Shown here one piece after another: positions 1 to 52,921 of a DNA stretch of 52,921 bases; positions within the stretch are counted from its first letter, which is position 1; every line of letters begins with the position of its first letter. Under the pieces are notes generated by a model. The model was given only the letters and a program-made list of their open reading frames with translations. It did not search any database and had not been told where the DNA came from. The translations under genes and the position numbers were made by a program. Source of the DNA: Candidatus Melainabacteria bacterium RIFCSPHIGHO2_02_FULL_34_12 (GTDB lineage: Bacteria; Cyanobacteriota; Vampirovibrionia; 2-02-FULL-35-15); contig MFRM01000026.1 in the NCBI GenBank assembly GCA_001784555.1, positions 1-52,921 of the forward strand. Reading direction: 5' to 3'.

Positions 1-665
1 TAATAATGGTTAGCTTTCAAGTTTCCATTACTATCTACTTCAATGTACCCTCCAGAGGGAACCTGAAATATGCCTTCATAAACGCTGTCATCAGGTAAGG
101 GTGTCCAAATTGCATATAAGGATTGTAATTTATAAGGATCAAACTTTATATTTACTTCTCCATGCGCAAGAAATGATTTAATTTCTGATCCAAATATCCA
201 TTCATTTCCATGACACATATAAAATAAAGGTCTTTCCCCAAAACGATCTCTAACAAGGATTATTTTCTTGTCAACTCTGTCATATATTACAAAAGCAAAA
301 CCTCCATTTAGTTTTTTAAAAGCTTCCTTACCCCACACTTTATAAGCATTGACAACTACCTCAGTATCAGAACTTGTCTTAAATTTAATTCCAGATTTCT
401 TGAGCTCATCCCTTAACTCTATGTAATTATATACTTCACCGTTATAACTTATCCAAAATCGACTACTTTCATCAGACATCGGTTGCATCCCATGCTGAAT
501 ATCAATTACTTTAAGACGAACTGTCCCAATTCCAATATTATTATCAAAAAAATACCCAGCCTGGTCAGGACCTCGGTAACTTATCATTGACAACATATTA
601 ATTATTGTTTCCGGAAAAGTATTAGGGTCTCGAGATGAGTTATAAAAACCAACAATTCCACACAT
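1..665 (-). CDS. Asparagine-synthase-like glutamine amidotransferase (5' part only)
   Basis: This is the first 221 codons of a glutamine-hydrolysing asparagine synthase family protein, cut by the window edge. The start ATG is followed directly by Cys (MCGIVGFYN), the N-terminal nucleophile of class II glutaminases. YRGPD (about residue 31), YNGEVYNY and SDTEV complete the glutaminase signature. The ATP-PPi synthetase half lies outside the window, so the acceptor cannot be judged. It starts 19 bases after the malonyltransferase-like gene ends, so it is probably in the same operon as that gene, the PP-loop gene and the ACP gene. Members of this family amidate asparagine, sugar acids or carrier-bound malonate. 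A second, complete AsnB lies at 26.9 kb, so this copy need not be the housekeeping enzyme. Confidence 0.9.
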   Translation of the reverse strand, partial: MCGIVGFYNSSRDPNTFPETIINMLSMISYRGPDQAGYFFDNNIGIGTVRLKVIDIQHGMQPMSDESSRFWISYNGEVYNYIELRDELKKSGIKFKTSSDTEVVVNAYKVWGKEAFKKLNGGFAFVIYDRVDKKIILVRDRFGERPLFYMCHGNEWIFGSEIKSFLAHGEVNIKFDPYKLQSLYAIWTPLPDDSVYEGIFQVPSGGYIEVDSNGNLKANHY

Positions 666-684
666 TTTCAATCACCTATAAACC

Positions 685-1593
685 CTATTTAATCATATAA
701 CTTACATGTTTAATAGACCTATTAATAAAAAAACCAAACTTTGTAAGTGTGTTTCCATACCCAACTTCAAAACAATTTTTACAACCAGATTTTATTAAGG
801 TATTAATTCCTTCTTCCCAAAGAACTGGACTACAAATATGTTTTGCCAACTGTGATTTCAACTCTTTACCATCTGACGGAAGGAAAATCCCTGTCACATT
901 ATCAATAACAGGAGTTTTAAGAGGTAATAATTCTAAAGTATTTAAAAACTCTAAGAATTCAAACGCTGCTTCATTCAATAAAGAACTATGCCAACCTCCT
1001 GACATAGGCAACAAAAGTAATTTTCTAGGAGCATGTCCTTTAAATTCATTCATAACAACTTCAATAGAAGCTTTTTTGACCGATAAAGTATATTGTCCAA
1101 AACAATTATAATTACTAATTTCAACAAAATGATTTTGCAACTGCAACTTTTCTACTGACTGCTTAATAAGCTTTTCTGAAACACCAATTACAGAAATCAT
1201 ACTACTTGGATTTAAAGCAATAAACTTATTCATTATTTCAGCTCTAATTTTTACTATATTAATCAGTCTTTCAAAGTTTAAATAACCAGCAGCATATAAA
1301 GCAGTCCATTGCCCAACACTATACCCTGCAAAGTAATTTGGATTTTTCACGTTTTTACAAAAATCATCATATTCAACACAACCCGCTAAAACACTTAGTA
1401 AAGAACTTATCTCATTCTTATTTAAAATTTCAAATTCCTTATTTTTCACCAATTGAAACAAATCAATATTCAATTTGTGACAAAGTAATTCATACATTTC
1501 AGTAAATATTTTAGCTTTAGATATTTCCTCAAAAAAATCTTCTTTAATGATTACTTGCCCTGGAAAAATACAAGCAATATTTTCATAATTCAT
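685..1593 (-). CDS. FabD-like ACP S-malonyltransferase
   Basis: This is a discrete acyltransferase of the FabD/MCAT family, 302 aa, close to the usual 300-315. It should move malonyl from CoA to an acyl carrier protein. Visible motifs are FPGQ near the N-terminus (Gln13, oxyanion hole), the nucleophile elbow GYSVG (Ser92), VKIRAEIM containing the Arg that binds the malonyl carboxylate in FabD, and GGWHSSLL with the catalytic His. I chose the ATG at 1593, inside the 3' end of the PP-loop gene (11-base overlap), over an in-frame TTG five codons upstream, because homology begins at IACIFPGQ. No other fatty-acid synthesis gene is nearby. With a neighbouring ACP this suggests a dedicated acyl-loading step rather than general lipid synthesis. 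Confidence 0.85.
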   Translation of the reverse strand: MNYENIACIFPGQVIIKEDFFEEISKAKIFTEMYELLCHKLNIDLFQLVKNKEFEILNKNEISSLLSVLAGCVEYDDFCKNVKNPNYFAGYSVGQWTALYAAGYLNFERLINIVKIRAEIMNKFIALNPSSMISVIGVSEKLIKQSVEKLQLQNHFVEISNYNCFGQYTLSVKKASIEVVMNEFKGHAPRKLLLLPMSGGWHSSLLNEAAFEFLEFLNTLELLPLKTPVIDNVTGIFLPSDGKELKSQLAKHICSPVLWEEGINTLIKSGCKNCFEVGYGNTLTKFGFFINRSIKHVSYMIK

Positions 1594-2611
1594 TTGCCTT
1601 AAATCCAATTTTTTTTATTTGCTCATTAAGATTAACCAAATCGGGTATGACGACCTTTTCTAATGCTTTATCTCTATTCATTAACCCATTTCTTACCTGA
1701 TCAGCTATTTCAAATTCATATGGATGAAATCCATGTTTTTTATAATGAATTGCTATTCCGAGATCATTTAAGCGACAATTACTTGAATTCATTCCTGTAT
1801 CAGTAGCTCTTTTCCAGCCTAATTCCTGAATTGTTGCAATTATTTCATTTTCACCGATGGACATTGCTAACATGGGGTTAATTATAGTTATATTTGTGTT
1901 TCTCGTTAAATTTTCTATCAAAGCTTCATTTACAAAAAAATGTTTTCTTGCCTCCCTGCCATACAAATTATCGTACTTATCTTGAACACTTCTTTTGATT
2001 CTTTCTCTTTGAACCATATTTATTTTAATGGTAGAAGCATCATTAGGTACTTGCCCCCCGATATAACCACCTGCAATCAGCCCTGTATTATGCATCAATG
2101 CAACTTTTAGAACATAGTTGTTAACTATTCCAATACATGAATTGCAAATTGAACTTGCTCTCTTAATGGCTGAATTTGATTGGACTCCTCCCGTTAAAAC
2201 AGCTGTTTTATACATCGACATCATAAAATTAGGAGCAGGTTTAAATAAAATAAAATCTACACCTAGCGATTTAGTAGCCTCATAACAATTTTCTCTTGCT
2301 CTATCTGACATAAAGTCATTATCTATAGTAACTGCTAAACAATTTAATTTATAGTTTCTAACTAAATGCATAAGAGTAAAAGTAGAATCTTTGCCCCCAC
2401 TATAAGCAACGATACAGTCATAATCACCTTTACCTCTATTTCTTTCAATCTCCTCTTCCATTTGCTTTTTTACTGTTTCTTTTTCAAGCATTGATTTAGT
2501 ACTTAAAGAATCATTGCAATAATTACACATATTTTTGCCATCAAAAGTAATTCCTGGAAAGGTTTCCGGCAATATACAGTTAACACATCTGTTTATATTA
2601 TTTACAGGCAT
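1583..2611 (-). CDS. N-acetyl sugar amidotransferase-like PP-loop ATPase
   Basis: A 342-aa PP-loop (adenine nucleotide alpha hydrolase fold) enzyme like the WbpG/PseA 'N-acetyl sugar amidotransferase' group. It has an N-terminal four-cysteine zinc-binding site (C9, C12, C29, C32), the ATP-pyrophosphatase loop SGGKDS at residues 71-76, and a further CNSC pair in the middle. Family members activate a carbonyl by adenylation and use ammonia from a HisH-like partner. No hisH/hisF pair is visible here, so the nitrogen (or sulfur) source is open; the AsnB-like glutaminase two genes downstream is one candidate. I chose the ATG at 2611 over an in-frame TTG at 2629; it overlaps the end of the ACP gene by 14 bases, implying translational coupling. 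Confidence 0.8.
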   Translation of the reverse strand: MPVNNINRCVNCILPETFPGITFDGKNMCNYCNDSLSTKSMLEKETVKKQMEEEIERNRGKGDYDCIVAYSGGKDSTFTLMHLVRNYKLNCLAVTIDNDFMSDRARENCYEATKSLGVDFILFKPAPNFMMSMYKTAVLTGGVQSNSAIKRASSICNSCIGIVNNYVLKVALMHNTGLIAGGYIGGQVPNDASTIKINMVQRERIKRSVQDKYDNLYGREARKHFFVNEALIENLTRNTNITIINPMLAMSIGENEIIATIQELGWKRATDTGMNSSNCRLNDLGIAIHYKKHGFHPYEFEIADQVRNGLMNRDKALEKVVIPDLVNLNEQIKKIGFKANEL

Positions 2612-2873
2612 TTTTAAGCTTTTCTTCAATCATTGTCACTATTTCATGGAGAGAACTCATTGAACTTGATACTAACTCTTCATTTGAAATACTAATTTGA
2701 AATGTTGATTCAATAAATATTATAAGTTCTACTAATCCAAAGGAATCAATTAAGCCAGACTGAAAAAGATCAGTTCTAAAAGTTATATTTTCATCATCAA
2801 ATTTAAACAAAAAGTGCTTTGTAATGTAGCTTTTAGCTATGCTTTCGATTTCATTTCTAGTTTTTTTAATCAA
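2598..2873 (-). CDS. Acyl carrier protein
   Basis: A 91-aa stand-alone acyl/peptidyl carrier protein. The phosphopantetheine site is Ser44 in the motif GLIDSFGLVEL, at the start of helix 2, followed by the acidic IIFIES helix. It is not the housekeeping AcpP: it is longer, diverges from the DSLDTVE form, and has no fab genes beside it. It overlaps the PP-loop gene and lies in the same run as the malonyltransferase-like gene, its likely loading enzyme. The start is uncertain. The only near in-frame candidate is TTG at 2873, and no clear ribosome binding site precedes it, although the frame stays open further upstream. Confidence 0.82.
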   Translation of the reverse strand: MIKKTRNEIESIAKSYITKHFLFKFDDENITFRTDLFQSGLIDSFGLVELIIFIESTFQISISNEELVSSSMSSLHEIVTMIEEKLKNACK

Positions 2874-2957
2874 GTTAATAATAATTTGATTATATACTAC
2901 TCCTAAACTCTTTACAGAAAGAGCAGAGAAATACTCCTATATTCACTTGTGACATAT

Positions 2958-3878
2958 TTATATATTTACTTTTTCATCTATTATATATAAAGGTCTGCCT
3001 TTTGCTTGTTCAAGGGCTTTTCCAAGATAAATACCAAGTATACCAATTGAAATTAATATAGCCCCAGTTGTAAAAAGAATTAAAACCATAAGAGAAGTCC
3101 ACCCTTCTTTAAAGCCTTTTATAAAATACATAACAACCAAGAGTACTGAAAAAAACATTGATAGAAATGAAAGGCTTAGTCCTAGTGAAATAGATAAACG
3201 CAATAACTTGTCAGATTGAGAAACAATACCATCAATAGCATGTTCCCATAATTTTAAGAATGAGTAAGAACTGCTTCCACTAAAGCGAGGGTTTTGAATT
3301 ACATCTACATAACAATATTTAAATCCAAGCCATCTCAAAAGTAAAAGATAGTGACGTTGCGAATCTTTGATTCTACAAAAAGCATTAACAACTTTTCTTG
3401 ATAAAACTGAAAAGCAAGTTACATTTTGACCTATATAATTACAATCACTAAACCAATTCAGAACAATCTTAAACAAAGATGAGTATAAATTTCTCAAGAA
3501 AGAATGTGTCCTAGTTTTAGCTCTAGTATAAACAATATCAAAACCTTCTTTAGTTTTCTCATACAGCATTGGTATATAGCTTGGCTCATCCTGAAGATCA
3601 CAATCAATTACAACAACATAGTCACCTTTTGAAATCTCTAAACCAGCAGTCATTGAATATTGTTGTCCAAAATTATTGCTTAATTTAACCCCTTTGACTC
3701 TTTTATCTTTATCACAATTTTCTTTAATCTTAATCCAAGAATTATCGGTACTACAATCATCAACCAATATAATCTCATAATCCTCAGTAATCTGTGAAAC
3801 TGCTTTACTGATCCTGATTACAAGCTCATCAACTATATCTTCTGCTTGATAAACAGGGCTAATTACACTTAGTTGCAT
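2958..3878 (-). CDS. Membrane-anchored GT2 glycosyltransferase (GtrB/DPM-like)
   Basis: A 306-aa family 2 glycosyltransferase of the polyprenyl-phosphate sugar transferase type. The N-terminal GT-A domain shows the nucleotide-sugar motif LVDDCSTDNSW, NFGQQYSMTAGL and DCDLQDEP (metal-binding DxD). The C-terminal third has two hydrophobic segments and ends in GIYLGKALEQAKGRPLYII, as in GtrB/ArnC/YfdH proteins that make lipid-linked sugars for GT39/GT83 enzymes. I prefer ATG 3878 over GTG 3887 because AAAGAG lies at good spacing before the ATG. It is divergent from the amidohydrolase gene with only about 48 bases between starts. It probably supplies polyprenyl-P-sugar to membrane transferases such as those in region 2; that link is inference. 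Confidence 0.9.
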   Translation of the reverse strand: MQLSVISPVYQAEDIVDELVIRISKAVSQITEDYEIILVDDCSTDNSWIKIKENCDKDKRVKGVKLSNNFGQQYSMTAGLEISKGDYVVVIDCDLQDEPSYIPMLYEKTKEGFDIVYTRAKTRTHSFLRNLYSSLFKIVLNWFSDCNYIGQNVTCFSVLSRKVVNAFCRIKDSQRHYLLLLRWLGFKYCYVDVIQNPRFSGSSSYSFLKLWEHAIDGIVSQSDKLLRLSISLGLSLSFLSMFFSVLLVVMYFIKGFKEGWTSLMVLILFTTGAILISIGILGIYLGKALEQAKGRPLYIIDEKVNI

Positions 3879-3926
3879 AAAAATCACTCTTTAAATCCAA
3901 TTTCTATCTGATATTATAAAACTATT

Positions 3927-4769
3927 ATGGAAACAATTCCAATATTTGATAGCTTAACCCATCCAACAATCAATGGTAAATGGTTACATTTGAGATATAG
4001 GGATCAAAATACAATACAAAATTTGTTATCTGACATGAAACAAAATGAAGTCAAATGGGCTCTTGCAGTTGGACTTGGGAAAGAAGTAGGTGATTATTCT
4101 GATGAAACCTATTCTAAATTTATTCACGAACACTCTGAGATTTTATTCCCTATTGCATTTCTAAACCTACAAGACTTTGAATCAGTTAAAGAATTAGAGA
4201 ACCATCTTAAATATTTAAAAAAACTTAACTACACGGGAATTAAGATTCATCCGCGATTAAGCAAAATCAGCTATAATCACCACCTATTAATAGATGCTAT
4301 CAATATTGCCAATGAAATGGAATTAATAACTCTACTCTGTACATATTTTCACTGGGCTTTGGCTGATAATACTTTCTGTGATTTAAATAGCCTGGCTAAT
4401 CTCTTATCCAAAATCCCTGACAAAAAGATTATTCTTGTACATGGTGGCACAGTAGAGCTTTTAAGATTGTCAGAGGCTGTAAAACCTTTTCCAAACGTAC
4501 TTGTCGATCTTTCTATGACTCTTTGTAAGTATGAGGGTAGTTCTTTAGATCTCGATTTACAATTTTTATTCAAAACGTTTGATCAACGAATTTGTATAGG
4601 TTCTGATTCTCCAGAGTTTAGTGGATCTGACCTAAGAAAAAGGTTTAGTTATTTTTCACAGAACATTTCAAAAGAAAAAGCCGAGAATATTGCCTATAAA
4701 AACCTAGCAAAAATTTTTAATCTAGAAACAATTCATTCTTCAAAACATAAGGAAGGTGCTTTAAGATGA
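3927..4769 (+). CDS. Amidohydrolase-superfamily metal-dependent hydrolase
   Basis: A 280-aa TIM-barrel amidohydrolase-2/TatD-like protein. Metal-site motifs are spread as expected: IFDSLTHP at the N-terminus (an atypical form of the HxH strand-1 motif), GIKIHPR (about 108), ILVHGG (about 172) and CIGSDSPEF (about 225, catalytic Asp). The first motif keeps only one of the two usual histidines, so the metal site may be mononuclear or altered. The substrate is not predictable. It is the first of four plus-strand genes and overlaps the next gene in an ATGA junction. A TATTAT hexamer 9 bases before the ATG and no Shine-Dalgarno suggest a leaderless mRNA. Confidence 0.78.
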   Translation: METIPIFDSLTHPTINGKWLHLRYRDQNTIQNLLSDMKQNEVKWALAVGLGKEVGDYSDETYSKFIHEHSEILFPIAFLNLQDFESVKELENHLKYLKKLNYTGIKIHPRLSKISYNHHLLIDAINIANEMELITLLCTYFHWALADNTFCDLNSLANLLSKIPDKKIILVHGGTVELLRLSEAVKPFPNVLVDLSMTLCKYEGSSLDLDLQFLFKTFDQRICIGSDSPEFSGSDLRKRFSYFSQNISKEKAENIAYKNLAKIFNLETIHSSKHKEGALR

Positions 4770-5542
4770 AGGTTTCAGAAAAAGTTTATTTTATAGAAAA
4801 TCATAATCTCTTATTCGACGATCCCAAAAGAATAGCTGAGATTATAGAAAATATTCGCAAAGGACATGTTTATATTGCAAAAAATATTTATCCTAAAGAT
4901 CTTATATATGAAATTCGTGATTATTTAACTCGAATTGGTAAAAATTCGCTGCCTAACTATTACCCAATTCATGAGGGTTGTCACAACTTCCACCGTATTA
5001 ATCAAGATGATAGCCGTTCTTATGTAAAAGCTTGTTTTCATCAATTTGTTTTCTTTCCATGGAATCAGGATATGTTTAACTTCTTTAAACTATTTGAGCC
5101 TGTTTACCGCATAAAGAATTTGCTGAGCGGCTTACCTGAAAAAAGCTTTCTAGGTATAAGCCCAGAAAACAAGTGTACAGCTAGACTTGCATTCCAGTTT
5201 TACCCATCCGGAGAAGGTTTTATGAATAAACATTCAGATCCGGTAGATTACCATCAGCTAACAGTTCCTCTTATGGTTATGTCCACGAAAGGAAAAGATT
5301 TTCAAGAAGGCGGATTATTTATAGAACCTCAAGATGCGGAAAAAATTTTAATTGATGATTTTTGCGATATAGGTGATGTAGTATACATGAATGCTCAGAT
5401 GCCACACGGAGTTTCACCAATTGACCCTAAAGATCCTTGTGATTGGATGTCATTCAAAGGTCGTTGGATGCTTTTATTTGCTATTAATAAACTTTCTGAA
5501 AATGAACAAATTGAAAATTCGAAAGATCTTGGTAAGACTTAA
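4766..5542 (+). CDS. Fe(II)/2-oxoglutarate-dependent oxygenase-like protein
   Basis: A 258-aa protein with a double-stranded beta-helix oxygenase signature. The HxD pair lies in NKHSDP (H156, D158), the distal His in MPHGVSP (H214) and the 2OG-binding Arg in KGRWMLL (R233). These would bind Fe(II) and 2-oxoglutarate, as in phytanoyl-CoA-dioxygenase-like enzymes. It probably hydroxylates, or otherwise oxidises, a product of this locus; the substrate is unknown. The ATG overlaps the stop of the amidohydrolase gene by four bases and a strong GGAAGGTG lies about 9 bases upstream, so translation is probably coupled. Similarity was judged from motif spacing only, not from a database match. Confidence 0.72.
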   Translation: MKVSEKVYFIENHNLLFDDPKRIAEIIENIRKGHVYIAKNIYPKDLIYEIRDYLTRIGKNSLPNYYPIHEGCHNFHRINQDDSRSYVKACFHQFVFFPWNQDMFNFFKLFEPVYRIKNLLSGLPEKSFLGISPENKCTARLAFQFYPSGEGFMNKHSDPVDYHQLTVPLMVMSTKGKDFQEGGLFIEPQDAEKILIDDFCDIGDVVYMNAQMPHGVSPIDPKDPCDWMSFKGRWMLLFAINKLSENEQIENSKDLGKT

Positions 5543-5561
5543 TTTTTATTTGAGAGTATAA

Positions 5562-6377
5562 ATGTTAGCAAAACAATTCGAAGAAATAATGGATCGGCTA
5601 AATATTTTCCCCGGTGATGTACTTTTTGTTCATAGCTCTTGGGATAGACTCAGGTTCTTAGATTTAAGTCCACTTGAAATCATTGACAGACTAAAGAAGA
5701 GAGTAGGAGAAAGAGGGTTACTTTGCATGCCTACTTATCCATGGCTTTATCCGATGAGTTTATTTGACCCACAAAAGATATTTTGTCCTAGCACTACACC
5801 CTCTGCCGTAGGTTTTCTGACAGAAATTTTTAGACGCTGTCCAGATGTTTATCGGAGTGCAAACCCATTCCTACCAGTAGCTGCATATGGAAGTAGAGCT
5901 TATGAGTTAGTTTCTGGGCAGGAGAATGTAAAGGATTTATTTGGTAATGAATCTGTTTTTGGACAGCTTCTTAAGCTTAAAGCTAAACAATTAGGACTAG
6001 GCGTAAGCGTTGGACTCTCCACCTTCATTCATATGGCTGACTGGAAGTTACGCCATTTGACCAATTTTAAAATTGGTGAAGAGGTTATAGTTTCTACTCT
6101 TAATTTAAAAGACCATCTTCTAAAGAATGTACCTTTTTTAATTATTCCAGAAACTATACTAAAAGTTGTTAATTCATCAATTCTTTTTGAAAAAAGAGAA
6201 GATTTAATGAGTCAAATTAATTTTAAAACCGTTGAAGGGAATTTCTTTTATTCTTATTATATTCACAATATGCTTAAAATAGCATTTGAAGAAGCTGAAA
6301 ATGCTCTAAGAACAAATGACATGCCTTGTTGGTACATCCAAAAGCCAAGTGATAACACTGTTAAAAAGGGAATATAA
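5562..6377 (+). CDS. AAC(3)-family N-acetyltransferase-like protein
   Basis: A 271-aa member of the aminoglycoside 3-N-acetyltransferase (Antibiotic_NAT) fold family. Typical features are the N-terminal DVLFVHSSWDRL, LLCMPTYPW, the TPSAVGFLTEIFRR segment and LFGNESVFGQLL. Homologues in sugar clusters acetylate or acylate amino sugars, so a role in modifying the glycan or product of this locus is more likely than drug resistance. It starts 19 bases after the oxygenase gene, with GAGAG before the ATG, and is the third gene of the plus-strand group. The C-terminus contains no other recognisable domain. Confidence 0.75.
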   Translation: MLAKQFEEIMDRLNIFPGDVLFVHSSWDRLRFLDLSPLEIIDRLKKRVGERGLLCMPTYPWLYPMSLFDPQKIFCPSTTPSAVGFLTEIFRRCPDVYRSANPFLPVAAYGSRAYELVSGQENVKDLFGNESVFGQLLKLKAKQLGLGVSVGLSTFIHMADWKLRHLTNFKIGEEVIVSTLNLKDHLLKNVPFLIIPETILKVVNSSILFEKREDLMSQINFKTVEGNFFYSYYIHNMLKIAFEEAENALRTNDMPCWYIQKPSDNTVKKGI

Positions 6378-6384
6378 TTTAAGT

Positions 6385-7308
6385 ATGCTTGGTAACTCAA
6401 ATGTATGGGAAAAACTAGGACGGATTATAGTACCTGATCCTGCTATAAAATGGATGGTAACACATACTGGCGCCTCTTTTGCAATCCCTATTAATGAAAG
6501 CTCAATTTTCAACATATATGTTACGGGTAGAGATTCAAAAAATCGATCTCATATTGGAAAGATTCAAATTGATATTAAAAATCCAAGGAATGTTCTCAAG
6601 ATTTCACCTGAACCCATATTTTCCCCAGGAGAACTTGGTACCTTTGACGAGAATGGGGTTTCATATCCATATATAGTTCAGCATAATGAATATTTATGCA
6701 TGTATTATGTAGGCTGGATGCCCACTGTTCTCACTGGATTTCAAAATCATCTTGGCTTAGCACGTTCTTTAATTACAACTGATGAGTTCAAAAGGGTTTC
6801 AAAAGCACCAATTCTTCCCAGAACTAATGAAGAGCCCTATGGAACAGGTTCTGCTTGCATCATCAAAGAAGATAACCTATGGAGAATGTGGTATACAGTC
6901 TGGAAACGCTGGGGAGAACAGCTTGGTGAATTTAAACATTACTACATTATTCGATATGCTGAAAGTAATGATGGTATTAATTGGCAAAGAAGTACTCACA
7001 ATTGCATTGATTACAAAAATGATAATGAGTATGCAATCTGCAAGCCTTCAGTTATCAAATTAGATAAATATCATATGTGGTATACCTACAGAGGTGAACA
7101 ATATCGAATTGGTTATGCTCACTCAAACGATGGTATTAACTGGGAAAGAGCAGATGAGTTAGTCAAAATAGGAGTTTCTGAATCCGGATGGGATTCAAAA
7201 GCTATTTCTTACCCTTACATATTTAAATATGAGAACTCATTATACATGCTATATTGCGGGAATGAGTATGGAAAAGAAGGACTAGGATTAGCACAATTAA
7301 AGCTTTAA
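6385..7308 (+). CDS. Glycosidase-like five-bladed beta-propeller protein
   Basis: A 307-aa protein of the GH43/GH32/GH130-like beta-propeller superfamily. Two blades carry nearly identical motifs, YAESNDGINW and YAHSNDGINW, and several blades end in MWYT or MYYVG strands, typical of glycosidase-related propellers. The early SPGELGTFDENGV segment could hold the active-site Asp. There is no signal peptide, so it probably acts in the cytoplasm on a precursor or is a catalytically inert relative. I chose ATG 6385, just downstream of the acetyltransferase stop; an ATG at 6316 would overlap that gene by 62 bases. It is the last gene of the plus-strand group. Confidence 0.7.
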   Translation: MLGNSNVWEKLGRIIVPDPAIKWMVTHTGASFAIPINESSIFNIYVTGRDSKNRSHIGKIQIDIKNPRNVLKISPEPIFSPGELGTFDENGVSYPYIVQHNEYLCMYYVGWMPTVLTGFQNHLGLARSLITTDEFKRVSKAPILPRTNEEPYGTGSACIIKEDNLWRMWYTVWKRWGEQLGEFKHYYIIRYAESNDGINWQRSTHNCIDYKNDNEYAICKPSVIKLDKYHMWYTYRGEQYRIGYAHSNDGINWERADELVKIGVSESGWDSKAISYPYIFKYENSLYMLYCGNEYGKEGLGLAQLKL

Positions 7309-7315
7309 ACCTAAG

Positions 7316-7459
7316 TTATTGTGGGACAAGACAACTATCAGATTCACTCTTAGAACTATCTAAAGATTTCCTTTGATACCTCTTTGGTTCCAAATAAGTA
7401 TCAAGTAATTTAGATTTTGGAGCACCTGTTAAAAACAAAACTTTTATATTACCAAGCAT
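7316..7459 (-). CDS. 47-aa ORF, possible gene remnant
   Basis: A short frame starting six bases after the methyltransferase stop: MLGNIKVLFLTGAPKS then a basic/serine-rich tail ending SCLVPQ. The first 16 residues look like strand 1 plus loop of a nucleotide- or folate-binding Rossmann-type enzyme, such as a formyltransferase, but the rest of such a domain is missing. It has no Shine-Dalgarno and could ride on the methyltransferase mRNA. It may be a truncated remnant or a chance frame. Confidence 0.25.
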   Translation of the reverse strand: MLGNIKVLFLTGAPKSKLLDTYLEPKRYQRKSLDSSKSESDSCLVPQ

Positions 7460-7465
7460 AATGGA

Positions 7466-8359
7466 TCAATTTATTTTTTTCATGACAAAAATATGAGATG
7501 TGACAAGCGGCCATTTTTCCTTGAAGAAAAACCAACCTATTTTATTTGTAGTTTCCAGAATAATTTGTATTAAACCTGTTAGACCCTTCATTCTACCTTG
7601 TGGGGCAGGTAGAATTTTTACAATTTCAAAATCAGTTTTTTTTGCAAGGATTTTCATTCCTTTAATTGAAATAAAAGCAACATGCCAAGGTGGGGCAAAG
7701 GCTCCTTGAAGATAGGGCAACTCCTTCTTTGTGTTACCAAATCTAATTACCTTAGAAATGAGCTCATATATTTTTGATGTTGGGTGAAGTGTAATAAAAT
7801 ATCCGTTTTGCTTTAAAGTTGAGACTACAATTTCCATAAATTCTTCCTGGTTGGATAAATGTTCGAATACAGCACACATAACAATTACGGATATTTTATT
7901 TTTGTATCTTGTTAAATCTTTAATTCCACCCTTTTCAATATTTGTTTTATTATTCATTGCACAATATTGAAGTCTTTCCTTACTTAATTCAAGCCCTATA
8001 CAATTAAAACCATTTTTGTTTAACAAATCTGCTAAATAACCATAGCCGGCACCAAAATCTAAAATAAGATCATTTGTGTTTAAACTTGTAAATTGTTTAA
8101 TAGAATTTAATATTGCAATATTGTATGTGTAAGATTCTTTATACCAGTCTTCAGTACTAGTTATAACTTCTCTTGCATTTTCTTTCATATAAGACTCTTT
8201 ATAAAGCTTTTCTAATTCGTCAGCAAGAGGCATCGGATTTAGTTGAATTGATAAACAATCCTTGCAGATGAAATAGCAATAATTATCTTTAGGTCCAAAA
8301 AAAATTAATTTCTGATCACAGATTTTACATATTTTTCTCTCTTCAATAACGTTTTTCAT
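7466..8359 (-). CDS. Class I SAM methyltransferase with N-terminal zinc ribbon
   Basis: A 297-aa methyltransferase. The N-terminus has C11-x2-C14 and C32-x2-C35, a zinc-ribbon-like module common in sugar C-/O-methyltransferases of surface-glycan clusters. Motif I is ILDFGAGYGYL (about residues 99-109), followed by an acidic GLELSKERL strand-2 end and a post-motif II VIVMCAVFEHL. The substrate is probably a nucleotide sugar or lipid-linked sugar; this is inferred from context. It lies 16 bases downstream of the 718-aa gene on the same strand, so it probably belongs to the transcript of the ATP-grasp and 718-aa genes. Confidence 0.82.
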   Translation of the reverse strand: MKNVIEERKICKICDQKLIFFGPKDNYCYFICKDCLSIQLNPMPLADELEKLYKESYMKENAREVITSTEDWYKESYTYNIAILNSIKQFTSLNTNDLILDFGAGYGYLADLLNKNGFNCIGLELSKERLQYCAMNNKTNIEKGGIKDLTRYKNKISVIVMCAVFEHLSNQEEFMEIVVSTLKQNGYFITLHPTSKIYELISKVIRFGNTKKELPYLQGAFAPPWHVAFISIKGMKILAKKTDFEIVKILPAPQGRMKGLTGLIQIILETTNKIGWFFFKEKWPLVTSHIFVMKKIN

Positions 8360-8375
8360 TGTTTCTTTAAACAGA

Positions 8376-10532
8376 TTATTTTAGTACAAGAACATCTGCT
8401 TTGTTGAAATTGGTCGGGGATTTCTTCTCTTGCTTGCTTGGTAATTTTGAGTAAGTATTAAGAAATTCTTCTATTTGTTCATAGTTTCCCCAGCAAGCAT
8501 GTGTAAGCTTTTCAACAAGTTCAAATGATGGTTGGTAACAGTTATCACCGGTTAAGTAAATTGCAGTTGGTCCATCCAATTGTTCAAACTGAATAGCATC
8601 AAGTGGTGCAGAAATATATTTAACAATACTCTCTTCTTTTTCAGTTTTCATTTTGTCTAGCAAGTCACTATCTGTCCAATCAAGAAGTAAGAGCATGTTT
8701 TTAGCAAAATTGTACATATTAGGACCTTCTTCATAAGCTTCCTGTAAAAAGCTTCTCATAGCTTGAGTTTTAGTACTATAGCCTGCAAATTCAAGGAAAA
8801 TATCCTTGTTGAAACCTAGCAGCTTTAGTACATAAGCAATTTCAACCATTGAAAGTGTTCCTACATCCAGTCTAGATAGCAGGTATCCAGCCATTGCAGT
8901 TGCACCAGCTGGTTCTGGCTTCCGTGCATGGTGCATTAATTCTTTAATTACACTTTTATCTAAATTTTTTGTTTTGTCAAATTGGCTTAGATAACGGAAC
9001 AGATCTTCACCAAAAATTAATGCTTGGGCAAATGGATTTACAGAATGAGTAGAAACATGAAATGCTTCTTTACCTACAAAAGCTCCACCGCTTGTCATGC
9101 TTTCTTTTAATATCTCAAAACAACGGTTTCCATTGCCATAAGAGCTGGATCCCAACCCCACATATGCTGTTCCCCTGCCAGAAGAATGATTTTCTACTAC
9201 CACTCCAAGCAACTGAGCTAGAGATTGCAAATTAGAAAGATCAAATACTCCATGAATACGTGTTTTCAGGTCACGTCCTAATTTATTAGAATCTAGGAAT
9301 TTGCTAATTTCTGGGAACAAACTGTTTAATTCACTTCTCACACTATCCTCTAACTCAATTGGGTCTCGTAAAATACGATCTGCCAAAGCAACAGCTGCAA
9401 GAGCTGCACCGATTGATGCTTGATTCCAGGTAGAAAGAGTTTTCCCCATATTATTTTTAAGAAATTCTTCCAGTAGAATAAGGTAAGGTACCATAAGACC
9501 ATAAATTCCGCTTTCCACTCCATGTTTGACAATAACTTTACCGTCTTTGATGTAGACACCAAGACTCTCAAAAGTACACTTTATATTTTCATCTGTCAGA
9601 ATCTCTTGCAAAGATATTTTCTTCTCTTTTTCAATCTGTTTTAAAGCAACAAAAGTGAGATTCTGCATTTCATCTTTGGACTGTGGATTTGTTGGAAAGA
9701 AATAACCTCCAGTAAGCAGAGCATCAGACAATGCTCCTGGATCTCGCTCTTGCCGGTTAATGTATGTGCGTAGTTTGGTAATTTGAGGCTCTTCTTTTTC
9801 CAGTTCTCGCAAAAAGAAAGTTTTCTCCTTATTCATAAAATCAGCTCGCTCATCTGGACACCAGATAACAAGACTGCCCTCATTTTGATTCATCAAGGTA
9901 AATTCCTTACCCTTAAACTCTAATTTCTTGTCCTGCATAAGCCTGAGAACCTGATGACAAGAGATTCCCATATTGGAAGAAGTAGAACAATAGATAGTTC
10001 TATTAGCAAAACATGACCAAATGGCAACGGCTTCATCATTTATTTGAAACAGTTCAGATGCATCAATGTTGTTTAATTCTAGTAGAGTAAATATCTTCTT
10101 GCCATCATTAGATTCCCTTGATTTAAGGAACTCAAGCTTTAAATTATTAAGGTCATTAGCCCTGAGCTTTTTCATTCGCTCTACCTCAAGCAAAATTTGC
10201 TCTGCCATTAAACCTAAAGCATTGAAACCTTTCACACAACCTTCAAAATGTTTCCAGCCTCGCAGATAGACAATCTTTTTATTAACCAATGCAGAGGTAA
10301 GTGGAGCTTTAAATACCAGTGAATCGCTATCAGAACTGTAGGGTAATCCATCGTCCTTAGCCTGACTTGGAAGCATAATGCCTAACTGCATAGCCAACCG
10401 TACAGTAGAAAGACAAATTCGCATACTGGAGGAGTTACTGTACTCTCCTCCTGGTGCAACCTTTACAGTTTCTTCTTCGAGGAAGTCCCCTGACAATTCT
10501 GGTATTTCTTTATGCAAATAGGTAAGTTTCAT
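8376..10532 (-). CDS. Large protein of unknown function (718 aa), partner of ATP-grasp ligase
   Basis: I do not recognise this family. The protein is 718 aa, mixed alpha/beta in appearance, with no signal peptide, transmembrane segment or coiled coil. Conspicuous segments are an N-terminal APGGEYSNSSSMRICLS stretch, a glycine-rich GRGTAYVGLGSSSYGNGNR around residue 455, HVSTHSVNPFAQALIFGEDL just after it, and HHARKPEPAGATAMAGYL around residue 535. The His and Gly clusters would suit an enzyme active site, but no catalytic class can be assigned. It begins 8 bases after the ATP-grasp gene stops, and both sit inside a glycan or small-molecule locus. The best guess is that the two act in one pathway. 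Codon use looks like that of its neighbours. Confidence 0.9.
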   Translation of the reverse strand: MKLTYLHKEIPELSGDFLEEETVKVAPGGEYSNSSSMRICLSTVRLAMQLGIMLPSQAKDDGLPYSSDSDSLVFKAPLTSALVNKKIVYLRGWKHFEGCVKGFNALGLMAEQILLEVERMKKLRANDLNNLKLEFLKSRESNDGKKIFTLLELNNIDASELFQINDEAVAIWSCFANRTIYCSTSSNMGISCHQVLRLMQDKKLEFKGKEFTLMNQNEGSLVIWCPDERADFMNKEKTFFLRELEKEEPQITKLRTYINRQERDPGALSDALLTGGYFFPTNPQSKDEMQNLTFVALKQIEKEKKISLQEILTDENIKCTFESLGVYIKDGKVIVKHGVESGIYGLMVPYLILLEEFLKNNMGKTLSTWNQASIGAALAAVALADRILRDPIELEDSVRSELNSLFPEISKFLDSNKLGRDLKTRIHGVFDLSNLQSLAQLLGVVVENHSSGRGTAYVGLGSSSYGNGNRCFEILKESMTSGGAFVGKEAFHVSTHSVNPFAQALIFGEDLFRYLSQFDKTKNLDKSVIKELMHHARKPEPAGATAMAGYLLSRLDVGTLSMVEIAYVLKLLGFNKDIFLEFAGYSTKTQAMRSFLQEAYEEGPNMYNFAKNMLLLLDWTDSDLLDKMKTEKEESIVKYISAPLDAIQFEQLDGPTAIYLTGDNCYQPSFELVEKLTHACWGNYEQIEEFLNTYSKLPSKQEKKSPTNFNKADVLVLK

Positions 10533-10540
10533 GTGTGATG

Positions 10541-11767
10541 TCAGTTAATAGCCAAGCTCCTTTCGAAATATTCTACCTGAACAAAAGATTCTACCATTTT
10601 CTCTTTTTTCAACACATTATCTCGATCGTTACCAGACACAATAAAGTATCCTGGTCTGTCACGGCTGTCTTTTACTAGATTAATAGTGTCACCTTCTTTA
10701 AGATTAAAATTAAAGACAAGTACATTATTAATAAGATTCTTATCTATATATATTTTCTTCACCTTTCCAGGTGCAAAATTAAAAAACTTTAGCACTGCAT
10801 ATTTTTTCTTATAATCGTCAATTTTGATTTCAAAAGAAACTCCAGTTAATGTTTTTAGAAGTGCTTCCAATGGATCAAACCCTGTAAGAAATGGAATAAT
10901 ACTACTGTTTATGCTTCCTCCTGCACCCCTTGCTGCAATTTCTATCAGATAAACATTTCCATCTTCTACTTTGTATTCAGCATGTGTGTTACCAAAAGGT
11001 AACCCTAAAGCTTTAATCATCTTTGCGTTAACATCAAAAATTCTTTTTTCTAGTAATGGATCAATATCTCCCAGAAAAGTATTCCTCTCGTCAAGACAAG
11101 GATTGGTATTGTAGTGGTATTTTTTAGTAAGTGTAAGATTATAAACTTTTTCGTCTTTTACAAACGATTCGACAGAAAATTCAAATCCGGAAATATATCT
11201 TTCAATAATAATTCCACGGTCTATGCTCTCTCTGAATGCAGTTGCTAACATTTGCTTGTATTTGTGATCTAGAATAGTAACCCCTTTACTCCCCTGTGAA
11301 TTGACAGGCTTTACAACGTACTCTGAGAGTTTAGGTAACTCATTACAAAACTTTTCTGCTTCTAACTCGTTATCAAAGTAATAACATTCTGGTATATGCT
11401 CATCCAATAAACCTTTCAATGCTCTGCGCATGACGTACTTATTAGTGAACTTCAAGGCTGTACTATAACCAATTCCTCGCAATCCAAGTTTCTCAGCTAT
11501 AAATGCAACTGTAGGAACAGCAACATCTGTTTGATCTGTTGTAATGTAATCTATCTTATATTTTTCAGCACAAGAAAGTGTTGCTTGTTTATTAGTGGTA
11601 TTAATTTGCTCATAATAATCAGAATACTGCTTACAAGGCGGGTTAACATTCATGTCGGTGACCAAGACTTTATAATCCATTTGCTTTGCCTTTTGAACTA
11701 ACGGGAGCTGGTTAAAACCACCACCCACAATATGGATTAATTTTGTTTTATTATTCTGTTGTTTCAC
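10541..11767 (-). CDS. ATP-grasp domain ligase
   Basis: A 408-aa ATP-grasp enzyme of the carboxylate-amine ligase type. The N-terminal Rossmann-like subdomain begins IHIVGGGFNQLPLVQKA, as in PurK/PurT/CPSase-like proteins. The ATP-grasp core has YVVKPVNSQGSKGV (phosphate-binding loop), IIIERYISGFEFSVE and a metal-binding NTHAEYKVEDGNVYLIEIAARGAGGSI. Such enzymes form an acyl phosphate and join it to an amine, thiol or amino acid. Nothing here suggests purine synthesis, so a peptide- or amide-forming ligase in a specialised pathway is more likely. The start is GTG with only a weak AAGAAA upstream. The gene is 8 bases upstream of the 718-aa gene. Confidence 0.85.
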   Translation of the reverse strand: MKQQNNKTKLIHIVGGGFNQLPLVQKAKQMDYKVLVTDMNVNPPCKQYSDYYEQINTTNKQATLSCAEKYKIDYITTDQTDVAVPTVAFIAEKLGLRGIGYSTALKFTNKYVMRRALKGLLDEHIPECYYFDNELEAEKFCNELPKLSEYVVKPVNSQGSKGVTILDHKYKQMLATAFRESIDRGIIIERYISGFEFSVESFVKDEKVYNLTLTKKYHYNTNPCLDERNTFLGDIDPLLEKRIFDVNAKMIKALGLPFGNTHAEYKVEDGNVYLIEIAARGAGGSINSSIIPFLTGFDPLEALLKTLTGVSFEIKIDDYKKKYAVLKFFNFAPGKVKKIYIDKNLINNVLVFNFNLKEGDTINLVKDSRDRPGYFIVSGNDRDNVLKKEKMVESFVQVEYFERSLAIN

Positions 11768-11833
11768 TTTTTTATTTTTCTTAAATCAACTAATTTGGTA
11801 GTTATTATACTACTCTTTACTTAGCAAACCTCC

Positions 11834-13564
11834 TTAATTTCTCTCATAAACATCATAAATCTCAACTCTATCAATCCCTGGTTCCTTATACTTTATATCA
11901 ATCTTTGCATGATAATTTTTATCAACAAATAAATTAAGCCAATTTAGAAACAGCGTTAAATCCTCAGTCTGCCAGGGTTCCAAATAAAATATACGAGGCA
12001 CAATTAATATTTTAGGGGGAGTTTTAACTAAATCTCTGGTTAAAGCTTTTAATTTTATTTTTAATAATTTCTTATATCCAAAATATTCTGAAATAGATGT
12101 AGTTGGAGGAAACCGTTTTATATAAACATACATTGTTAGAGGCAAATACTGTGTTTTATTTTTAAAACTTAAAATATAAATGGTGTCATTTTTATCAGGC
12201 AAAAAACTATTAATTAAATCAGCTAGTTTTAAAATATCTGGCCTCCTATAATTGACTTTGCCAGACACAATAACCGGATCTTGAAATGATTGAGGCTGAA
12301 AAATACTATTTAAATAAAAATTACTTTTAGCTATTTGAATATAAGCAGGAAATATTACAAGTATTCTACAGATAAACAAGGATGCAATTAATATTAAAGT
12401 CCCCACTACTAAAAAATTACGATTGATAAAAGTTCCATAATTATAAATATCTCTAAGTCCAATCATAAAAAATATTGCAACTGAAGGCCAAACTAAAATA
12501 TAGTAATAAGAACCATAACCACCTACAGCAATTACTGAGCAAATATTACCCCAACCCCAAATAGCAAGCAAAGGACAAGCCAGTTTAAATAAATCACTTG
12601 AAGACTTAATAAATATATTTCTTACTAATCCCCAGCCTAAAGAAAAAAAAGCAAAAAAGAATAAAATAAAATTATTCATTGAAGTTGTATAGCGTGTCAT
12701 AAAATTACAAATACTTAGGAAAAATGAACTGTAAGATTTAGCATAATCATCCGAATAAGCTCCAACCTCAAAATAATATTTCCAAAAAGCCATCAAATTA
12801 TTGTTTTGCAAAAATATCCAAAAATTAAATACAGCAAAACTAAAAATCAGACCAATGAGTAAAATCAAAAAAGTATTTTTATAGGTAATAAAAAGTTTTC
12901 TGTTAAATAGTCCCAAATAAACAATCCAGCAAATAATGGCAAGTGGCATAACTGCACCACTTGCTTTAAGCATTACTGAAGATGCTCCAATAAAACCAGC
13001 TGAAAATGCCATGAGTAATGATTTTTTTCCATACAGTGAACCCAACAAGCAAAATACTGAGCAAAGAGAAAATAAAACTATAAAATATTCAGGATTCAAT
13101 GCAAATGCAGACTCAAGCTCCATCTTATTTCCCCATTGCCCAATGGGAGTTACCTGCATTAATATCCAGAACAATACACTTAAAGATGCATAAAAAGTAT
13201 TTTCAAACAGTTTACAAGTTATAGAAAAAATCAGAGCTGCAATTAAAAGGACAATAACAGTTTGAGTAATATGAACAGCAATAATAGACCATGTACCAAA
13301 TCCAAATAATTTTATAATCAAAGCATAAATTAAAACAAAAAGATTAGTATAAATCATTTCGCTAACATCAAAATGAGTTCCATTTAAAAAATGCTGTCCA
13401 AAGATAAAATAAAACCCTTCATTCGTATCACTGCACAATACAGATAAGTTGAAAGGCAGCTTTATTAGAAAATAAAAGACTAAAGATTCTATAAAAATTA
13501 ATTGGCCTATTCTTTCAGATTTATTTAATTTTTTATCTTTAAATTGCATATTACTGATATTCAC
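11834..13564 (-). CDS. Integral-membrane glycosyltransferase (GT39/GT83-like)
   Basis: A 576-aa polytopic membrane protein with about 10-12 hydrophobic segments and a soluble C-terminal part from about residue 410. The first extracytoplasmic loop carries CSDTNEGFYFIFGQHFLNGTHFD, in the position where ArnT/PMT-type transferases carry their catalytic acidic pair. It probably transfers a sugar from a polyprenyl-phosphate donor on the outer face of the inner membrane. It differs from the three tandem paralogues at 17.9-23.0 kb, which have the LGWDE motif. The start is uncertain: GTG at 13564 or ATG five codons later, neither with a good ribosome binding site. Confidence 0.75.
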   Translation of the reverse strand: MNISNMQFKDKKLNKSERIGQLIFIESLVFYFLIKLPFNLSVLCSDTNEGFYFIFGQHFLNGTHFDVSEMIYTNLFVLIYALIIKLFGFGTWSIIAVHITQTVIVLLIAALIFSITCKLFENTFYASLSVLFWILMQVTPIGQWGNKMELESAFALNPEYFIVLFSLCSVFCLLGSLYGKKSLLMAFSAGFIGASSVMLKASGAVMPLAIICWIVYLGLFNRKLFITYKNTFLILLIGLIFSFAVFNFWIFLQNNNLMAFWKYYFEVGAYSDDYAKSYSSFFLSICNFMTRYTTSMNNFILFFFAFFSLGWGLVRNIFIKSSSDLFKLACPLLAIWGWGNICSVIAVGGYGSYYYILVWPSVAIFFMIGLRDIYNYGTFINRNFLVVGTLILIASLFICRILVIFPAYIQIAKSNFYLNSIFQPQSFQDPVIVSGKVNYRRPDILKLADLINSFLPDKNDTIYILSFKNKTQYLPLTMYVYIKRFPPTTSISEYFGYKKLLKIKLKALTRDLVKTPPKILIVPRIFYLEPWQTEDLTLFLNWLNLFVDKNYHAKIDIKYKEPGIDRVEIYDVYERN

Positions 13565-13586
13565 AAGCAGGATTTTATATAAGATT

Positions 13587-14363
13587 TCATTGATTATTCT
13601 TTTCTAGCTCAATCGTAATAAACATACCTATATACTTGTTCAAAGGTAAAAGAACAGCCTCAAAGCCCTTTACAATGTCATGCATAAAAGCTGGTAACAA
13701 TTGTTTCACACTTAATCCACCACTAACCTGGTAACGAAACGGCGTGTGAGGAATAAGTCTTTTAATTCTTAAATTTGGGAATTCTTTTTCAAATTTTTCT
13801 CTGTCACGAAAAAAGATAATCCATGCTAGCGCCAAATTCGCTGCTGTCAGGCGACCACTATCTTTTATTTCCCAGTCAGCTTTCATATCAAATGGTTCAT
13901 GATGAAAATTTTTATACAAGAATCTTCCCATTAAGGAACTATAAGGTTCAATCATAATAATTTTCCCACCAGGAACAAGACATCTTCTCACTTCACTAAA
14001 AAACGTACGTGGAGCATTAATATGATGCAAAACATTATTCAAAAAGAAAGCACTTACTGAGTTTGAATCAAAAGGAAGATCTGTCGCGGAAAAAACCATA
14101 TCTATGCCTTTCGAATGAAAAACATCACTGGTTATAACGTTAGGCATAATTTCTTTCAAAAAGCCTGCTCCACTCCCTATTTCAACCAATTGACCTTTAG
14201 GCAGGTTTAAAGAAGCATCATAAAATTCTTTATAAAAATCCAGATACACCTTTTTTAAAAAAGTGTTCTTATTAATAATTTCTCTATGCAAGTTGGCTGT
14301 TTCTGGATCATTCAAATCAGAAACAGGTTTTGTTCTTATCAGCTTAAATATATCTATTGCCAT
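13587..14363 (-). CDS. Class I SAM-dependent methyltransferase
   Basis: A 258-aa Methyltransf_11-type protein. Motif I is LVEIGSGAGFLKEI near residue 60, the acidic strand-2 region is TSDVF, and LPFDSNSVSAFFLNNVLHHI plus LVPGGKIIMIEP give motifs II-III. The C-terminal 80 residues include hydrophobic stretches (LALAWIIFF) that might associate with membrane or substrate lipid. It lies 22 bases upstream of the membrane transferase at 11.8-13.6 kb on the same strand, so the two are probably co-transcribed and it may methylate the same glycan. The substrate is not predictable. Confidence 0.85.
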   Translation of the reverse strand: MAIDIFKLIRTKPVSDLNDPETANLHREIINKNTFLKKVYLDFYKEFYDASLNLPKGQLVEIGSGAGFLKEIMPNVITSDVFHSKGIDMVFSATDLPFDSNSVSAFFLNNVLHHINAPRTFFSEVRRCLVPGGKIIMIEPYSSLMGRFLYKNFHHEPFDMKADWEIKDSGRLTAANLALAWIIFFRDREKFEKEFPNLRIKRLIPHTPFRYQVSGGLSVKQLLPAFMHDIVKGFEAVLLPLNKYIGMFITIELEKNNQ

Positions 14364-14451
14364 AATTTTGTTTCTTGGTTTCTAATTTATTTAAAAGATC
14401 AATTTTAACAACAATATTTAAGGTTTTTGTATTGCTCTATATAGGGTAAGG

Positions 14452-14457
14452 TATAAT
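14452..14457 (+). promoter_or_regulatory. -10-like TATAAT before the GT4 gene
   Basis: A consensus TATAAT ends 10 bases before the ATG and no ribosome binding site intervenes. Transcription starting 6-7 bases downstream would yield an almost leaderless mRNA. TTGTAT at 14427-14432 is a possible but overspaced (19 bases) -35 element. Confidence 0.4.
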
Positions 14458-14467
14458 TTATTACTTA

Positions 14468-15688
14468 ATGCTACACAAAGACAAAAAATTAAGTGTTTTG
14501 ATGGTAAATTACGAATTCCCTCCTATAGGAGGCGGAGGCGGGACTACTACCAGATTCCTTGCAAAACACCTTGTAAAGCTGGGAGTTGATGTATCGGTAT
14601 TAACTTCTAAACCTGTTGACGAGGATTCTTTCGATCATCCGGATAGCTTTAAATTATATTATGTAGGTCCACTGAAAAAGAAATTAACTACAACTCACAT
14701 ACCTGAACTCGCAAGATTTATTTTTACTGCTATTTATTACAGCAATAATATTATAAAAACTATAAAACCTGATTTAATACATTGTTTTTTTGCCATACCT
14801 TCAGGGTGTTTCGGGCTTTATGCAAAAAAAAGATTTGACATTCCATATATAACATCAGCACTGGGTGCTGATGTTCCGGGATTTGATATAGGTGACTGGA
14901 GGCTAAATATTTATCATTCACTTATGAAACCTATAACAAAATCAGTATGGAATAATTCATCTTCTATAGTTGCTAATAGTCTGTCGCTAAAAGAACTCTG
15001 TGAAAAGTTTTCAAATAAACATGAAATAAAAGTAATTACAAATGGCGTAGATACTGATGTTTTTTATCCTGCAAATAAGAAATTCAGCTCTGACAGTAAA
15101 GATGTACATCTTCTTTATATCAGCAGACTTACCTTTCAAAAAGGCATTGAAACTTTAATTAAGGCCTGCGGAATACTTAAAGCAAAAGGAGTTAATAACT
15201 ATAAACTAACCGTTGTAGGAGAAGGACATCTCAAAGATGCAATGTTTTTACTCATAGACAAACTTAATATAAAAGATAAGGTGACTTTTTTAGGCTGGAA
15301 AAAGCTTGAAGAATTACCGGATATTTACAGAAGTGCAGATATTTTTATCCTCCCTTCAGTTATGGAAGGAATGGCTAGCGTTGTTCTGCAGGCAATGGCA
15401 TGCGGACTGCCTATAATAGCTTCAAAGGTTGAAGGTTTTCAGGAAGTTCTGGAAGATAACGTAAACGGATTAAGTGCTGAGTATAATAATCCTCAGGAAT
15501 TCGCAGATGCAATAGAAAAGTTACTTAAATCAAAGGAACTGCGGGAAGCAATGGCAAGAAATAGTGCTAAAAAAGCACAAGAATTTTCATGGGAAACCAT
15601 TGCAAAAAAATATTTGGAACTATATGAGAAGTCTGTGACAATCTTACCGCGTCATTGCGAGGAACAACGTGACAAAGCAATCTACTAA
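14468..15688 (+). CDS. GT4 family glycosyltransferase
   Basis: A 406-aa GT-B fold glycosyltransferase. The N-terminal domain starts SVLMVNYEFPPIGGGGG, a loop typical of GT4 enzymes; the C-terminal domain has LLYISRLTFQKGI and EGMASVVLQAMACGLPII, the nucleotide-diphospho-sugar site with its E-x7-E-like spacing. It is cytoplasmic and likely adds a hexose to a lipid-linked glycan. A TATAAT hexamer at 14452-14457 lies 10 bases before the ATG and there is no Shine-Dalgarno, so the transcript may be leaderless. The last 13 or so residues (PRHCEEQRDKAIY) and the stop codon are encoded by a palindromic repeat that replaced or extended the original C-terminus. Confidence 0.92.
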   Translation: MLHKDKKLSVLMVNYEFPPIGGGGGTTTRFLAKHLVKLGVDVSVLTSKPVDEDSFDHPDSFKLYYVGPLKKKLTTTHIPELARFIFTAIYYSNNIIKTIKPDLIHCFFAIPSGCFGLYAKKRFDIPYITSALGADVPGFDIGDWRLNIYHSLMKPITKSVWNNSSSIVANSLSLKELCEKFSNKHEIKVITNGVDTDVFYPANKKFSSDSKDVHLLYISRLTFQKGIETLIKACGILKAKGVNNYKLTVVGEGHLKDAMFLLIDKLNIKDKVTFLGWKKLEELPDIYRSADIFILPSVMEGMASVVLQAMACGLPIIASKVEGFQEVLEDNVNGLSAEYNNPQEFADAIEKLLKSKELREAMARNSAKKAQEFSWETIAKKYLELYEKSVTILPRHCEEQRDKAIY

Positions 15689-15730
15689 CCGTCATTAGAT
15701 TGCCACGTCGCTGCGCTCCTCGCAATGACG
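15650..15730. repeat. Palindromic repeat at the GT4 3' end (CATTGCGAGGA family)
   Basis: The outer stem pairs CGTCATTGCGAGGA (15650-15663) with TCCTCGCAATGACG (15717-15730), a perfect 14-base inverted repeat. An inner stem pairs GCAATCTA (15677-15684) with TAGATTGC (15696-15703). It is GC-richer than its surroundings and resembles the widespread 'GTCATTGCGAG...GCAATC' intergenic repeats. A second copy lies at 36728-36852. The left arm is translated as the C-terminus of the GT4 protein. As RNA the hairpin could also act as a 3'-end stabiliser between the convergent GT4 and methyltransferase genes. Confidence 0.9.
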
Positions 15731-15740
15731 TGCTTACTCA

Positions 15741-16631
15741 TTATCTCTTCTTAAGAGTCAGAACTATTGGCGTATACATTTCAAAGGTATTTAAAACATT
15801 TGCGACAAGCTCTGAGATTTTAAGTTTTTGTATAAGCTCTACAATGGGTCTTATTTTCTGAAGCGATGCCCAGTCTGAATAATTTCCTTCAGTAAGTCTT
15901 TTCTTAAAAGTGTTTTTACCCCAATCAATTATTTCAATCTTATTCATATGCTTAGCTAATATTTTTTTTAAAAGACCAGGGCTGATGAGATTAAGAGTGT
16001 CAACATATCTGGGGTTTTTTAAAATCAGCCCTACATAAAGCTTTGCAAGAACTTTATTCGTTAAACAAGGCCAAAAAATCCCATAATGTCCTTCCCAGAA
16101 CGAAAAATAATTTGGAATAACAAACTGCAAATATCCTCCTGGTCTAAGAACTCTTATAGACTCTGAAATGACAATTTCAGGCTCCTTCACATGTTCCAGA
16201 ACATTAGTAGAATAAATTAAATCAAAACTTTCATCAGGAAAAGGAAGCTTTTCTCCTACACAATTTAATATAAGATCTTTAGGTAAATTATATTCTTCAA
16301 GTATTGCAGATGATACTTCTTTAAAAGATGAGAATTCGTCACTGGATGGTTCTACTCCAAATGCTTCTATGGCATATTTTGTTCTGGAAACCACAAGAAA
16401 TGTTCCAACTCCCGCTCCTATTTCCAGAAGTTTTTTCTTTTTAAAATCATAATTTTCAAATTCATTAACGATATCCTTAAATAATTCCATTTGCTCTACA
16501 GCTCTTTTGGTTGAGAGGAATTCAGATGCTATTGCTTTAGTATTAAGTGTAAGTAAATCTTTAGTGGACTCGTTTAAGGCACTTGCCAGCTTGTCTACAA
16601 TCTTTGAATCCTTGGAAATTATGTTAAGCAT
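15741..16631 (-). CDS. Class I SAM-dependent methyltransferase
   Basis: A 296-aa methyltransferase. Motif I is LLEIGAGVGTFLVV near residue 70, the acidic strand-2 end is FGVEPSSDE, and LPFPDESFDLIYSTNVLEHV plus LRPGGYLQFVIPNY follow, as in Methyltransf_11/25 proteins acting on glycans or lipids. It is the last gene of a long minus-strand run (25331 to 15741) containing the GT2, three membrane transferases and the SGNH protein, so it probably modifies the same product. It is convergent with the GT4 gene, separated by the palindromic repeat. Confidence 0.85.
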   Translation of the reverse strand: MLNIISKDSKIVDKLASALNESTKDLLTLNTKAIASEFLSTKRAVEQMELFKDIVNEFENYDFKKKKLLEIGAGVGTFLVVSRTKYAIEAFGVEPSSDEFSSFKEVSSAILEEYNLPKDLILNCVGEKLPFPDESFDLIYSTNVLEHVKEPEIVISESIRVLRPGGYLQFVIPNYFSFWEGHYGIFWPCLTNKVLAKLYVGLILKNPRYVDTLNLISPGLLKKILAKHMNKIEIIDWGKNTFKKRLTEGNYSDWASLQKIRPIVELIQKLKISELVANVLNTFEMYTPIVLTLKKR

Positions 16632-16673
16632 TGGTTTATAGGGTTTTTAGATAACTGCTAAAAAGTACATTAA

Positions 16674-17948
16674 CTAGTTTACTAAATTTTTACTGATTAA
16701 ATAATCATTGATTTTTTTAGCTATTAATCTGGACATTTCACTGGAATAATGATCTACATCTATATAAACAGGTTTATTAATATCTTTCTGAATATCTGCC
16801 AGCCAAAAAAAGTTAGCACCTAGTTTATTCTTAATTTTATCCATGACTTCATAGCCATATCTGGAATACGTAAATCTCCCGAAATCTCCATTTGCAAACT
16901 TATAATACTTCAAATTATATTTATAAGTAGGAACTGGCTGCCATACAAAAAGAGTTTTTACTGAAAAAGCATCTGCTGTAGCTTCTATAAGTTTTTTATT
17001 TATCAAATATCGGCTAGTGATCTGATTTAAAATATCCGGATCATCATATTTTGGCTGAACTTTATTTGTCGTAAAGATTCCCTGCAAAAGCTTATCTAGA
17101 TTACCTCCAAGAAAATACTTCAGCTCTTCCGTATAAAGAGGTTCATCTTTTATAAAATAAAATTCATTAAAACCATCTATAAACACTGCAAGATCAGGAG
17201 CCTGGTTTTCGGAAAGTAACTTCTGAAAAAGTATCCTTTCCTGCGTGGAATAATAAAATCCTCTGGCAAAATTATAAACACAAATATTTTCTTTATTCTT
17301 ATTTTTTCTAAGAAGTTCCTGCAAACATGAAGCTATTGTCTGGTTATCAGGAAGTCCATAGTTAAAAGTAGCAGAGCCTCCAAAAATAAATATATTGAAA
17401 TTACTGTTTAATGGAGGCCATGGACCCTGATTTTTTATATGCCTAAAACCATGCTCACTTACATTTAAAAACTGTCCTTTATAAGGGCTTTCTTTAAACT
17501 GCGTATAAGGCTCATATGAAAAGCCCCTGGACCAGGTCTCATGTAAAACTTTCTTTATCTGGGAATTATTTAAATCAGGATAAATTTCATGTAAAATATT
17601 TTTCTGCTTAAATATTTGTTCTTTATAGGATAGAAAATCTTTGGAGAAAGATATTAAAGAAACAAGCATGCATACAAAAACAAATAAGCTAATTATATTT
17701 AAAAGTACTAAGGCAAATGACTTATAAAAGTTTCTGGCTTTTTGGATAAAATCTTTATCAATTTTTATTACCAACAATAATACTCCAAGAATTATAAAAA
17801 ATATTTCTAAAGCTGGAACGGGTAACTTACTATATAGTTTTGCAACTGCAAAATAAGAAAAGAAATTACTCAAAATACATTCATTTAATGATATTCCAAG
17901 AAAAATAAAGAATAAGCCTGTTAAATTTTTAATTTGATTTAATTTCAT
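16674..17948 (-). CDS. Membrane-anchored SGNH/GDSL hydrolase-like protein
   Basis: A 424-aa protein with three N-terminal hydrophobic segments (about residues 8-130) and a C-terminal extracytoplasmic domain. Block I is IFGGSATFNYGL, with the nucleophile Ser after GG. FIDGFNEFYF fits block III (GxND-like, Asn retained) and DVDHYSSEM near the C-terminus supplies the Asp-x-x-His pair (DxDHYS). Such proteins act as O-acetyl esterases or acyltransferases on cell-envelope polysaccharides. The ATG overlaps the stop of the upstream membrane transferase by 20 bases, so it belongs to that operon. The substrate is unknown. Confidence 0.72.
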   Translation of the reverse strand: MKLNQIKNLTGLFFIFLGISLNECILSNFFSYFAVAKLYSKLPVPALEIFFIILGVLLLVIKIDKDFIQKARNFYKSFALVLLNIISLFVFVCMLVSLISFSKDFLSYKEQIFKQKNILHEIYPDLNNSQIKKVLHETWSRGFSYEPYTQFKESPYKGQFLNVSEHGFRHIKNQGPWPPLNSNFNIFIFGGSATFNYGLPDNQTIASCLQELLRKNKNKENICVYNFARGFYYSTQERILFQKLLSENQAPDLAVFIDGFNEFYFIKDEPLYTEELKYFLGGNLDKLLQGIFTTNKVQPKYDDPDILNQITSRYLINKKLIEATADAFSVKTLFVWQPVPTYKYNLKYYKFANGDFGRFTYSRYGYEVMDKIKNKLGANFFWLADIQKDINKPVYIDVDHYSSEMSRLIAKKINDYLISKNLVN

Positions 17949-19626
17949 CGTATTTGTTTAATCTGTAAACAATAACCTGCTCTTCTTGATTTATCCCATG
18001 TGGAACGTATAATCCGTTTAAAATAGGCTCTCCTTTTAAAATTTGCTCCTGATTGTTTTTAAATAACCAGTCACTTGGTCTTATAAAGAGATATTCTATG
18101 GGTTCTGGCAATATTTTATTAACCTCCAGAAGCTGTTCATTTGTAGCATCTTTAAAAACCTGTCTTATTGGATAATCCGTAAATGTAGTATGCGTTCCTG
18201 CATTAAAATATATAAACTTTGGAGATAAATCTCTTATAAAAAATCTTACAAGTTCTGAATTTTTCTTTGCTGTTTTGTGATACCAGTCATAAAGATGAAC
18301 ATAATGCACCGTCATAGTTATAAACATCGGGAAATAACAAAACACAAATATCAAAGTTATTAAATACTTACTAATACAAGGGTGTTCAGAGACAAATTGT
18401 TTTAGGTATAAACTGCATTCTTTCAGAAGTATTGCAACACAAATAATATAAAGCGGAAAATAATATAGATTATATCTCCAGATATTACTGTGATAACTCA
18501 TAAGCAGAAAGTTAAATATTAAATTAAAACTAACAATAGAAGTAATTGCAAAACAAACAAAAACTTTAACCTTAGGCATAAGTTTATTCCAGATTGCAAA
18601 TAACAAACCTACTACCACAAGTAAAATAAAAAAATAAACACCCAGAAAAACATAGTGCGAAGTAGTACTTAGTAATTCTCCTGTATAAGGCATAAAAGTA
18701 GCAGGATAAATAAAATATGGAGCTAAAATCATTGAAAAGAAATATTGAATATTTCTTATGAGATTTTCAGAGAAATTGTTAAAATATCCGCCTAGAAAAT
18801 CAGCATAGACCTGTGTAAACTCCTGAATCGGGGAAAAAGTCATCATAGGCGCTACAGGATAAAATATAAACTTTTTAATTAAATAAAAAAGAACAACAAA
18901 TATTCCGTACACCAGCGGAATAAAAGCATAAAACGGAAGGTTTGTTTTAATTTTTATGCCTGTAATTTTTGAATTATAAGCAAGCAAGATAAAAACTAAA
19001 AGACCAAAGAAATAACCTATAAAAAGTGATTTAAATAACCATAGAATCAATAACGTAAGTGAGAATTTTAAAGCTGTAAAAAAACCAAAAACACCTTTTG
19101 AATAATCTCTCAATATTAAATAAGTTGAGCCAGCCAGCAAAAAACATCCTGCCTGTTCCATCATTGCTGAGTCACAGTTTAAAATTATTCCCGGGCAGAA
19201 TAAATAAGATAAAGAAACAAAAAAAGCCATTTTATGACTTTTTTCTGATAGTAGAAGAAAAATAAAATAAATAAAGATGCATGTGCCAAGCGCAGCAATC
19301 CAGCTTGAAAAGTAAGCTACATTTAAAGAAATACCGAATAATTTAAAAAAGACAGCAAGATATATTGGGAAAACAGGAAAATTAATAAGGTTAGTGGGAT
19401 AGCCGTGTTTTATGATTCCCATTATTGTATAAGCCCTTGCACTAAAATCAAAATCCTGAACAATGCCTTTTGCTACTGACATATAAGCAACTTCATCCCA
19501 CCCTAGTCTTTGATTAAATATTATTTGACAAATAAAATATGTAATTAGCCAAACTAAAGTAATCAGACTGATATAAATCAAATTTGATTTATCAACAGAT
19601 TTTACAGGTGTGGAGGTTTTATTCAT
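17929..19626 (-). CDS. Integral-membrane glycosyltransferase, paralogue 3 of 3
   Basis: A 565-aa GT39/PMT/ArnT-like polytopic protein. The first extracytoplasmic loop contains QRLGWDEVAYMSVAKGI, with the Asp-Glu pair expected to be catalytic, and about 11-12 transmembrane segments follow. The last 120 residues form a soluble domain with FIYFNAGTHTTFTDYPIRQVF. It is clearly paralogous along its length to the next two upstream genes (shared SWIAAL, DSAMME, APMM, YADF.GG, and the Gly-Thr/Gln-His-Thr-Thr motif). It likely transfers sugars from polyprenyl phosphate in the periplasm, each paralogue perhaps with its own linkage. Short gaps or overlaps tie the run into an operon. Confidence 0.82.
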   Translation of the reverse strand: MNKTSTPVKSVDKSNLIYISLITLVWLITYFICQIIFNQRLGWDEVAYMSVAKGIVQDFDFSARAYTIMGIIKHGYPTNLINFPVFPIYLAVFFKLFGISLNVAYFSSWIAALGTCIFIYFIFLLLSEKSHKMAFFVSLSYLFCPGIILNCDSAMMEQAGCFLLAGSTYLILRDYSKGVFGFFTALKFSLTLLILWLFKSLFIGYFFGLLVFILLAYNSKITGIKIKTNLPFYAFIPLVYGIFVVLFYLIKKFIFYPVAPMMTFSPIQEFTQVYADFLGGYFNNFSENLIRNIQYFFSMILAPYFIYPATFMPYTGELLSTTSHYVFLGVYFFILLVVVGLLFAIWNKLMPKVKVFVCFAITSIVSFNLIFNFLLMSYHSNIWRYNLYYFPLYIICVAILLKECSLYLKQFVSEHPCISKYLITLIFVFCYFPMFITMTVHYVHLYDWYHKTAKKNSELVRFFIRDLSPKFIYFNAGTHTTFTDYPIRQVFKDATNEQLLEVNKILPEPIEYLFIRPSDWLFKNNQEQILKGEPILNGLYVPHGINQEEQVIVYRLNKYDEIKSN

Positions 19627-19635
19627 GAATCAATA

Positions 19636-21318
19636 TCAGGTATTTTTATCCGGATTTAATTTATAAATTATAATTTTAGCTTCAGGATCAATACCATAAA
19701 AAGTATACCAATTGTCCACTATAGGCTGTCCTTTTAATATAAAGTCCTGGTTTTCTTTAAACAGTTGATTTGATTCATATAAAAACAAAAAATCAATCGG
19801 ATGTGGAAGCCTGGAATTTATTTTTTTTAGTTGTTCATTTGAAGCTTCCATTAACACTACTCTTACAGGGTAGAGGTCCCATGTAGTATGCTGACCTGCA
19901 TGAAAATATATAAAGTCTGGTCTTAATTCACCCAGTATTTTTTTTGGTATTTGAGTACTATTATGAGCAATTGAATGATAATGAGTTTTATTCCATTCAG
20001 ATACCTTAAAAGATGACACTAAATAGGGTATATAAATAAGCAAAATAAAAGTACCTGTAATGAAAATGCTTGCAATTTTATGATCAGTGATAAACGGTTT
20101 TAAATAATTTTTATTAACCCATAAAAGTGTTCCTGAGGATATGAGAAGCAATGGAAGGTAAATTAGATTATATCTGCTTCTTACCCCCACACCATTATCT
20201 GCAATTAAGCTAAAAACTATATTAAAAATAATAATTGAAACTAGTGTAAATAAAATAAATAATTTTTGTTTTGGAAAAAGATTTTTCCATGATAAACAAG
20301 CAAATATAATTACAAACAAAAATACAATAAAATATTGACCGAATTCGCACCAGGTAGGTGTTGAGGTATAAAGGCCTTCTGAACCTGGAATTAACAAGAC
20401 AAGGAAACTTGGCAAGTAGTGCAAGATGACATTATCAAAAAGACCTTTTAAGTTAAAAAACATATTGCCTATGGGATCACGGAAAAAACCACCTGCAAAA
20501 TCTGCATAAATTTCAAGTTCTTCTTGTCTTCTATGAAAATTCATCATTGGAGCCAATGGTAAAAAAACTATCTTTTTAAAAATAAAATATAAAAATAATA
20601 CTGTGCTGGTATAGCTAATTAAACTTACGCTCAGAGAAGTTTTATTCGGCAACTTAAATACAGTCAGGTTATATCTATGTGCAATTAAAACTAAAACAAA
20701 AAAACCAAACAATACTCCAATAAATGTACTCTTAAAAAAATAAAGCCACATAGCTGCAATTCCCATTAAAACAGGATTAATTTTGCCCTTTGAAATATCT
20801 TTAAATATAAAATAGCTAAATATAGTAACCAATGCACAGCCTGGAATTTCCATCATGGCTGAATCAGTGTAGCTCAATATACTTGGTAAGAATAAAAACA
20901 GAACTGAAAAAAAGAAAGATATGATTTTATTTCCATCTGTAAGTAAAATCATTAGAAGATAAATAAATATGCAGGTTACAAGAGCTGCAAGCCACGTTGA
21001 AAAATATGCTACCTGCAACGAAGTACCAAACAATTTAAAGAACAAAGCTAAATAAGCTGAATATAAAGGATAATGATGAGTGTGTTGTGGAAAATTATAT
21101 TTGAGTAATCCTAATGTTGTTGTTGTTCTGCTGCTAAAATCAAAATCACTTGCAATTCCCTTGGCTGTTGTAAGATAACTTATTTCATCCCAGCCTAATT
21201 TTTGATCAAAAAGTATTTGACATGCCACATAAGCAATAAGCCACAAAAGAAAAATTAATCCTAAATAGAAAGTATCCTTATTGAATTCTGTTTTATTTTG
21301 AGTATTTGCTTTAGCCAT
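19636..21318 (-). CDS. Integral-membrane glycosyltransferase, paralogue 2 of 3
   Basis: A 560-aa polytopic GT39/ArnT-like protein with the QKLGWDEISYLTTAKGI loop near residue 40, TDSAMMEIPGCAL around residue 150, LAPMMNFHRRQEE and YADFAGGFF in a periplasmic loop near 255-280, and a soluble C-terminal domain with FIYFHAGQHTTWDLYPVRVV. It is closer to paralogue 1 than to paralogue 3 (both have NFHxRxE and HTTWDxYPxR). It starts 8 bases inside the end of paralogue 1 and ends 9 bases before paralogue 3. Function as for the family: periplasmic sugar transfer from a polyprenyl-phosphate donor. Confidence 0.82.
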   Translation of the reverse strand: MAKANTQNKTEFNKDTFYLGLIFLLWLIAYVACQILFDQKLGWDEISYLTTAKGIASDFDFSSRTTTTLGLLKYNFPQHTHHYPLYSAYLALFFKLFGTSLQVAYFSTWLAALVTCIFIYLLMILLTDGNKIISFFFSVLFLFLPSILSYTDSAMMEIPGCALVTIFSYFIFKDISKGKINPVLMGIAAMWLYFFKSTFIGVLFGFFVLVLIAHRYNLTVFKLPNKTSLSVSLISYTSTVLFLYFIFKKIVFLPLAPMMNFHRRQEELEIYADFAGGFFRDPIGNMFFNLKGLFDNVILHYLPSFLVLLIPGSEGLYTSTPTWCEFGQYFIVFLFVIIFACLSWKNLFPKQKLFILFTLVSIIIFNIVFSLIADNGVGVRSRYNLIYLPLLLISSGTLLWVNKNYLKPFITDHKIASIFITGTFILLIYIPYLVSSFKVSEWNKTHYHSIAHNSTQIPKKILGELRPDFIYFHAGQHTTWDLYPVRVVLMEASNEQLKKINSRLPHPIDFLFLYESNQLFKENQDFILKGQPIVDNWYTFYGIDPEAKIIIYKLNPDKNT

Positions 21319-22969
21319 CAGATTTTTGTTCAGTTTGAGGATTGTACCTGTAAACTACTATTTTATTTGCCTGATCAAAACCATAAAAAGAATATGTGTT
21401 GTTAACAATAGGTTTTCCATTAATAATAGAATCCTGGTTTTCCCTGAATAAATAATTGTTTGGATTTAAAAACAAAAACTTAATGGGCTGCGGTAATTTA
21501 GCATTGATTTTTGAGATTTGAGCAGCGCTTGCCTCAAACTGAACAATTCTGGTCGGGTAAGAATCCCATGTTGTATGAGTACCCGTAGTAAAGTAAACAA
21601 ACATAGGAACAGAATCTCCAATAAAGTGCTTTACTATTTCGGAATTTTTATGCGCAATATCATGATAAACATTTTTATCCCATTGAGTTATAAGATTTGC
21701 TGAATAATAAATCGGGAAATATGCCAGTAAGATTAAACTTACCAGGATAAAAACACTTCCTTTTTTATGCTCCTGCACAAACTGAGTGTAATAATTTCTG
21801 CATTCCCATAAAATTATTCCAAAAGATACTAAAATTAAAGGCACATAAATAAGATTATATCTGGATACCAGTCCATAACTTCCCCCGGCAAGACAGATAA
21901 AAATTATATTAAAAAAGAAAATTGAAATGACGGTAAAAATTATAAATAGTCTTTGGACTGAAGAAAGTTTATTCCACAAAAGAAGTGAAAAAACTATTAT
22001 ATAAAAATAAGATAGAAAATAAGCTCCTAATTCAAACCATGCAGGAAGTAAAATATAAAAGGCATCATTATTTGGATAATACATAGCATTCAGAGGGTAA
22101 TACCTCCTGATGACGTTTTGAAAAAAAACATCCAAATTAATAGCAAGATTTCCCCATATATTACTAAAGAAACCTCCTGCAAAATCAGCATACTGACCTT
22201 CTATTCCTTCAAGCCTTGGATGGAAATTCATCATGGGTGTAAGCGGCAGAAATATGAACTTTGTAAAAATAAAATACAATAGTCCAATCGTTAAGACGTA
22301 TAAAAATATATTTATAAGTAAAGATTTTTTAGAATAAAAAAGAATTATTAGCGCCAGAAAACCAAACAATATTCCAATAAATAAGCTTTTAAAAAAATAA
22401 AGCCAAATAAATGCCGCTCCTAAAAATATTGGATTTAATTTACCTTTTTTTATTTCACAAAAAATAAAGTAAATTAAAATCGAAACCAAGGCACACCCGG
22501 GGATTTCCATCATTGCTGAATCACAATAATCAGGGATTCTGGGGAAAAACAAAAATGAACCAGCAAGACAAAAAGAAAAAAATCTTTGTTTTTCAGTTAC
22601 CAACAACAAAGTTAAATAAATAAAAAAGCTTGCGGCAAGTGCACTAAGCCATGTAGACAAATAAGCTGTTTTAAGGGATACTCCAAGAAATTTAAAAAAT
22701 ATAGCAAGATAAGCTGAGTAGACAGGATAATGATGATTATTTTGAGGGAATGGGTATTTAATTAGTCCCATTATTGAAGTCGTTCTACCACTAAAATCAA
22801 AGTTTTCTGCTATCCCTCGTGCAGTTGACAAGTAGCTGATTTCATCCCATCCAAGTTTATGTTCCCAGATTATTAAATAAAAAAAATAATTTGCAAGCCA
22901 GATAAAAAATAGAAGAATAGGATAAAGCCATTTTTCTTTATCATTAAAATCAATTATTTTGCTTATCAT
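21311..22969 (-). CDS. Integral-membrane glycosyltransferase, paralogue 1 of 3
   Basis: A 552-aa polytopic GT39/ArnT-like protein, the first of the tandem set. It shows HKLGWDEISYLSTARGI near residue 38, CDSAMMEIPGCAL, LTPMMNFHPRLEG, YADFAGGFF and, in the soluble C-terminus, FVYFTTGTHTTWDSYPTRIV. Its ATG overlaps the end of the upstream GT2 gene by 20 bases. The GT2 product is the likely source of the polyprenyl-phosphate sugar used by this group. The conserved HTTWD..P(T/V)R segment is shared by all three paralogues (HTTFTDYPIR in the third). Confidence 0.82.
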   Translation of the reverse strand: MISKIIDFNDKEKWLYPILLFFIWLANYFFYLIIWEHKLGWDEISYLSTARGIAENFDFSGRTTSIMGLIKYPFPQNNHHYPVYSAYLAIFFKFLGVSLKTAYLSTWLSALAASFFIYLTLLLVTEKQRFFSFCLAGSFLFFPRIPDYCDSAMMEIPGCALVSILIYFIFCEIKKGKLNPIFLGAAFIWLYFFKSLFIGILFGFLALIILFYSKKSLLINIFLYVLTIGLLYFIFTKFIFLPLTPMMNFHPRLEGIEGQYADFAGGFFSNIWGNLAINLDVFFQNVIRRYYPLNAMYYPNNDAFYILLPAWFELGAYFLSYFYIIVFSLLLWNKLSSVQRLFIIFTVISIFFFNIIFICLAGGSYGLVSRYNLIYVPLILVSFGIILWECRNYYTQFVQEHKKGSVFILVSLILLAYFPIYYSANLITQWDKNVYHDIAHKNSEIVKHFIGDSVPMFVYFTTGTHTTWDSYPTRIVQFEASAAQISKINAKLPQPIKFLFLNPNNYLFRENQDSIINGKPIVNNTYSFYGFDQANKIVVYRYNPQTEQKSDG

Positions 22970-23837
22970 TAAAAATCCTTTTCTTAAGTAGAAACGCTAT
23001 CAGCCCTAATGAAAAGGTATATAGGGCAATTCCCTGTAAAATCAGAAATCCAAGAACTCCAAATGAGCTGGTTACAACAGAAGAAAATACTGACATTAAT
23101 AAAACAATAAAGCCTAAAGCACTAATTAAGGCAGATATGATCATGAATATTTTAATAGGATTGTAAAGTGTAATAGTTTCAACCAGTATCTGAGCCGATC
23201 GCAGTATATCTCTTAAATACCTAATTTTCGATTTTCCAATTCTTGGTCTGTATTCTATTGGGTGATAATAAACAGAAAGTCCCTCCAAAATAAAAATTAA
23301 AGTAGTAGAAAGAGAAAATGAAAATCCGGAAGATGTGTTTATTAAATATTTCACGATTACATCTCTTCTGAATACTCTTAATCCGGAATTTACATCCAGT
23401 ATTTTTTCTCCGGAGACAAATTCAGCCAGCTTTTTAAAAAAGAAACGGGAAAGCTTTTTAACAAATGGATCAAAGGATTTTAAATTATCTCTCTTCCCTA
23501 TTACAAGGTCATATCCTTCTTCAAGTTTTTTAACCATAAGAAGAATAGCTTCTATGGGATAAGTACCGTCAGCATCTGTAATTGCAATTATGTTACCTGA
23601 TGCAGCCATGATTCCTTTTTTAAGGGAATATCCATAGCCTTTATTATATGGATTTCTTACTAGCTTTATATCTTTTCTGTTTTTTAAAATTTCATAGGTT
23701 CCATCAAAAGAACCATCGTCCACTATTATTATTTCCTGCAAAATCTTACCTAGCAAAAAATTAATTTCTTCTATTGTTTCTTCAATAGCACTTCTTTCAT
23801 TAAAACAAGGTATAACAAGGGAAATTTTTTCTTCCAT
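22950..23837 (-). CDS. GT2 polyprenyl-phosphate glycosyltransferase (DPM1-like)
   Basis: A 295-aa protein with an N-terminal GT-A domain: SLVIPCFNERSAIEETI, IIIVDDGSFDGT, NPYNKGYGYSLKKGI and ITDADGTYP (metal-binding). Two C-terminal hydrophobic segments (about 225-290) follow. This architecture fits dolichyl/undecaprenyl-phosphate mannose or glucose synthases. It immediately precedes three membrane transferases that need such donors, and the gene overlaps the first of them, a strong functional hint. It starts 15 bases after the upstream radical SAM gene ends. Confidence 0.9.
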   Translation of the reverse strand: MEEKISLVIPCFNERSAIEETIEEINFLLGKILQEIIIVDDGSFDGTYEILKNRKDIKLVRNPYNKGYGYSLKKGIMAASGNIIAITDADGTYPIEAILLMVKKLEEGYDLVIGKRDNLKSFDPFVKKLSRFFFKKLAEFVSGEKILDVNSGLRVFRRDVIVKYLINTSSGFSFSLSTTLIFILEGLSVYYHPIEYRPRIGKSKIRYLRDILRSAQILVETITLYNPIKIFMIISALISALGFIVLLMSVFSSVVTSSFGVLGFLILQGIALYTFSLGLIAFLLKKRIFNDKQNN

Positions 23838-23852
23838 AACTACTCTTGAAAA

Positions 23853-25331
23853 TTATACCCCTGTCAGAGCTCGAAATGCTTTTACATATTTAGTTATGTC
23901 CTTTAATCGAGTGATTTTCTTAAAATTCCTATAAATTACTTTTGGTTGCCTGTAATATTCATTAAAAGCTCTAGCTAAGAGCTCCTGCATTTTCTCTTTT
24001 CCGATTTTTGGATTTACATAAACAGGATTTGAATAATCCACACAGCTATAATCTTTCCAGCTCATGTTTTCTTTTAGTCCACCATCTTCTTTAGCCTGGG
24101 TTAATAGATAAGAACCAGGATATGGAACCGGTAAAAAGAAAAGAGCAGTTTCAGTAGCAAGTTTTTTTGCAAAGTTAATTGTAGTTTCTACATCTTCAGC
24201 TGTTTCACCAGGTAAACCTAAAATATAGCTTGCCATTACCTGGATTCCAACTTTCTGGCAATTTCTTATTTCTTGTTCATATTTATTTAAAAGATATGGC
24301 CTGCCATTTGGATCGTTTGGATCTGGTTTAAACGCACTTGAATAAGAAGCTTTTTTTATAAGCTCAAGTGATTTTATATTTCCTGATTCAATACCAATCT
24401 GAATCATCCAGCAACCTGCTTTTTTCAGTGCAATTAAAAGCTCATAATCAAGTTGATCAGCTCTGGCATTACAGGCAAAAGATATTTTGAACTTTTCTAT
24501 TTCCGGCAAAAGCTTCATTATAAAATCTCTTCGTACCGTAAAAACACTGTCCAGAAAATAAATTCCTCTTGCACCATAGTTATCAATGAGATGCTTAATA
24601 TTTTTAACTGCGCCTTCAACACTAAGAGATCTTATTTTTCTTCCTAGAACCGCTCCATGATCGCAATAAGTGCATTGATAAGGGCAACCTCTTTGTAAGA
24701 GAATAGGATAATTAGGCAAATCAATGTATTGTGTTACGTGAGGAATATATTTTTCCATCGGAACCTTATCATAAGCTGGTAATGGCAGTGCATCAAGGTC
24801 TGGGATTGGTGTCCGTGGGGTAGAATATTTTACTTTATTTTCTTCCTTACTCCAGTATGCAAGTCCGTCAACACTATGAAAATCTTTTCCATCCTTTAAG
24901 CACTCTGCTATATCTACAAAAGTCTGCTCGCCTTCCCCAACAATAATAATTGCATCACTTTCAAGTGTCTCCTTTACTGTCTGTTCAGGAAGCGCAGTAG
25001 GATGAACGCCACCCAGAACTATTACAGCATCAGGACAAGCTTCCCGAGCAACTTTAGCAGAAGCATAAGCATCAAGAGCTGAATTGGTCATGCATGTAAT
25101 GCCAATTAAATCATATTTATTTTTAGACAAGAAATCTTTTAAATCAGAAATTTTATATTTTTCAACCAAACAATCCACAACATCACAAGAAAAACCTTTT
25201 GATTCCATAAAACTAGCAATGTACATAATGCCAAGCGGCGGAACATAACCGCTACCTTTTTTAAATCTTCCCCACATAATTTCATCTGAAATTGGTGGTT
25301 GCAAAACTAATGTTTTAATTTCTTTTGACAT
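23853..25331 (-). CDS. B12-binding radical SAM protein
   Basis: A 492-aa protein. The N-terminal cobalamin-binding Rossmann domain (about 1-145) includes PPLGIMYIASFMESKGF, GITCMTNSALDAYA and VVLGGVHPTALPEQ. The radical SAM core has RGCPYQCTYCDHG (about 215-225), the CxxxCxxC cluster site, followed by MIQIGIESGN and SYILGLPGET. Such BchE-like enzymes catalyse methylations or cyclisations on lipids, glycans or natural products. It heads the minus-strand operon and is divergent from another B12 radical SAM gene at 25.4 kb. The substrate is unknown. Confidence 0.88.
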   Translation of the reverse strand: MSKEIKTLVLQPPISDEIMWGRFKKGSGYVPPLGIMYIASFMESKGFSCDVVDCLVEKYKISDLKDFLSKNKYDLIGITCMTNSALDAYASAKVAREACPDAVIVLGGVHPTALPEQTVKETLESDAIIIVGEGEQTFVDIAECLKDGKDFHSVDGLAYWSKEENKVKYSTPRTPIPDLDALPLPAYDKVPMEKYIPHVTQYIDLPNYPILLQRGCPYQCTYCDHGAVLGRKIRSLSVEGAVKNIKHLIDNYGARGIYFLDSVFTVRRDFIMKLLPEIEKFKISFACNARADQLDYELLIALKKAGCWMIQIGIESGNIKSLELIKKASYSSAFKPDPNDPNGRPYLLNKYEQEIRNCQKVGIQVMASYILGLPGETAEDVETTINFAKKLATETALFFLPVPYPGSYLLTQAKEDGGLKENMSWKDYSCVDYSNPVYVNPKIGKEKMQELLARAFNEYYRQPKVIYRNFKKITRLKDITKYVKAFRALTGV

Positions 25332-25440
25332 ATCTTACTAAGTTTAAATGCTCAATACACTACTTACAATATGACGATTTTACCTTGTTTGTCGTAAGAT
25401 AGTATAGTGGTTTTCCTAAACAACTGTTGAACTCTTTGTT

Positions 25441-26871
25441 ATGATTTATACCATGGGAACAGGCTTAAAGACGAAAGTTAAAGCAAAAGTGTTGCTTCTT
25501 AACCCTCCGGGTGAAAAACCTTATTTAAGAGACTATTATTGTAATAATATTTCAAAAAGCAGATATTTACACTATCCTGTTGACCTTTTGCTATTAACTG
25601 GAACTCTGACTCAAAGTAATTACGAAGTTACTGTAATTGACGCATTAATAAAAAAATATACTCCAGCAGAAACATTAAAAAAAATAGCTGAAATTGCACC
25701 TGAATATATAGTTTGTCTGGTTGGATCAATTTCATGGGAAGAAGACAGAAAATTTTTAGAAAATTTAAAGATTTTAAATCCAAAAATCAAACTTATTGGC
25801 ACAGGAGATATATTTCTTGATGATGGCCAAAAAATAATCAAGGAAAATACTTTTTTTGATGCTTGTATATTAGATTTTTCAGACAATTCAATATTAAACA
25901 TAATAGAAAAACTTGAAAATAAATCAAATGACAAAATATCTCTAGACAACTGTATTTACAACGGAAACGGAAGCGGCATTCAAGCAGGCCAGATTAAAAG
26001 AATTAAAGGCGAATTCTCAATTTCAATGCCACGTCATGAATTCTTCCCTCTGAAAGATTACAAGTACGCTTTTTCAAGAAATTTCCCTACTGCACACCTG
26101 CTAACTGATTTTGGCTGTGCATTTAACTGCTCATTTTGCCCAATCAGGATAGATAACCTGGGATTTAAAGTCAGACCAGTAGAAGAAATTATTGAAGAAA
26201 TGAAATATTTAAAGTCTCTTGGAATAAAAGAACTTTATTTTAGAGATCAAACTTTTGGAGCAAATAAAAAACGTGCAATAGAACTTTGCCAAAGAATGGT
26301 TAAAGAAGGATTTAATTTTAGCTGGCATTGTTTTTCAAGGGTAGATGTAATGAATGAAGAACTTCTGGATGCAATGAAAGCCGCAGGTTGTCACACCGTA
26401 ATTTTTGGTGTGGAAAGTGTTAATGAGAAGACTTTAAAGGACGTGCAGAAAAGAATAAATGCTGAAACAATAAAAAATACTTTTACTCTCTGTAAAAAGA
26501 AAAAAATAAGACGTGCTGCTACTTTTATAATCGGTCTGCCGGGCGAAACTGAAGAAGACATAATGAGAACAGTGGATTTTGCCGTAGAAATTGACTGTAC
26601 ATTTGCATCATTTAATGTAGCTGGCATCAGGCCAGGCACTGAGTGGAGTCATAATGCAGAAAAAGTACATTTTCTGCCACAGAATGAATTAGAAAAAATA
26701 AGAAATAAGGCTATTAAAAAGTTTTATTTAAGGCCAGGATATATCCTCAGCAGGATTTCTGAGATTTCAACTCCTTATGATTTTAATGTGCTTTTTGAAG
26801 AGGGAATTGGAATTATACTTAATCTTTTAAAATCTGTATTTAGGAAAGAGCCTAAATTAGCTTCAGAATAA
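25441..26871 (+). CDS. B12-binding radical SAM protein
   Basis: A 476-aa protein, distinct from its divergent neighbour. An N-terminal B12-binding-like domain (VLLLNPPGEKPYLRD to about residue 190) precedes a radical SAM core with FGCAFNCSFCPIR (C226, C230, C233), FGVESVNEKTL and TFIIGLPGETEED. The SAM-site and TIM-barrel landmarks are complete; the B12 domain lacks an obvious DxHxxG, so cobalamin use is less sure. ATG 25453 (MGTGLKT) is an alternative start: a TATGAT at 25440-25445 would place it on a leaderless transcript. It is followed by asnB after 31 bases. Confidence 0.85.
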   Translation: MIYTMGTGLKTKVKAKVLLLNPPGEKPYLRDYYCNNISKSRYLHYPVDLLLLTGTLTQSNYEVTVIDALIKKYTPAETLKKIAEIAPEYIVCLVGSISWEEDRKFLENLKILNPKIKLIGTGDIFLDDGQKIIKENTFFDACILDFSDNSILNIIEKLENKSNDKISLDNCIYNGNGSGIQAGQIKRIKGEFSISMPRHEFFPLKDYKYAFSRNFPTAHLLTDFGCAFNCSFCPIRIDNLGFKVRPVEEIIEEMKYLKSLGIKELYFRDQTFGANKKRAIELCQRMVKEGFNFSWHCFSRVDVMNEELLDAMKAAGCHTVIFGVESVNEKTLKDVQKRINAETIKNTFTLCKKKKIRRAATFIIGLPGETEEDIMRTVDFAVEIDCTFASFNVAGIRPGTEWSHNAEKVHFLPQNELEKIRNKAIKKFYLRPGYILSRISEISTPYDFNVLFEEGIGIILNLLKSVFRKEPKLASE

Positions 26872-26888
26872 GAAAAGGTTTTATAAGA

Positions 26889-26894
26889 TATAAT
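26889..26894 (+). promoter_or_regulatory. -10-like TATAAT before asnB
   Basis: Perfect TATAAT ending 8 bases before the asnB ATG; no ribosome binding site follows it. It suggests an internal promoter giving a near-leaderless asnB mRNA. No convincing -35 hexamer is seen 16-18 bases upstream. Confidence 0.4.
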
Positions 26895-26902
26895 CAACAA
26901 CC

Positions 26903-28837
26903 ATGTGCGGAATAATAGGCATCTATAACTACACTAGCCAGCAAGGAGCTAATAAAAAGGCTTTGGAAGAAGCTACTTCAGTTTTATATCACAGAGGACC
27001 GGATGAAAACGGATATTTTTACGATGATGCAAATGGAGTTGGTTTTGGACACAGAAGACTAAGCATTATTGACTTAAGCACAGGAAAACAACCTCTTTAT
27101 AATGAAGACAATTCAATTATTCTAGTCTGCAATGGTGAAATATACAACTTCCCTGAGCTTTATGACAGGCTAATAGCTAGTGGACATAAATTTAAAACCA
27201 GATCAGACAATGAAGCCATTATTCATCTCTATGAAATGTACGGAACTAAATGTGTCGAACATTTAAATGGCATGTTTGCTTTTGCATTGTGGGATAAAAA
27301 TAAAAAATTACTTATGCTTGCCAGAGACAGAATGGGCGTTAAGCCTTTATATTATGCTCTTCAAAACAATTCTATTTATTTTTCATCTGAATTAAAAGGA
27401 CTGCTTGCTCTTCCTTTTATAAAAAGAGATTTAAATTTTGATGCACTAAATAAATATCTTTCTTTTGAGAACATACCGTCTCCCAGCTCAATAATAAAAA
27501 ATATTTTCAAGCTGGAAGCCGGTAAAATTTTAATCCTTCAAAACAAAGAAGTAAAAATCAAGCAATACTGGGACATACCGCTTGATTCACCTAAGCTGGA
27601 TATTTCAGAAGATGAAGCAGCAGAAGAGCTGGAAAGGCTTTTTGCCCTCTCAGTAAAAAGAAGACTTTTAAGTGATGTCCCTGTAGGTGTATTTTTAAGC
27701 GGAGGAATAGATTCAAGCCTCGTGGCAAAATTTATGGCGGATATTTCGCCTGAAAAAATAAAAACATTTTCAATAGGATTTCATGAAAAATCCTTTGATG
27801 AATCAAAAATTGCAATGAGATTTTCAAAAGAGCTAAGAAGCGAGCATAATCAGTTTTTATTTGACAGCAAGGAATGCCTGAACCTTATCCCAAATATTGC
27901 AAACCTTGTGGACGAACCAATCTCAGACGCTTCTATACTGCCTACTTATTTTTTGTCTAATTTTGCTTCTAAGCAGCTAAAGGTTTGCCTCGGTGGTGAC
28001 GGTGGGGATGAGTTATTTGCAGGGTATCAGATATTTCCTGTTCATAAATTAATCGGGCTTTATAATCTTCTTCCACGTGAACTGAAAAATTTAATTCTTT
28101 ATTCAGCAAATAAAATTCCGCCAAGGGAATCATATCTAAGTTTTCCATTTATATTAAAACAGTTTTTAAGAGGTATTGGCTTATCAAACGAGATTAGAAT
28201 GTTTGTCTGGATGGGGGCTTATCTGGACAGTGAAAAACAACAACTACTTAAGCCTGACATTAAAAGAAAAATCACCGCCAACACATTTGAAAATATAACT
28301 AACTATTTAAGTAATAAATTTATTTCAACAGATTCTGATCGCATGCTTTATTTGATTTCTAAAATTTACTTGACTGACGATATTCTGGTAAAGGTGGATC
28401 GTGCCAGCATGGCTACCAGCCTTGAAGTAAGAGCTCCTTTCCTGGATTATGAAATCCAGGAATTTGCTGCTAAATTACCATATGACTATAAGCTAAACAG
28501 ATTAACATCCAAATACATTTTAAAGAAAATGGCAAAAAAACATATTCCCGGCTACATAATAAACAGAAAAAAACAAGGTTTTGCTATTCCTGTTACTAAA
28601 TGGCTTAAAAACGATCTTAAAGATATTCTCTTAAATTACACCAGCAAAACCTATATTGAAAATCAGGGATTGTTTGAATATAGCTTTGTAGAAAAAATTG
28701 TTCAGAATCACCTGGATGAAAAATGGGATAATAAAAAACTTTTATGGAATCTTCTGGTATTTCAGCTCTGGTATGAAAAGTATAAACCGTCTATCGGCAG
28801 CACATCCCAAGACACATTACTAACAGCAAGAATCTAA
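26903..28837 (+). CDS. asnB: Asparagine synthase (glutamine-hydrolysing)
   Basis: A complete 644-aa AsnB. Cys2 (MCGIIGIYN) is the glutaminase nucleophile; YHRGPDENG, CNGEIYNF and SDNEAI complete that domain (1-210). The synthetase half has FLSGGIDSSLVAKF (PPi loop, about residue 266) and CLGGDGGDELFAGY. It converts Asp plus Gln to Asn with ATP, though homologues in glycan clusters amidate sugar uronates. Its position at the end of the polysaccharide locus leaves both possible. TATAAT at 26889-26894 lies 8 bases before the ATG with no Shine-Dalgarno. It converges on lptD-like with a 3-base gap. Confidence 0.92.
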   Translation: MCGIIGIYNYTSQQGANKKALEEATSVLYHRGPDENGYFYDDANGVGFGHRRLSIIDLSTGKQPLYNEDNSIILVCNGEIYNFPELYDRLIASGHKFKTRSDNEAIIHLYEMYGTKCVEHLNGMFAFALWDKNKKLLMLARDRMGVKPLYYALQNNSIYFSSELKGLLALPFIKRDLNFDALNKYLSFENIPSPSSIIKNIFKLEAGKILILQNKEVKIKQYWDIPLDSPKLDISEDEAAEELERLFALSVKRRLLSDVPVGVFLSGGIDSSLVAKFMADISPEKIKTFSIGFHEKSFDESKIAMRFSKELRSEHNQFLFDSKECLNLIPNIANLVDEPISDASILPTYFLSNFASKQLKVCLGGDGGDELFAGYQIFPVHKLIGLYNLLPRELKNLILYSANKIPPRESYLSFPFILKQFLRGIGLSNEIRMFVWMGAYLDSEKQQLLKPDIKRKITANTFENITNYLSNKFISTDSDRMLYLISKIYLTDDILVKVDRASMATSLEVRAPFLDYEIQEFAAKLPYDYKLNRLTSKYILKKMAKKHIPGYIINRKKQGFAIPVTKWLKNDLKDILLNYTSKTYIENQGLFEYSFVEKIVQNHLDEKWDNKKLLWNLLVFQLWYEKYKPSIGSTSQDTLLTARI

Positions 28838-28840
28838 TAT

Positions 28841-30646
28841 CTAAATCCCGCCGGTTTTTGTCTGTGAATTAATTATTACAAATCTTTCAAAATCAACAGG
28901 CTGTCCAAATAAAAAATTCAAGCCAAATTGGGTTTGTTGTCTGAGTGCATCCCAGTTAACCAACATTTTAAAATCTTTAGGTCCGACCTTTGCTCTTATC
29001 TGCCTTTCAATTACTTCAGCAGCTTTAACGTTATAAGTACCGTATCCGCCAAGCGTAATCCACTCATGAAGTTTTAAATCACCATCCAGAGATACACTCT
29101 GCATACCCTGAATAAATTGATCATAAAAAAGAGGTGAATCCCCTTTTACATAGCCTTGGTCATATCCTAATCCAAATGTAAGAGGTCCAATTTTATTGTC
29201 AAGAAGCGGACCAGCAGTAAAAATCCCCTGAAAATCACCAGTAGAATATCCTCTAAGAGCATTTCTAGTTCGTACTCTTAATGCAGTATTTAAATTTTCA
29301 TTTCCGACTTTAAACAAGGGTTTACTTACTAAAGATACTTGTTCTTCAAGCTTAAATGCACTGTTTCTAAGATCTTTTTTATTCCCTGCATCTTCAAGAA
29401 ACCCTTTATATCGGGAAGGTAAAATTCCGGGATTACTTTGAGCCCAATTTGACGATGTTCTAAAACTTATTCCTGTTTCAGTAAACGGAAGTTTTAATTT
29501 TCTCCTGTCTACAAGCTCTACATTTATCTGCGCAAGAGTACTTCCTAAAAAACCATTTTCTAAATATTGATTATAAGCAGTTCTAAACTCAAGATGTCTC
29601 CCGAATTTTTGTCTGAACTGCCCAACAAAACGATCTTTTAGAGACCCGTATGCAATCTCTGCTTTAGTAGCAGGTCCGTAAAACCCAACCATTCCACCCA
29701 CACCAAAAGCTCCTTCTGAACCAATTTGTCCAAAAGGAGATAAAGAAAGAATGTGATAGTCAGTAAGATTAAAATTAAATAACGGTCCAACAGCAAATCC
29801 TCCCAAAGCACCCTGAGTACCAAATGTAGGAGCAAGAAGTGGTAGCGATCGTACATCAGGATCAGAGCTCACTGTAGTCGTATATTTAGGAATTGCAGGA
29901 ATTGAGAAATTTCTAAAATGGACCCGTGCACCATAAACAGTTAAATTTTTCAATGTCTTGGTACTGTCATAAATAATTTTTTCAGCTGTTACTCTGTAAC
30001 GTGGATTTTGTGGAACATCGTCCCAGCTAGGTTTTGCTTTTGCTGCTCTTGATGCTTTAAAACTATAAAAAGTACGAGGATGCCGTCTGGCACCAAAACC
30101 CTGAGCAATGCGAAGAGGTTCATCTAACTTTAATCTTCCGTGTTCATATTCCAGTTCATTTTTAGATAAGCTGGTTAGATTTCTTGCTTTAATTTCTGCC
30201 CCTTGTAGTTTTGTATAGGGTTTTGTTAAAAGATATTTGTCCGATGTTACATCGAACTTAAATGAATTACCTATTGTAATCACTCCTTGTCTGGTAATTT
30301 TTATATTTCCAATTGCTTCAATGTTTTGATCCCCGCCATAATAAATAATTTTGTCAGCTTCAAGTTTTGCATCCTGATCCACAATATGAGCAACTGACAT
30401 TCCTGAAGTTACATAGATATTGCTTTCTTGATCATATTCAACACTGTCACCTTCTAATTCAAGGTAAACAGCTTTTGCTTTTAAAGTAGGATCAGGGATA
30501 GAACTTCCAGCTTGATTTTTATTTTCTGCTGATTTTTTAACTTGTTTGTGAAAAGGATTTTTAAGCATTCCTGCATCAGCTTTGGCATTAAAAAATAAAG
30601 CAAATAGAAGTACTGAAGTTAAAAATACTAAATATGTCTTTTTCAT
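28841..30646 (-). CDS. LptA/LptD (OstA)-like outer-membrane protein
   Basis: A 601-aa exported protein. Residues 1-24 form a signal peptide (KKTYLVFLTSVLLFALFF, then AKADAG). Residues about 60-180 are an OstA/LptA-like beta-jellyroll (VEYDQESNIYVTSGMSVA, ADKIIYYGGDQNIEAIGNI). The remainder, rich in alternating polar/hydrophobic strands with Gly-Pro turns, looks like a beta barrel. It is shorter than proteobacterial LptD (about 780 aa) and resembles the cyanobacterial OstA/DUF3769-type proteins. It should insert LPS-like glycolipid into the outer membrane, which fits the glycan locus beside it and marks the organism as diderm. Confidence 0.8.
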   Translation of the reverse strand: MKKTYLVFLTSVLLFALFFNAKADAGMLKNPFHKQVKKSAENKNQAGSSIPDPTLKAKAVYLELEGDSVEYDQESNIYVTSGMSVAHIVDQDAKLEADKIIYYGGDQNIEAIGNIKITRQGVITIGNSFKFDVTSDKYLLTKPYTKLQGAEIKARNLTSLSKNELEYEHGRLKLDEPLRIAQGFGARRHPRTFYSFKASRAAKAKPSWDDVPQNPRYRVTAEKIIYDSTKTLKNLTVYGARVHFRNFSIPAIPKYTTTVSSDPDVRSLPLLAPTFGTQGALGGFAVGPLFNFNLTDYHILSLSPFGQIGSEGAFGVGGMVGFYGPATKAEIAYGSLKDRFVGQFRQKFGRHLEFRTAYNQYLENGFLGSTLAQINVELVDRRKLKLPFTETGISFRTSSNWAQSNPGILPSRYKGFLEDAGNKKDLRNSAFKLEEQVSLVSKPLFKVGNENLNTALRVRTRNALRGYSTGDFQGIFTAGPLLDNKIGPLTFGLGYDQGYVKGDSPLFYDQFIQGMQSVSLDGDLKLHEWITLGGYGTYNVKAAEVIERQIRAKVGPKDFKMLVNWDALRQQTQFGLNFLFGQPVDFERFVIINSQTKTGGI

Positions 30647-30739
30647 AAATTATCTGAGATTTATTATATATCTCAAGAGCTATAGGTACAATTTTTTACC
30701 TTGATTAAAGCCATTTACATTGAAATACTCTATAAATTT

Positions 30740-30770
30740 CTATACGCTCTATGCTATCCGCTATACGCTA
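30740..30770. repeat. Short direct repeat upstream of recF
   Basis: CTATACGCT occurs at 30740-30748 and again at 30761-30769 with CTATGCTATC between. The same GATACGCTAT/GGATAGCG wording flanks the in-frame repeats in the PNP and alkyltransferase-like genes, so this may be a decayed copy of that family. It lies 11 bases before the recF start. Confidence 0.35.
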
Positions 30771-30780
30771 ATATACTCTT

Positions 30781-31935
30781 GTGTTTTTAAAGAAATTAAA
30801 ATTGGCTGGTTTCAGAAATTATATAGATTTTGAACAAAACTTCAATCACCTGAAAACTATAATTATTGGCCAAAATGCACAGGGAAAAAGTAATATCCTG
30901 GAAGCCATAAATATCCTTGCCACAAGCCAGTCAGACAGAGCAGAAAGAGACAGTGACATAGTTAACTGGAATGGGGAATATGCTTTAATTTTTGCAAATA
31001 TAGAAACCAAAGATTCCGAGATTGATATAGCACTTCAGATTAACAACACAGGTAGAAGAAAATTAAAAATTAACGGCGTACCAAAAAGAGCCCCACAAGC
31101 AGATCTTTTGGGTAATTTTTTTGCAGTAATGTTTTCATGTGATGATTTATTTTTAATTAAAGGCACTCCGTCCGTCCGAAGAAAATGGCTTGATTATGTG
31201 CTGTTTCAGCTTGATATGAAATATCACAAAACACTTCAAAATTATCAAAAAGCAGTTACACAGAAAAATGCACTGCTTAAAAAAGCACAGGAAATCTCAA
31301 TGTCACCTAAAAATTTAAAACAAGAGCTTGAAATATGGAACGAGCAGATCATAAATTCAGGCAGTCAGATTTTACTGGATAGACTAGTGTTTTTTAAAGA
31401 GATTCAACCATTTGCCCGGGATTTTCTCTTCGAATTGTCTAAAGAGACGGAAGAATTAAATCTGATTTATGAAAGTACCATATTTAAAGATAAAAATGAA
31501 TTAAAAGCTGATTTATCATATATAAAAGAAACTTTTCGTAGCATGCTTGAAAGCTCATTTGCCGAAGAACTTTCAAGAGGGCAGGCTACACTGGGTCCTC
31601 ACAGGGACGATTTAAAATTTTTAATTAATGATAAGGAAGCAAAATCATTTGCCAGCCAGGGACAACAACGTTCAGCAGTACTGGCACTAAAGCTGGCAGA
31701 ATTAAAAGTAATAGAAAAAAGAAAAGGGGAAATTCCTGTTTTACTTCTGGACGATGTTTTTGCTGAGCTGGATGAAAGCAGGCAGAATTTTCTACTGCAC
31801 CATCTGCCTGAAAACATACAGACTTTTTTAACTACCACACATATAAGTGATATACAAAAAGAATTCCTGGAAGGAGCACAAATCCTAAAAGTTAAAAATG
31901 GACTAATATTAGAAAACGTTGAATGTAAGACTTAA
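30781..31935 (+). CDS. recF: DNA replication/repair protein RecF
   Basis: A 384-aa SMC-like ATPase that loads RecA at single-strand gaps. Walker A is GQNAQGKSN (residues 30-38), the ABC-type signature region is SRGQATLGPHRDD and Walker B is VLLLDDVFAEL, followed by the D-loop Glu-Leu. The N-terminal LKLAGFRNY is the classic RecF start; the start codon is GTG. The recF-dciA-gyrB order matches the replication-gene neighbourhoods of many bacteria, but dnaA and dnaN are not in the window. It is convergent with a 33-aa membrane protein gene, with a MITE-like element between them. Confidence 0.96.
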   Translation: MFLKKLKLAGFRNYIDFEQNFNHLKTIIIGQNAQGKSNILEAINILATSQSDRAERDSDIVNWNGEYALIFANIETKDSEIDIALQINNTGRRKLKINGVPKRAPQADLLGNFFAVMFSCDDLFLIKGTPSVRRKWLDYVLFQLDMKYHKTLQNYQKAVTQKNALLKKAQEISMSPKNLKQELEIWNEQIINSGSQILLDRLVFFKEIQPFARDFLFELSKETEELNLIYESTIFKDKNELKADLSYIKETFRSMLESSFAEELSRGQATLGPHRDDLKFLINDKEAKSFASQGQQRSAVLALKLAELKVIEKRKGEIPVLLLDDVFAELDESRQNFLLHHLPENIQTFLTTTHISDIQKEFLEGAQILKVKNGLILENVECKT

Positions 31936-31947
31936 AAGTATATTACT

Positions 31948-32058
31948 CTGGACTTACGCAAAAATGAACTGTGGTATGGTACCCTGAGCGACGTGTGCCC
32001 TTTAGGGCGGGAAAGGAGCGAATGGGTACCATACCCAGTGAACTTTGCGTAAGTCCAG
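31948..32058. mobile_element. MITE-like element with 5-base target duplication TTACT
   Basis: A 111-base non-coding palindromic element between recF and a small membrane protein gene. Terminal inverted repeats begin CTGGACTTACGCAAA at 31948 and end TTTGCGTAAGTCCAG at 32058 (15/15). A second perfect arm GGTATGGTACCC pairs with GGGTACCATACC further in. Both sides are flanked by TTACT (31943-31947 and 32059-32063), a clean target-site duplication. It encodes no protein and is presumably mobilised by a transposase elsewhere in the genome. The right duplication contains the stop codon of the 33-aa gene. Confidence 0.88.
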
Positions 32059-32160
32059 TTACTCTTTCCCTTTAATGGTTTTATATAAGACTGTTAACCC
32101 AATTGAAAGATTTGCAAGCATAAATGCTATAACAATAAAAACTCCTACTGTTGGACTCAT
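32059..32160 (-). CDS. 33-aa single-pass membrane protein
   Basis: A small gene: MSPTVGVFIVIAFMLANLS followed by IGLTVLYKTIKGKE. One hydrophobic helix of about 22 residues is followed by a basic C-terminal tail, so the N-terminus would be outside. An AGAGG Shine-Dalgarno lies 9 bases upstream of the ATG, much better than those of most genes here, which argues for a real gene. Its size and layout recall the one-helix subunits of bioenergetic complexes, but no family can be assigned. The stop lies within the target duplication of the adjacent MITE-like element. It is divergent from dciA. Confidence 0.6.
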   Translation of the reverse strand: MSPTVGVFIVIAFMLANLSIGLTVLYKTIKGKE

Positions 32161-32208
32161 TATAAATACCTCTTTTCTTAGTTAATATTATACCCGTCCT
32201 GGCTATTT

Positions 32209-32214
32209 TATAAT
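32209..32214 (+). promoter_or_regulatory. -10-like TATAAT before dciA
   Basis: TATAAT ends 9 bases before the dciA ATG and no Shine-Dalgarno is present in between, so the dciA transcript may be leaderless. No good -35 element is seen. Confidence 0.4.
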
Positions 32215-32223
32215 AATCTAATC

Positions 32224-32553
32224 ATGAACAAACGCAGAACCTTACGTACTAAAAGCAATCTGACTAAACTTGGAGAATTAATTCCTAAAGTAAAAGAAAG
32301 TCTTGGACTGGGAAATAGTCTAAAAATTACTGCACTCTGTGAAATTTGGCCGCTTGTAACCAGCTTTGCAATTGGAAAATCCAGTCAGCCAGCTTATTTC
32401 GACAGAGATAATAACCTGGTTATTGCAGTAAAGAATTCAACATTAGCTACTGAATTATCCATGCAAAAAACACGTATACTGGCTAAATTAAAAGAAGCTA
32501 CTAAAAATACTGATATAACTTTTAAGGATATACGGTTTACGCTAAGATTCTAA
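32224..32553 (+). CDS. dciA: DciA-like (DUF721) helicase-loading protein
   Basis: A 109-aa DUF721 protein. The pattern L..L.. then ITALCEIWPLVTSFAIGKSSQP with a beta-rich LVIAVKNSTLATELSMQKTRIL core matches DciA, the ancestral replicative helicase (DnaB) operator of bacteria lacking DnaC/DnaI. The position between recF and gyrB is the usual one for this family in many phyla. It probably acts in replication initiation with DnaB. A basic N-terminus (NKRRTLRTKSN) could contact DNA. Confidence 0.82.
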   Translation: MNKRRTLRTKSNLTKLGELIPKVKESLGLGNSLKITALCEIWPLVTSFAIGKSSQPAYFDRDNNLVIAVKNSTLATELSMQKTRILAKLKEATKNTDITFKDIRFTLRF

Positions 32554-32636
32554 ATACATCATATATATTGAGTTTTAACGGTGGTTTTAGTTCAAATATA
32601 ATGGTAAAATATTATAGTATTTTTTACTTAAAATAA

Positions 32637-34649
<2,013 letters not shown>

Positions 34650-34650
34650 T

Positions 34651-34806
34651 AAAACGCCTCCCTTCAAATCGACTATCTCTGGAGCAAGCTCACAGAGTTT
34701 TTCGCCGATTTGAGCCATGGGCATCGGGAGGCGTTAGTAAGGAGGCGTTTTGTTGCTACTCGCTCACATCTCCGGGAGCAAGCTCCCGAGTCTTTCGCTC
34801 GGGCGC
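34651..34806. repeat. Tandem hairpin modules and possible terminator after gyrB
   Basis: AAAACGCCTCCC at 34651 can pair either with GGGAGGCGTT (34726-34735) or with GGAGGCGTTTT (34741-34751), mutually exclusive stems. Inside the first are nested stems TCAAATCG/CGATTTGA (34664-34671 with 34706-34713) and CTCTGGAGC/GCTCACAGAG-like pairing around 34677-34697. A second module around 34768-34797 repeats the GGAGCAAGCTC core and the GAGT.TTTCGC tail. The outer stem followed by GTTTTG could terminate gyrB transcription. It looks like two copies of a small palindromic repeat rather than one simple terminator. The rest of the 34807-35035 gap shows nothing I can name beyond the prs ribosome binding site. 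Confidence 0.7.
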
Positions 34807-35035
34807 AATAAAGTAAGTGTTACGTAATTAAAACCCTAATGCTTACAGGAAAGTAAACGAACTTAGCAAAAGAAATTGCTTACTATGTTCCAAAAATTAA
34901 TATCCCTTAATTTAAATCCACCGTGTTAAAAATTTACACCAAACAAAAGTTGTTTTTATGTTTACTTGTACTTTTATATTAAATCAAGGAAAATAATGTT
35001 ATCCCTAAACTTTTTTATTTAAGAAAGGTCATAAA

Positions 35036-36043
35036 ATGATAGAGACATTAATAAAGAAAGAAACAAAAGAAAATCCCTTAGCAAATCCAGTGAACGGAAA
35101 AAGACCAGTAAAAATATTTTCAGGCCGGGCAAATATTCCCCTGGCAAAAGAAATTTGTGATTACTTAAATTTATCGCTGGGGAAAATAAATATTTCACCA
35201 TTTGCTGACGGTGAACTTTATGTTCAAGTTGAAGAAAGTGTCCGCGGTTGTGATGTGTTTTTAATTCAGCCTACTTGCACCCCGGTAAATGAAAATATAA
35301 TGGAACTTTTAATAGTGCTGGATGCATTAAAAAGAGCCAGTGCAGAAAAAATTACAGTAGTTATGCCTTACTACGGCTATGGCAGACAGGACAGAAAAGC
35401 TGCAGGACGTGAACCCATCACTGCAAAGCTGGTTGCTGACTTACTCAGCAGAGCAGGTACAAACAGAATATTAGCCCTTGATCTCCATGCCACACAGATA
35501 ATGGGTTTCTTTGATGTACTGGTAGATCATTTATTTGCTACACCAGTTCTGGTAGAGCATATAAAATCCTTAAATCTAAAAGATATTGTAGTGGTAAGTC
35601 CTGATGTCGGTGGTGTTACCAGGGCACGTGCATTTGCTAAAAAATTAAACGATGCACCCATTGCCATCCTGGATAAAAGAAGACCTGTGGATAAACACAA
35701 TACCGTAGAGGTCATAAATATCATCGGTCAAATTAAAGGAAAAACCTGCATTATGGTAGATGACATGATTGATACTGCAGGAACCATTACTCAGGGAGCA
35801 GCTCTTCTAGCTAAAGAAGGGGCTAAAGAAGTCCTGGCATGTTCTACACATGCAGTTCTTTCAGGTCCGGCAAAAGAAAGAATTGATAAATCACCTATTA
35901 CCACTTTAATAGTTACAAATTCCATTCCAGTACCACCTGAACGTAAACCAAATAAATTAAAAGTGTTAAGCGTTGCAGGAATACTAGCTGAAGCAATTAA
36001 ACGAATACATCTGGATGATTCCGTCAGTGAAATGTTTGCATAA
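35036..36043 (+). CDS. prs: Ribose-phosphate pyrophosphokinase
   Basis: A 335-aa PRPP synthase: ribose 5-phosphate plus ATP to PRPP plus AMP, feeding purine, pyrimidine, His and Trp synthesis. Landmarks are KIFSGRANIPLAKEI, the flexible-loop YYGYGRQDRKAAGREP, DLHATQIMGFFD and the PRPP-binding VMVDDMIDTAGTI. It is slightly longer than the usual 310-320 aa because of a 24-residue N-terminal extension. AAGAAAGG precedes the ATG at proper spacing. Other PRPP/nucleotide genes (pyrE, guaB3, PNP) lie within 12 kb but are not in one operon. Confidence 0.97.
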   Translation: MIETLIKKETKENPLANPVNGKRPVKIFSGRANIPLAKEICDYLNLSLGKINISPFADGELYVQVEESVRGCDVFLIQPTCTPVNENIMELLIVLDALKRASAEKITVVMPYYGYGRQDRKAAGREPITAKLVADLLSRAGTNRILALDLHATQIMGFFDVLVDHLFATPVLVEHIKSLNLKDIVVVSPDVGGVTRARAFAKKLNDAPIAILDKRRPVDKHNTVEVINIIGQIKGKTCIMVDDMIDTAGTITQGAALLAKEGAKEVLACSTHAVLSGPAKERIDKSPITTLIVTNSIPVPPERKPNKLKVLSVAGILAEAIKRIHLDDSVSEMFA

Positions 36044-36713
36044 AACGATTTTACTTCTTTTTTTTATTTGTTTAAATTCAAATTGTGCTTTAGCTCAGGC
36101 GACAAAAGAAACACTGCTTTTAAAAGAACAAATTTCAAAATTACAAGAAGATCTTTCTGAACAAAAGACACTATCTTCAAATCTTCTGCAAAGACTTGAA
36201 GATGTAATTAAAAATCAAAATCAGCTAATCATACAATTTGAACAAGCTACGAAGATAATCCAAGGATTTTCATCTCTGCCTATGCCATCAAATCAATCTA
36301 CAAAATATAAAGATGCATTTTTATTTAGCAAGGAGGGAAAGAAAATAGCGTTTATTGATGACGGTTTAAAGCTTTATGAATATTATGGAGGAAATTTAAT
36401 TGGCTGGATAAATCCTGAGACAGATGAAATAGTAAGAAACTTTGATAACTCAATAGTGGCAAAAATCGAAGGTGATTTTATTCTGGATGAAACCGGTCAT
36501 GCCATAGGTTCAATAGAACGATCAGAAAATATGAGATGGGACAGAGAAAGATTATATTCACAGGTCCAAAAAAATCCGATTTCACAATATTTCATAAGGC
36601 TAGAAAATCCTAAGCAGTTTAATTTAAGTACTTTCAGATATAGTGACTGGTCCACGCAAAAACTAGAAGATCTATTATTTTTCTCTGATAAGAAAATACA
36701 GAAATTAAAATGA
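36015..36713 (+). CDS. Exported coiled-coil protein with beta-hairpin repeats
   Basis: A 232-aa protein of unknown function. An N-terminal signal peptide (KTILLLFFICLNS, cleavage probably after ALA-Q) is followed by a coiled coil (about 32-78; LLLKEQISKLQEDLSEQ), then a domain with repeated units 'KIAFIDDGLKLYEYYGGNLIGWI', 'EIVRNFDNSIVAKIEG' and 'FILDETGHAIGSI', reminiscent of four-fold beta-flower domains. The coiled coil suggests an oligomeric periplasmic or surface protein. The annotated start overlaps prs by 29 bases; GTG at 36027 or TTG at 36036 are alternatives that keep the signal peptide. It ends just before a palindromic repeat. Confidence 0.75.
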   Translation: MIPSVKCLHKTILLLFFICLNSNCALAQATKETLLLKEQISKLQEDLSEQKTLSSNLLQRLEDVIKNQNQLIIQFEQATKIIQGFSSLPMPSNQSTKYKDAFLFSKEGKKIAFIDDGLKLYEYYGGNLIGWINPETDEIVRNFDNSIVAKIEGDFILDETGHAIGSIERSENMRWDRERLYSQVQKNPISQYFIRLENPKQFNLSTFRYSDWSTQKLEDLLFFSDKKIQKLK

Positions 36714-36727
36714 CATGAAATTGTCAT

Positions 36728-36852
36728 GTCATTGCGAGGAGGAACATAGTGACGACGAAGCAATCCCGGACTAACTTGCGTAAATCGCTTGGGATTGCCA
36801 CGCCTCACGGAGTTTACCGCGAGCGAAGCGTGGCGGTTCGGCTCGCAATTAC
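36728..36852. repeat. Palindromic repeat (CATTGCGAGGA family), second copy
   Basis: The left arm GTCATTGCGAGGA starts at 36728 and the right arm CTCGCAATTAC ends at 36852. Inner arms are GCAATCCC (36760-36767) and GGGATTGC (36791-36798). The same arm sequences occur at 15650-15730. It is intergenic, between the exported coiled-coil gene and tRNA-Val, and longer than the first copy because of an extra GC-rich segment containing GCGAGCGAAGCG. Frames crossing it are not genes. Confidence 0.85.
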
Positions 36853-36881
36853 ACCTTTAAGTTATAATAAAAACGTTTCAC

Positions 36882-36953
36882 GGGCAGTTAGCGCAGCGGT
36901 AGCGCACCTCGTTTACACCGAGGGGGTCATAGGTTCAAATCCTATACTGCCCA
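36882..36953 (+). tRNA. tRNA-Val (anticodon UAC)
   Basis: A 72-base cloverleaf. Acceptor arms GGGCAGT and ACTGCCC pair fully, with discriminator A at 36953. The D-arm has GCGC-AGCGGTA-GCGC, the anticodon arm CCTCG-TTTACAC-CGAGG (anticodon TAC, reading Val GUA) and the T-arm ATAGG-TTCAAAT-CCTAT. The 3' CCA is not encoded and must be added. A T-run follows and may terminate transcription. Confidence 0.96.
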
Positions 36954-37048
36954 GGTTTTTAATAAATAGCTTTGATACTTTAGGTTACATTCAGATCTAA
37001 TACTTTACCTGATTGTTTTTATTACTTATACATAGTAAATTATTAGCG

Positions 37049-37267
37049 ATGATTAATGAATACGACAAATATCGAGTGCAATTATTTCAAATAGCAGGGT
37101 TTTCATTCTTTGTACCTTTAGGCAAAGTATTTATTGATATAAAAGATTTAAGCTTAACTGATTTAAATCTGGCATTTATGATCCATATTATTGCTTCAAT
37201 ATGTCTTAGCTGTTTTGGTATAATTCTAATTGTAAAAGGATTAGAGGTACTAGAGAGAGAAAATTAA
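37049..37267 (+). CDS. Small two-helix membrane protein (72 aa)
   Basis: Unknown protein, MINEYDKYRVQLFQ then two hydrophobic segments (about 9-25 and 40-62) and a charged tail LEVLEREN. I chose ATG 37049 over an upstream ATG at 37013 because the extension is short, hydrophobic and overlaps a likely leader. It overlaps the next small membrane protein gene in a TAATG junction, so the two are probably translated together. No family recognised. Confidence 0.55.
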   Translation: MINEYDKYRVQLFQIAGFSFFVPLGKVFIDIKDLSLTDLNLAFMIHIIASICLSCFGIILIVKGLEVLEREN

Positions 37268-37422
37268 TGACAGAATTAAAAATCGTAGCGTTTATGTCCA
37301 TGGTTTTTATTCCTTTTTTAGTTCTATTGAGAATATTTTATTTAAAGTTTGGGTACATTGAATTTTCAACTGGTAAAAAGAAAATAACATTAAAAGACTT
37401 TTTTGGTTTTTATAAAAATTAA
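37267..37422 (+). CDS. Small single-helix membrane protein (51 aa)
   Basis: A 51-aa frame, MTELKIVAFMSMVFIPFLVL then a basic segment and KDFFGFYKN. One transmembrane helix near the N-terminus is followed by a positively charged cytoplasmic-type tail. The start shares one base with the stop of the preceding small membrane gene (TAATG), which supports coupled translation and a real gene. It ends 3 bases before the convergent guaB3 gene. No family recognised. Confidence 0.5.
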   Translation: MTELKIVAFMSMVFIPFLVLLRIFYLKFGYIEFSTGKKKITLKDFFGFYKN

Positions 37423-37425
37423 ATC

Positions 37426-38625
37426 TTACTTCCCCATCCCTAATTTTTGGGCTTTTTGAAAAGTTTTTCCTTCAGAGAGAATTGACGGTGCCAGAACTAC
37501 TTCTACTTGCTGCATTTCTTTTATGTTTTGTGCACCAAGAGTTGACATAGATGTTTTAAGTGCTCCGACAAAATTCTGTGTACCATCATCAAGTCTGGCT
37601 GGTCCAAGTAATATTTCTTTTAATGTACCAATTGATCCTACTTTAATTCTGGTCCCTCTAGGAAGAACTGGACTTGGTGTTGCCATTCCCCAATGAAATC
37701 CGTTTCCTGGGGCTTCTTTTGCTTTTGCAAATGGCAAGCCTATCATTACTGCATCTGCTCCACATGCTATGGCTTTACAAACATCTCCACCTGTACCCAT
37801 TCCACCATCGCCGATTATATGAACATATCTTCCTGTTTTATTAAAATAATCATCCCGTGCTGCTGCACAGTCAGCGATAGATGTAGCCATTGGTACTCCG
37901 ATTCCTAAAACTCCACGACTGGTACAGGCAGCTCCTGGACCAATTCCTACAAGTACTGCACTGGCACCAGATTTCATATGTTCTAGTGCTACATCATAAG
38001 TCACACAATTACCAACAATTACCGGGATAGACATTTTTTGTATAAAATCTTTTAAGCTAAAAGTGGCTTGTGGATCTGTAGACCTATGTTCAATCGACAC
38101 AACCGTGCTTTGAACTACAAAAATATCTGCACCACTAGACTGGGCAAGTGGACCATAAATATTTGCAACATTTGGCGTAGAAGAAACTGCACAAATTCCA
38201 TCAGTATTTTTAATTTCTTTAATTCTTTTTTTAATTAATTCATCTTTTACTGATTCTTTATAAAGTTCTTGCATTAAAGGCACAAAACTATCATTATCTG
38301 CATCTGAGATTTTCTTTAGTATTTCTTTGTAATTTTCATATCTGGTATAGATACCCTGAAGATTTAAAACTGCAAGCCCGCCAAGTCTGGCTATTTCTGC
38401 TGCAGACTCAGGACTAACCACACTGTCCATTGCAGATGCAATTATTGGAAATTCAAATTTGTGTTTTCCTAAAATAAAACTGGTGTCGCAAAGCTCAAGA
38501 TCTAAAGTAATTTTTCCAGGCACAAGAGATATTTCATCAAATCCATAAGTTTTTCTCGCAAGTTTTTTGCCACCGATTAAAGCTCTTCCCTGAACTGTTT
38601 GATTTTCATCTCTCAATGCCACCAT
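37426..38625 (-). CDS. guaB3: GuaB3-family IMP dehydrogenase-related protein
   Basis: A 399-aa member of the IMPDH/GMP reductase TIM-barrel superfamily, GuaB3 type. It opens with YGFDEISLVPG and IIASAMDSVVSPESAAEI. It lacks the CBS-domain insertion of classic GuaB and carries the catalytic loop GPGAACTSRGVLGIGVPM (Cys nucleophile in AACTS) and IIGDGGMGTGGDVCKAIACGADAVMIG. GuaB3 proteins are typical of cyanobacteria and actinobacteria; activity as IMP dehydrogenase or a related oxidoreductase is a family-level inference. CATAAT ends 8 bases before the ATG and there is no Shine-Dalgarno. Confidence 0.88.
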   Translation of the reverse strand: MVALRDENQTVQGRALIGGKKLARKTYGFDEISLVPGKITLDLELCDTSFILGKHKFEFPIIASAMDSVVSPESAAEIARLGGLAVLNLQGIYTRYENYKEILKKISDADNDSFVPLMQELYKESVKDELIKKRIKEIKNTDGICAVSSTPNVANIYGPLAQSSGADIFVVQSTVVSIEHRSTDPQATFSLKDFIQKMSIPVIVGNCVTYDVALEHMKSGASAVLVGIGPGAACTSRGVLGIGVPMATSIADCAAARDDYFNKTGRYVHIIGDGGMGTGGDVCKAIACGADAVMIGLPFAKAKEAPGNGFHWGMATPSPVLPRGTRIKVGSIGTLKEILLGPARLDDGTQNFVGALKTSMSTLGAQNIKEMQQVEVVLAPSILSEGKTFQKAQKLGMGK

Positions 38626-38716
38626 ATTAGTGAATTATGTTAACTCTTACAAATTAAAAATGGTAAAAATATAGAATTAATTTATATTTGATAACAGCAA
38701 AAAAATTATATATACA

Positions 38717-38917
38717 CTAGGCTGCTTTTTTCGTCACAAAAATATCAGCCAGTATTCCGTATACTTCACCTGTTGGGTAAGCTTCATAAAATCTGTTGTA
38801 TAGAAAATAAATGTAATTGAAAGCTACATCAGATGGTACATTTTGAAGCATCCTTAAATCGTCATCCCCTATCTTTTTTACAAAATCATCAACCAATCTT
38901 TTAACTGAATAGTTCAT
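38717..38917 (-). CDS. Small soluble protein of unknown function (66 aa)
   Basis: A 66-aa acidic/aromatic protein: MNYSVKRLVDDFVKKIG, then FNYIYFLYNRFYEAYP and a short C-terminus VTKKAA. It is predicted mostly helical. A very strong AGGGGGG Shine-Dalgarno lies about 9 bases before the ATG, so translation is likely efficient. It sits alone between guaB3 and the sigA terminator region. No family recognised. Confidence 0.6.
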   Translation of the reverse strand: MNYSVKRLVDDFVKKIGDDDLRMLQNVPSDVAFNYIYFLYNRFYEAYPTGEVYGILADIFVTKKAA

Positions 38918-39012
38918 TGATTTGCCCCCCTATAAATAATAATGAAACTATATTATGTTAAAGACATTGTTAAGATAATAAAATATCCTTTGGAATTAAC
39001 TTTCTGTTACAA

Positions 39013-39045
39013 AAGAAAAAAAGGCAGCTGAAGCTGCCTTTTTAC
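39013..39045 (-). terminator. Rho-independent terminator after sigA
   Basis: AAGGCAGCT (39021-39029) and AGCTGCCTT (39032-39040) form a perfect 9-base stem with a 2-base turn. On the minus strand it is followed by a run of eight T's. It lies 22 bases beyond the sigA stop. Confidence 0.9.
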
Positions 39046-39067
39046 ATAGATCACACAAATTTTTTAC

Positions 39068-40078
39068 TTAATGTGTTAAGTAACCTTCAAGCTTAGTACA
39101 TCTGTCAGGCTGTCTGAGTTTCCTCATAGCCTTAAATTCTATCTGCCTGACACGCTCTCTGGTTATGCCAAAAAGCTGCCCAACTTCTTCAAGGGTTCTT
39201 TCACGGCCATCATCCAGCCCATAGCGAAGCCTTACAACTTCTCTTTCTCTGGGCAAAAGAGAGTTTAAAACCTGCTCAATGTCAGACCTTAACAATTCAT
39301 CAGTAGCTGAACTGTCAGGCTGAGCTGATTCAGCATCTGCAATAAAATCCCCTAATCTGCTGTCTTCTTCCTTACCAAGAGGCGTTTCTAACGAAACTGG
39401 AGTCCTGTTTGCAGCTACAATTTCTTTAATCTTTTGAACTGAAACATCCATGGCTGCAGCCAGCTCATGTTCAGTCGGTCTGCGGTTTAAGCCCTGAGAT
39501 AACTCCCTGGTAATTTTTTTGAACTTATTTATGGTTTCAACCATGTGCACAGGAACTCTTATAGTTCTGGATTTATCAGCAAGAGCTCTGGTAATCCCTT
39601 GTCTGATCCACCAGGTGGCATAAGTAGAGAACTTATATCCACGTTCCGGATCAAATTTTTCTGCGGCACGGATTAACCCGAGATTTCCTTCCTGAATTAA
39701 ATCAAGAAACGGAAGTCCTCTGTTTAAATATTTCTTTGCAATGGAGACAACTAATCTCAGATTTGCTTGAACAAGTTGTCTTTTTGCAACAATTCCGTCA
39801 TATCCGCCATTTGCAATTCTTCGTGCAAGATCAATTTCTTCTTCTGCACGCAGAAGCGGGATTCTTCCTATTTCACGTAAGTATAATCTGATCGAATCAT
39901 CAGTTCCAAGTTCAAATTTTGGATCAAATAAATCAGCTTCCGAATCCCCAGAGTCTTCACGATCATCTCCAAGAAGAACATCACTGAATTCACTTTCAAT
40001 CTGCTGAAGCTGTTCTGCTTCAGGCAATTCTGCTTCTACTAGTATGTTAGCTATTGAACCTTCTGCAATATCTGCCAT
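39068..40078 (-). CDS. rpoD: RNA polymerase principal sigma factor (SigA/RpoD)
   Basis: A 336-aa sigma-70 group 1-like factor. Region 1.2 is [16 protein letters not shown]; region 2 includes [38 protein letters not shown] and [15 protein letters not shown] (-10 recognition/melting); region 3 holds [13 protein letters not shown]; region 4 has [17 protein letters not shown] (-35 helix-turn-helix). There is no region 1.1, and the N-terminal 55 residues are acidic. Its wording is strikingly cyanobacterial. I chose ATG 40078: AAAGAGG lies 5 bases upstream, whereas the GTG two codons earlier overlaps that ribosome binding site. A palindrome lies 80-120 bases upstream. Confidence 0.95.
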
Positions 40079-40156
40079 ATGCACCTCTTTATTGACTTTT
40101 TACCCCTTAGTAAAAAAATTATTAATAGAAAAAATTAACTGGTCTTTAACCGACTA

Positions 40157-40196
40157 AACATTTTCAAAAAATGTTCAAATAAATTTAGAAAATGTT
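40157..40196. promoter_or_regulatory. Palindrome upstream of sigA, possible operator
   Basis: AACATTTT-CAA-AAAATGTT is a perfect 8-base inverted repeat (40157-40175), and a third half-site GAAAATGTT follows at 40188-40196. Three similarly spaced half-sites would suit binding of a dimeric regulator, but AT-rich palindromes arise easily by chance. The rest of 40085-40476 shows no gene or other structure I can support. Confidence 0.3.
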
Positions 40197-40476
40197 GGAG
40201 CGGCCTAACCTAATACTTTTTTTCTGCCCTATATTTATTTTTAATGTGCTTATTCAGCTTAAATGGGAGTAAGTATAAATCTTGTTTGGTCAGGTATTCA
40301 TATCTAACTATAACGTTGAAAAGTTAAATTGCAAAGGAATTTTTCTTAAATGATTGTTAAATTTTATTTACTGGAATACTTCATAATGAAGCCCAAATAC
40401 AGAGTAAGCTTTTATCTTAATTTAGGTTATGAATGTAAAATAAGAAAAAAATCAGGATTTTATCTGAAGTCAAAGG

Positions 40477-40645
40477 CTAGTACACCGTCAACTAAATAAT
40501 TAAGTGTCCCATTCACTGGGGGTGACGCCGGAAGGGAGGTGTCCATCCGAGGAGCTACTGCACCGCAGGATGGAGGGGAACCTGCAGGCGGCAGGACCCG
40601 CAGTGAATGGCGCAAGGCATGGAAACTTTGTTGACAATGTACTAG
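40477..40645. mobile_element. MITE-like structured element at the rlpA 3' end
   Basis: A 169-base GC-rich element in AT-rich surroundings. Terminal inverted repeats are CTAGTACACCGTCAAC at 40477 and GTTGACAATGTACTAG ending at 40645 (14/16). Inner arms CCCATTCACTGGGG (about 40508) and CCCGCAGTGAATGG (about 40599), plus CCATCC/GGATGG (near 40542 and 40573), make a long imperfect hairpin. Frames inside it are not plausible genes. The terminal CTAG overlaps the RlpA stop codon, so the insertion defines the end of that protein. CTAG at both ends may be a duplicated palindromic target. Confidence 0.8.
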
Positions 40646-41121
40646 GTCTCTGTTTCATCCTGGGTTATTGGGGTAAGTACCTGAAGCTTAATATAAGCTG
40701 TTCCATGTTTTTTTGCATCAATTTTCTCAGCAGCTTTTTCAGAAAGATCAAGGATTCTGTTTTTAATAAATGGACCGCGATCATTTATCCGAACAACCAC
40801 TGATTTATTATTTTTTAAATTAGTTACTAAGACTTTTGTATTAAAAGGAAGATAAGGGTGAGCTGCTGTAAGTTTATTCTTATTAAATTTTTCTCCATTA
40901 GAGGTTCTTCTACCGTGAAATTTATTACCGTACCATGAAGCATTTCCATACCAAATCTCTCCTCTTAAAGGTAATCTGTCATGCTTTTCGATTTTGGATT
41001 CTTCAGAAACTTCAGCAAGTACTGATGGTAAATAATTTAAAAACCCATAAGTACAAAGAATAAGTAAGTACAAAAATATAAATATGAATCTATCAGTATT
41101 ATTTTTATATAAGAAAGACAT
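40642..41121 (-). CDS. rlpA: RlpA-like double-psi beta-barrel protein
   Basis: A 159-aa exported protein. An N-terminal hydrophobic segment (about 11-33; FIFIFLYLLILCTYGFL) acts as a signal or anchor. A DPBB domain (about 55-150) has NASWYGNKFHGRRTSNGE, TAAHPYLPFNT and VVVRINDRGPF with the catalytic Asp of RlpA lytic transglycosylases. It cleaves naked peptidoglycan glycan strands during division. There is no SPOR domain. The stop codon TAG falls within the terminal repeat of the downstream MITE-like element, so residues after the domain may differ from the ancestral protein. Confidence 0.88.
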   Translation of the reverse strand: MSFLYKNNTDRFIFIFLYLLILCTYGFLNYLPSVLAEVSEESKIEKHDRLPLRGEIWYGNASWYGNKFHGRRTSNGEKFNKNKLTAAHPYLPFNTKVLVTNLKNNKSVVVRINDRGPFIKNRILDLSEKAAEKIDAKKHGTAYIKLQVLTPITQDETET

Positions 41122-41282
41122 ACTTTGAAACTTTTATCCTATAATCTCCGAATTTGCAATTTTATTTATAAATTGTTTATTTAATCTTTATTGAATTCAT
41201 CTAAATTCCCATTATTTTAGAAGATTATAGGATTTTAGGACTATTATTTGTAGTTTCATATTATTGAATTTAGATACAACTA

Positions 41283-43229
41283 TTAAATAGATTTTTCACT
41301 TATTTCTTTTTCAATTTTTACAATAAAATCTTCTAGATTAAATTTACCAAGATCTCCCTTTTTTCTCGCACGGACAGAAATATTGTTTTCTCTGGCTTCG
41401 TTATCGCCAATAATTATCATATAAGGAATCTTTTCAAGCTCGGCATCTCGTATTTTTGAATTTACTGATTCAGCGCGTGTATCAATTTCTATTCTTACGT
41501 TTTTTTCTTTTAAAGCTGTTGCAATTTTATTTGCATAATCAAGATGCCTGTCAGTTATAGGTAAAACAATGACCTGTTTATGAGAAAGCCAGAGCGGAAA
41601 CGCCCCTGCAAAGTGTTCTATTAAAACTGCTGCAATTCTTTCAAGGCTTCCAAAAATTGCTCTGTGAACCATTACTGGTTGCTGCTGAGAGCCATCTTTA
41701 TCCGTGTATTTAATATCAAATCTTTGAGGCAAATTAAAATCAAGCTGAATAGTTGCGCCCTGCCAGACTCTTCCAATTGCATCTTTTAATTTAAAATCAA
41801 TTTTAGGTCCGTAAAATGCTCCATCACCTGGATTCAGCTGATAATTAAGTCCATATCCTTTCAGTGCTTCCATAAGACCAGCTTCTGCAAACTCCCAATT
41901 TTCATTTGAGCCAATAGCATCCTTTGGTTTTGTAGAAAGCTCTGCACTATACTCAAGTCCAAACTTACTGTAAATCTCATCTACTAATTTGATTACTCCT
42001 TTTATTTCATCTACAAACTGATCTTTTCTACAAAAAATATGCGCATCATCCTGCGTAAATCCTCTGACTCGGGCAAGTCCGTGCATTACACCTGATCTTT
42101 CATATCTATAAACTGTGCCAAGTTCTGCAAGCCTTATAGGAAGGTCTCTGTAGCTGTGTCTGGTACTGTCAAAAATCTTTACGTGAAAAGGACAATTCAT
42201 AGGCTTTAAAACATATTCTTGGTCATCAATATTCATGTAAAACATGTTTTCTTTGTAAAACTCATTATGCCCTGAAATATTCCAAAGCTCATTTCGTGCA
42301 ATGTGCGGAGTATAAACAAGTTCATATCCGTTTTTTGAGTGAAGTTCCCTCCAGAAATTTTCAATCTGTGTTCTTACAAATGCAAGCTTTGGATGCCATA
42401 GAATAAGCCCAGGACCAGTTTCGTCCTGAATACTAAAGAGATCTAACTGGCGTCCTAGTTTTCTATGATCTCTTTTTTCTGCTTCTTCAAGTCTATTTAT
42501 ATATGCATCTAAATCTTCTTTACTCCACCATGAAGTTCCATAGATTCTCTGAAGCTTTTCTCTCGTTTCATCCCCATGCCAGTAAGCACCTGAAATTGAA
42601 AGAAGTTTAAAGGCTTTAATTTGTTTTGAAGTGGTGATGTGAGGACCTTTGCAAAAATCATTCCAGGTAGTTTTTCCATCCTTCTGTAATAAATAAAGGG
42701 TGGGATTATGATCTTTATGTTCATTTAAATTTTCAGCCTTGAACTTTTCTCCTATTTTTTTAAACTCTTCAATTTGTTTATCTGGATTTTCAACTTTTAC
42801 CTGTAGAAATTTTTGCTCTTCATCTACAATTCTCTGCATTTCTTTTTCAATTTTTAATAAATCTTCAGGAGTTAGCTGATGATCCCGGATTTCAAAATCA
42901 TAATAAAATCCATCTTCAATGGCTGGACCGTTTGCGATTTTTGCTGATTTAAAGAGATTTTGTACTGCAGCAGCTAAAACATGTGCACTACTGTGTCTTA
43001 AGAATTCATAGCTTCTCTCATCATCCTGCGTAATTATTTCAACTCTGTCTCCATCTTTTAAGACTGTGACTAAATCCTGTAATTCTCCATTAACAGACAA
43101 ACCAACACTTTTTTTAGCAAGACTATTACTTATAGACTTAGCCAGATCAAGCCCAGTGCTTCCAGTCGGTATTTCTTTTTTTGTACCGTCTTTTAAAATT
43201 ACTGAAATAGTGGTCTGGGTTTGAGACAT
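41283..43229 (-). CDS. thrS: Threonine--tRNA ligase
   Basis: A 648-aa class II aminoacyl-tRNA synthetase of normal length. The TGS domain is residues 1-65. The editing (SAD) domain has HSSAHVLAAAV, the HxxxH editing site. The catalytic core holds NCPFHVKIF (zinc-ligand Cys), RYERSGVMHGLARVRGFTQDDAHIFC (motif 2) and MVHRAIFGSLERI (zinc His, motif 3). The anticodon-binding domain is the last 110 residues. Its ATG shares a base with the pyrE stop, so the two are cotranscribed. No T-box leader is seen, because thrS has no leader. Confidence 0.97.
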   Translation of the reverse strand: MSQTQTTISVILKDGTKKEIPTGSTGLDLAKSISNSLAKKSVGLSVNGELQDLVTVLKDGDRVEIITQDDERSYEFLRHSSAHVLAAAVQNLFKSAKIANGPAIEDGFYYDFEIRDHQLTPEDLLKIEKEMQRIVDEEQKFLQVKVENPDKQIEEFKKIGEKFKAENLNEHKDHNPTLYLLQKDGKTTWNDFCKGPHITTSKQIKAFKLLSISGAYWHGDETREKLQRIYGTSWWSKEDLDAYINRLEEAEKRDHRKLGRQLDLFSIQDETGPGLILWHPKLAFVRTQIENFWRELHSKNGYELVYTPHIARNELWNISGHNEFYKENMFYMNIDDQEYVLKPMNCPFHVKIFDSTRHSYRDLPIRLAELGTVYRYERSGVMHGLARVRGFTQDDAHIFCRKDQFVDEIKGVIKLVDEIYSKFGLEYSAELSTKPKDAIGSNENWEFAEAGLMEALKGYGLNYQLNPGDGAFYGPKIDFKLKDAIGRVWQGATIQLDFNLPQRFDIKYTDKDGSQQQPVMVHRAIFGSLERIAAVLIEHFAGAFPLWLSHKQVIVLPITDRHLDYANKIATALKEKNVRIEIDTRAESVNSKIRDAELEKIPYMIIIGDNEARENNISVRARKKGDLGKFNLEDFIVKIEKEISEKSI

Positions 43230-43825
43230 TATTTTTTCGATCTTTCCATTACATCCTTTATATCAAAGAGATAATCATATTTAATTCCTGTTTTTTGAAA
43301 AGCTTCTCTTCCACCTTCATTTCTATCAACTATAGCTAAAACCTGTTTAACATTACAACCAAACTCAACTACTCTTTCAATTGCCTTTAATGATGAACCA
43401 CCAGTAGTAACGACATCTTCAAGTATTGCAACATTCAATCCTTTTTTTACTGGACCCTCAATCCATTTACTTGTACCGTGTTTTTTGGGTTCTTTACGTA
43501 CATAAAATGCATCGATCTTTTTTCCAAGCAAAAAACTAATTTGCGAGACACCACTTGCGAGTGGACATGCTCCTACTGCAATACCGCCAACTGCATTAAT
43601 GTTTTCATTTAACATTCTTAAAAATAAAACTGAAACCAGTGTCCCGCCCTCTGCATCTAAAGAGGTCAGCTTTCCATCAATATAATAATTGCTTTCTTTA
43701 CCACTTGCTAAAATTATTTTTCCTTCGATATAACTTTGTTTTGCAAGAATGCCCAGAAGTCTTGCCTTAAGTGTTTTTGTATCACTTTCCAAGATAGTAT
43801 TTATTTGTTGATTTGTTGTTATCAT
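43229..43825 (-). CDS. pyrE: Orotate phosphoribosyltransferase
   Basis: A 198-aa type I phosphoribosyltransferase: orotate plus PRPP gives OMP in pyrimidine synthesis. The PRPP-binding motif is VAILEDVVTTGGSSLKAI; KIILASGKESNYYIDGK is the substrate-side region and FYVRKEPKKHGT the catalytic flexible loop. Length is normal (about 190-215). It is translationally coupled to thrS through TAATG. The region upstream also contains the promoter of the divergent alkyltransferase-like gene, whose -35 and -10 overlap or abut the pyrE start codon. Confidence 0.95.
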   Translation of the reverse strand: MITTNQQINTILESDTKTLKARLLGILAKQSYIEGKIILASGKESNYYIDGKLTSLDAEGGTLVSVLFLRMLNENINAVGGIAVGACPLASGVSQISFLLGKKIDAFYVRKEPKKHGTSKWIEGPVKKGLNVAILEDVVTTGGSSLKAIERVVEFGCNVKQVLAIVDRNEGGREAFQKTGIKYDYLFDIKDVMERSKK

Positions 43826-43836
43826 TGATTTAGAAT
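43808..43836 (+). promoter_or_regulatory. Promoter of the alkyltransferase-like gene
   Basis: TTGATT (43808-43813), a 17-base spacer and TAGAAT (43831-43836) form a sigma-70 promoter. The ATG follows 9 bases later with no Shine-Dalgarno, predicting a near-leaderless mRNA. The -35 lies inside the pyrE coding start. Confidence 0.5.
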
Positions 43837-43845
43837 AATTTTACT

Positions 43846-44241
43846 ATGAAAACCTATGAAAAAATCTACAAGCTTGTAAAAAAAATACCAAAAGGTAAAG
43901 TTGCTACCTATGGTCAGATTGGACAAATGCTGGATTTAAATCCACGAGTGGTCGGATGGGCACTTAACAGGATAGCGAAAGGACGTATCGGCGAGCCGGC
44001 GAAACGGCGAAAGAATAACCGGGAGAAAAATCGCCGGTTCGCCCCACCTCCCCATCGCCGTATCGACAGTTCTATACCCTGGCAGCGTGTAATTAATTCA
44101 AAAGGCAGCATAAGTACAGATCGGCTCATGAATATTCCACTGGGACTACAAAAAACAATTCTTGAAAAAGAAGGAATAATATTTGATAAGCAAAATAAAG
44201 TAAATTTAAAAAGGTACAGATGGACAAAATTTAAAACTTAA
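43846..44241 (+). CDS. Alkyltransferase-like (ATL) DNA-binding protein with repeat insertion
   Basis: A 131-aa MGMT C-terminal-domain homologue. The winged-helix part KIPKGKVATYGQIGQML and the Arg-finger region PRVVGWALNR are intact. The alkyl-acceptor PCHR motif is replaced by PWQRV (78-82), the hallmark of ATL proteins, which bind O6-alkylguanine and recruit nucleotide excision repair. Between NRIAKG (residue 46) and SSIPW (about 75) lie about 29 extra residues rich in Arg, Lys, Pro, absent from family members. They are encoded by a GC-rich palindromic repeat inserted in frame. Normal ATLs are about 100-110 aa. Confidence 0.85.
   Translation: MKTYEKIYKLVKKIPKGKVATYGQIGQMLDLNPRVVGWALNRIAKGRIGEPAKRRKNNREKNRRFAPPPHRRIDSSIPWQRVINSKGSISTDRLMNIPLGLQKTILEKEGIIFDKQNKVNLKRYRWTKFKT
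43985..44069. repeat. GC-rich palindromic repeat inserted in frame in the ATL gene
   Basis: GGCGAGCCGGCG (43990-44001) pairs with CGCCGGTTCGCC (44032-44043) apart from one G-T position. The 25 bases from 43985 match the reverse complement of the repeat in the PNP gene at 22 positions. The stretch is far GC-richer than the gene around it. Its length keeps the reading frame and it contributes about 29 codons with no stop. Confidence 0.8.
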
Positions 44242-46649
44242 TTTTCTGTACTCATGTATATTTCTTTTCCTTGCATGTAATTTAATAATATTCTTATTTG
44301 ATCCAGATAGGTGTTTATATACATAACTCTCTGTTCTCTGTCCAGATATTTTTCAAGACTCAGCCAGTCTTTGACTTTAAGTTGAAGTTGTATAAGTTTT
44401 TTCTCAATTTCATTTATTTTATCCGGTGTAAAGTTTCTAAAATCATTTTTTAAATCCTGCGTCAATAGGTAAACATCTTTTTGAGTCTGGCTGTCAGCAA
44501 GAACTGAAAACTTTTTAGTTACTGTAAGTTTTTCTATTACTTCTGCAAATTCCTCCATAAGCTTCTGACAGGAAAAAAGCGGTCTTTGATAAGGAATGTT
44601 TATTGTTTTTTCTCTAAAAGGCCCTTGCCTAAGGAACTCTTCTTTCATGGTATCAAGATGCTCAGAAGCAAATAAAGCTACACCTAAAACACCTGAGTTT
44701 CTGGCAGTAGTAATTCGCCCTGCAAGTTCACCTACACTTAAAACACGAATATTAAAGCCAGGAATAATTATTGCCTGATCATTTAACATCTGCCTGGTGC
44801 GTAAAAGCTTAGTTCTGACTTCCTTGTCTGTAAATGAATAATAAAACGGATAAACTACATCTACCCACCTGTTTAAAAGCCAGGTCTCCCAATCCTGCTG
44901 AATAATCTGTAACCTGAGCGAACGATCGATTGCAAAAACAGCTCCTGAGATTTTTAAATCTGGCTTGATTTCTTTTAAATACTTACTGGTGTCACGCACA
45001 AAATCATTTACAAGTTTTATTTTCCATTCTTTCCAGATTCTGTTTATTTGTCCCTCTATAGCAGGAAACATTCCGGTTTCTTCCTTAAATGCCATTCGCG
45101 TTACAAAATCAAAACCTGCCTGAGAGTCATTTTTCTGGAAAGGAAATCGAATATAATCAAACTGAAAGCCGTCTACATCATAATTTTTTACTATCTCAGC
45201 AAATAATTTTCTTAAAAACATACATGCTTTTTTGTTTGCAGGACTTACCCAGGTTTCAGGCTGTACATCAATTCTTAATTTCCCATCCTGCAATGCCAGA
45301 GCCCACGCTCTTCCTTTTCCGGAAATAATGGGACCAGGATAACCTACTGGCTGATTTATAAGAAGATTGTGACGGGAATTTCCAACAGCAAAAGTCCATA
45401 CCCATGCATGCAGTTCAATTCCATTTAAGTGAGCTTCTTCAATGGCAACTTTTAAAGGATCCCATCCTCTTATAAGAGGATTTTGCAGCAAAAGCATGGA
45501 GGGGTAAATAGGATATCCTGCATTTATTGTTTCAAAAAAAATAATATTGAATCCGGCTCTTGCAAGTTTTTTTATGTAGTTCCTAAGTTCAATTGGTGTT
45601 TTTAGACTTACTATGGTTCCACGATCCAGCCATATCGCACGAATTTCAATTTTTCTTGCCGGCATGCCGACCGAATAAGCAATTGCAAACTCACTTTTTG
45701 CCTGATTTGCACTTTGTCTTGCAATTTTATAATTTCCAAATAAATAATTTGAATTGAATTCACTTAAATAATGCACTCCATTATCAAAGTGTTTTTTTAG
45801 CTGGGATTTTGCTACAGGAAAATCCAGCTGATCTGTAACCTTTATAACTGAAAGAGCTTCTTGCTTTAATGAGTTTATTTCTTTTAAAGTTTTTTTATAT
45901 TCATCTTTTTTAATTACTTTTGCAAGCCTGAATGAAATATCATTCCAATAAAAATCCAGGGTTTTTAGTAACGTTTCTATATCTCTTACTTTATCAATGT
46001 CCTGCCCCCAACTGTACCCAAAAAACAAAACATTTTCACTACCTCCAATTGCAATTTCATTACTTTCTTTCCATCTTGCTACAACCTTCCCAAAAGGAAC
46101 AGTCAAATCAAATCTGGAATAAAAGTTTCCTACCGGAAGCTCAAAAATAATGTTGTTTACTTTATGCTTAATGTTCAGGTTTAATTGTGCAACAATATTT
46201 TCACTAGCAATAATTCCATTCTGAGATAAGAAATATTTTAAACGGTCTGAAAGAGGTCCAACCCCTGAAGAAATAATTAATTTCCCGCCTGAGCTAACAA
46301 AATCAGTTAGTAATTTTTCTTCTTCGGGGCTGATATCCAGTGCCAGAGGAAAGAAAATCACATTAACGCTAAGATCTGAAACTCTGGTATCTGTTGAGAT
46401 GTTACATAAAAACTGATAGTCAAGATATGCTTCTTCAAAAGTCTCCACAAAAGACTTCCATGCCTCAGAAAATCCAACAATATCATTTTTTTCATATGAA
46501 TCCACATTTTGATAACTGTATAAAACTCCAATCTTTTCAGCAGCAAAAGCTCTTAATAAAGTAAAATTGAAAAGTAACAGGAAGAAAGTAAGCAGAATGA
46601 ATACTTTGCTCTTAAAAAAAACCCGGCAATATCTCTTAAAAAAGTTCAA
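44238..46649 (-). CDS. GHL10-type glycoside-hydrolase-like exported protein
   Basis: An 803-aa protein. The N-terminal signal peptide (KVFILLTFFLLLFNFTLL, then RAFAAEKIG) is followed by a domain of about 230 residues resembling a class I glutamine-amidotransferase-like or DUF4350-like fold (FSSGGKLIISSGVG in SGGKLI form). A helical linker comes next, then a GHL10/DUF187 TIM barrel (about 340-650) with AIWLDRGT, HAWVWTFAVGN and the signature DGFQFDYIRFPF. A helical C-terminus follows. It probably acts in the periplasm on cell-wall or exopolysaccharide. The start is TTG at 46649 with GAGG 8 bases upstream. It overlaps the ATL gene by four bases at the 3' end and the divergent PNP gene at the 5' end. 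Confidence 0.85.
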   Translation of the reverse strand: MNFFKRYCRVFFKSKVFILLTFFLLLFNFTLLRAFAAEKIGVLYSYQNVDSYEKNDIVGFSEAWKSFVETFEEAYLDYQFLCNISTDTRVSDLSVNVIFFPLALDISPEEEKLLTDFVSSGGKLIISSGVGPLSDRLKYFLSQNGIIASENIVAQLNLNIKHKVNNIIFELPVGNFYSRFDLTVPFGKVVARWKESNEIAIGGSENVLFFGYSWGQDIDKVRDIETLLKTLDFYWNDISFRLAKVIKKDEYKKTLKEINSLKQEALSVIKVTDQLDFPVAKSQLKKHFDNGVHYLSEFNSNYLFGNYKIARQSANQAKSEFAIAYSVGMPARKIEIRAIWLDRGTIVSLKTPIELRNYIKKLARAGFNIIFFETINAGYPIYPSMLLLQNPLIRGWDPLKVAIEEAHLNGIELHAWVWTFAVGNSRHNLLINQPVGYPGPIISGKGRAWALALQDGKLRIDVQPETWVSPANKKACMFLRKLFAEIVKNYDVDGFQFDYIRFPFQKNDSQAGFDFVTRMAFKEETGMFPAIEGQINRIWKEWKIKLVNDFVRDTSKYLKEIKPDLKISGAVFAIDRSLRLQIIQQDWETWLLNRWVDVVYPFYYSFTDKEVRTKLLRTRQMLNDQAIIIPGFNIRVLSVGELAGRITTARNSGVLGVALFASEHLDTMKEEFLRQGPFREKTINIPYQRPLFSCQKLMEEFAEVIEKLTVTKKFSVLADSQTQKDVYLLTQDLKNDFRNFTPDKINEIEKKLIQLQLKVKDWLSLEKYLDREQRVMYINTYLDQIRILLNYMQGKEIYMSTEN

Positions 46650-47382
46650 TGTAATTCCTCAAATTGCCATTATAACCGGATCCGGGATTAAGTTATTTGA
46701 AAACTGTAAATTATTATTTTCAATAAAGTATAATAACCTTCCATTCTTACATAGCAAAAATCGTACCGGCGGTTCGCCGGTTCGCCGATACGCTATAAAG
46801 GGTCATGAGGGCTTACTAAAGCTCTTTAAAGTTAAAAATAAAAATGTACTTGTTTTTTCAGGCAGAAAACATTTATATCAGGGGCTTGATATTACAGATG
46901 TAAGTGCAAATATAAAACTTGCTAATGAAATTGGAGTTAAAAAAATAATAATTACAAATGCTGCAGGAGGAATAAGCAAAAAATTTAAAACAGGAGATTT
47001 AATGCTTATTGATTCATATATTGATTTAATGCAATCGACTGAAAGGGGAATTTTAAGCGGAATTACCTTGCCACCAGCAAAAATAAAAACTAATTTAACT
47101 TCTAAGTTACGTATTAAAAAAGGTACTTATGCCGGTGTTTTAGGTCCCTCATATGAAACTTATTCTGAAATTAAGTTATTACAATTACTTAAAGCTGATG
47201 CTGTCGGAATGTCAACCATTCCTGAAATAATTTGTGCAAAGAGTTTAGGGATGGATTATGCAGCTATTTCAGTAATCAGTAATTCCTGGAGCAAAAAACA
47301 CAAACCATCACATAAAGAAGTCCTTCATAATGTAAATAAGGCAAATAAAAAATTAAATGATTTAATTTTAAGATTAATTTAG
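46597..47382 (+). CDS. Purine nucleoside phosphorylase (class I) with repeat insertion
   Basis: A 261-aa trimeric-type PNP: cleaves purine nucleosides to base plus ribose 1-phosphate. Motifs are IAIITGSG (about 23-30), GHEG (69-72), SGRKHLYQG (88-96), TNAAGGISKKFKTGD and GPSYETYSEIK...ADAVGMSTIPE. The base-binding Asn is in SVISNSWS. Between LHSK and KGHEG lie about 13 residues (NRTGGSPVRRYAI) that family members lack, encoded by a GC-rich palindromic repeat placed just before the conserved GH motif. I chose ATG 46597; an ATG at 46567 is possible. The gene overlaps the divergent GHL10 gene by 53 bases at the 5' ends. Confidence 0.85.
   Translation: MNTLLLKKTRQYLLKKFNVIPQIAIITGSGIKLFENCKLLFSIKYNNLPFLHSKNRTGGSPVRRYAIKGHEGLLKLFKVKNKNVLVFSGRKHLYQGLDITDVSANIKLANEIGVKKIIITNAAGGISKKFKTGDLMLIDSYIDLMQSTERGILSGITLPPAKIKTNLTSKLRIKKGTYAGVLGPSYETYSEIKLLQLLKADAVGMSTIPEIICAKSLGMDYAAISVISNSWSKKHKPSHKEVLHNVNKANKKLNDLILRLI
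46761..46796. repeat. GC-rich palindromic repeat inserted in frame in the PNP gene
   Basis: ACCGGCG (46765-46771) and CGCCGGT (46775-46781) form a perfect stem with a 3-base loop; GGTTCGCCGATACGC follows. The reverse complement matches the repeat in the ATL gene at 22 of 25 bases, so the two copies lie in opposite orientation within two plus-strand genes. Confidence 0.8.
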
Positions 47383-47394
47383 TAAAATAAAACT

Positions 47395-48639
47395 ATGGAT
47401 CAGTTAACTATAAAAGATATTTCAAAAAAAGAATTTGAAAATAAAAAAGTATTGGTTAGGGTTGATTTTAATGTCCCCCTTGAGAAAAAAGACAATCAAA
47501 TAATAATTACGAATGATCTGCGGATTAAAGCATCATTACCTACGATTAAATATCTAATTGAAGCAAATGCAATTGTTATTCTGGTTTCACATTTAGGCAG
47601 ACCAAAAGGTTTTGACTCTGATTTAAAGATGGATCCTGTAGCAAAAAGACTATCAGAGCTGCTGAGTAAAAATGTAATTAAATTAAATGATTCTATAGGA
47701 CCAGAAGTTCACAATGCTATTGAAAAACTAAAACCACAGGATGTCTGTCTTCTTGAAAATATAAGGTTTTACAAAGAAGAAGAAAAGAATGATCCTGATT
47801 TCGCCAGAAATCTTGCAAAGCCTTTTAAAATTTATATAAATGATGCGTTCGGTACCAGTCATCGTGCCCATGCCAGTACTGCTGGCGTAAGTGCTTATTT
47901 AAGCCCTTGTCTTAGTGGTTTGCTTCTGCAAAAAGAAGTAGATACATTAAATAAAATACTTACCAGTCCAGTAAGACCTTTCACCACTGTGCTTGGTGGA
48001 AGTAAGATATCATCTAAAATCGAAGTCCTAAAACAATTAATCCCAAAGGTTGACACTATTTTAATTGGCGGGGCAATGGCATTTACATTTATAAAAGCTA
48101 AAGGAGGAGAAATAGGCGAATCACTTTATGAAGAAAAATTTATTTCTCTTATAAAAGAGCTAGATGATTTAAAAGAAGAACATGCTGTAGCACTAATTCT
48201 GCCTGAAGACATGGTATGTGCTAAGAAAGAAGATTTAGAAAGCAAAAAAGCAAACAAAGAACTGCATATATATCCTATTAATAAAATCCCCAAGGGATTT
48301 ACAGGGCTTGATATAGGACCAAAATCAGTTGAAACATTTACTAAACTTATAAGCCAGTCTAAAACTATTTTCTGGAACGGACCCATGGGAATGTTTGAAG
48401 ACAGTCAATTCATGCCAGGTACAAAAGCAATTGCTGAAGCATTGGTTCAAGCCACAAAAAACAAATCAATTACAGTAGTCGGTGGAGGAGATTCAGTATC
48501 TGCAATAGAAGAACTGAAAATACCATTTGAATCTTTTACACATGTAAGTACTGGCGGCGGCGCTTCTATAGAGTTTATTGAAGGAAAAACTTTGCCAGGA
48601 ATTTCGTGTCTGGATAAAAAAGTTTCAGTTAAAAATTAA
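47395..48639 (+). CDS. pgk: Phosphoglycerate kinase
   Basis: A 414-aa PGK, glycolysis/gluconeogenesis: 1,3-bisphosphoglycerate plus ADP to 3-phosphoglycerate plus ATP. Motifs are VLVRVDFNVPLEKK (substrate Asp/Asn), SHLGRPKG, LENIRFYKEEEKNDPDFA, INDAFGTSHRAHASTAG, LGGSKISSKIEVLK and the hinge/ATP-site GGGDSVSAIEE plus STGGGASIEFIEGK. Length is normal. It lies 12 bases after the PNP gene on the same strand, with no clear ribosome binding site. It converges with the dockerin-like gene, overlapping its stop by four bases. Confidence 0.97.
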   Translation: MDQLTIKDISKKEFENKKVLVRVDFNVPLEKKDNQIIITNDLRIKASLPTIKYLIEANAIVILVSHLGRPKGFDSDLKMDPVAKRLSELLSKNVIKLNDSIGPEVHNAIEKLKPQDVCLLENIRFYKEEEKNDPDFARNLAKPFKIYINDAFGTSHRAHASTAGVSAYLSPCLSGLLLQKEVDTLNKILTSPVRPFTTVLGGSKISSKIEVLKQLIPKVDTILIGGAMAFTFIKAKGGEIGESLYEEKFISLIKELDDLKEEHAVALILPEDMVCAKKEDLESKKANKELHIYPINKIPKGFTGLDIGPKSVETFTKLISQSKTIFWNGPMGMFEDSQFMPGTKAIAEALVQATKNKSITVVGGGDSVSAIEELKIPFESFTHVSTGGGASIEFIEGKTLPGISCLDKKVSVKN

Positions 48640-49145
48640 ATCATCCCGTTTACAATAGCCAGCATTGCTTTTGCTGAGTCTAGTTCAGCTTTAACAGTTT
48701 CAATGTTTGAATTATCTACTCCAAGAACTACACTTCCTGAATTCTCATTCCCAATTAGTGATAAATAAAGAGCATCTAATTCTCGAACTCTGTCTTCAAT
48801 TTCATGTCTGTTAATAAAAGAAAAAAGAACCTGATAATCTTTTTCATCCACTACCCCATCCTCATTTACATCATAATATTCTTTTTCTTCTTCACTCAGT
48901 TTTTTATTTCCGTCTAAATAGTCTTTTAAAATTTCTAAATCTTCCTTATCAATTTTTCCGTCATTATTCAGGTCACCATGCCTTCTACCATGAGTATTTT
49001 CAACTTCAATATGAGCTTTCAGTATGTCATCAGGATAATTAGTTTCTATATCATCAATTTTTTTCTTAATGCTATCAGGAACATTCTCTTGTATTTTTTT
49101 AACAAGATCCGAATCACCAGCAATTATTGAAGTAGTGTTAAACAT
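48636..49145 (-). CDS. Dockerin/EF-hand protein with C-terminal helical motif
   Basis: A 169-aa protein with two calcium-binding loops of dockerin/EF-hand type: DLNNDGKIDKED (58-69) and DVNEDGVVDEKD (92-103). They are flanked by an N-terminal helical region (DLVKKIQENVPDSIKKKI) and a C-terminal helical hairpin (RVRELDALYLSLIGN, GVDNSNIETVKAELDSAKA) that recurs in the next protein upstream. There is no signal peptide, unusual for a dockerin. Its ATG overlaps the end of the upstream gene by 8 bases and AGGA precedes it, so translation is coupled. It may bind a cohesin-like or calcium-dependent partner; no cohesin is visible here. Confidence 0.8.
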   Translation of the reverse strand: MFNTTSIIAGDSDLVKKIQENVPDSIKKKIDDIETNYPDDILKAHIEVENTHGRRHGDLNNDGKIDKEDLEILKDYLDGNKKLSEEEKEYYDVNEDGVVDEKDYQVLFSFINRHEIEDRVRELDALYLSLIGNENSGSVVLGVDNSNIETVKAELDSAKAMLAIVNGMI

Positions 49146-50082
49146 AAGACTGTCCTACATAAATTACCTCAGAAAGATCACTCATGAGTCCAGTTTGAAT
49201 ACCATTCAGTATTTTCAAAGTATTTATCTGAGCAACAACAAACTTAATGTTTGCCTGAATACCAGGTATTTTGCCTATGGAAGAGTTACTAGAAGATTCG
49301 GATTGATTTTTATATTGCCCTTGTGCTTTGTAACTTTCATTTGAAAGTTCTCTTTGAAGAGCTTCTTCCATAGAAACTAATTCATCCATAGTTTTTGAAG
49401 GCATAATAATACTGAGTAGAGATCTTAGCTCAGAAATTCTTATTTTTGATGCTGCGATTTGTGAAAGCTCCTCAGGACTTAATCCTCCAGGATTATAATT
49501 TGGGTCTTCTTGTATTTGTACTTGATTATCAGTTCCATCTTCAGATTCATCAGCCTGTTCGTCCTGCAATGTTTGTAATTGAATTGTAGCTATTTGGTGC
49601 CAGAATTGTTCTGAAGCTGTTAATTCTTCTTTATATTTTAAAGCCATTGCTAATTCTTTAGTAACTGAATCAAGGTTTAAATTGTCCACGCCTGAAATGA
49701 CATACGTCGGTGCTGGTCCATTACCCAGTAAATAATTTTGCAGTGCCTGAAGATCTGCAATTCTTTGCTCAGTCATTTGCTTAATTCTTAGAACTTCATT
49801 TAATCTGGCTACAGAATCATTATCAGCAACTTCACCTGAAGAAGCTCTTAATGCAAGTTCACTTGCCCTGGCTTTATCAAGTTCTAGTTTTACTCCTTCA
49901 TAAAAAGTATTACTTACTTGCGGGATTTCTTTTCCTAAATACTGCCTGACAATTAATGCTGAATACAATGCTTCTAATTCCATTACTCTGTGTTCTGCAA
50001 CATCAACACTATTAGCTGAATTTATAGCAATTCTGTCAGAGTCAGTTAAAAGATGAATAGGAATTATAGAGTAAATAAACAT
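49138..50082 (-). CDS. Helical-repeat protein of unknown function (314 aa)
   Basis: Mostly alpha-helical protein with at least two clear copies of a helical-hairpin motif: residues about 27-80 (HRVMELEALYSALIV to VKLELDKARA) and about 108-160 (QRIADLQALQNYLLGN, then GVDNLNLDSVTKELAMALK). A third weaker copy is near 210 (IRISELRSLLSIIM). A low-complexity acidic linker (QADESEDGTDNQVQIQEDP) sits between. The same motif ends the dockerin protein, including GVDN and K-x-ELD/ELA. No signal peptide is obvious; the N-terminus has FIYSIIPIHLL. I chose ATG 50082 (GAGG upstream) over TTG 50094. Function unknown; probably a structural or assembly protein of the cluster. Confidence 0.8.
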   Translation of the reverse strand: MFIYSIIPIHLLTDSDRIAINSANSVDVAEHRVMELEALYSALIVRQYLGKEIPQVSNTFYEGVKLELDKARASELALRASSGEVADNDSVARLNEVLRIKQMTEQRIADLQALQNYLLGNGPAPTYVISGVDNLNLDSVTKELAMALKYKEELTASEQFWHQIATIQLQTLQDEQADESEDGTDNQVQIQEDPNYNPGGLSPEELSQIAASKIRISELRSLLSIIMPSKTMDELVSMEEALQRELSNESYKAQGQYKNQSESSSNSSIGKIPGIQANIKFVVAQINTLKILNGIQTGLMSDLSEVIYVGQSYV

Positions 50083-50233
50083 TAGAGTCCTCAAATTAAA
50101 AACTTGATTTGCATAAGACTGTATATCTGAACATGGATATTAAGCATTTAATCGATTAAGAATTAGTAAAAAATTTATAGTGTTTATTATTAATTTCGTT
50201 TAATTTGTGATTTAATCACATAGATCAGCCGTC

Positions 50234-51226
50234 TTATGCAGCTTGAGAATTGTAACTATTTTTGGGATTGGATATTGATACCATCCTGTTTCCTGCAGAA
50301 GCCATTGCAGCATTTAGGTCAGAAAGGCTTACTGTTATGGGTCCTTGCTCAGCGGGATCTAATATTACTGCTGTTCCAGATTCTAGATCAACAGATTCAA
50401 GTACTACTGCATGACCACCGTTTTGATAACCAGGTTTATATTTAGCTGGGTCAACTGCCAAAATTACATCTTTACCGCCATTTAACTGGTTTATTGCATC
50501 GTCCAAGTTGCCATTCATTGACTGTGCATCAAGTCCTCTCTTTCTTGCTGCTCTTGCTAAATCTTCAGGAAGAGCGCCTTCATTTTCATCTGTTATTCCT
50601 GCATCTGCTCTAATCTGCTCAATATCACTATCTGCACTCATAGCATTTCCATCTTTACCATTTTTTCTGTAAATCATTTCAAGGCATGCAAAACCACAGT
50701 TACTGTTATTAAAACCACCATCTTCATTCATATTAGAAAAGCCAGGAACTTGGCTGACAAACCAGTTAACAGCCTTACCAGCAGCCTCGCCAAGTGATTT
50801 TAAACCGTTTCCTATTCCTTCAGTAAGTGAACTGAAGCCATTACTTACATTATCAAAAAATGATTTAAAGCCATTTTCAGCAGCATTAAAAAAATCACCA
50901 AATGAACTATTAGCACCGCTTAATTCACCACTGTTATTATTAGAGCTGCTTTTTGTTGCTCTTTCTAATTCCCCTTGAATTTCATAAATTCTGCTTAAAT
51001 AATTTGATTCCCTGGAAACTTTAGTTGAACTGTAATTTGAAGATTTGCTTGAACTGCTGCTGCTGTTTGAATCAGTGCTTCTAATATCTGAAAGTAATTC
51101 ATATAGATTTGTCAGTTCATTCTGTAGTTTTTTTACGTTAACAGGCGGCGGCGTATTCTGACTGGCAGAAGAACGGCCGGAAGCGTTGTTTGTGTTTTTG
51201 TTCGGATTGACGTAAGAGTTTGACAT
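50234..51226 (-). CDS. C39-like cysteine-protease-fold protein with amphipathic repeats
   Basis: A 330-aa protein in three parts. Residues 1-95 are Ser/Asn-rich with two helical stretches (KKLQNELTNLYELLSDIRS; LSRIYEIQGELERA) related in pattern to the helical motif of the next two downstream proteins. Residues about 117-160 are four tandem amphipathic 11-residue repeats with xNG spacing (for example ENGFKSFFDNV). Residues 170-325 form a peptidase C39-like papain domain: NCGFACLEMI (C177), GGHAVVLESVD (H272), VILDPAE (D290). No ABC transporter or peptide precursor is near, so export-peptidase function is unlikely. It has no signal peptide; GGAAG precedes the ATG. Confidence 0.82.
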   Translation of the reverse strand: MSNSYVNPNKNTNNASGRSSASQNTPPPVNVKKLQNELTNLYELLSDIRSTDSNSSSSSSKSSNYSSTKVSRESNYLSRIYEIQGELERATKSSSNNNSGELSGANSSFGDFFNAAENGFKSFFDNVSNGFSSLTEGIGNGLKSLGEAAGKAVNWFVSQVPGFSNMNEDGGFNNSNCGFACLEMIYRKNGKDGNAMSADSDIEQIRADAGITDENEGALPEDLARAARKRGLDAQSMNGNLDDAINQLNGGKDVILAVDPAKYKPGYQNGGHAVVLESVDLESGTAVILDPAEQGPITVSLSDLNAAMASAGNRMVSISNPKNSYNSQAA

Positions 51227-51329
51227 GATTGTCTTCCAATCAGGCTTAAGTTAAACAAATACACTTTAAGAAGTGTTTAAAACTATGGGGTAAGCTCTCA
51301 AAGTCTTTTACAGATTATTAATCTAAGTT

Positions 51330-52921
51330 TTACTTAGGACGTTTTAAACCAAGTTCTTTCTGAAGCGAAGGAGAAATCACTCCATTAGTATCACGAACTA
51401 TAGTGTCACCAACTACAATTAACGGTCCATTTAACTTAAGTGGATCTTTATTAAGTCTTATAAATGAGTTTCTAAATCCGTTTATCGGTACTGTATCCAT
51501 GGCTTCCTGGAATTTTTCAACAGGCACTTCTATTGGTTTTTCAAATCTAGGATCATGAAGAACTGCATATTCTTTTGGCGTGCCTGCATCAAGATTTTCT
51601 TCATTTTTTGCTAAAGGATCATATTGTTTAGATTTTGTTACGAAATCTTTAACTACAACTGAATGTGCATTATCAGAAGCACCTTCAGAATAAGCATTTG
51701 AATTGACAAAGGCCATAATTTGATCACCATGTTGCATTCTTTCTTTAATGAGATTAATCATGTTTTTAGAATTACCTTTAGTAGGCATTGTATACAATCC
51801 CATCTTTTTAGCACCGTTCATGATGTGTCTGGGATGATTCCCTGCATAATCATTTGAACCCGGGTTCATTAATCCTCTGGCTGACTTAATCTGAGAATTT
51901 GCAGTACTACTGCCTTTTGAATTATCCATCCTGCCTAAATTTCTTGAGGCTGTAACCAAAGAAGCAGGTACAGAATTTGCATTATTTGGACTTTCCGCAT
52001 TAGGATTTGCACTGTTTTTATATTGTGAAACATGATTTAAATCATTTTCTTCTGAAAATCTTGCTCCATTTTTTAAAATCATGGTCGGATCTTTGCTTTT
52101 GTTTACTGCTGAAGCACTGCTAGTTTCAAGCATTCTTGGGAATGCTCTCTTTGGATCATACGTAGGCATTAATGAAGGACCTTCTTTAGTCCCTAAATCA
52201 ATTGGAGCATTATTATAATTCTTATCAGGAGCCTTACTTCTAGAATCCGAGACAGATGAACTATCATTAGATGGCTTAGAAAAACCATGTGATTTTTTCA
52301 CAGATTCTTCTGTTTCAGGATTTCCTTTTTCATTTTTAACTATAGAATTCTTATCTCCTTTTGAGAGAGAAATAATAGAGTTTTTAAAATGTGAAGAACT
52401 CATGGCTCTGTTCATATTTTCTTTTGTCACTGTTATAGGTTTATCTAGAAGTGAATCATTGACAGTAAATGAGTTGGTTTTTGGATCATAATCTGTCACT
52501 GCAACACCATGCCCGACTTTTTCTTTTTTCTTTTTAAAGACACCATATTCTTTTGCATTTACTGATGCAATCGGTACATTACCTTTATCCAATTCCTTTA
52601 TAAGATCATCAGCATTTCCCTTATACATATTTGCATTAAGACCAAGTTTTTTAGCACCTCTTATAATATCGGCAGGTTTAGTGCCTTGGAAATGATTTGA
52701 GCCTGGTTTCATTAGTTCACGAACATGTGAAATGTCATCCTGGGCAGTAGATTCATCGCCTTTCATTGCACCTAGAGATCGTGCACCTGAAACCAGTGCA
52801 CACACTGCACAATTTCCATTTATACCAAGCTCTTTTGAAATACCATTAGTGTTTGATTCACCGGCAAATTGGCTAACCTGGGTATTGCTCTTTTCCAATA
52901 TTTTTCCGCCAGCTTCTTTCA
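51330..52921 (-). CDS. Tandem C39-like protein, second domain degenerate (5' end beyond window)
   Basis: At least 522 residues with two papain-like C39 domains. Domain 1 has NGNCAVCALVSGARSLG (catalytic Cys), KVGHGVAVTDY (His) and FTVNDSLLDKP (Asp). Domain 2, about 190 residues later, keeps the His (DNAHSVVVKDF) and Asp (HDPRFEKPIEV), but the nucleophile position is Ser/Ala (ANSVPASLVTASRNLG). A Ser/Asn-rich linker separates them. The only start inside the window would be TTG at 52898; the frame stays open to the edge and codes for EAGGKI before it, so the true start is probably outside the window. Possibly secreted or an effector; no signal peptide seen. Confidence 0.78.
   Translation of the reverse strand, partial: KEAGGKILEKSNTQVSQFAGESNTNGISKELGINGNCAVCALVSGARSLGAMKGDESTAQDDISHVRELMKPGSNHFQGTKPADIIRGAKKLGLNANMYKGNADDLIKELDKGNVPIASVNAKEYGVFKKKKEKVGHGVAVTDYDPKTNSFTVNDSLLDKPITVTKENMNRAMSSSHFKNSIISLSKGDKNSIVKNEKGNPETEESVKKSHGFSKPSNDSSSVSDSRSKAPDKNYNNAPIDLGTKEGPSLMPTYDPKRAFPRMLETSSASAVNKSKDPTMILKNGARFSEENDLNHVSQYKNSANPNAESPNNANSVPASLVTASRNLGRMDNSKGSSTANSQIKSARGLMNPGSNDYAGNHPRHIMNGAKKMGLYTMPTKGNSKNMINLIKERMQHGDQIMAFVNSNAYSEGASDNAHSVVVKDFVTKSKQYDPLAKNEENLDAGTPKEYAVLHDPRFEKPIEVPVEKFQEAMDTVPINGFRNSFIRLNKDPLKLNGPLIVVGDTIVRDTNGVISPSLQKELGLKRPK

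What the first reader, a model, noticed from the sequence alone, without database searches (positions are those of the whole stretch)
43985..46796. The same palindromic repeat lies in frame inside two unrelated enzymes, in opposite orientation
Within 3 kb, an ATL protein carries about 29 extra residues and a PNP about 13 extra residues. Both are encoded by GC-rich palindromic DNA sharing 22 of 25 bases when one copy is reversed. Neither creates a stop or frameshift. This resembles Rickettsia palindromic elements, which are tolerated inside open frames, but here in a presumed cyanobacterial relative. In PNP the insert directly precedes the conserved GH motif, so it must be accommodated near the active site.
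Basis: seen in the sequence. Interest (0 to 1): 0.72.

Follow-up and report, generated by a model that had tools for sequence, protein, structure and literature searches.

The report
Octamer repeat arrays inside working genes
A short DNA element built from repeated 8-letter units is scattered through this bacterium's genome and often sits, still in reading frame, in the flexible loops of housekeeping enzymes; related bacteria have filled the same loops with unrelated repeats, so these loops act as recurrent landing sites for parasitic DNA.

Summary
The ATL and PNP inserts share a 26-nt inverted match (88%), and both frames stay open. They are two of at least 59 sites in this 2.1-Mb genome, 76 with G007. 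The repeat is not primarily a palindrome. It is a direct array of 8-bp units, WRH-CGGCG, usually four, edged by GAACG and AAAGAAC. Only 4 of 76 copies fold clearly better than shuffles (z < -3). The window's two copies are atypical: ATL has two opposed arms, and PNP is one of only 4 of 43 scored in-gene copies (ATL not scored) on the unusual strand. Copies lie in frame in many housekeeping genes (RecJ three times, DnaX, QueA, HemC, GlpK, LdpA) or just after stop codons. Of 382 class genomes, only G000 and G007 matched a strict pattern, but similar arrays occur in Verrucomicrobiota and Chloroflexi MAGs. In sister genera the same protein loops hold unrelated repeats: palindromes, and heptamer arrays private to one species. 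Best reading: REP/RPE-like selfish DNA of a new, array-built type, tolerated in permissive loops. How it spreads is unknown. No unit order is shared beyond chance, and no target duplication was seen.

The parts
43846..44241 (+). ATL (alkyltransferase-like protein) gene, 131 aa, host of element 1
   Evidence: ORF; Pfam DNA_binding_1 E=1.4e-15; PDB relatives 2kif, 3gva; the catalytic PCHRV motif reads PWQRV
43981..44009 (+). Element 1, left arm: GGACG.tat.CGGCG.agc.CGGCG.aaa.CGGCG on an 8-bp grid
44032..44065 (-). Element 1, right arm: CGCCG.gtt.CGCCC.....CGCCG.tatCG on an 8-bp grid, inverted to the left arm, so a hairpin is possible
46567..47382 (+). PNP (purine nucleoside phosphorylase) gene, host of element 2; start codon uncertain
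   Evidence: ORF; Pfam PNP_UDP_1 E=1.8e-30; PDB 1vmk E=1e-35
46759..46793 (-). Element 2: CGGCG.gtt.CGCCG.gtt.CGCCG.ataCG in frame, coding NRTGGSPVRRYA just before KGHEG; one of 4 scored copies with CGCCG in the sense strand
   Evidence: disordered loop in model m817e713dc3ed
15651..15729 (.). GTCATTGCGAGG palindrome (CGTC-type REP), a second repeat family in the same genome

Best explanation
The inserts are copies of a short, non-autonomous dispersed repeat, about 45 bp, built as GAACG + (usually) four WRH-CGGCG octamers + AAAGAAC. They behave like REP/RPE-type selfish DNA. Shown: there are many copies; they lie in frame in variable loops of housekeeping proteins or right at stop codons; they are depleted in genes relative to chance; and the same loops in sister genera carry unrelated repeats. 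Inferred: copies enter at purine-rich (AAGAA-like) tracts by an unidentified machinery, and selection keeps only those that leave the frame open, code a hydrophilic segment (such as ERxGExAxRRxGE) in a flexible loop, or fall behind a stop codon. The peptide is probably tolerated ballast rather than a new function. The mixed triplets could come from template switching among copies at the 5-bp cores, but this is not shown.
For: 136 places vs 3 control; 95 vs 0. Fixed grid and edges in 76 elements. 43 copies in frame in ORFs with coding signal, sense strand CGGCG in 39 and CGCCG in 4 (p=3e-8). 33 of 59 G000 copies lie in genes although 86% of the stretches is coding, so they are depleted (p=1e-8). 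Intergenic copies begin at or just after the upstream stop codon, 22:2 in its sense. Orthologues show the sites are variable loops. In relatives 15 of 22 inserts at 11 such sites are inverted repeats or 6-9 bp tandem arrays, against 16% of control segments (p=6e-8); 6 of 10 at six further sites in five more genes. A private heptamer family in G009: about 100 places, 5 and 0 in two congeners.
Against: No signal of copying: 3-unit words shared between copies number 6, against 4.35 expected if units were drawn at random, unlike a normal mobile family. No target duplication. No clear mobiliser: Y1 transposase hits in G000 are weak, 21 and 20 bits. At sites shared by G000 and G007 the cores persist although the triplets differ, which could mean functional constraint. 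AAGAA is only 2.8-fold commoner in the sense strand of genes, so target preference alone may not explain 39:4 (p=0.009).
Confidence: 0.7

Rival explanations
1. The array is a functional nucleic-acid site: four CGGCG boxes at exact 8-nt spacing on the mRNA-sense strand, read by a modular RNA- or DNA-binding protein. In-gene copies are a by-product or also serve regulation.
For: Four units in 47 of 76 copies; octamer constraint WRH-CGGCG with C never at triplet position 1 and G never at position 3 before CGGCG; strand polarity also outside genes, right after stop codons; cores kept at sites shared with G007.
Against: Placement in loops of unrelated housekeeping proteins has no regulatory logic; the same loops take unrelated repeats in relatives; unit numbers range 2 to 13; no binding protein identified; nine of the ten same-family relatives searched lack the array.
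Confidence: 0.15
2. Local origin: each array grew by replication slippage from a seed in the host gene (a VNTR).
For: Identical neighbouring triplets are in excess, 21% vs 10%, so some local duplication occurs.
Against: The same GC-rich core and edges at dozens of sites in a 34% GC genome cannot arise locally each time; unit number peaks at four instead of a decaying distribution.
Confidence: 0.04
3. Ancient functional protein segments that happen to share codons.
For: At RecJ, LdpA and the AmiC tail, G000 and G007 keep the same frame.
Against: Other genera lack the segments or carry unrelated ones; the same element is read in all three frames in different genes; intergenic copies exist.
Confidence: 0.02
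4. True palindromic family (RPE or REP in the strict sense), the single arrays being half elements.
For: A few copies are two-armed (ATL, L054, L056, L036, L044), as is the array in a Verrucomicrobiota contig and the heptamer arrays of G009.
Against: Median folding z is -0.3 and only 7 of 76 are below -2; no GTAG tag seen and the CGTC tag is not consistent.
Confidence: 0.09

Closest known systems
Rickettsia palindromic elements (RPE), Ogata 2000/2002, as reviewed in PMC10969869
   Same: Dispersed, in frame inside unrelated metabolic genes, no known transposase, short coded segment tolerated
   Different: RPEs are palindromic and about 150 bp as reviewed; here direct octamer arrays of about 45 bp in another lineage, with combinatorial triplets and strong strand polarity
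GTAG- and CGTC-tagged REPs (PMC3733652)
   Same: Intergenic copies close to the 3' end of the upstream ORF, intragenic copies including DNA repair genes, different REPs at about the same site of recB in two Xanthomonas; RPE-4 and RPE-6 assigned there to CGTC-4 and CGTC-1
   Different: REPs are tagged single hairpins; this element is a tandem array, and no consistent tag or strong Y1/RAYT gene was found in G000
Cyanobacterial short tandemly repeated repetitive sequences (STRR, 7-bp units; from memory)
   Same: Degenerate short-unit arrays dispersed in the genome, sometimes inside functional RNA genes, with lineage-private sequences
   Different: Unit 8 bp with a CGGCG core and a preferred number of four; many copies inside protein genes

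Membership tests
Rickettsia palindromic element (RPE) | Dispersed multi-copy repeat | tested here: met
Rickettsia palindromic element (RPE) | Inserted in frame inside unrelated protein genes | tested here: met
Rickettsia palindromic element (RPE) | Palindromic, stable hairpin | tested here: not met
   median z -0.3, 7 of 76 below -2
Rickettsia palindromic element (RPE) | Sequence homology to RPE families | not tested
   RPE consensus sequences were not at hand
REP (GTAG or CGTC tagged) | Terminal GTAG or CGTC tag plus stem-loop | tested here: not met
   edges are GAACG and AAAGAAC; no general stem-loop
REP (GTAG or CGTC tagged) | Placement next to the 3' end of the upstream ORF | tested here: met
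   comparison
REP (GTAG or CGTC tagged) | Associated RAYT/Y1 transposase | tested here: inconclusive
   two weak hits in G000, no link to the arrays shown
STRR (short tandemly repeated repetitive) arrays | Tandem degenerate short units at many dispersed loci | tested here: met
STRR (short tandemly repeated repetitive) arrays | Heptanucleotide unit | tested here: not met
   8-bp grid; same-family relative G009 does have heptamers
MITE | Terminal inverted repeats and target-site duplication | tested here: not met
   own-flank matches 4.8 vs 4.5 for shuffled pairs; most copies have no inverted ends

The most novel reading that the evidence does not exclude
The four-octamer array is a coded nucleic-acid site: fixed spacing, a restricted triplet alphabet used combinatorially without shared orders, and mRNA-sense polarity point to a modular binding protein or an unknown templated synthesis that writes each array anew, with the same octamer words used in other phyla.
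Probability: 0.12. Interest if true: 0.88.

Novelty: new variant of a known kind. Interest (0 to 1): 0.62.

Why it matters
In-frame insertion of repeats into working genes was called unique to Rickettsia (title of a 2002 paper cited in PMC10969869), and REPs inside genes were later reported in other species (PMC3733652). Here a different, array-built element does the same in another lineage, and several sister genera have filled the same loops with unrelated repeats. That makes a testable case that proteins have recurrent landing loops through which parasitic DNA keeps supplying new coding sequence, and the loops double as a map of safe insertion points. The lack of shared unit order is a puzzle that ordinary transposition does not explain.

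Tried and rejected
Idea that an element created the PurC-PurS fusion: rejected, the fusion is in all six relatives searched. Target-site duplication: none. Hairpin as the general feature: rejected. Recent copying from a master: no shared 3-unit words beyond chance. Rfam: only a tRNA in the window, nothing at the element sites. Literature on octamer or heptamer arrays inside bacterial protein genes: nothing found in the held library.

Full report
What is there. The shared core is far above chance in the window (4 seen, 0.03 expected) and in the genome (136 vs 3 for the reversed pattern; CGCCGNNNCGCCG 95 vs 0). The window is G000:C26:1-52921 of a 2.1-Mb, 26-contig genome.

Anatomy. I fetched stretches around the hits in G000 and in the one same-family relative that also has them, G007. 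Laid on the purine strand, 76 elements share one plan: aaGAACG, then triplet-CGGCG octamers on a strict 8-bp grid, then AAAGAAC. Forty-seven of 76 have four units; the range is 2 to 13. Detection needed two exact cores, so short and decayed copies are under-counted. The core is CGGCG in 230 of 329 units and GGGCG in 34. The triplet before CGGCG is W-R-H: C never first, G never third. RTG precedes GGGCG in 18 of 34 cases and never CGGCG among its common triplets. The order of units is not shared between copies beyond chance (6 shared three-unit words, 4.35 expected), although identical neighbours are in excess (21% vs 10%). The copies are not generally palindromes: median folding z is -0.3, only 7 of 76 are below -2 and 4 below -3. 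A few, including the ATL copy, have two opposed arms; the PNP copy has one G unit and two C units.

Where they sit. In 43 cases the array lies in frame inside an ORF with coding signal (ATL, whose short ORF scored too low, is not among them), and 39 have CGGCG in the sense strand. All three reading frames are used (phases 1, 2, 0: 19, 16, 4). The hosts are housekeeping genes: RecJ with three copies, DnaX with two, phosphoglucomutase, PurC-PurS, PurL, PurQ, QueA, HemC, FolP, GlpK, aconitase, acetyl-CoA synthetase, KdsB, RsmI, PrmC, LdpA and others. Outside genes, the first CGGCG usually lies within about 12 bp of the upstream stop codon, 22:2 in the sense of both neighbours. So the polarity is not only a matter of the coded peptide. 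AAGAA, which resembles the left edge, is 2.8 times commoner in the sense strand of genes, which may explain part of it. Copies are depleted in genes (33 of 59, 86% coding), as expected if most in-gene insertions are lost. Gene calls are my own codon-usage scores, not an annotation.

What relatives show. In seven same-family relatives (six other genera) the octamer inserts are mostly absent, but the sites are variable loops. RecJ site 1 holds octamers in G000 and G007, a GTCATTCCCGG palindrome in G003, a GTCATTGCGAGG palindrome in G009, and nothing in G006. RecJ site 2 holds octamers, a GTCATTGCGAGG repeat in G001 and a GAGATCA heptamer array in G009. HemC, QueA, FolP, PNP and ATL show the same. 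PabB, LdpA and the PurC-PurS linker extend it. Of 22 longer loops at eleven sites, 15 are inverted repeats or 6-9 bp tandem arrays, against 16% of control segments from the same proteins. The GAGATCA array has about 100 places in G009 but 5 and 0 in its congeners G006 and G010, so such families turn over fast. The GTCATTGCGAGG family is in all eleven genomes. In the PNP model the insert, residues 47-57, has pLDDT below 50 (five models uneven, mean 74).

Distribution. Among 382 genomes of the class only G000 and G007 matched a strict three-unit pattern; a looser pattern on 40 relatives gave the same two as the only clear cases. Yet real arrays with the same words occur in a Verrucomicrobiota MAG (five units facing six; 75 places vs 5 control genome-wide) and in Chloroflexi MAGs (599 vs 7, and 43 vs 4). 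In 93 genomes of the Verrucomicrobiota MAG's class a four-unit pattern matched only 5, some of them plain single-unit tandem arrays. Whether this is transfer or convergence is open.

Age. At least seven sites are shared by G000 and G007 (RecJ 1 and 2, LdpA, AmiC tail, ATL, RsmI N-terminus, GH116). The frame is the same at RecJ 1, RecJ 2, LdpA and the AmiC tail, but different at GH116, and the orientation differs at ATL. Some are therefore probably old insertions and others independent ones in the same permissive loop. At the old ones the cores persist while the triplets differ, which is either constraint or replacement.

Mechanism. Best reading: selfish repeat DNA of REP/RPE behaviour, tolerated where frame and loop allow. 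The spread mechanism is not shown: no duplication of target, no convincing Y1 transposase, no copying signature. The chief rival is a functional four-box binding site on the mRNA-sense strand. Prior art: intragenic REPs, their position at 3' ends and same-site REPs in recB are known (PMC3733652), and in-frame RPEs are known (PMC10969869). New here are the octamer-array form, its lineage, and loops colonised by several unrelated families across genera.

Taxon. No name was given by the tools. The class placement is theirs; the link to non-photosynthetic cyanobacterial relatives is inference, supported only by an LdpA gene.

Noticed in passing
window 15651-15729 and 36728-36739: GTCATTGCGAGG repeats (CGTC-type REP, resembling RPE-4 from memory) also lie in this window; the family is in all 11 same-family genomes searched.
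   Followed up: partly
L062:2668-2787 (QueA), L067 (PabB, residues about 108-140): GTCATTGCGAGG-type inserts in frame inside QueA (STEGATEQSRTSLCKSIGIASVALLPRND) and, by its peptide, PabB, next to the octamer elements of the same genes.
   Followed up: partly
G009 genome-wide: About 100 places of a degenerate GAGATCA heptamer array, nearly absent in two congeners; two copies seen in frame in RecJ and FolP with opposed arms.
   Followed up: partly
L094:5116-5443: Verrucomicrobiota MAG contig: five GAACG/TRT-CGGCG octamers facing six inverted ones about 130 bp away, with G-tract edges GGGGGGAGAACG.
   Followed up: partly
L060:2232-3251: PurC-PurS fusion gene with the octamer element in its linker; the fusion exists in all six relatives searched, with other repeats in the same linker in some.
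   Followed up: yes
L038:2488-2613: Longest irregular copy: nine CGGCG units partly off the grid followed by an inverted run of TCGCCCYA octamers, between genes.
   Followed up: no
window 30740-30770: Weak 7-bp tandem array (CTATACG, 4.4 copies, 75% matches) just upstream of an ORF.
   Followed up: no
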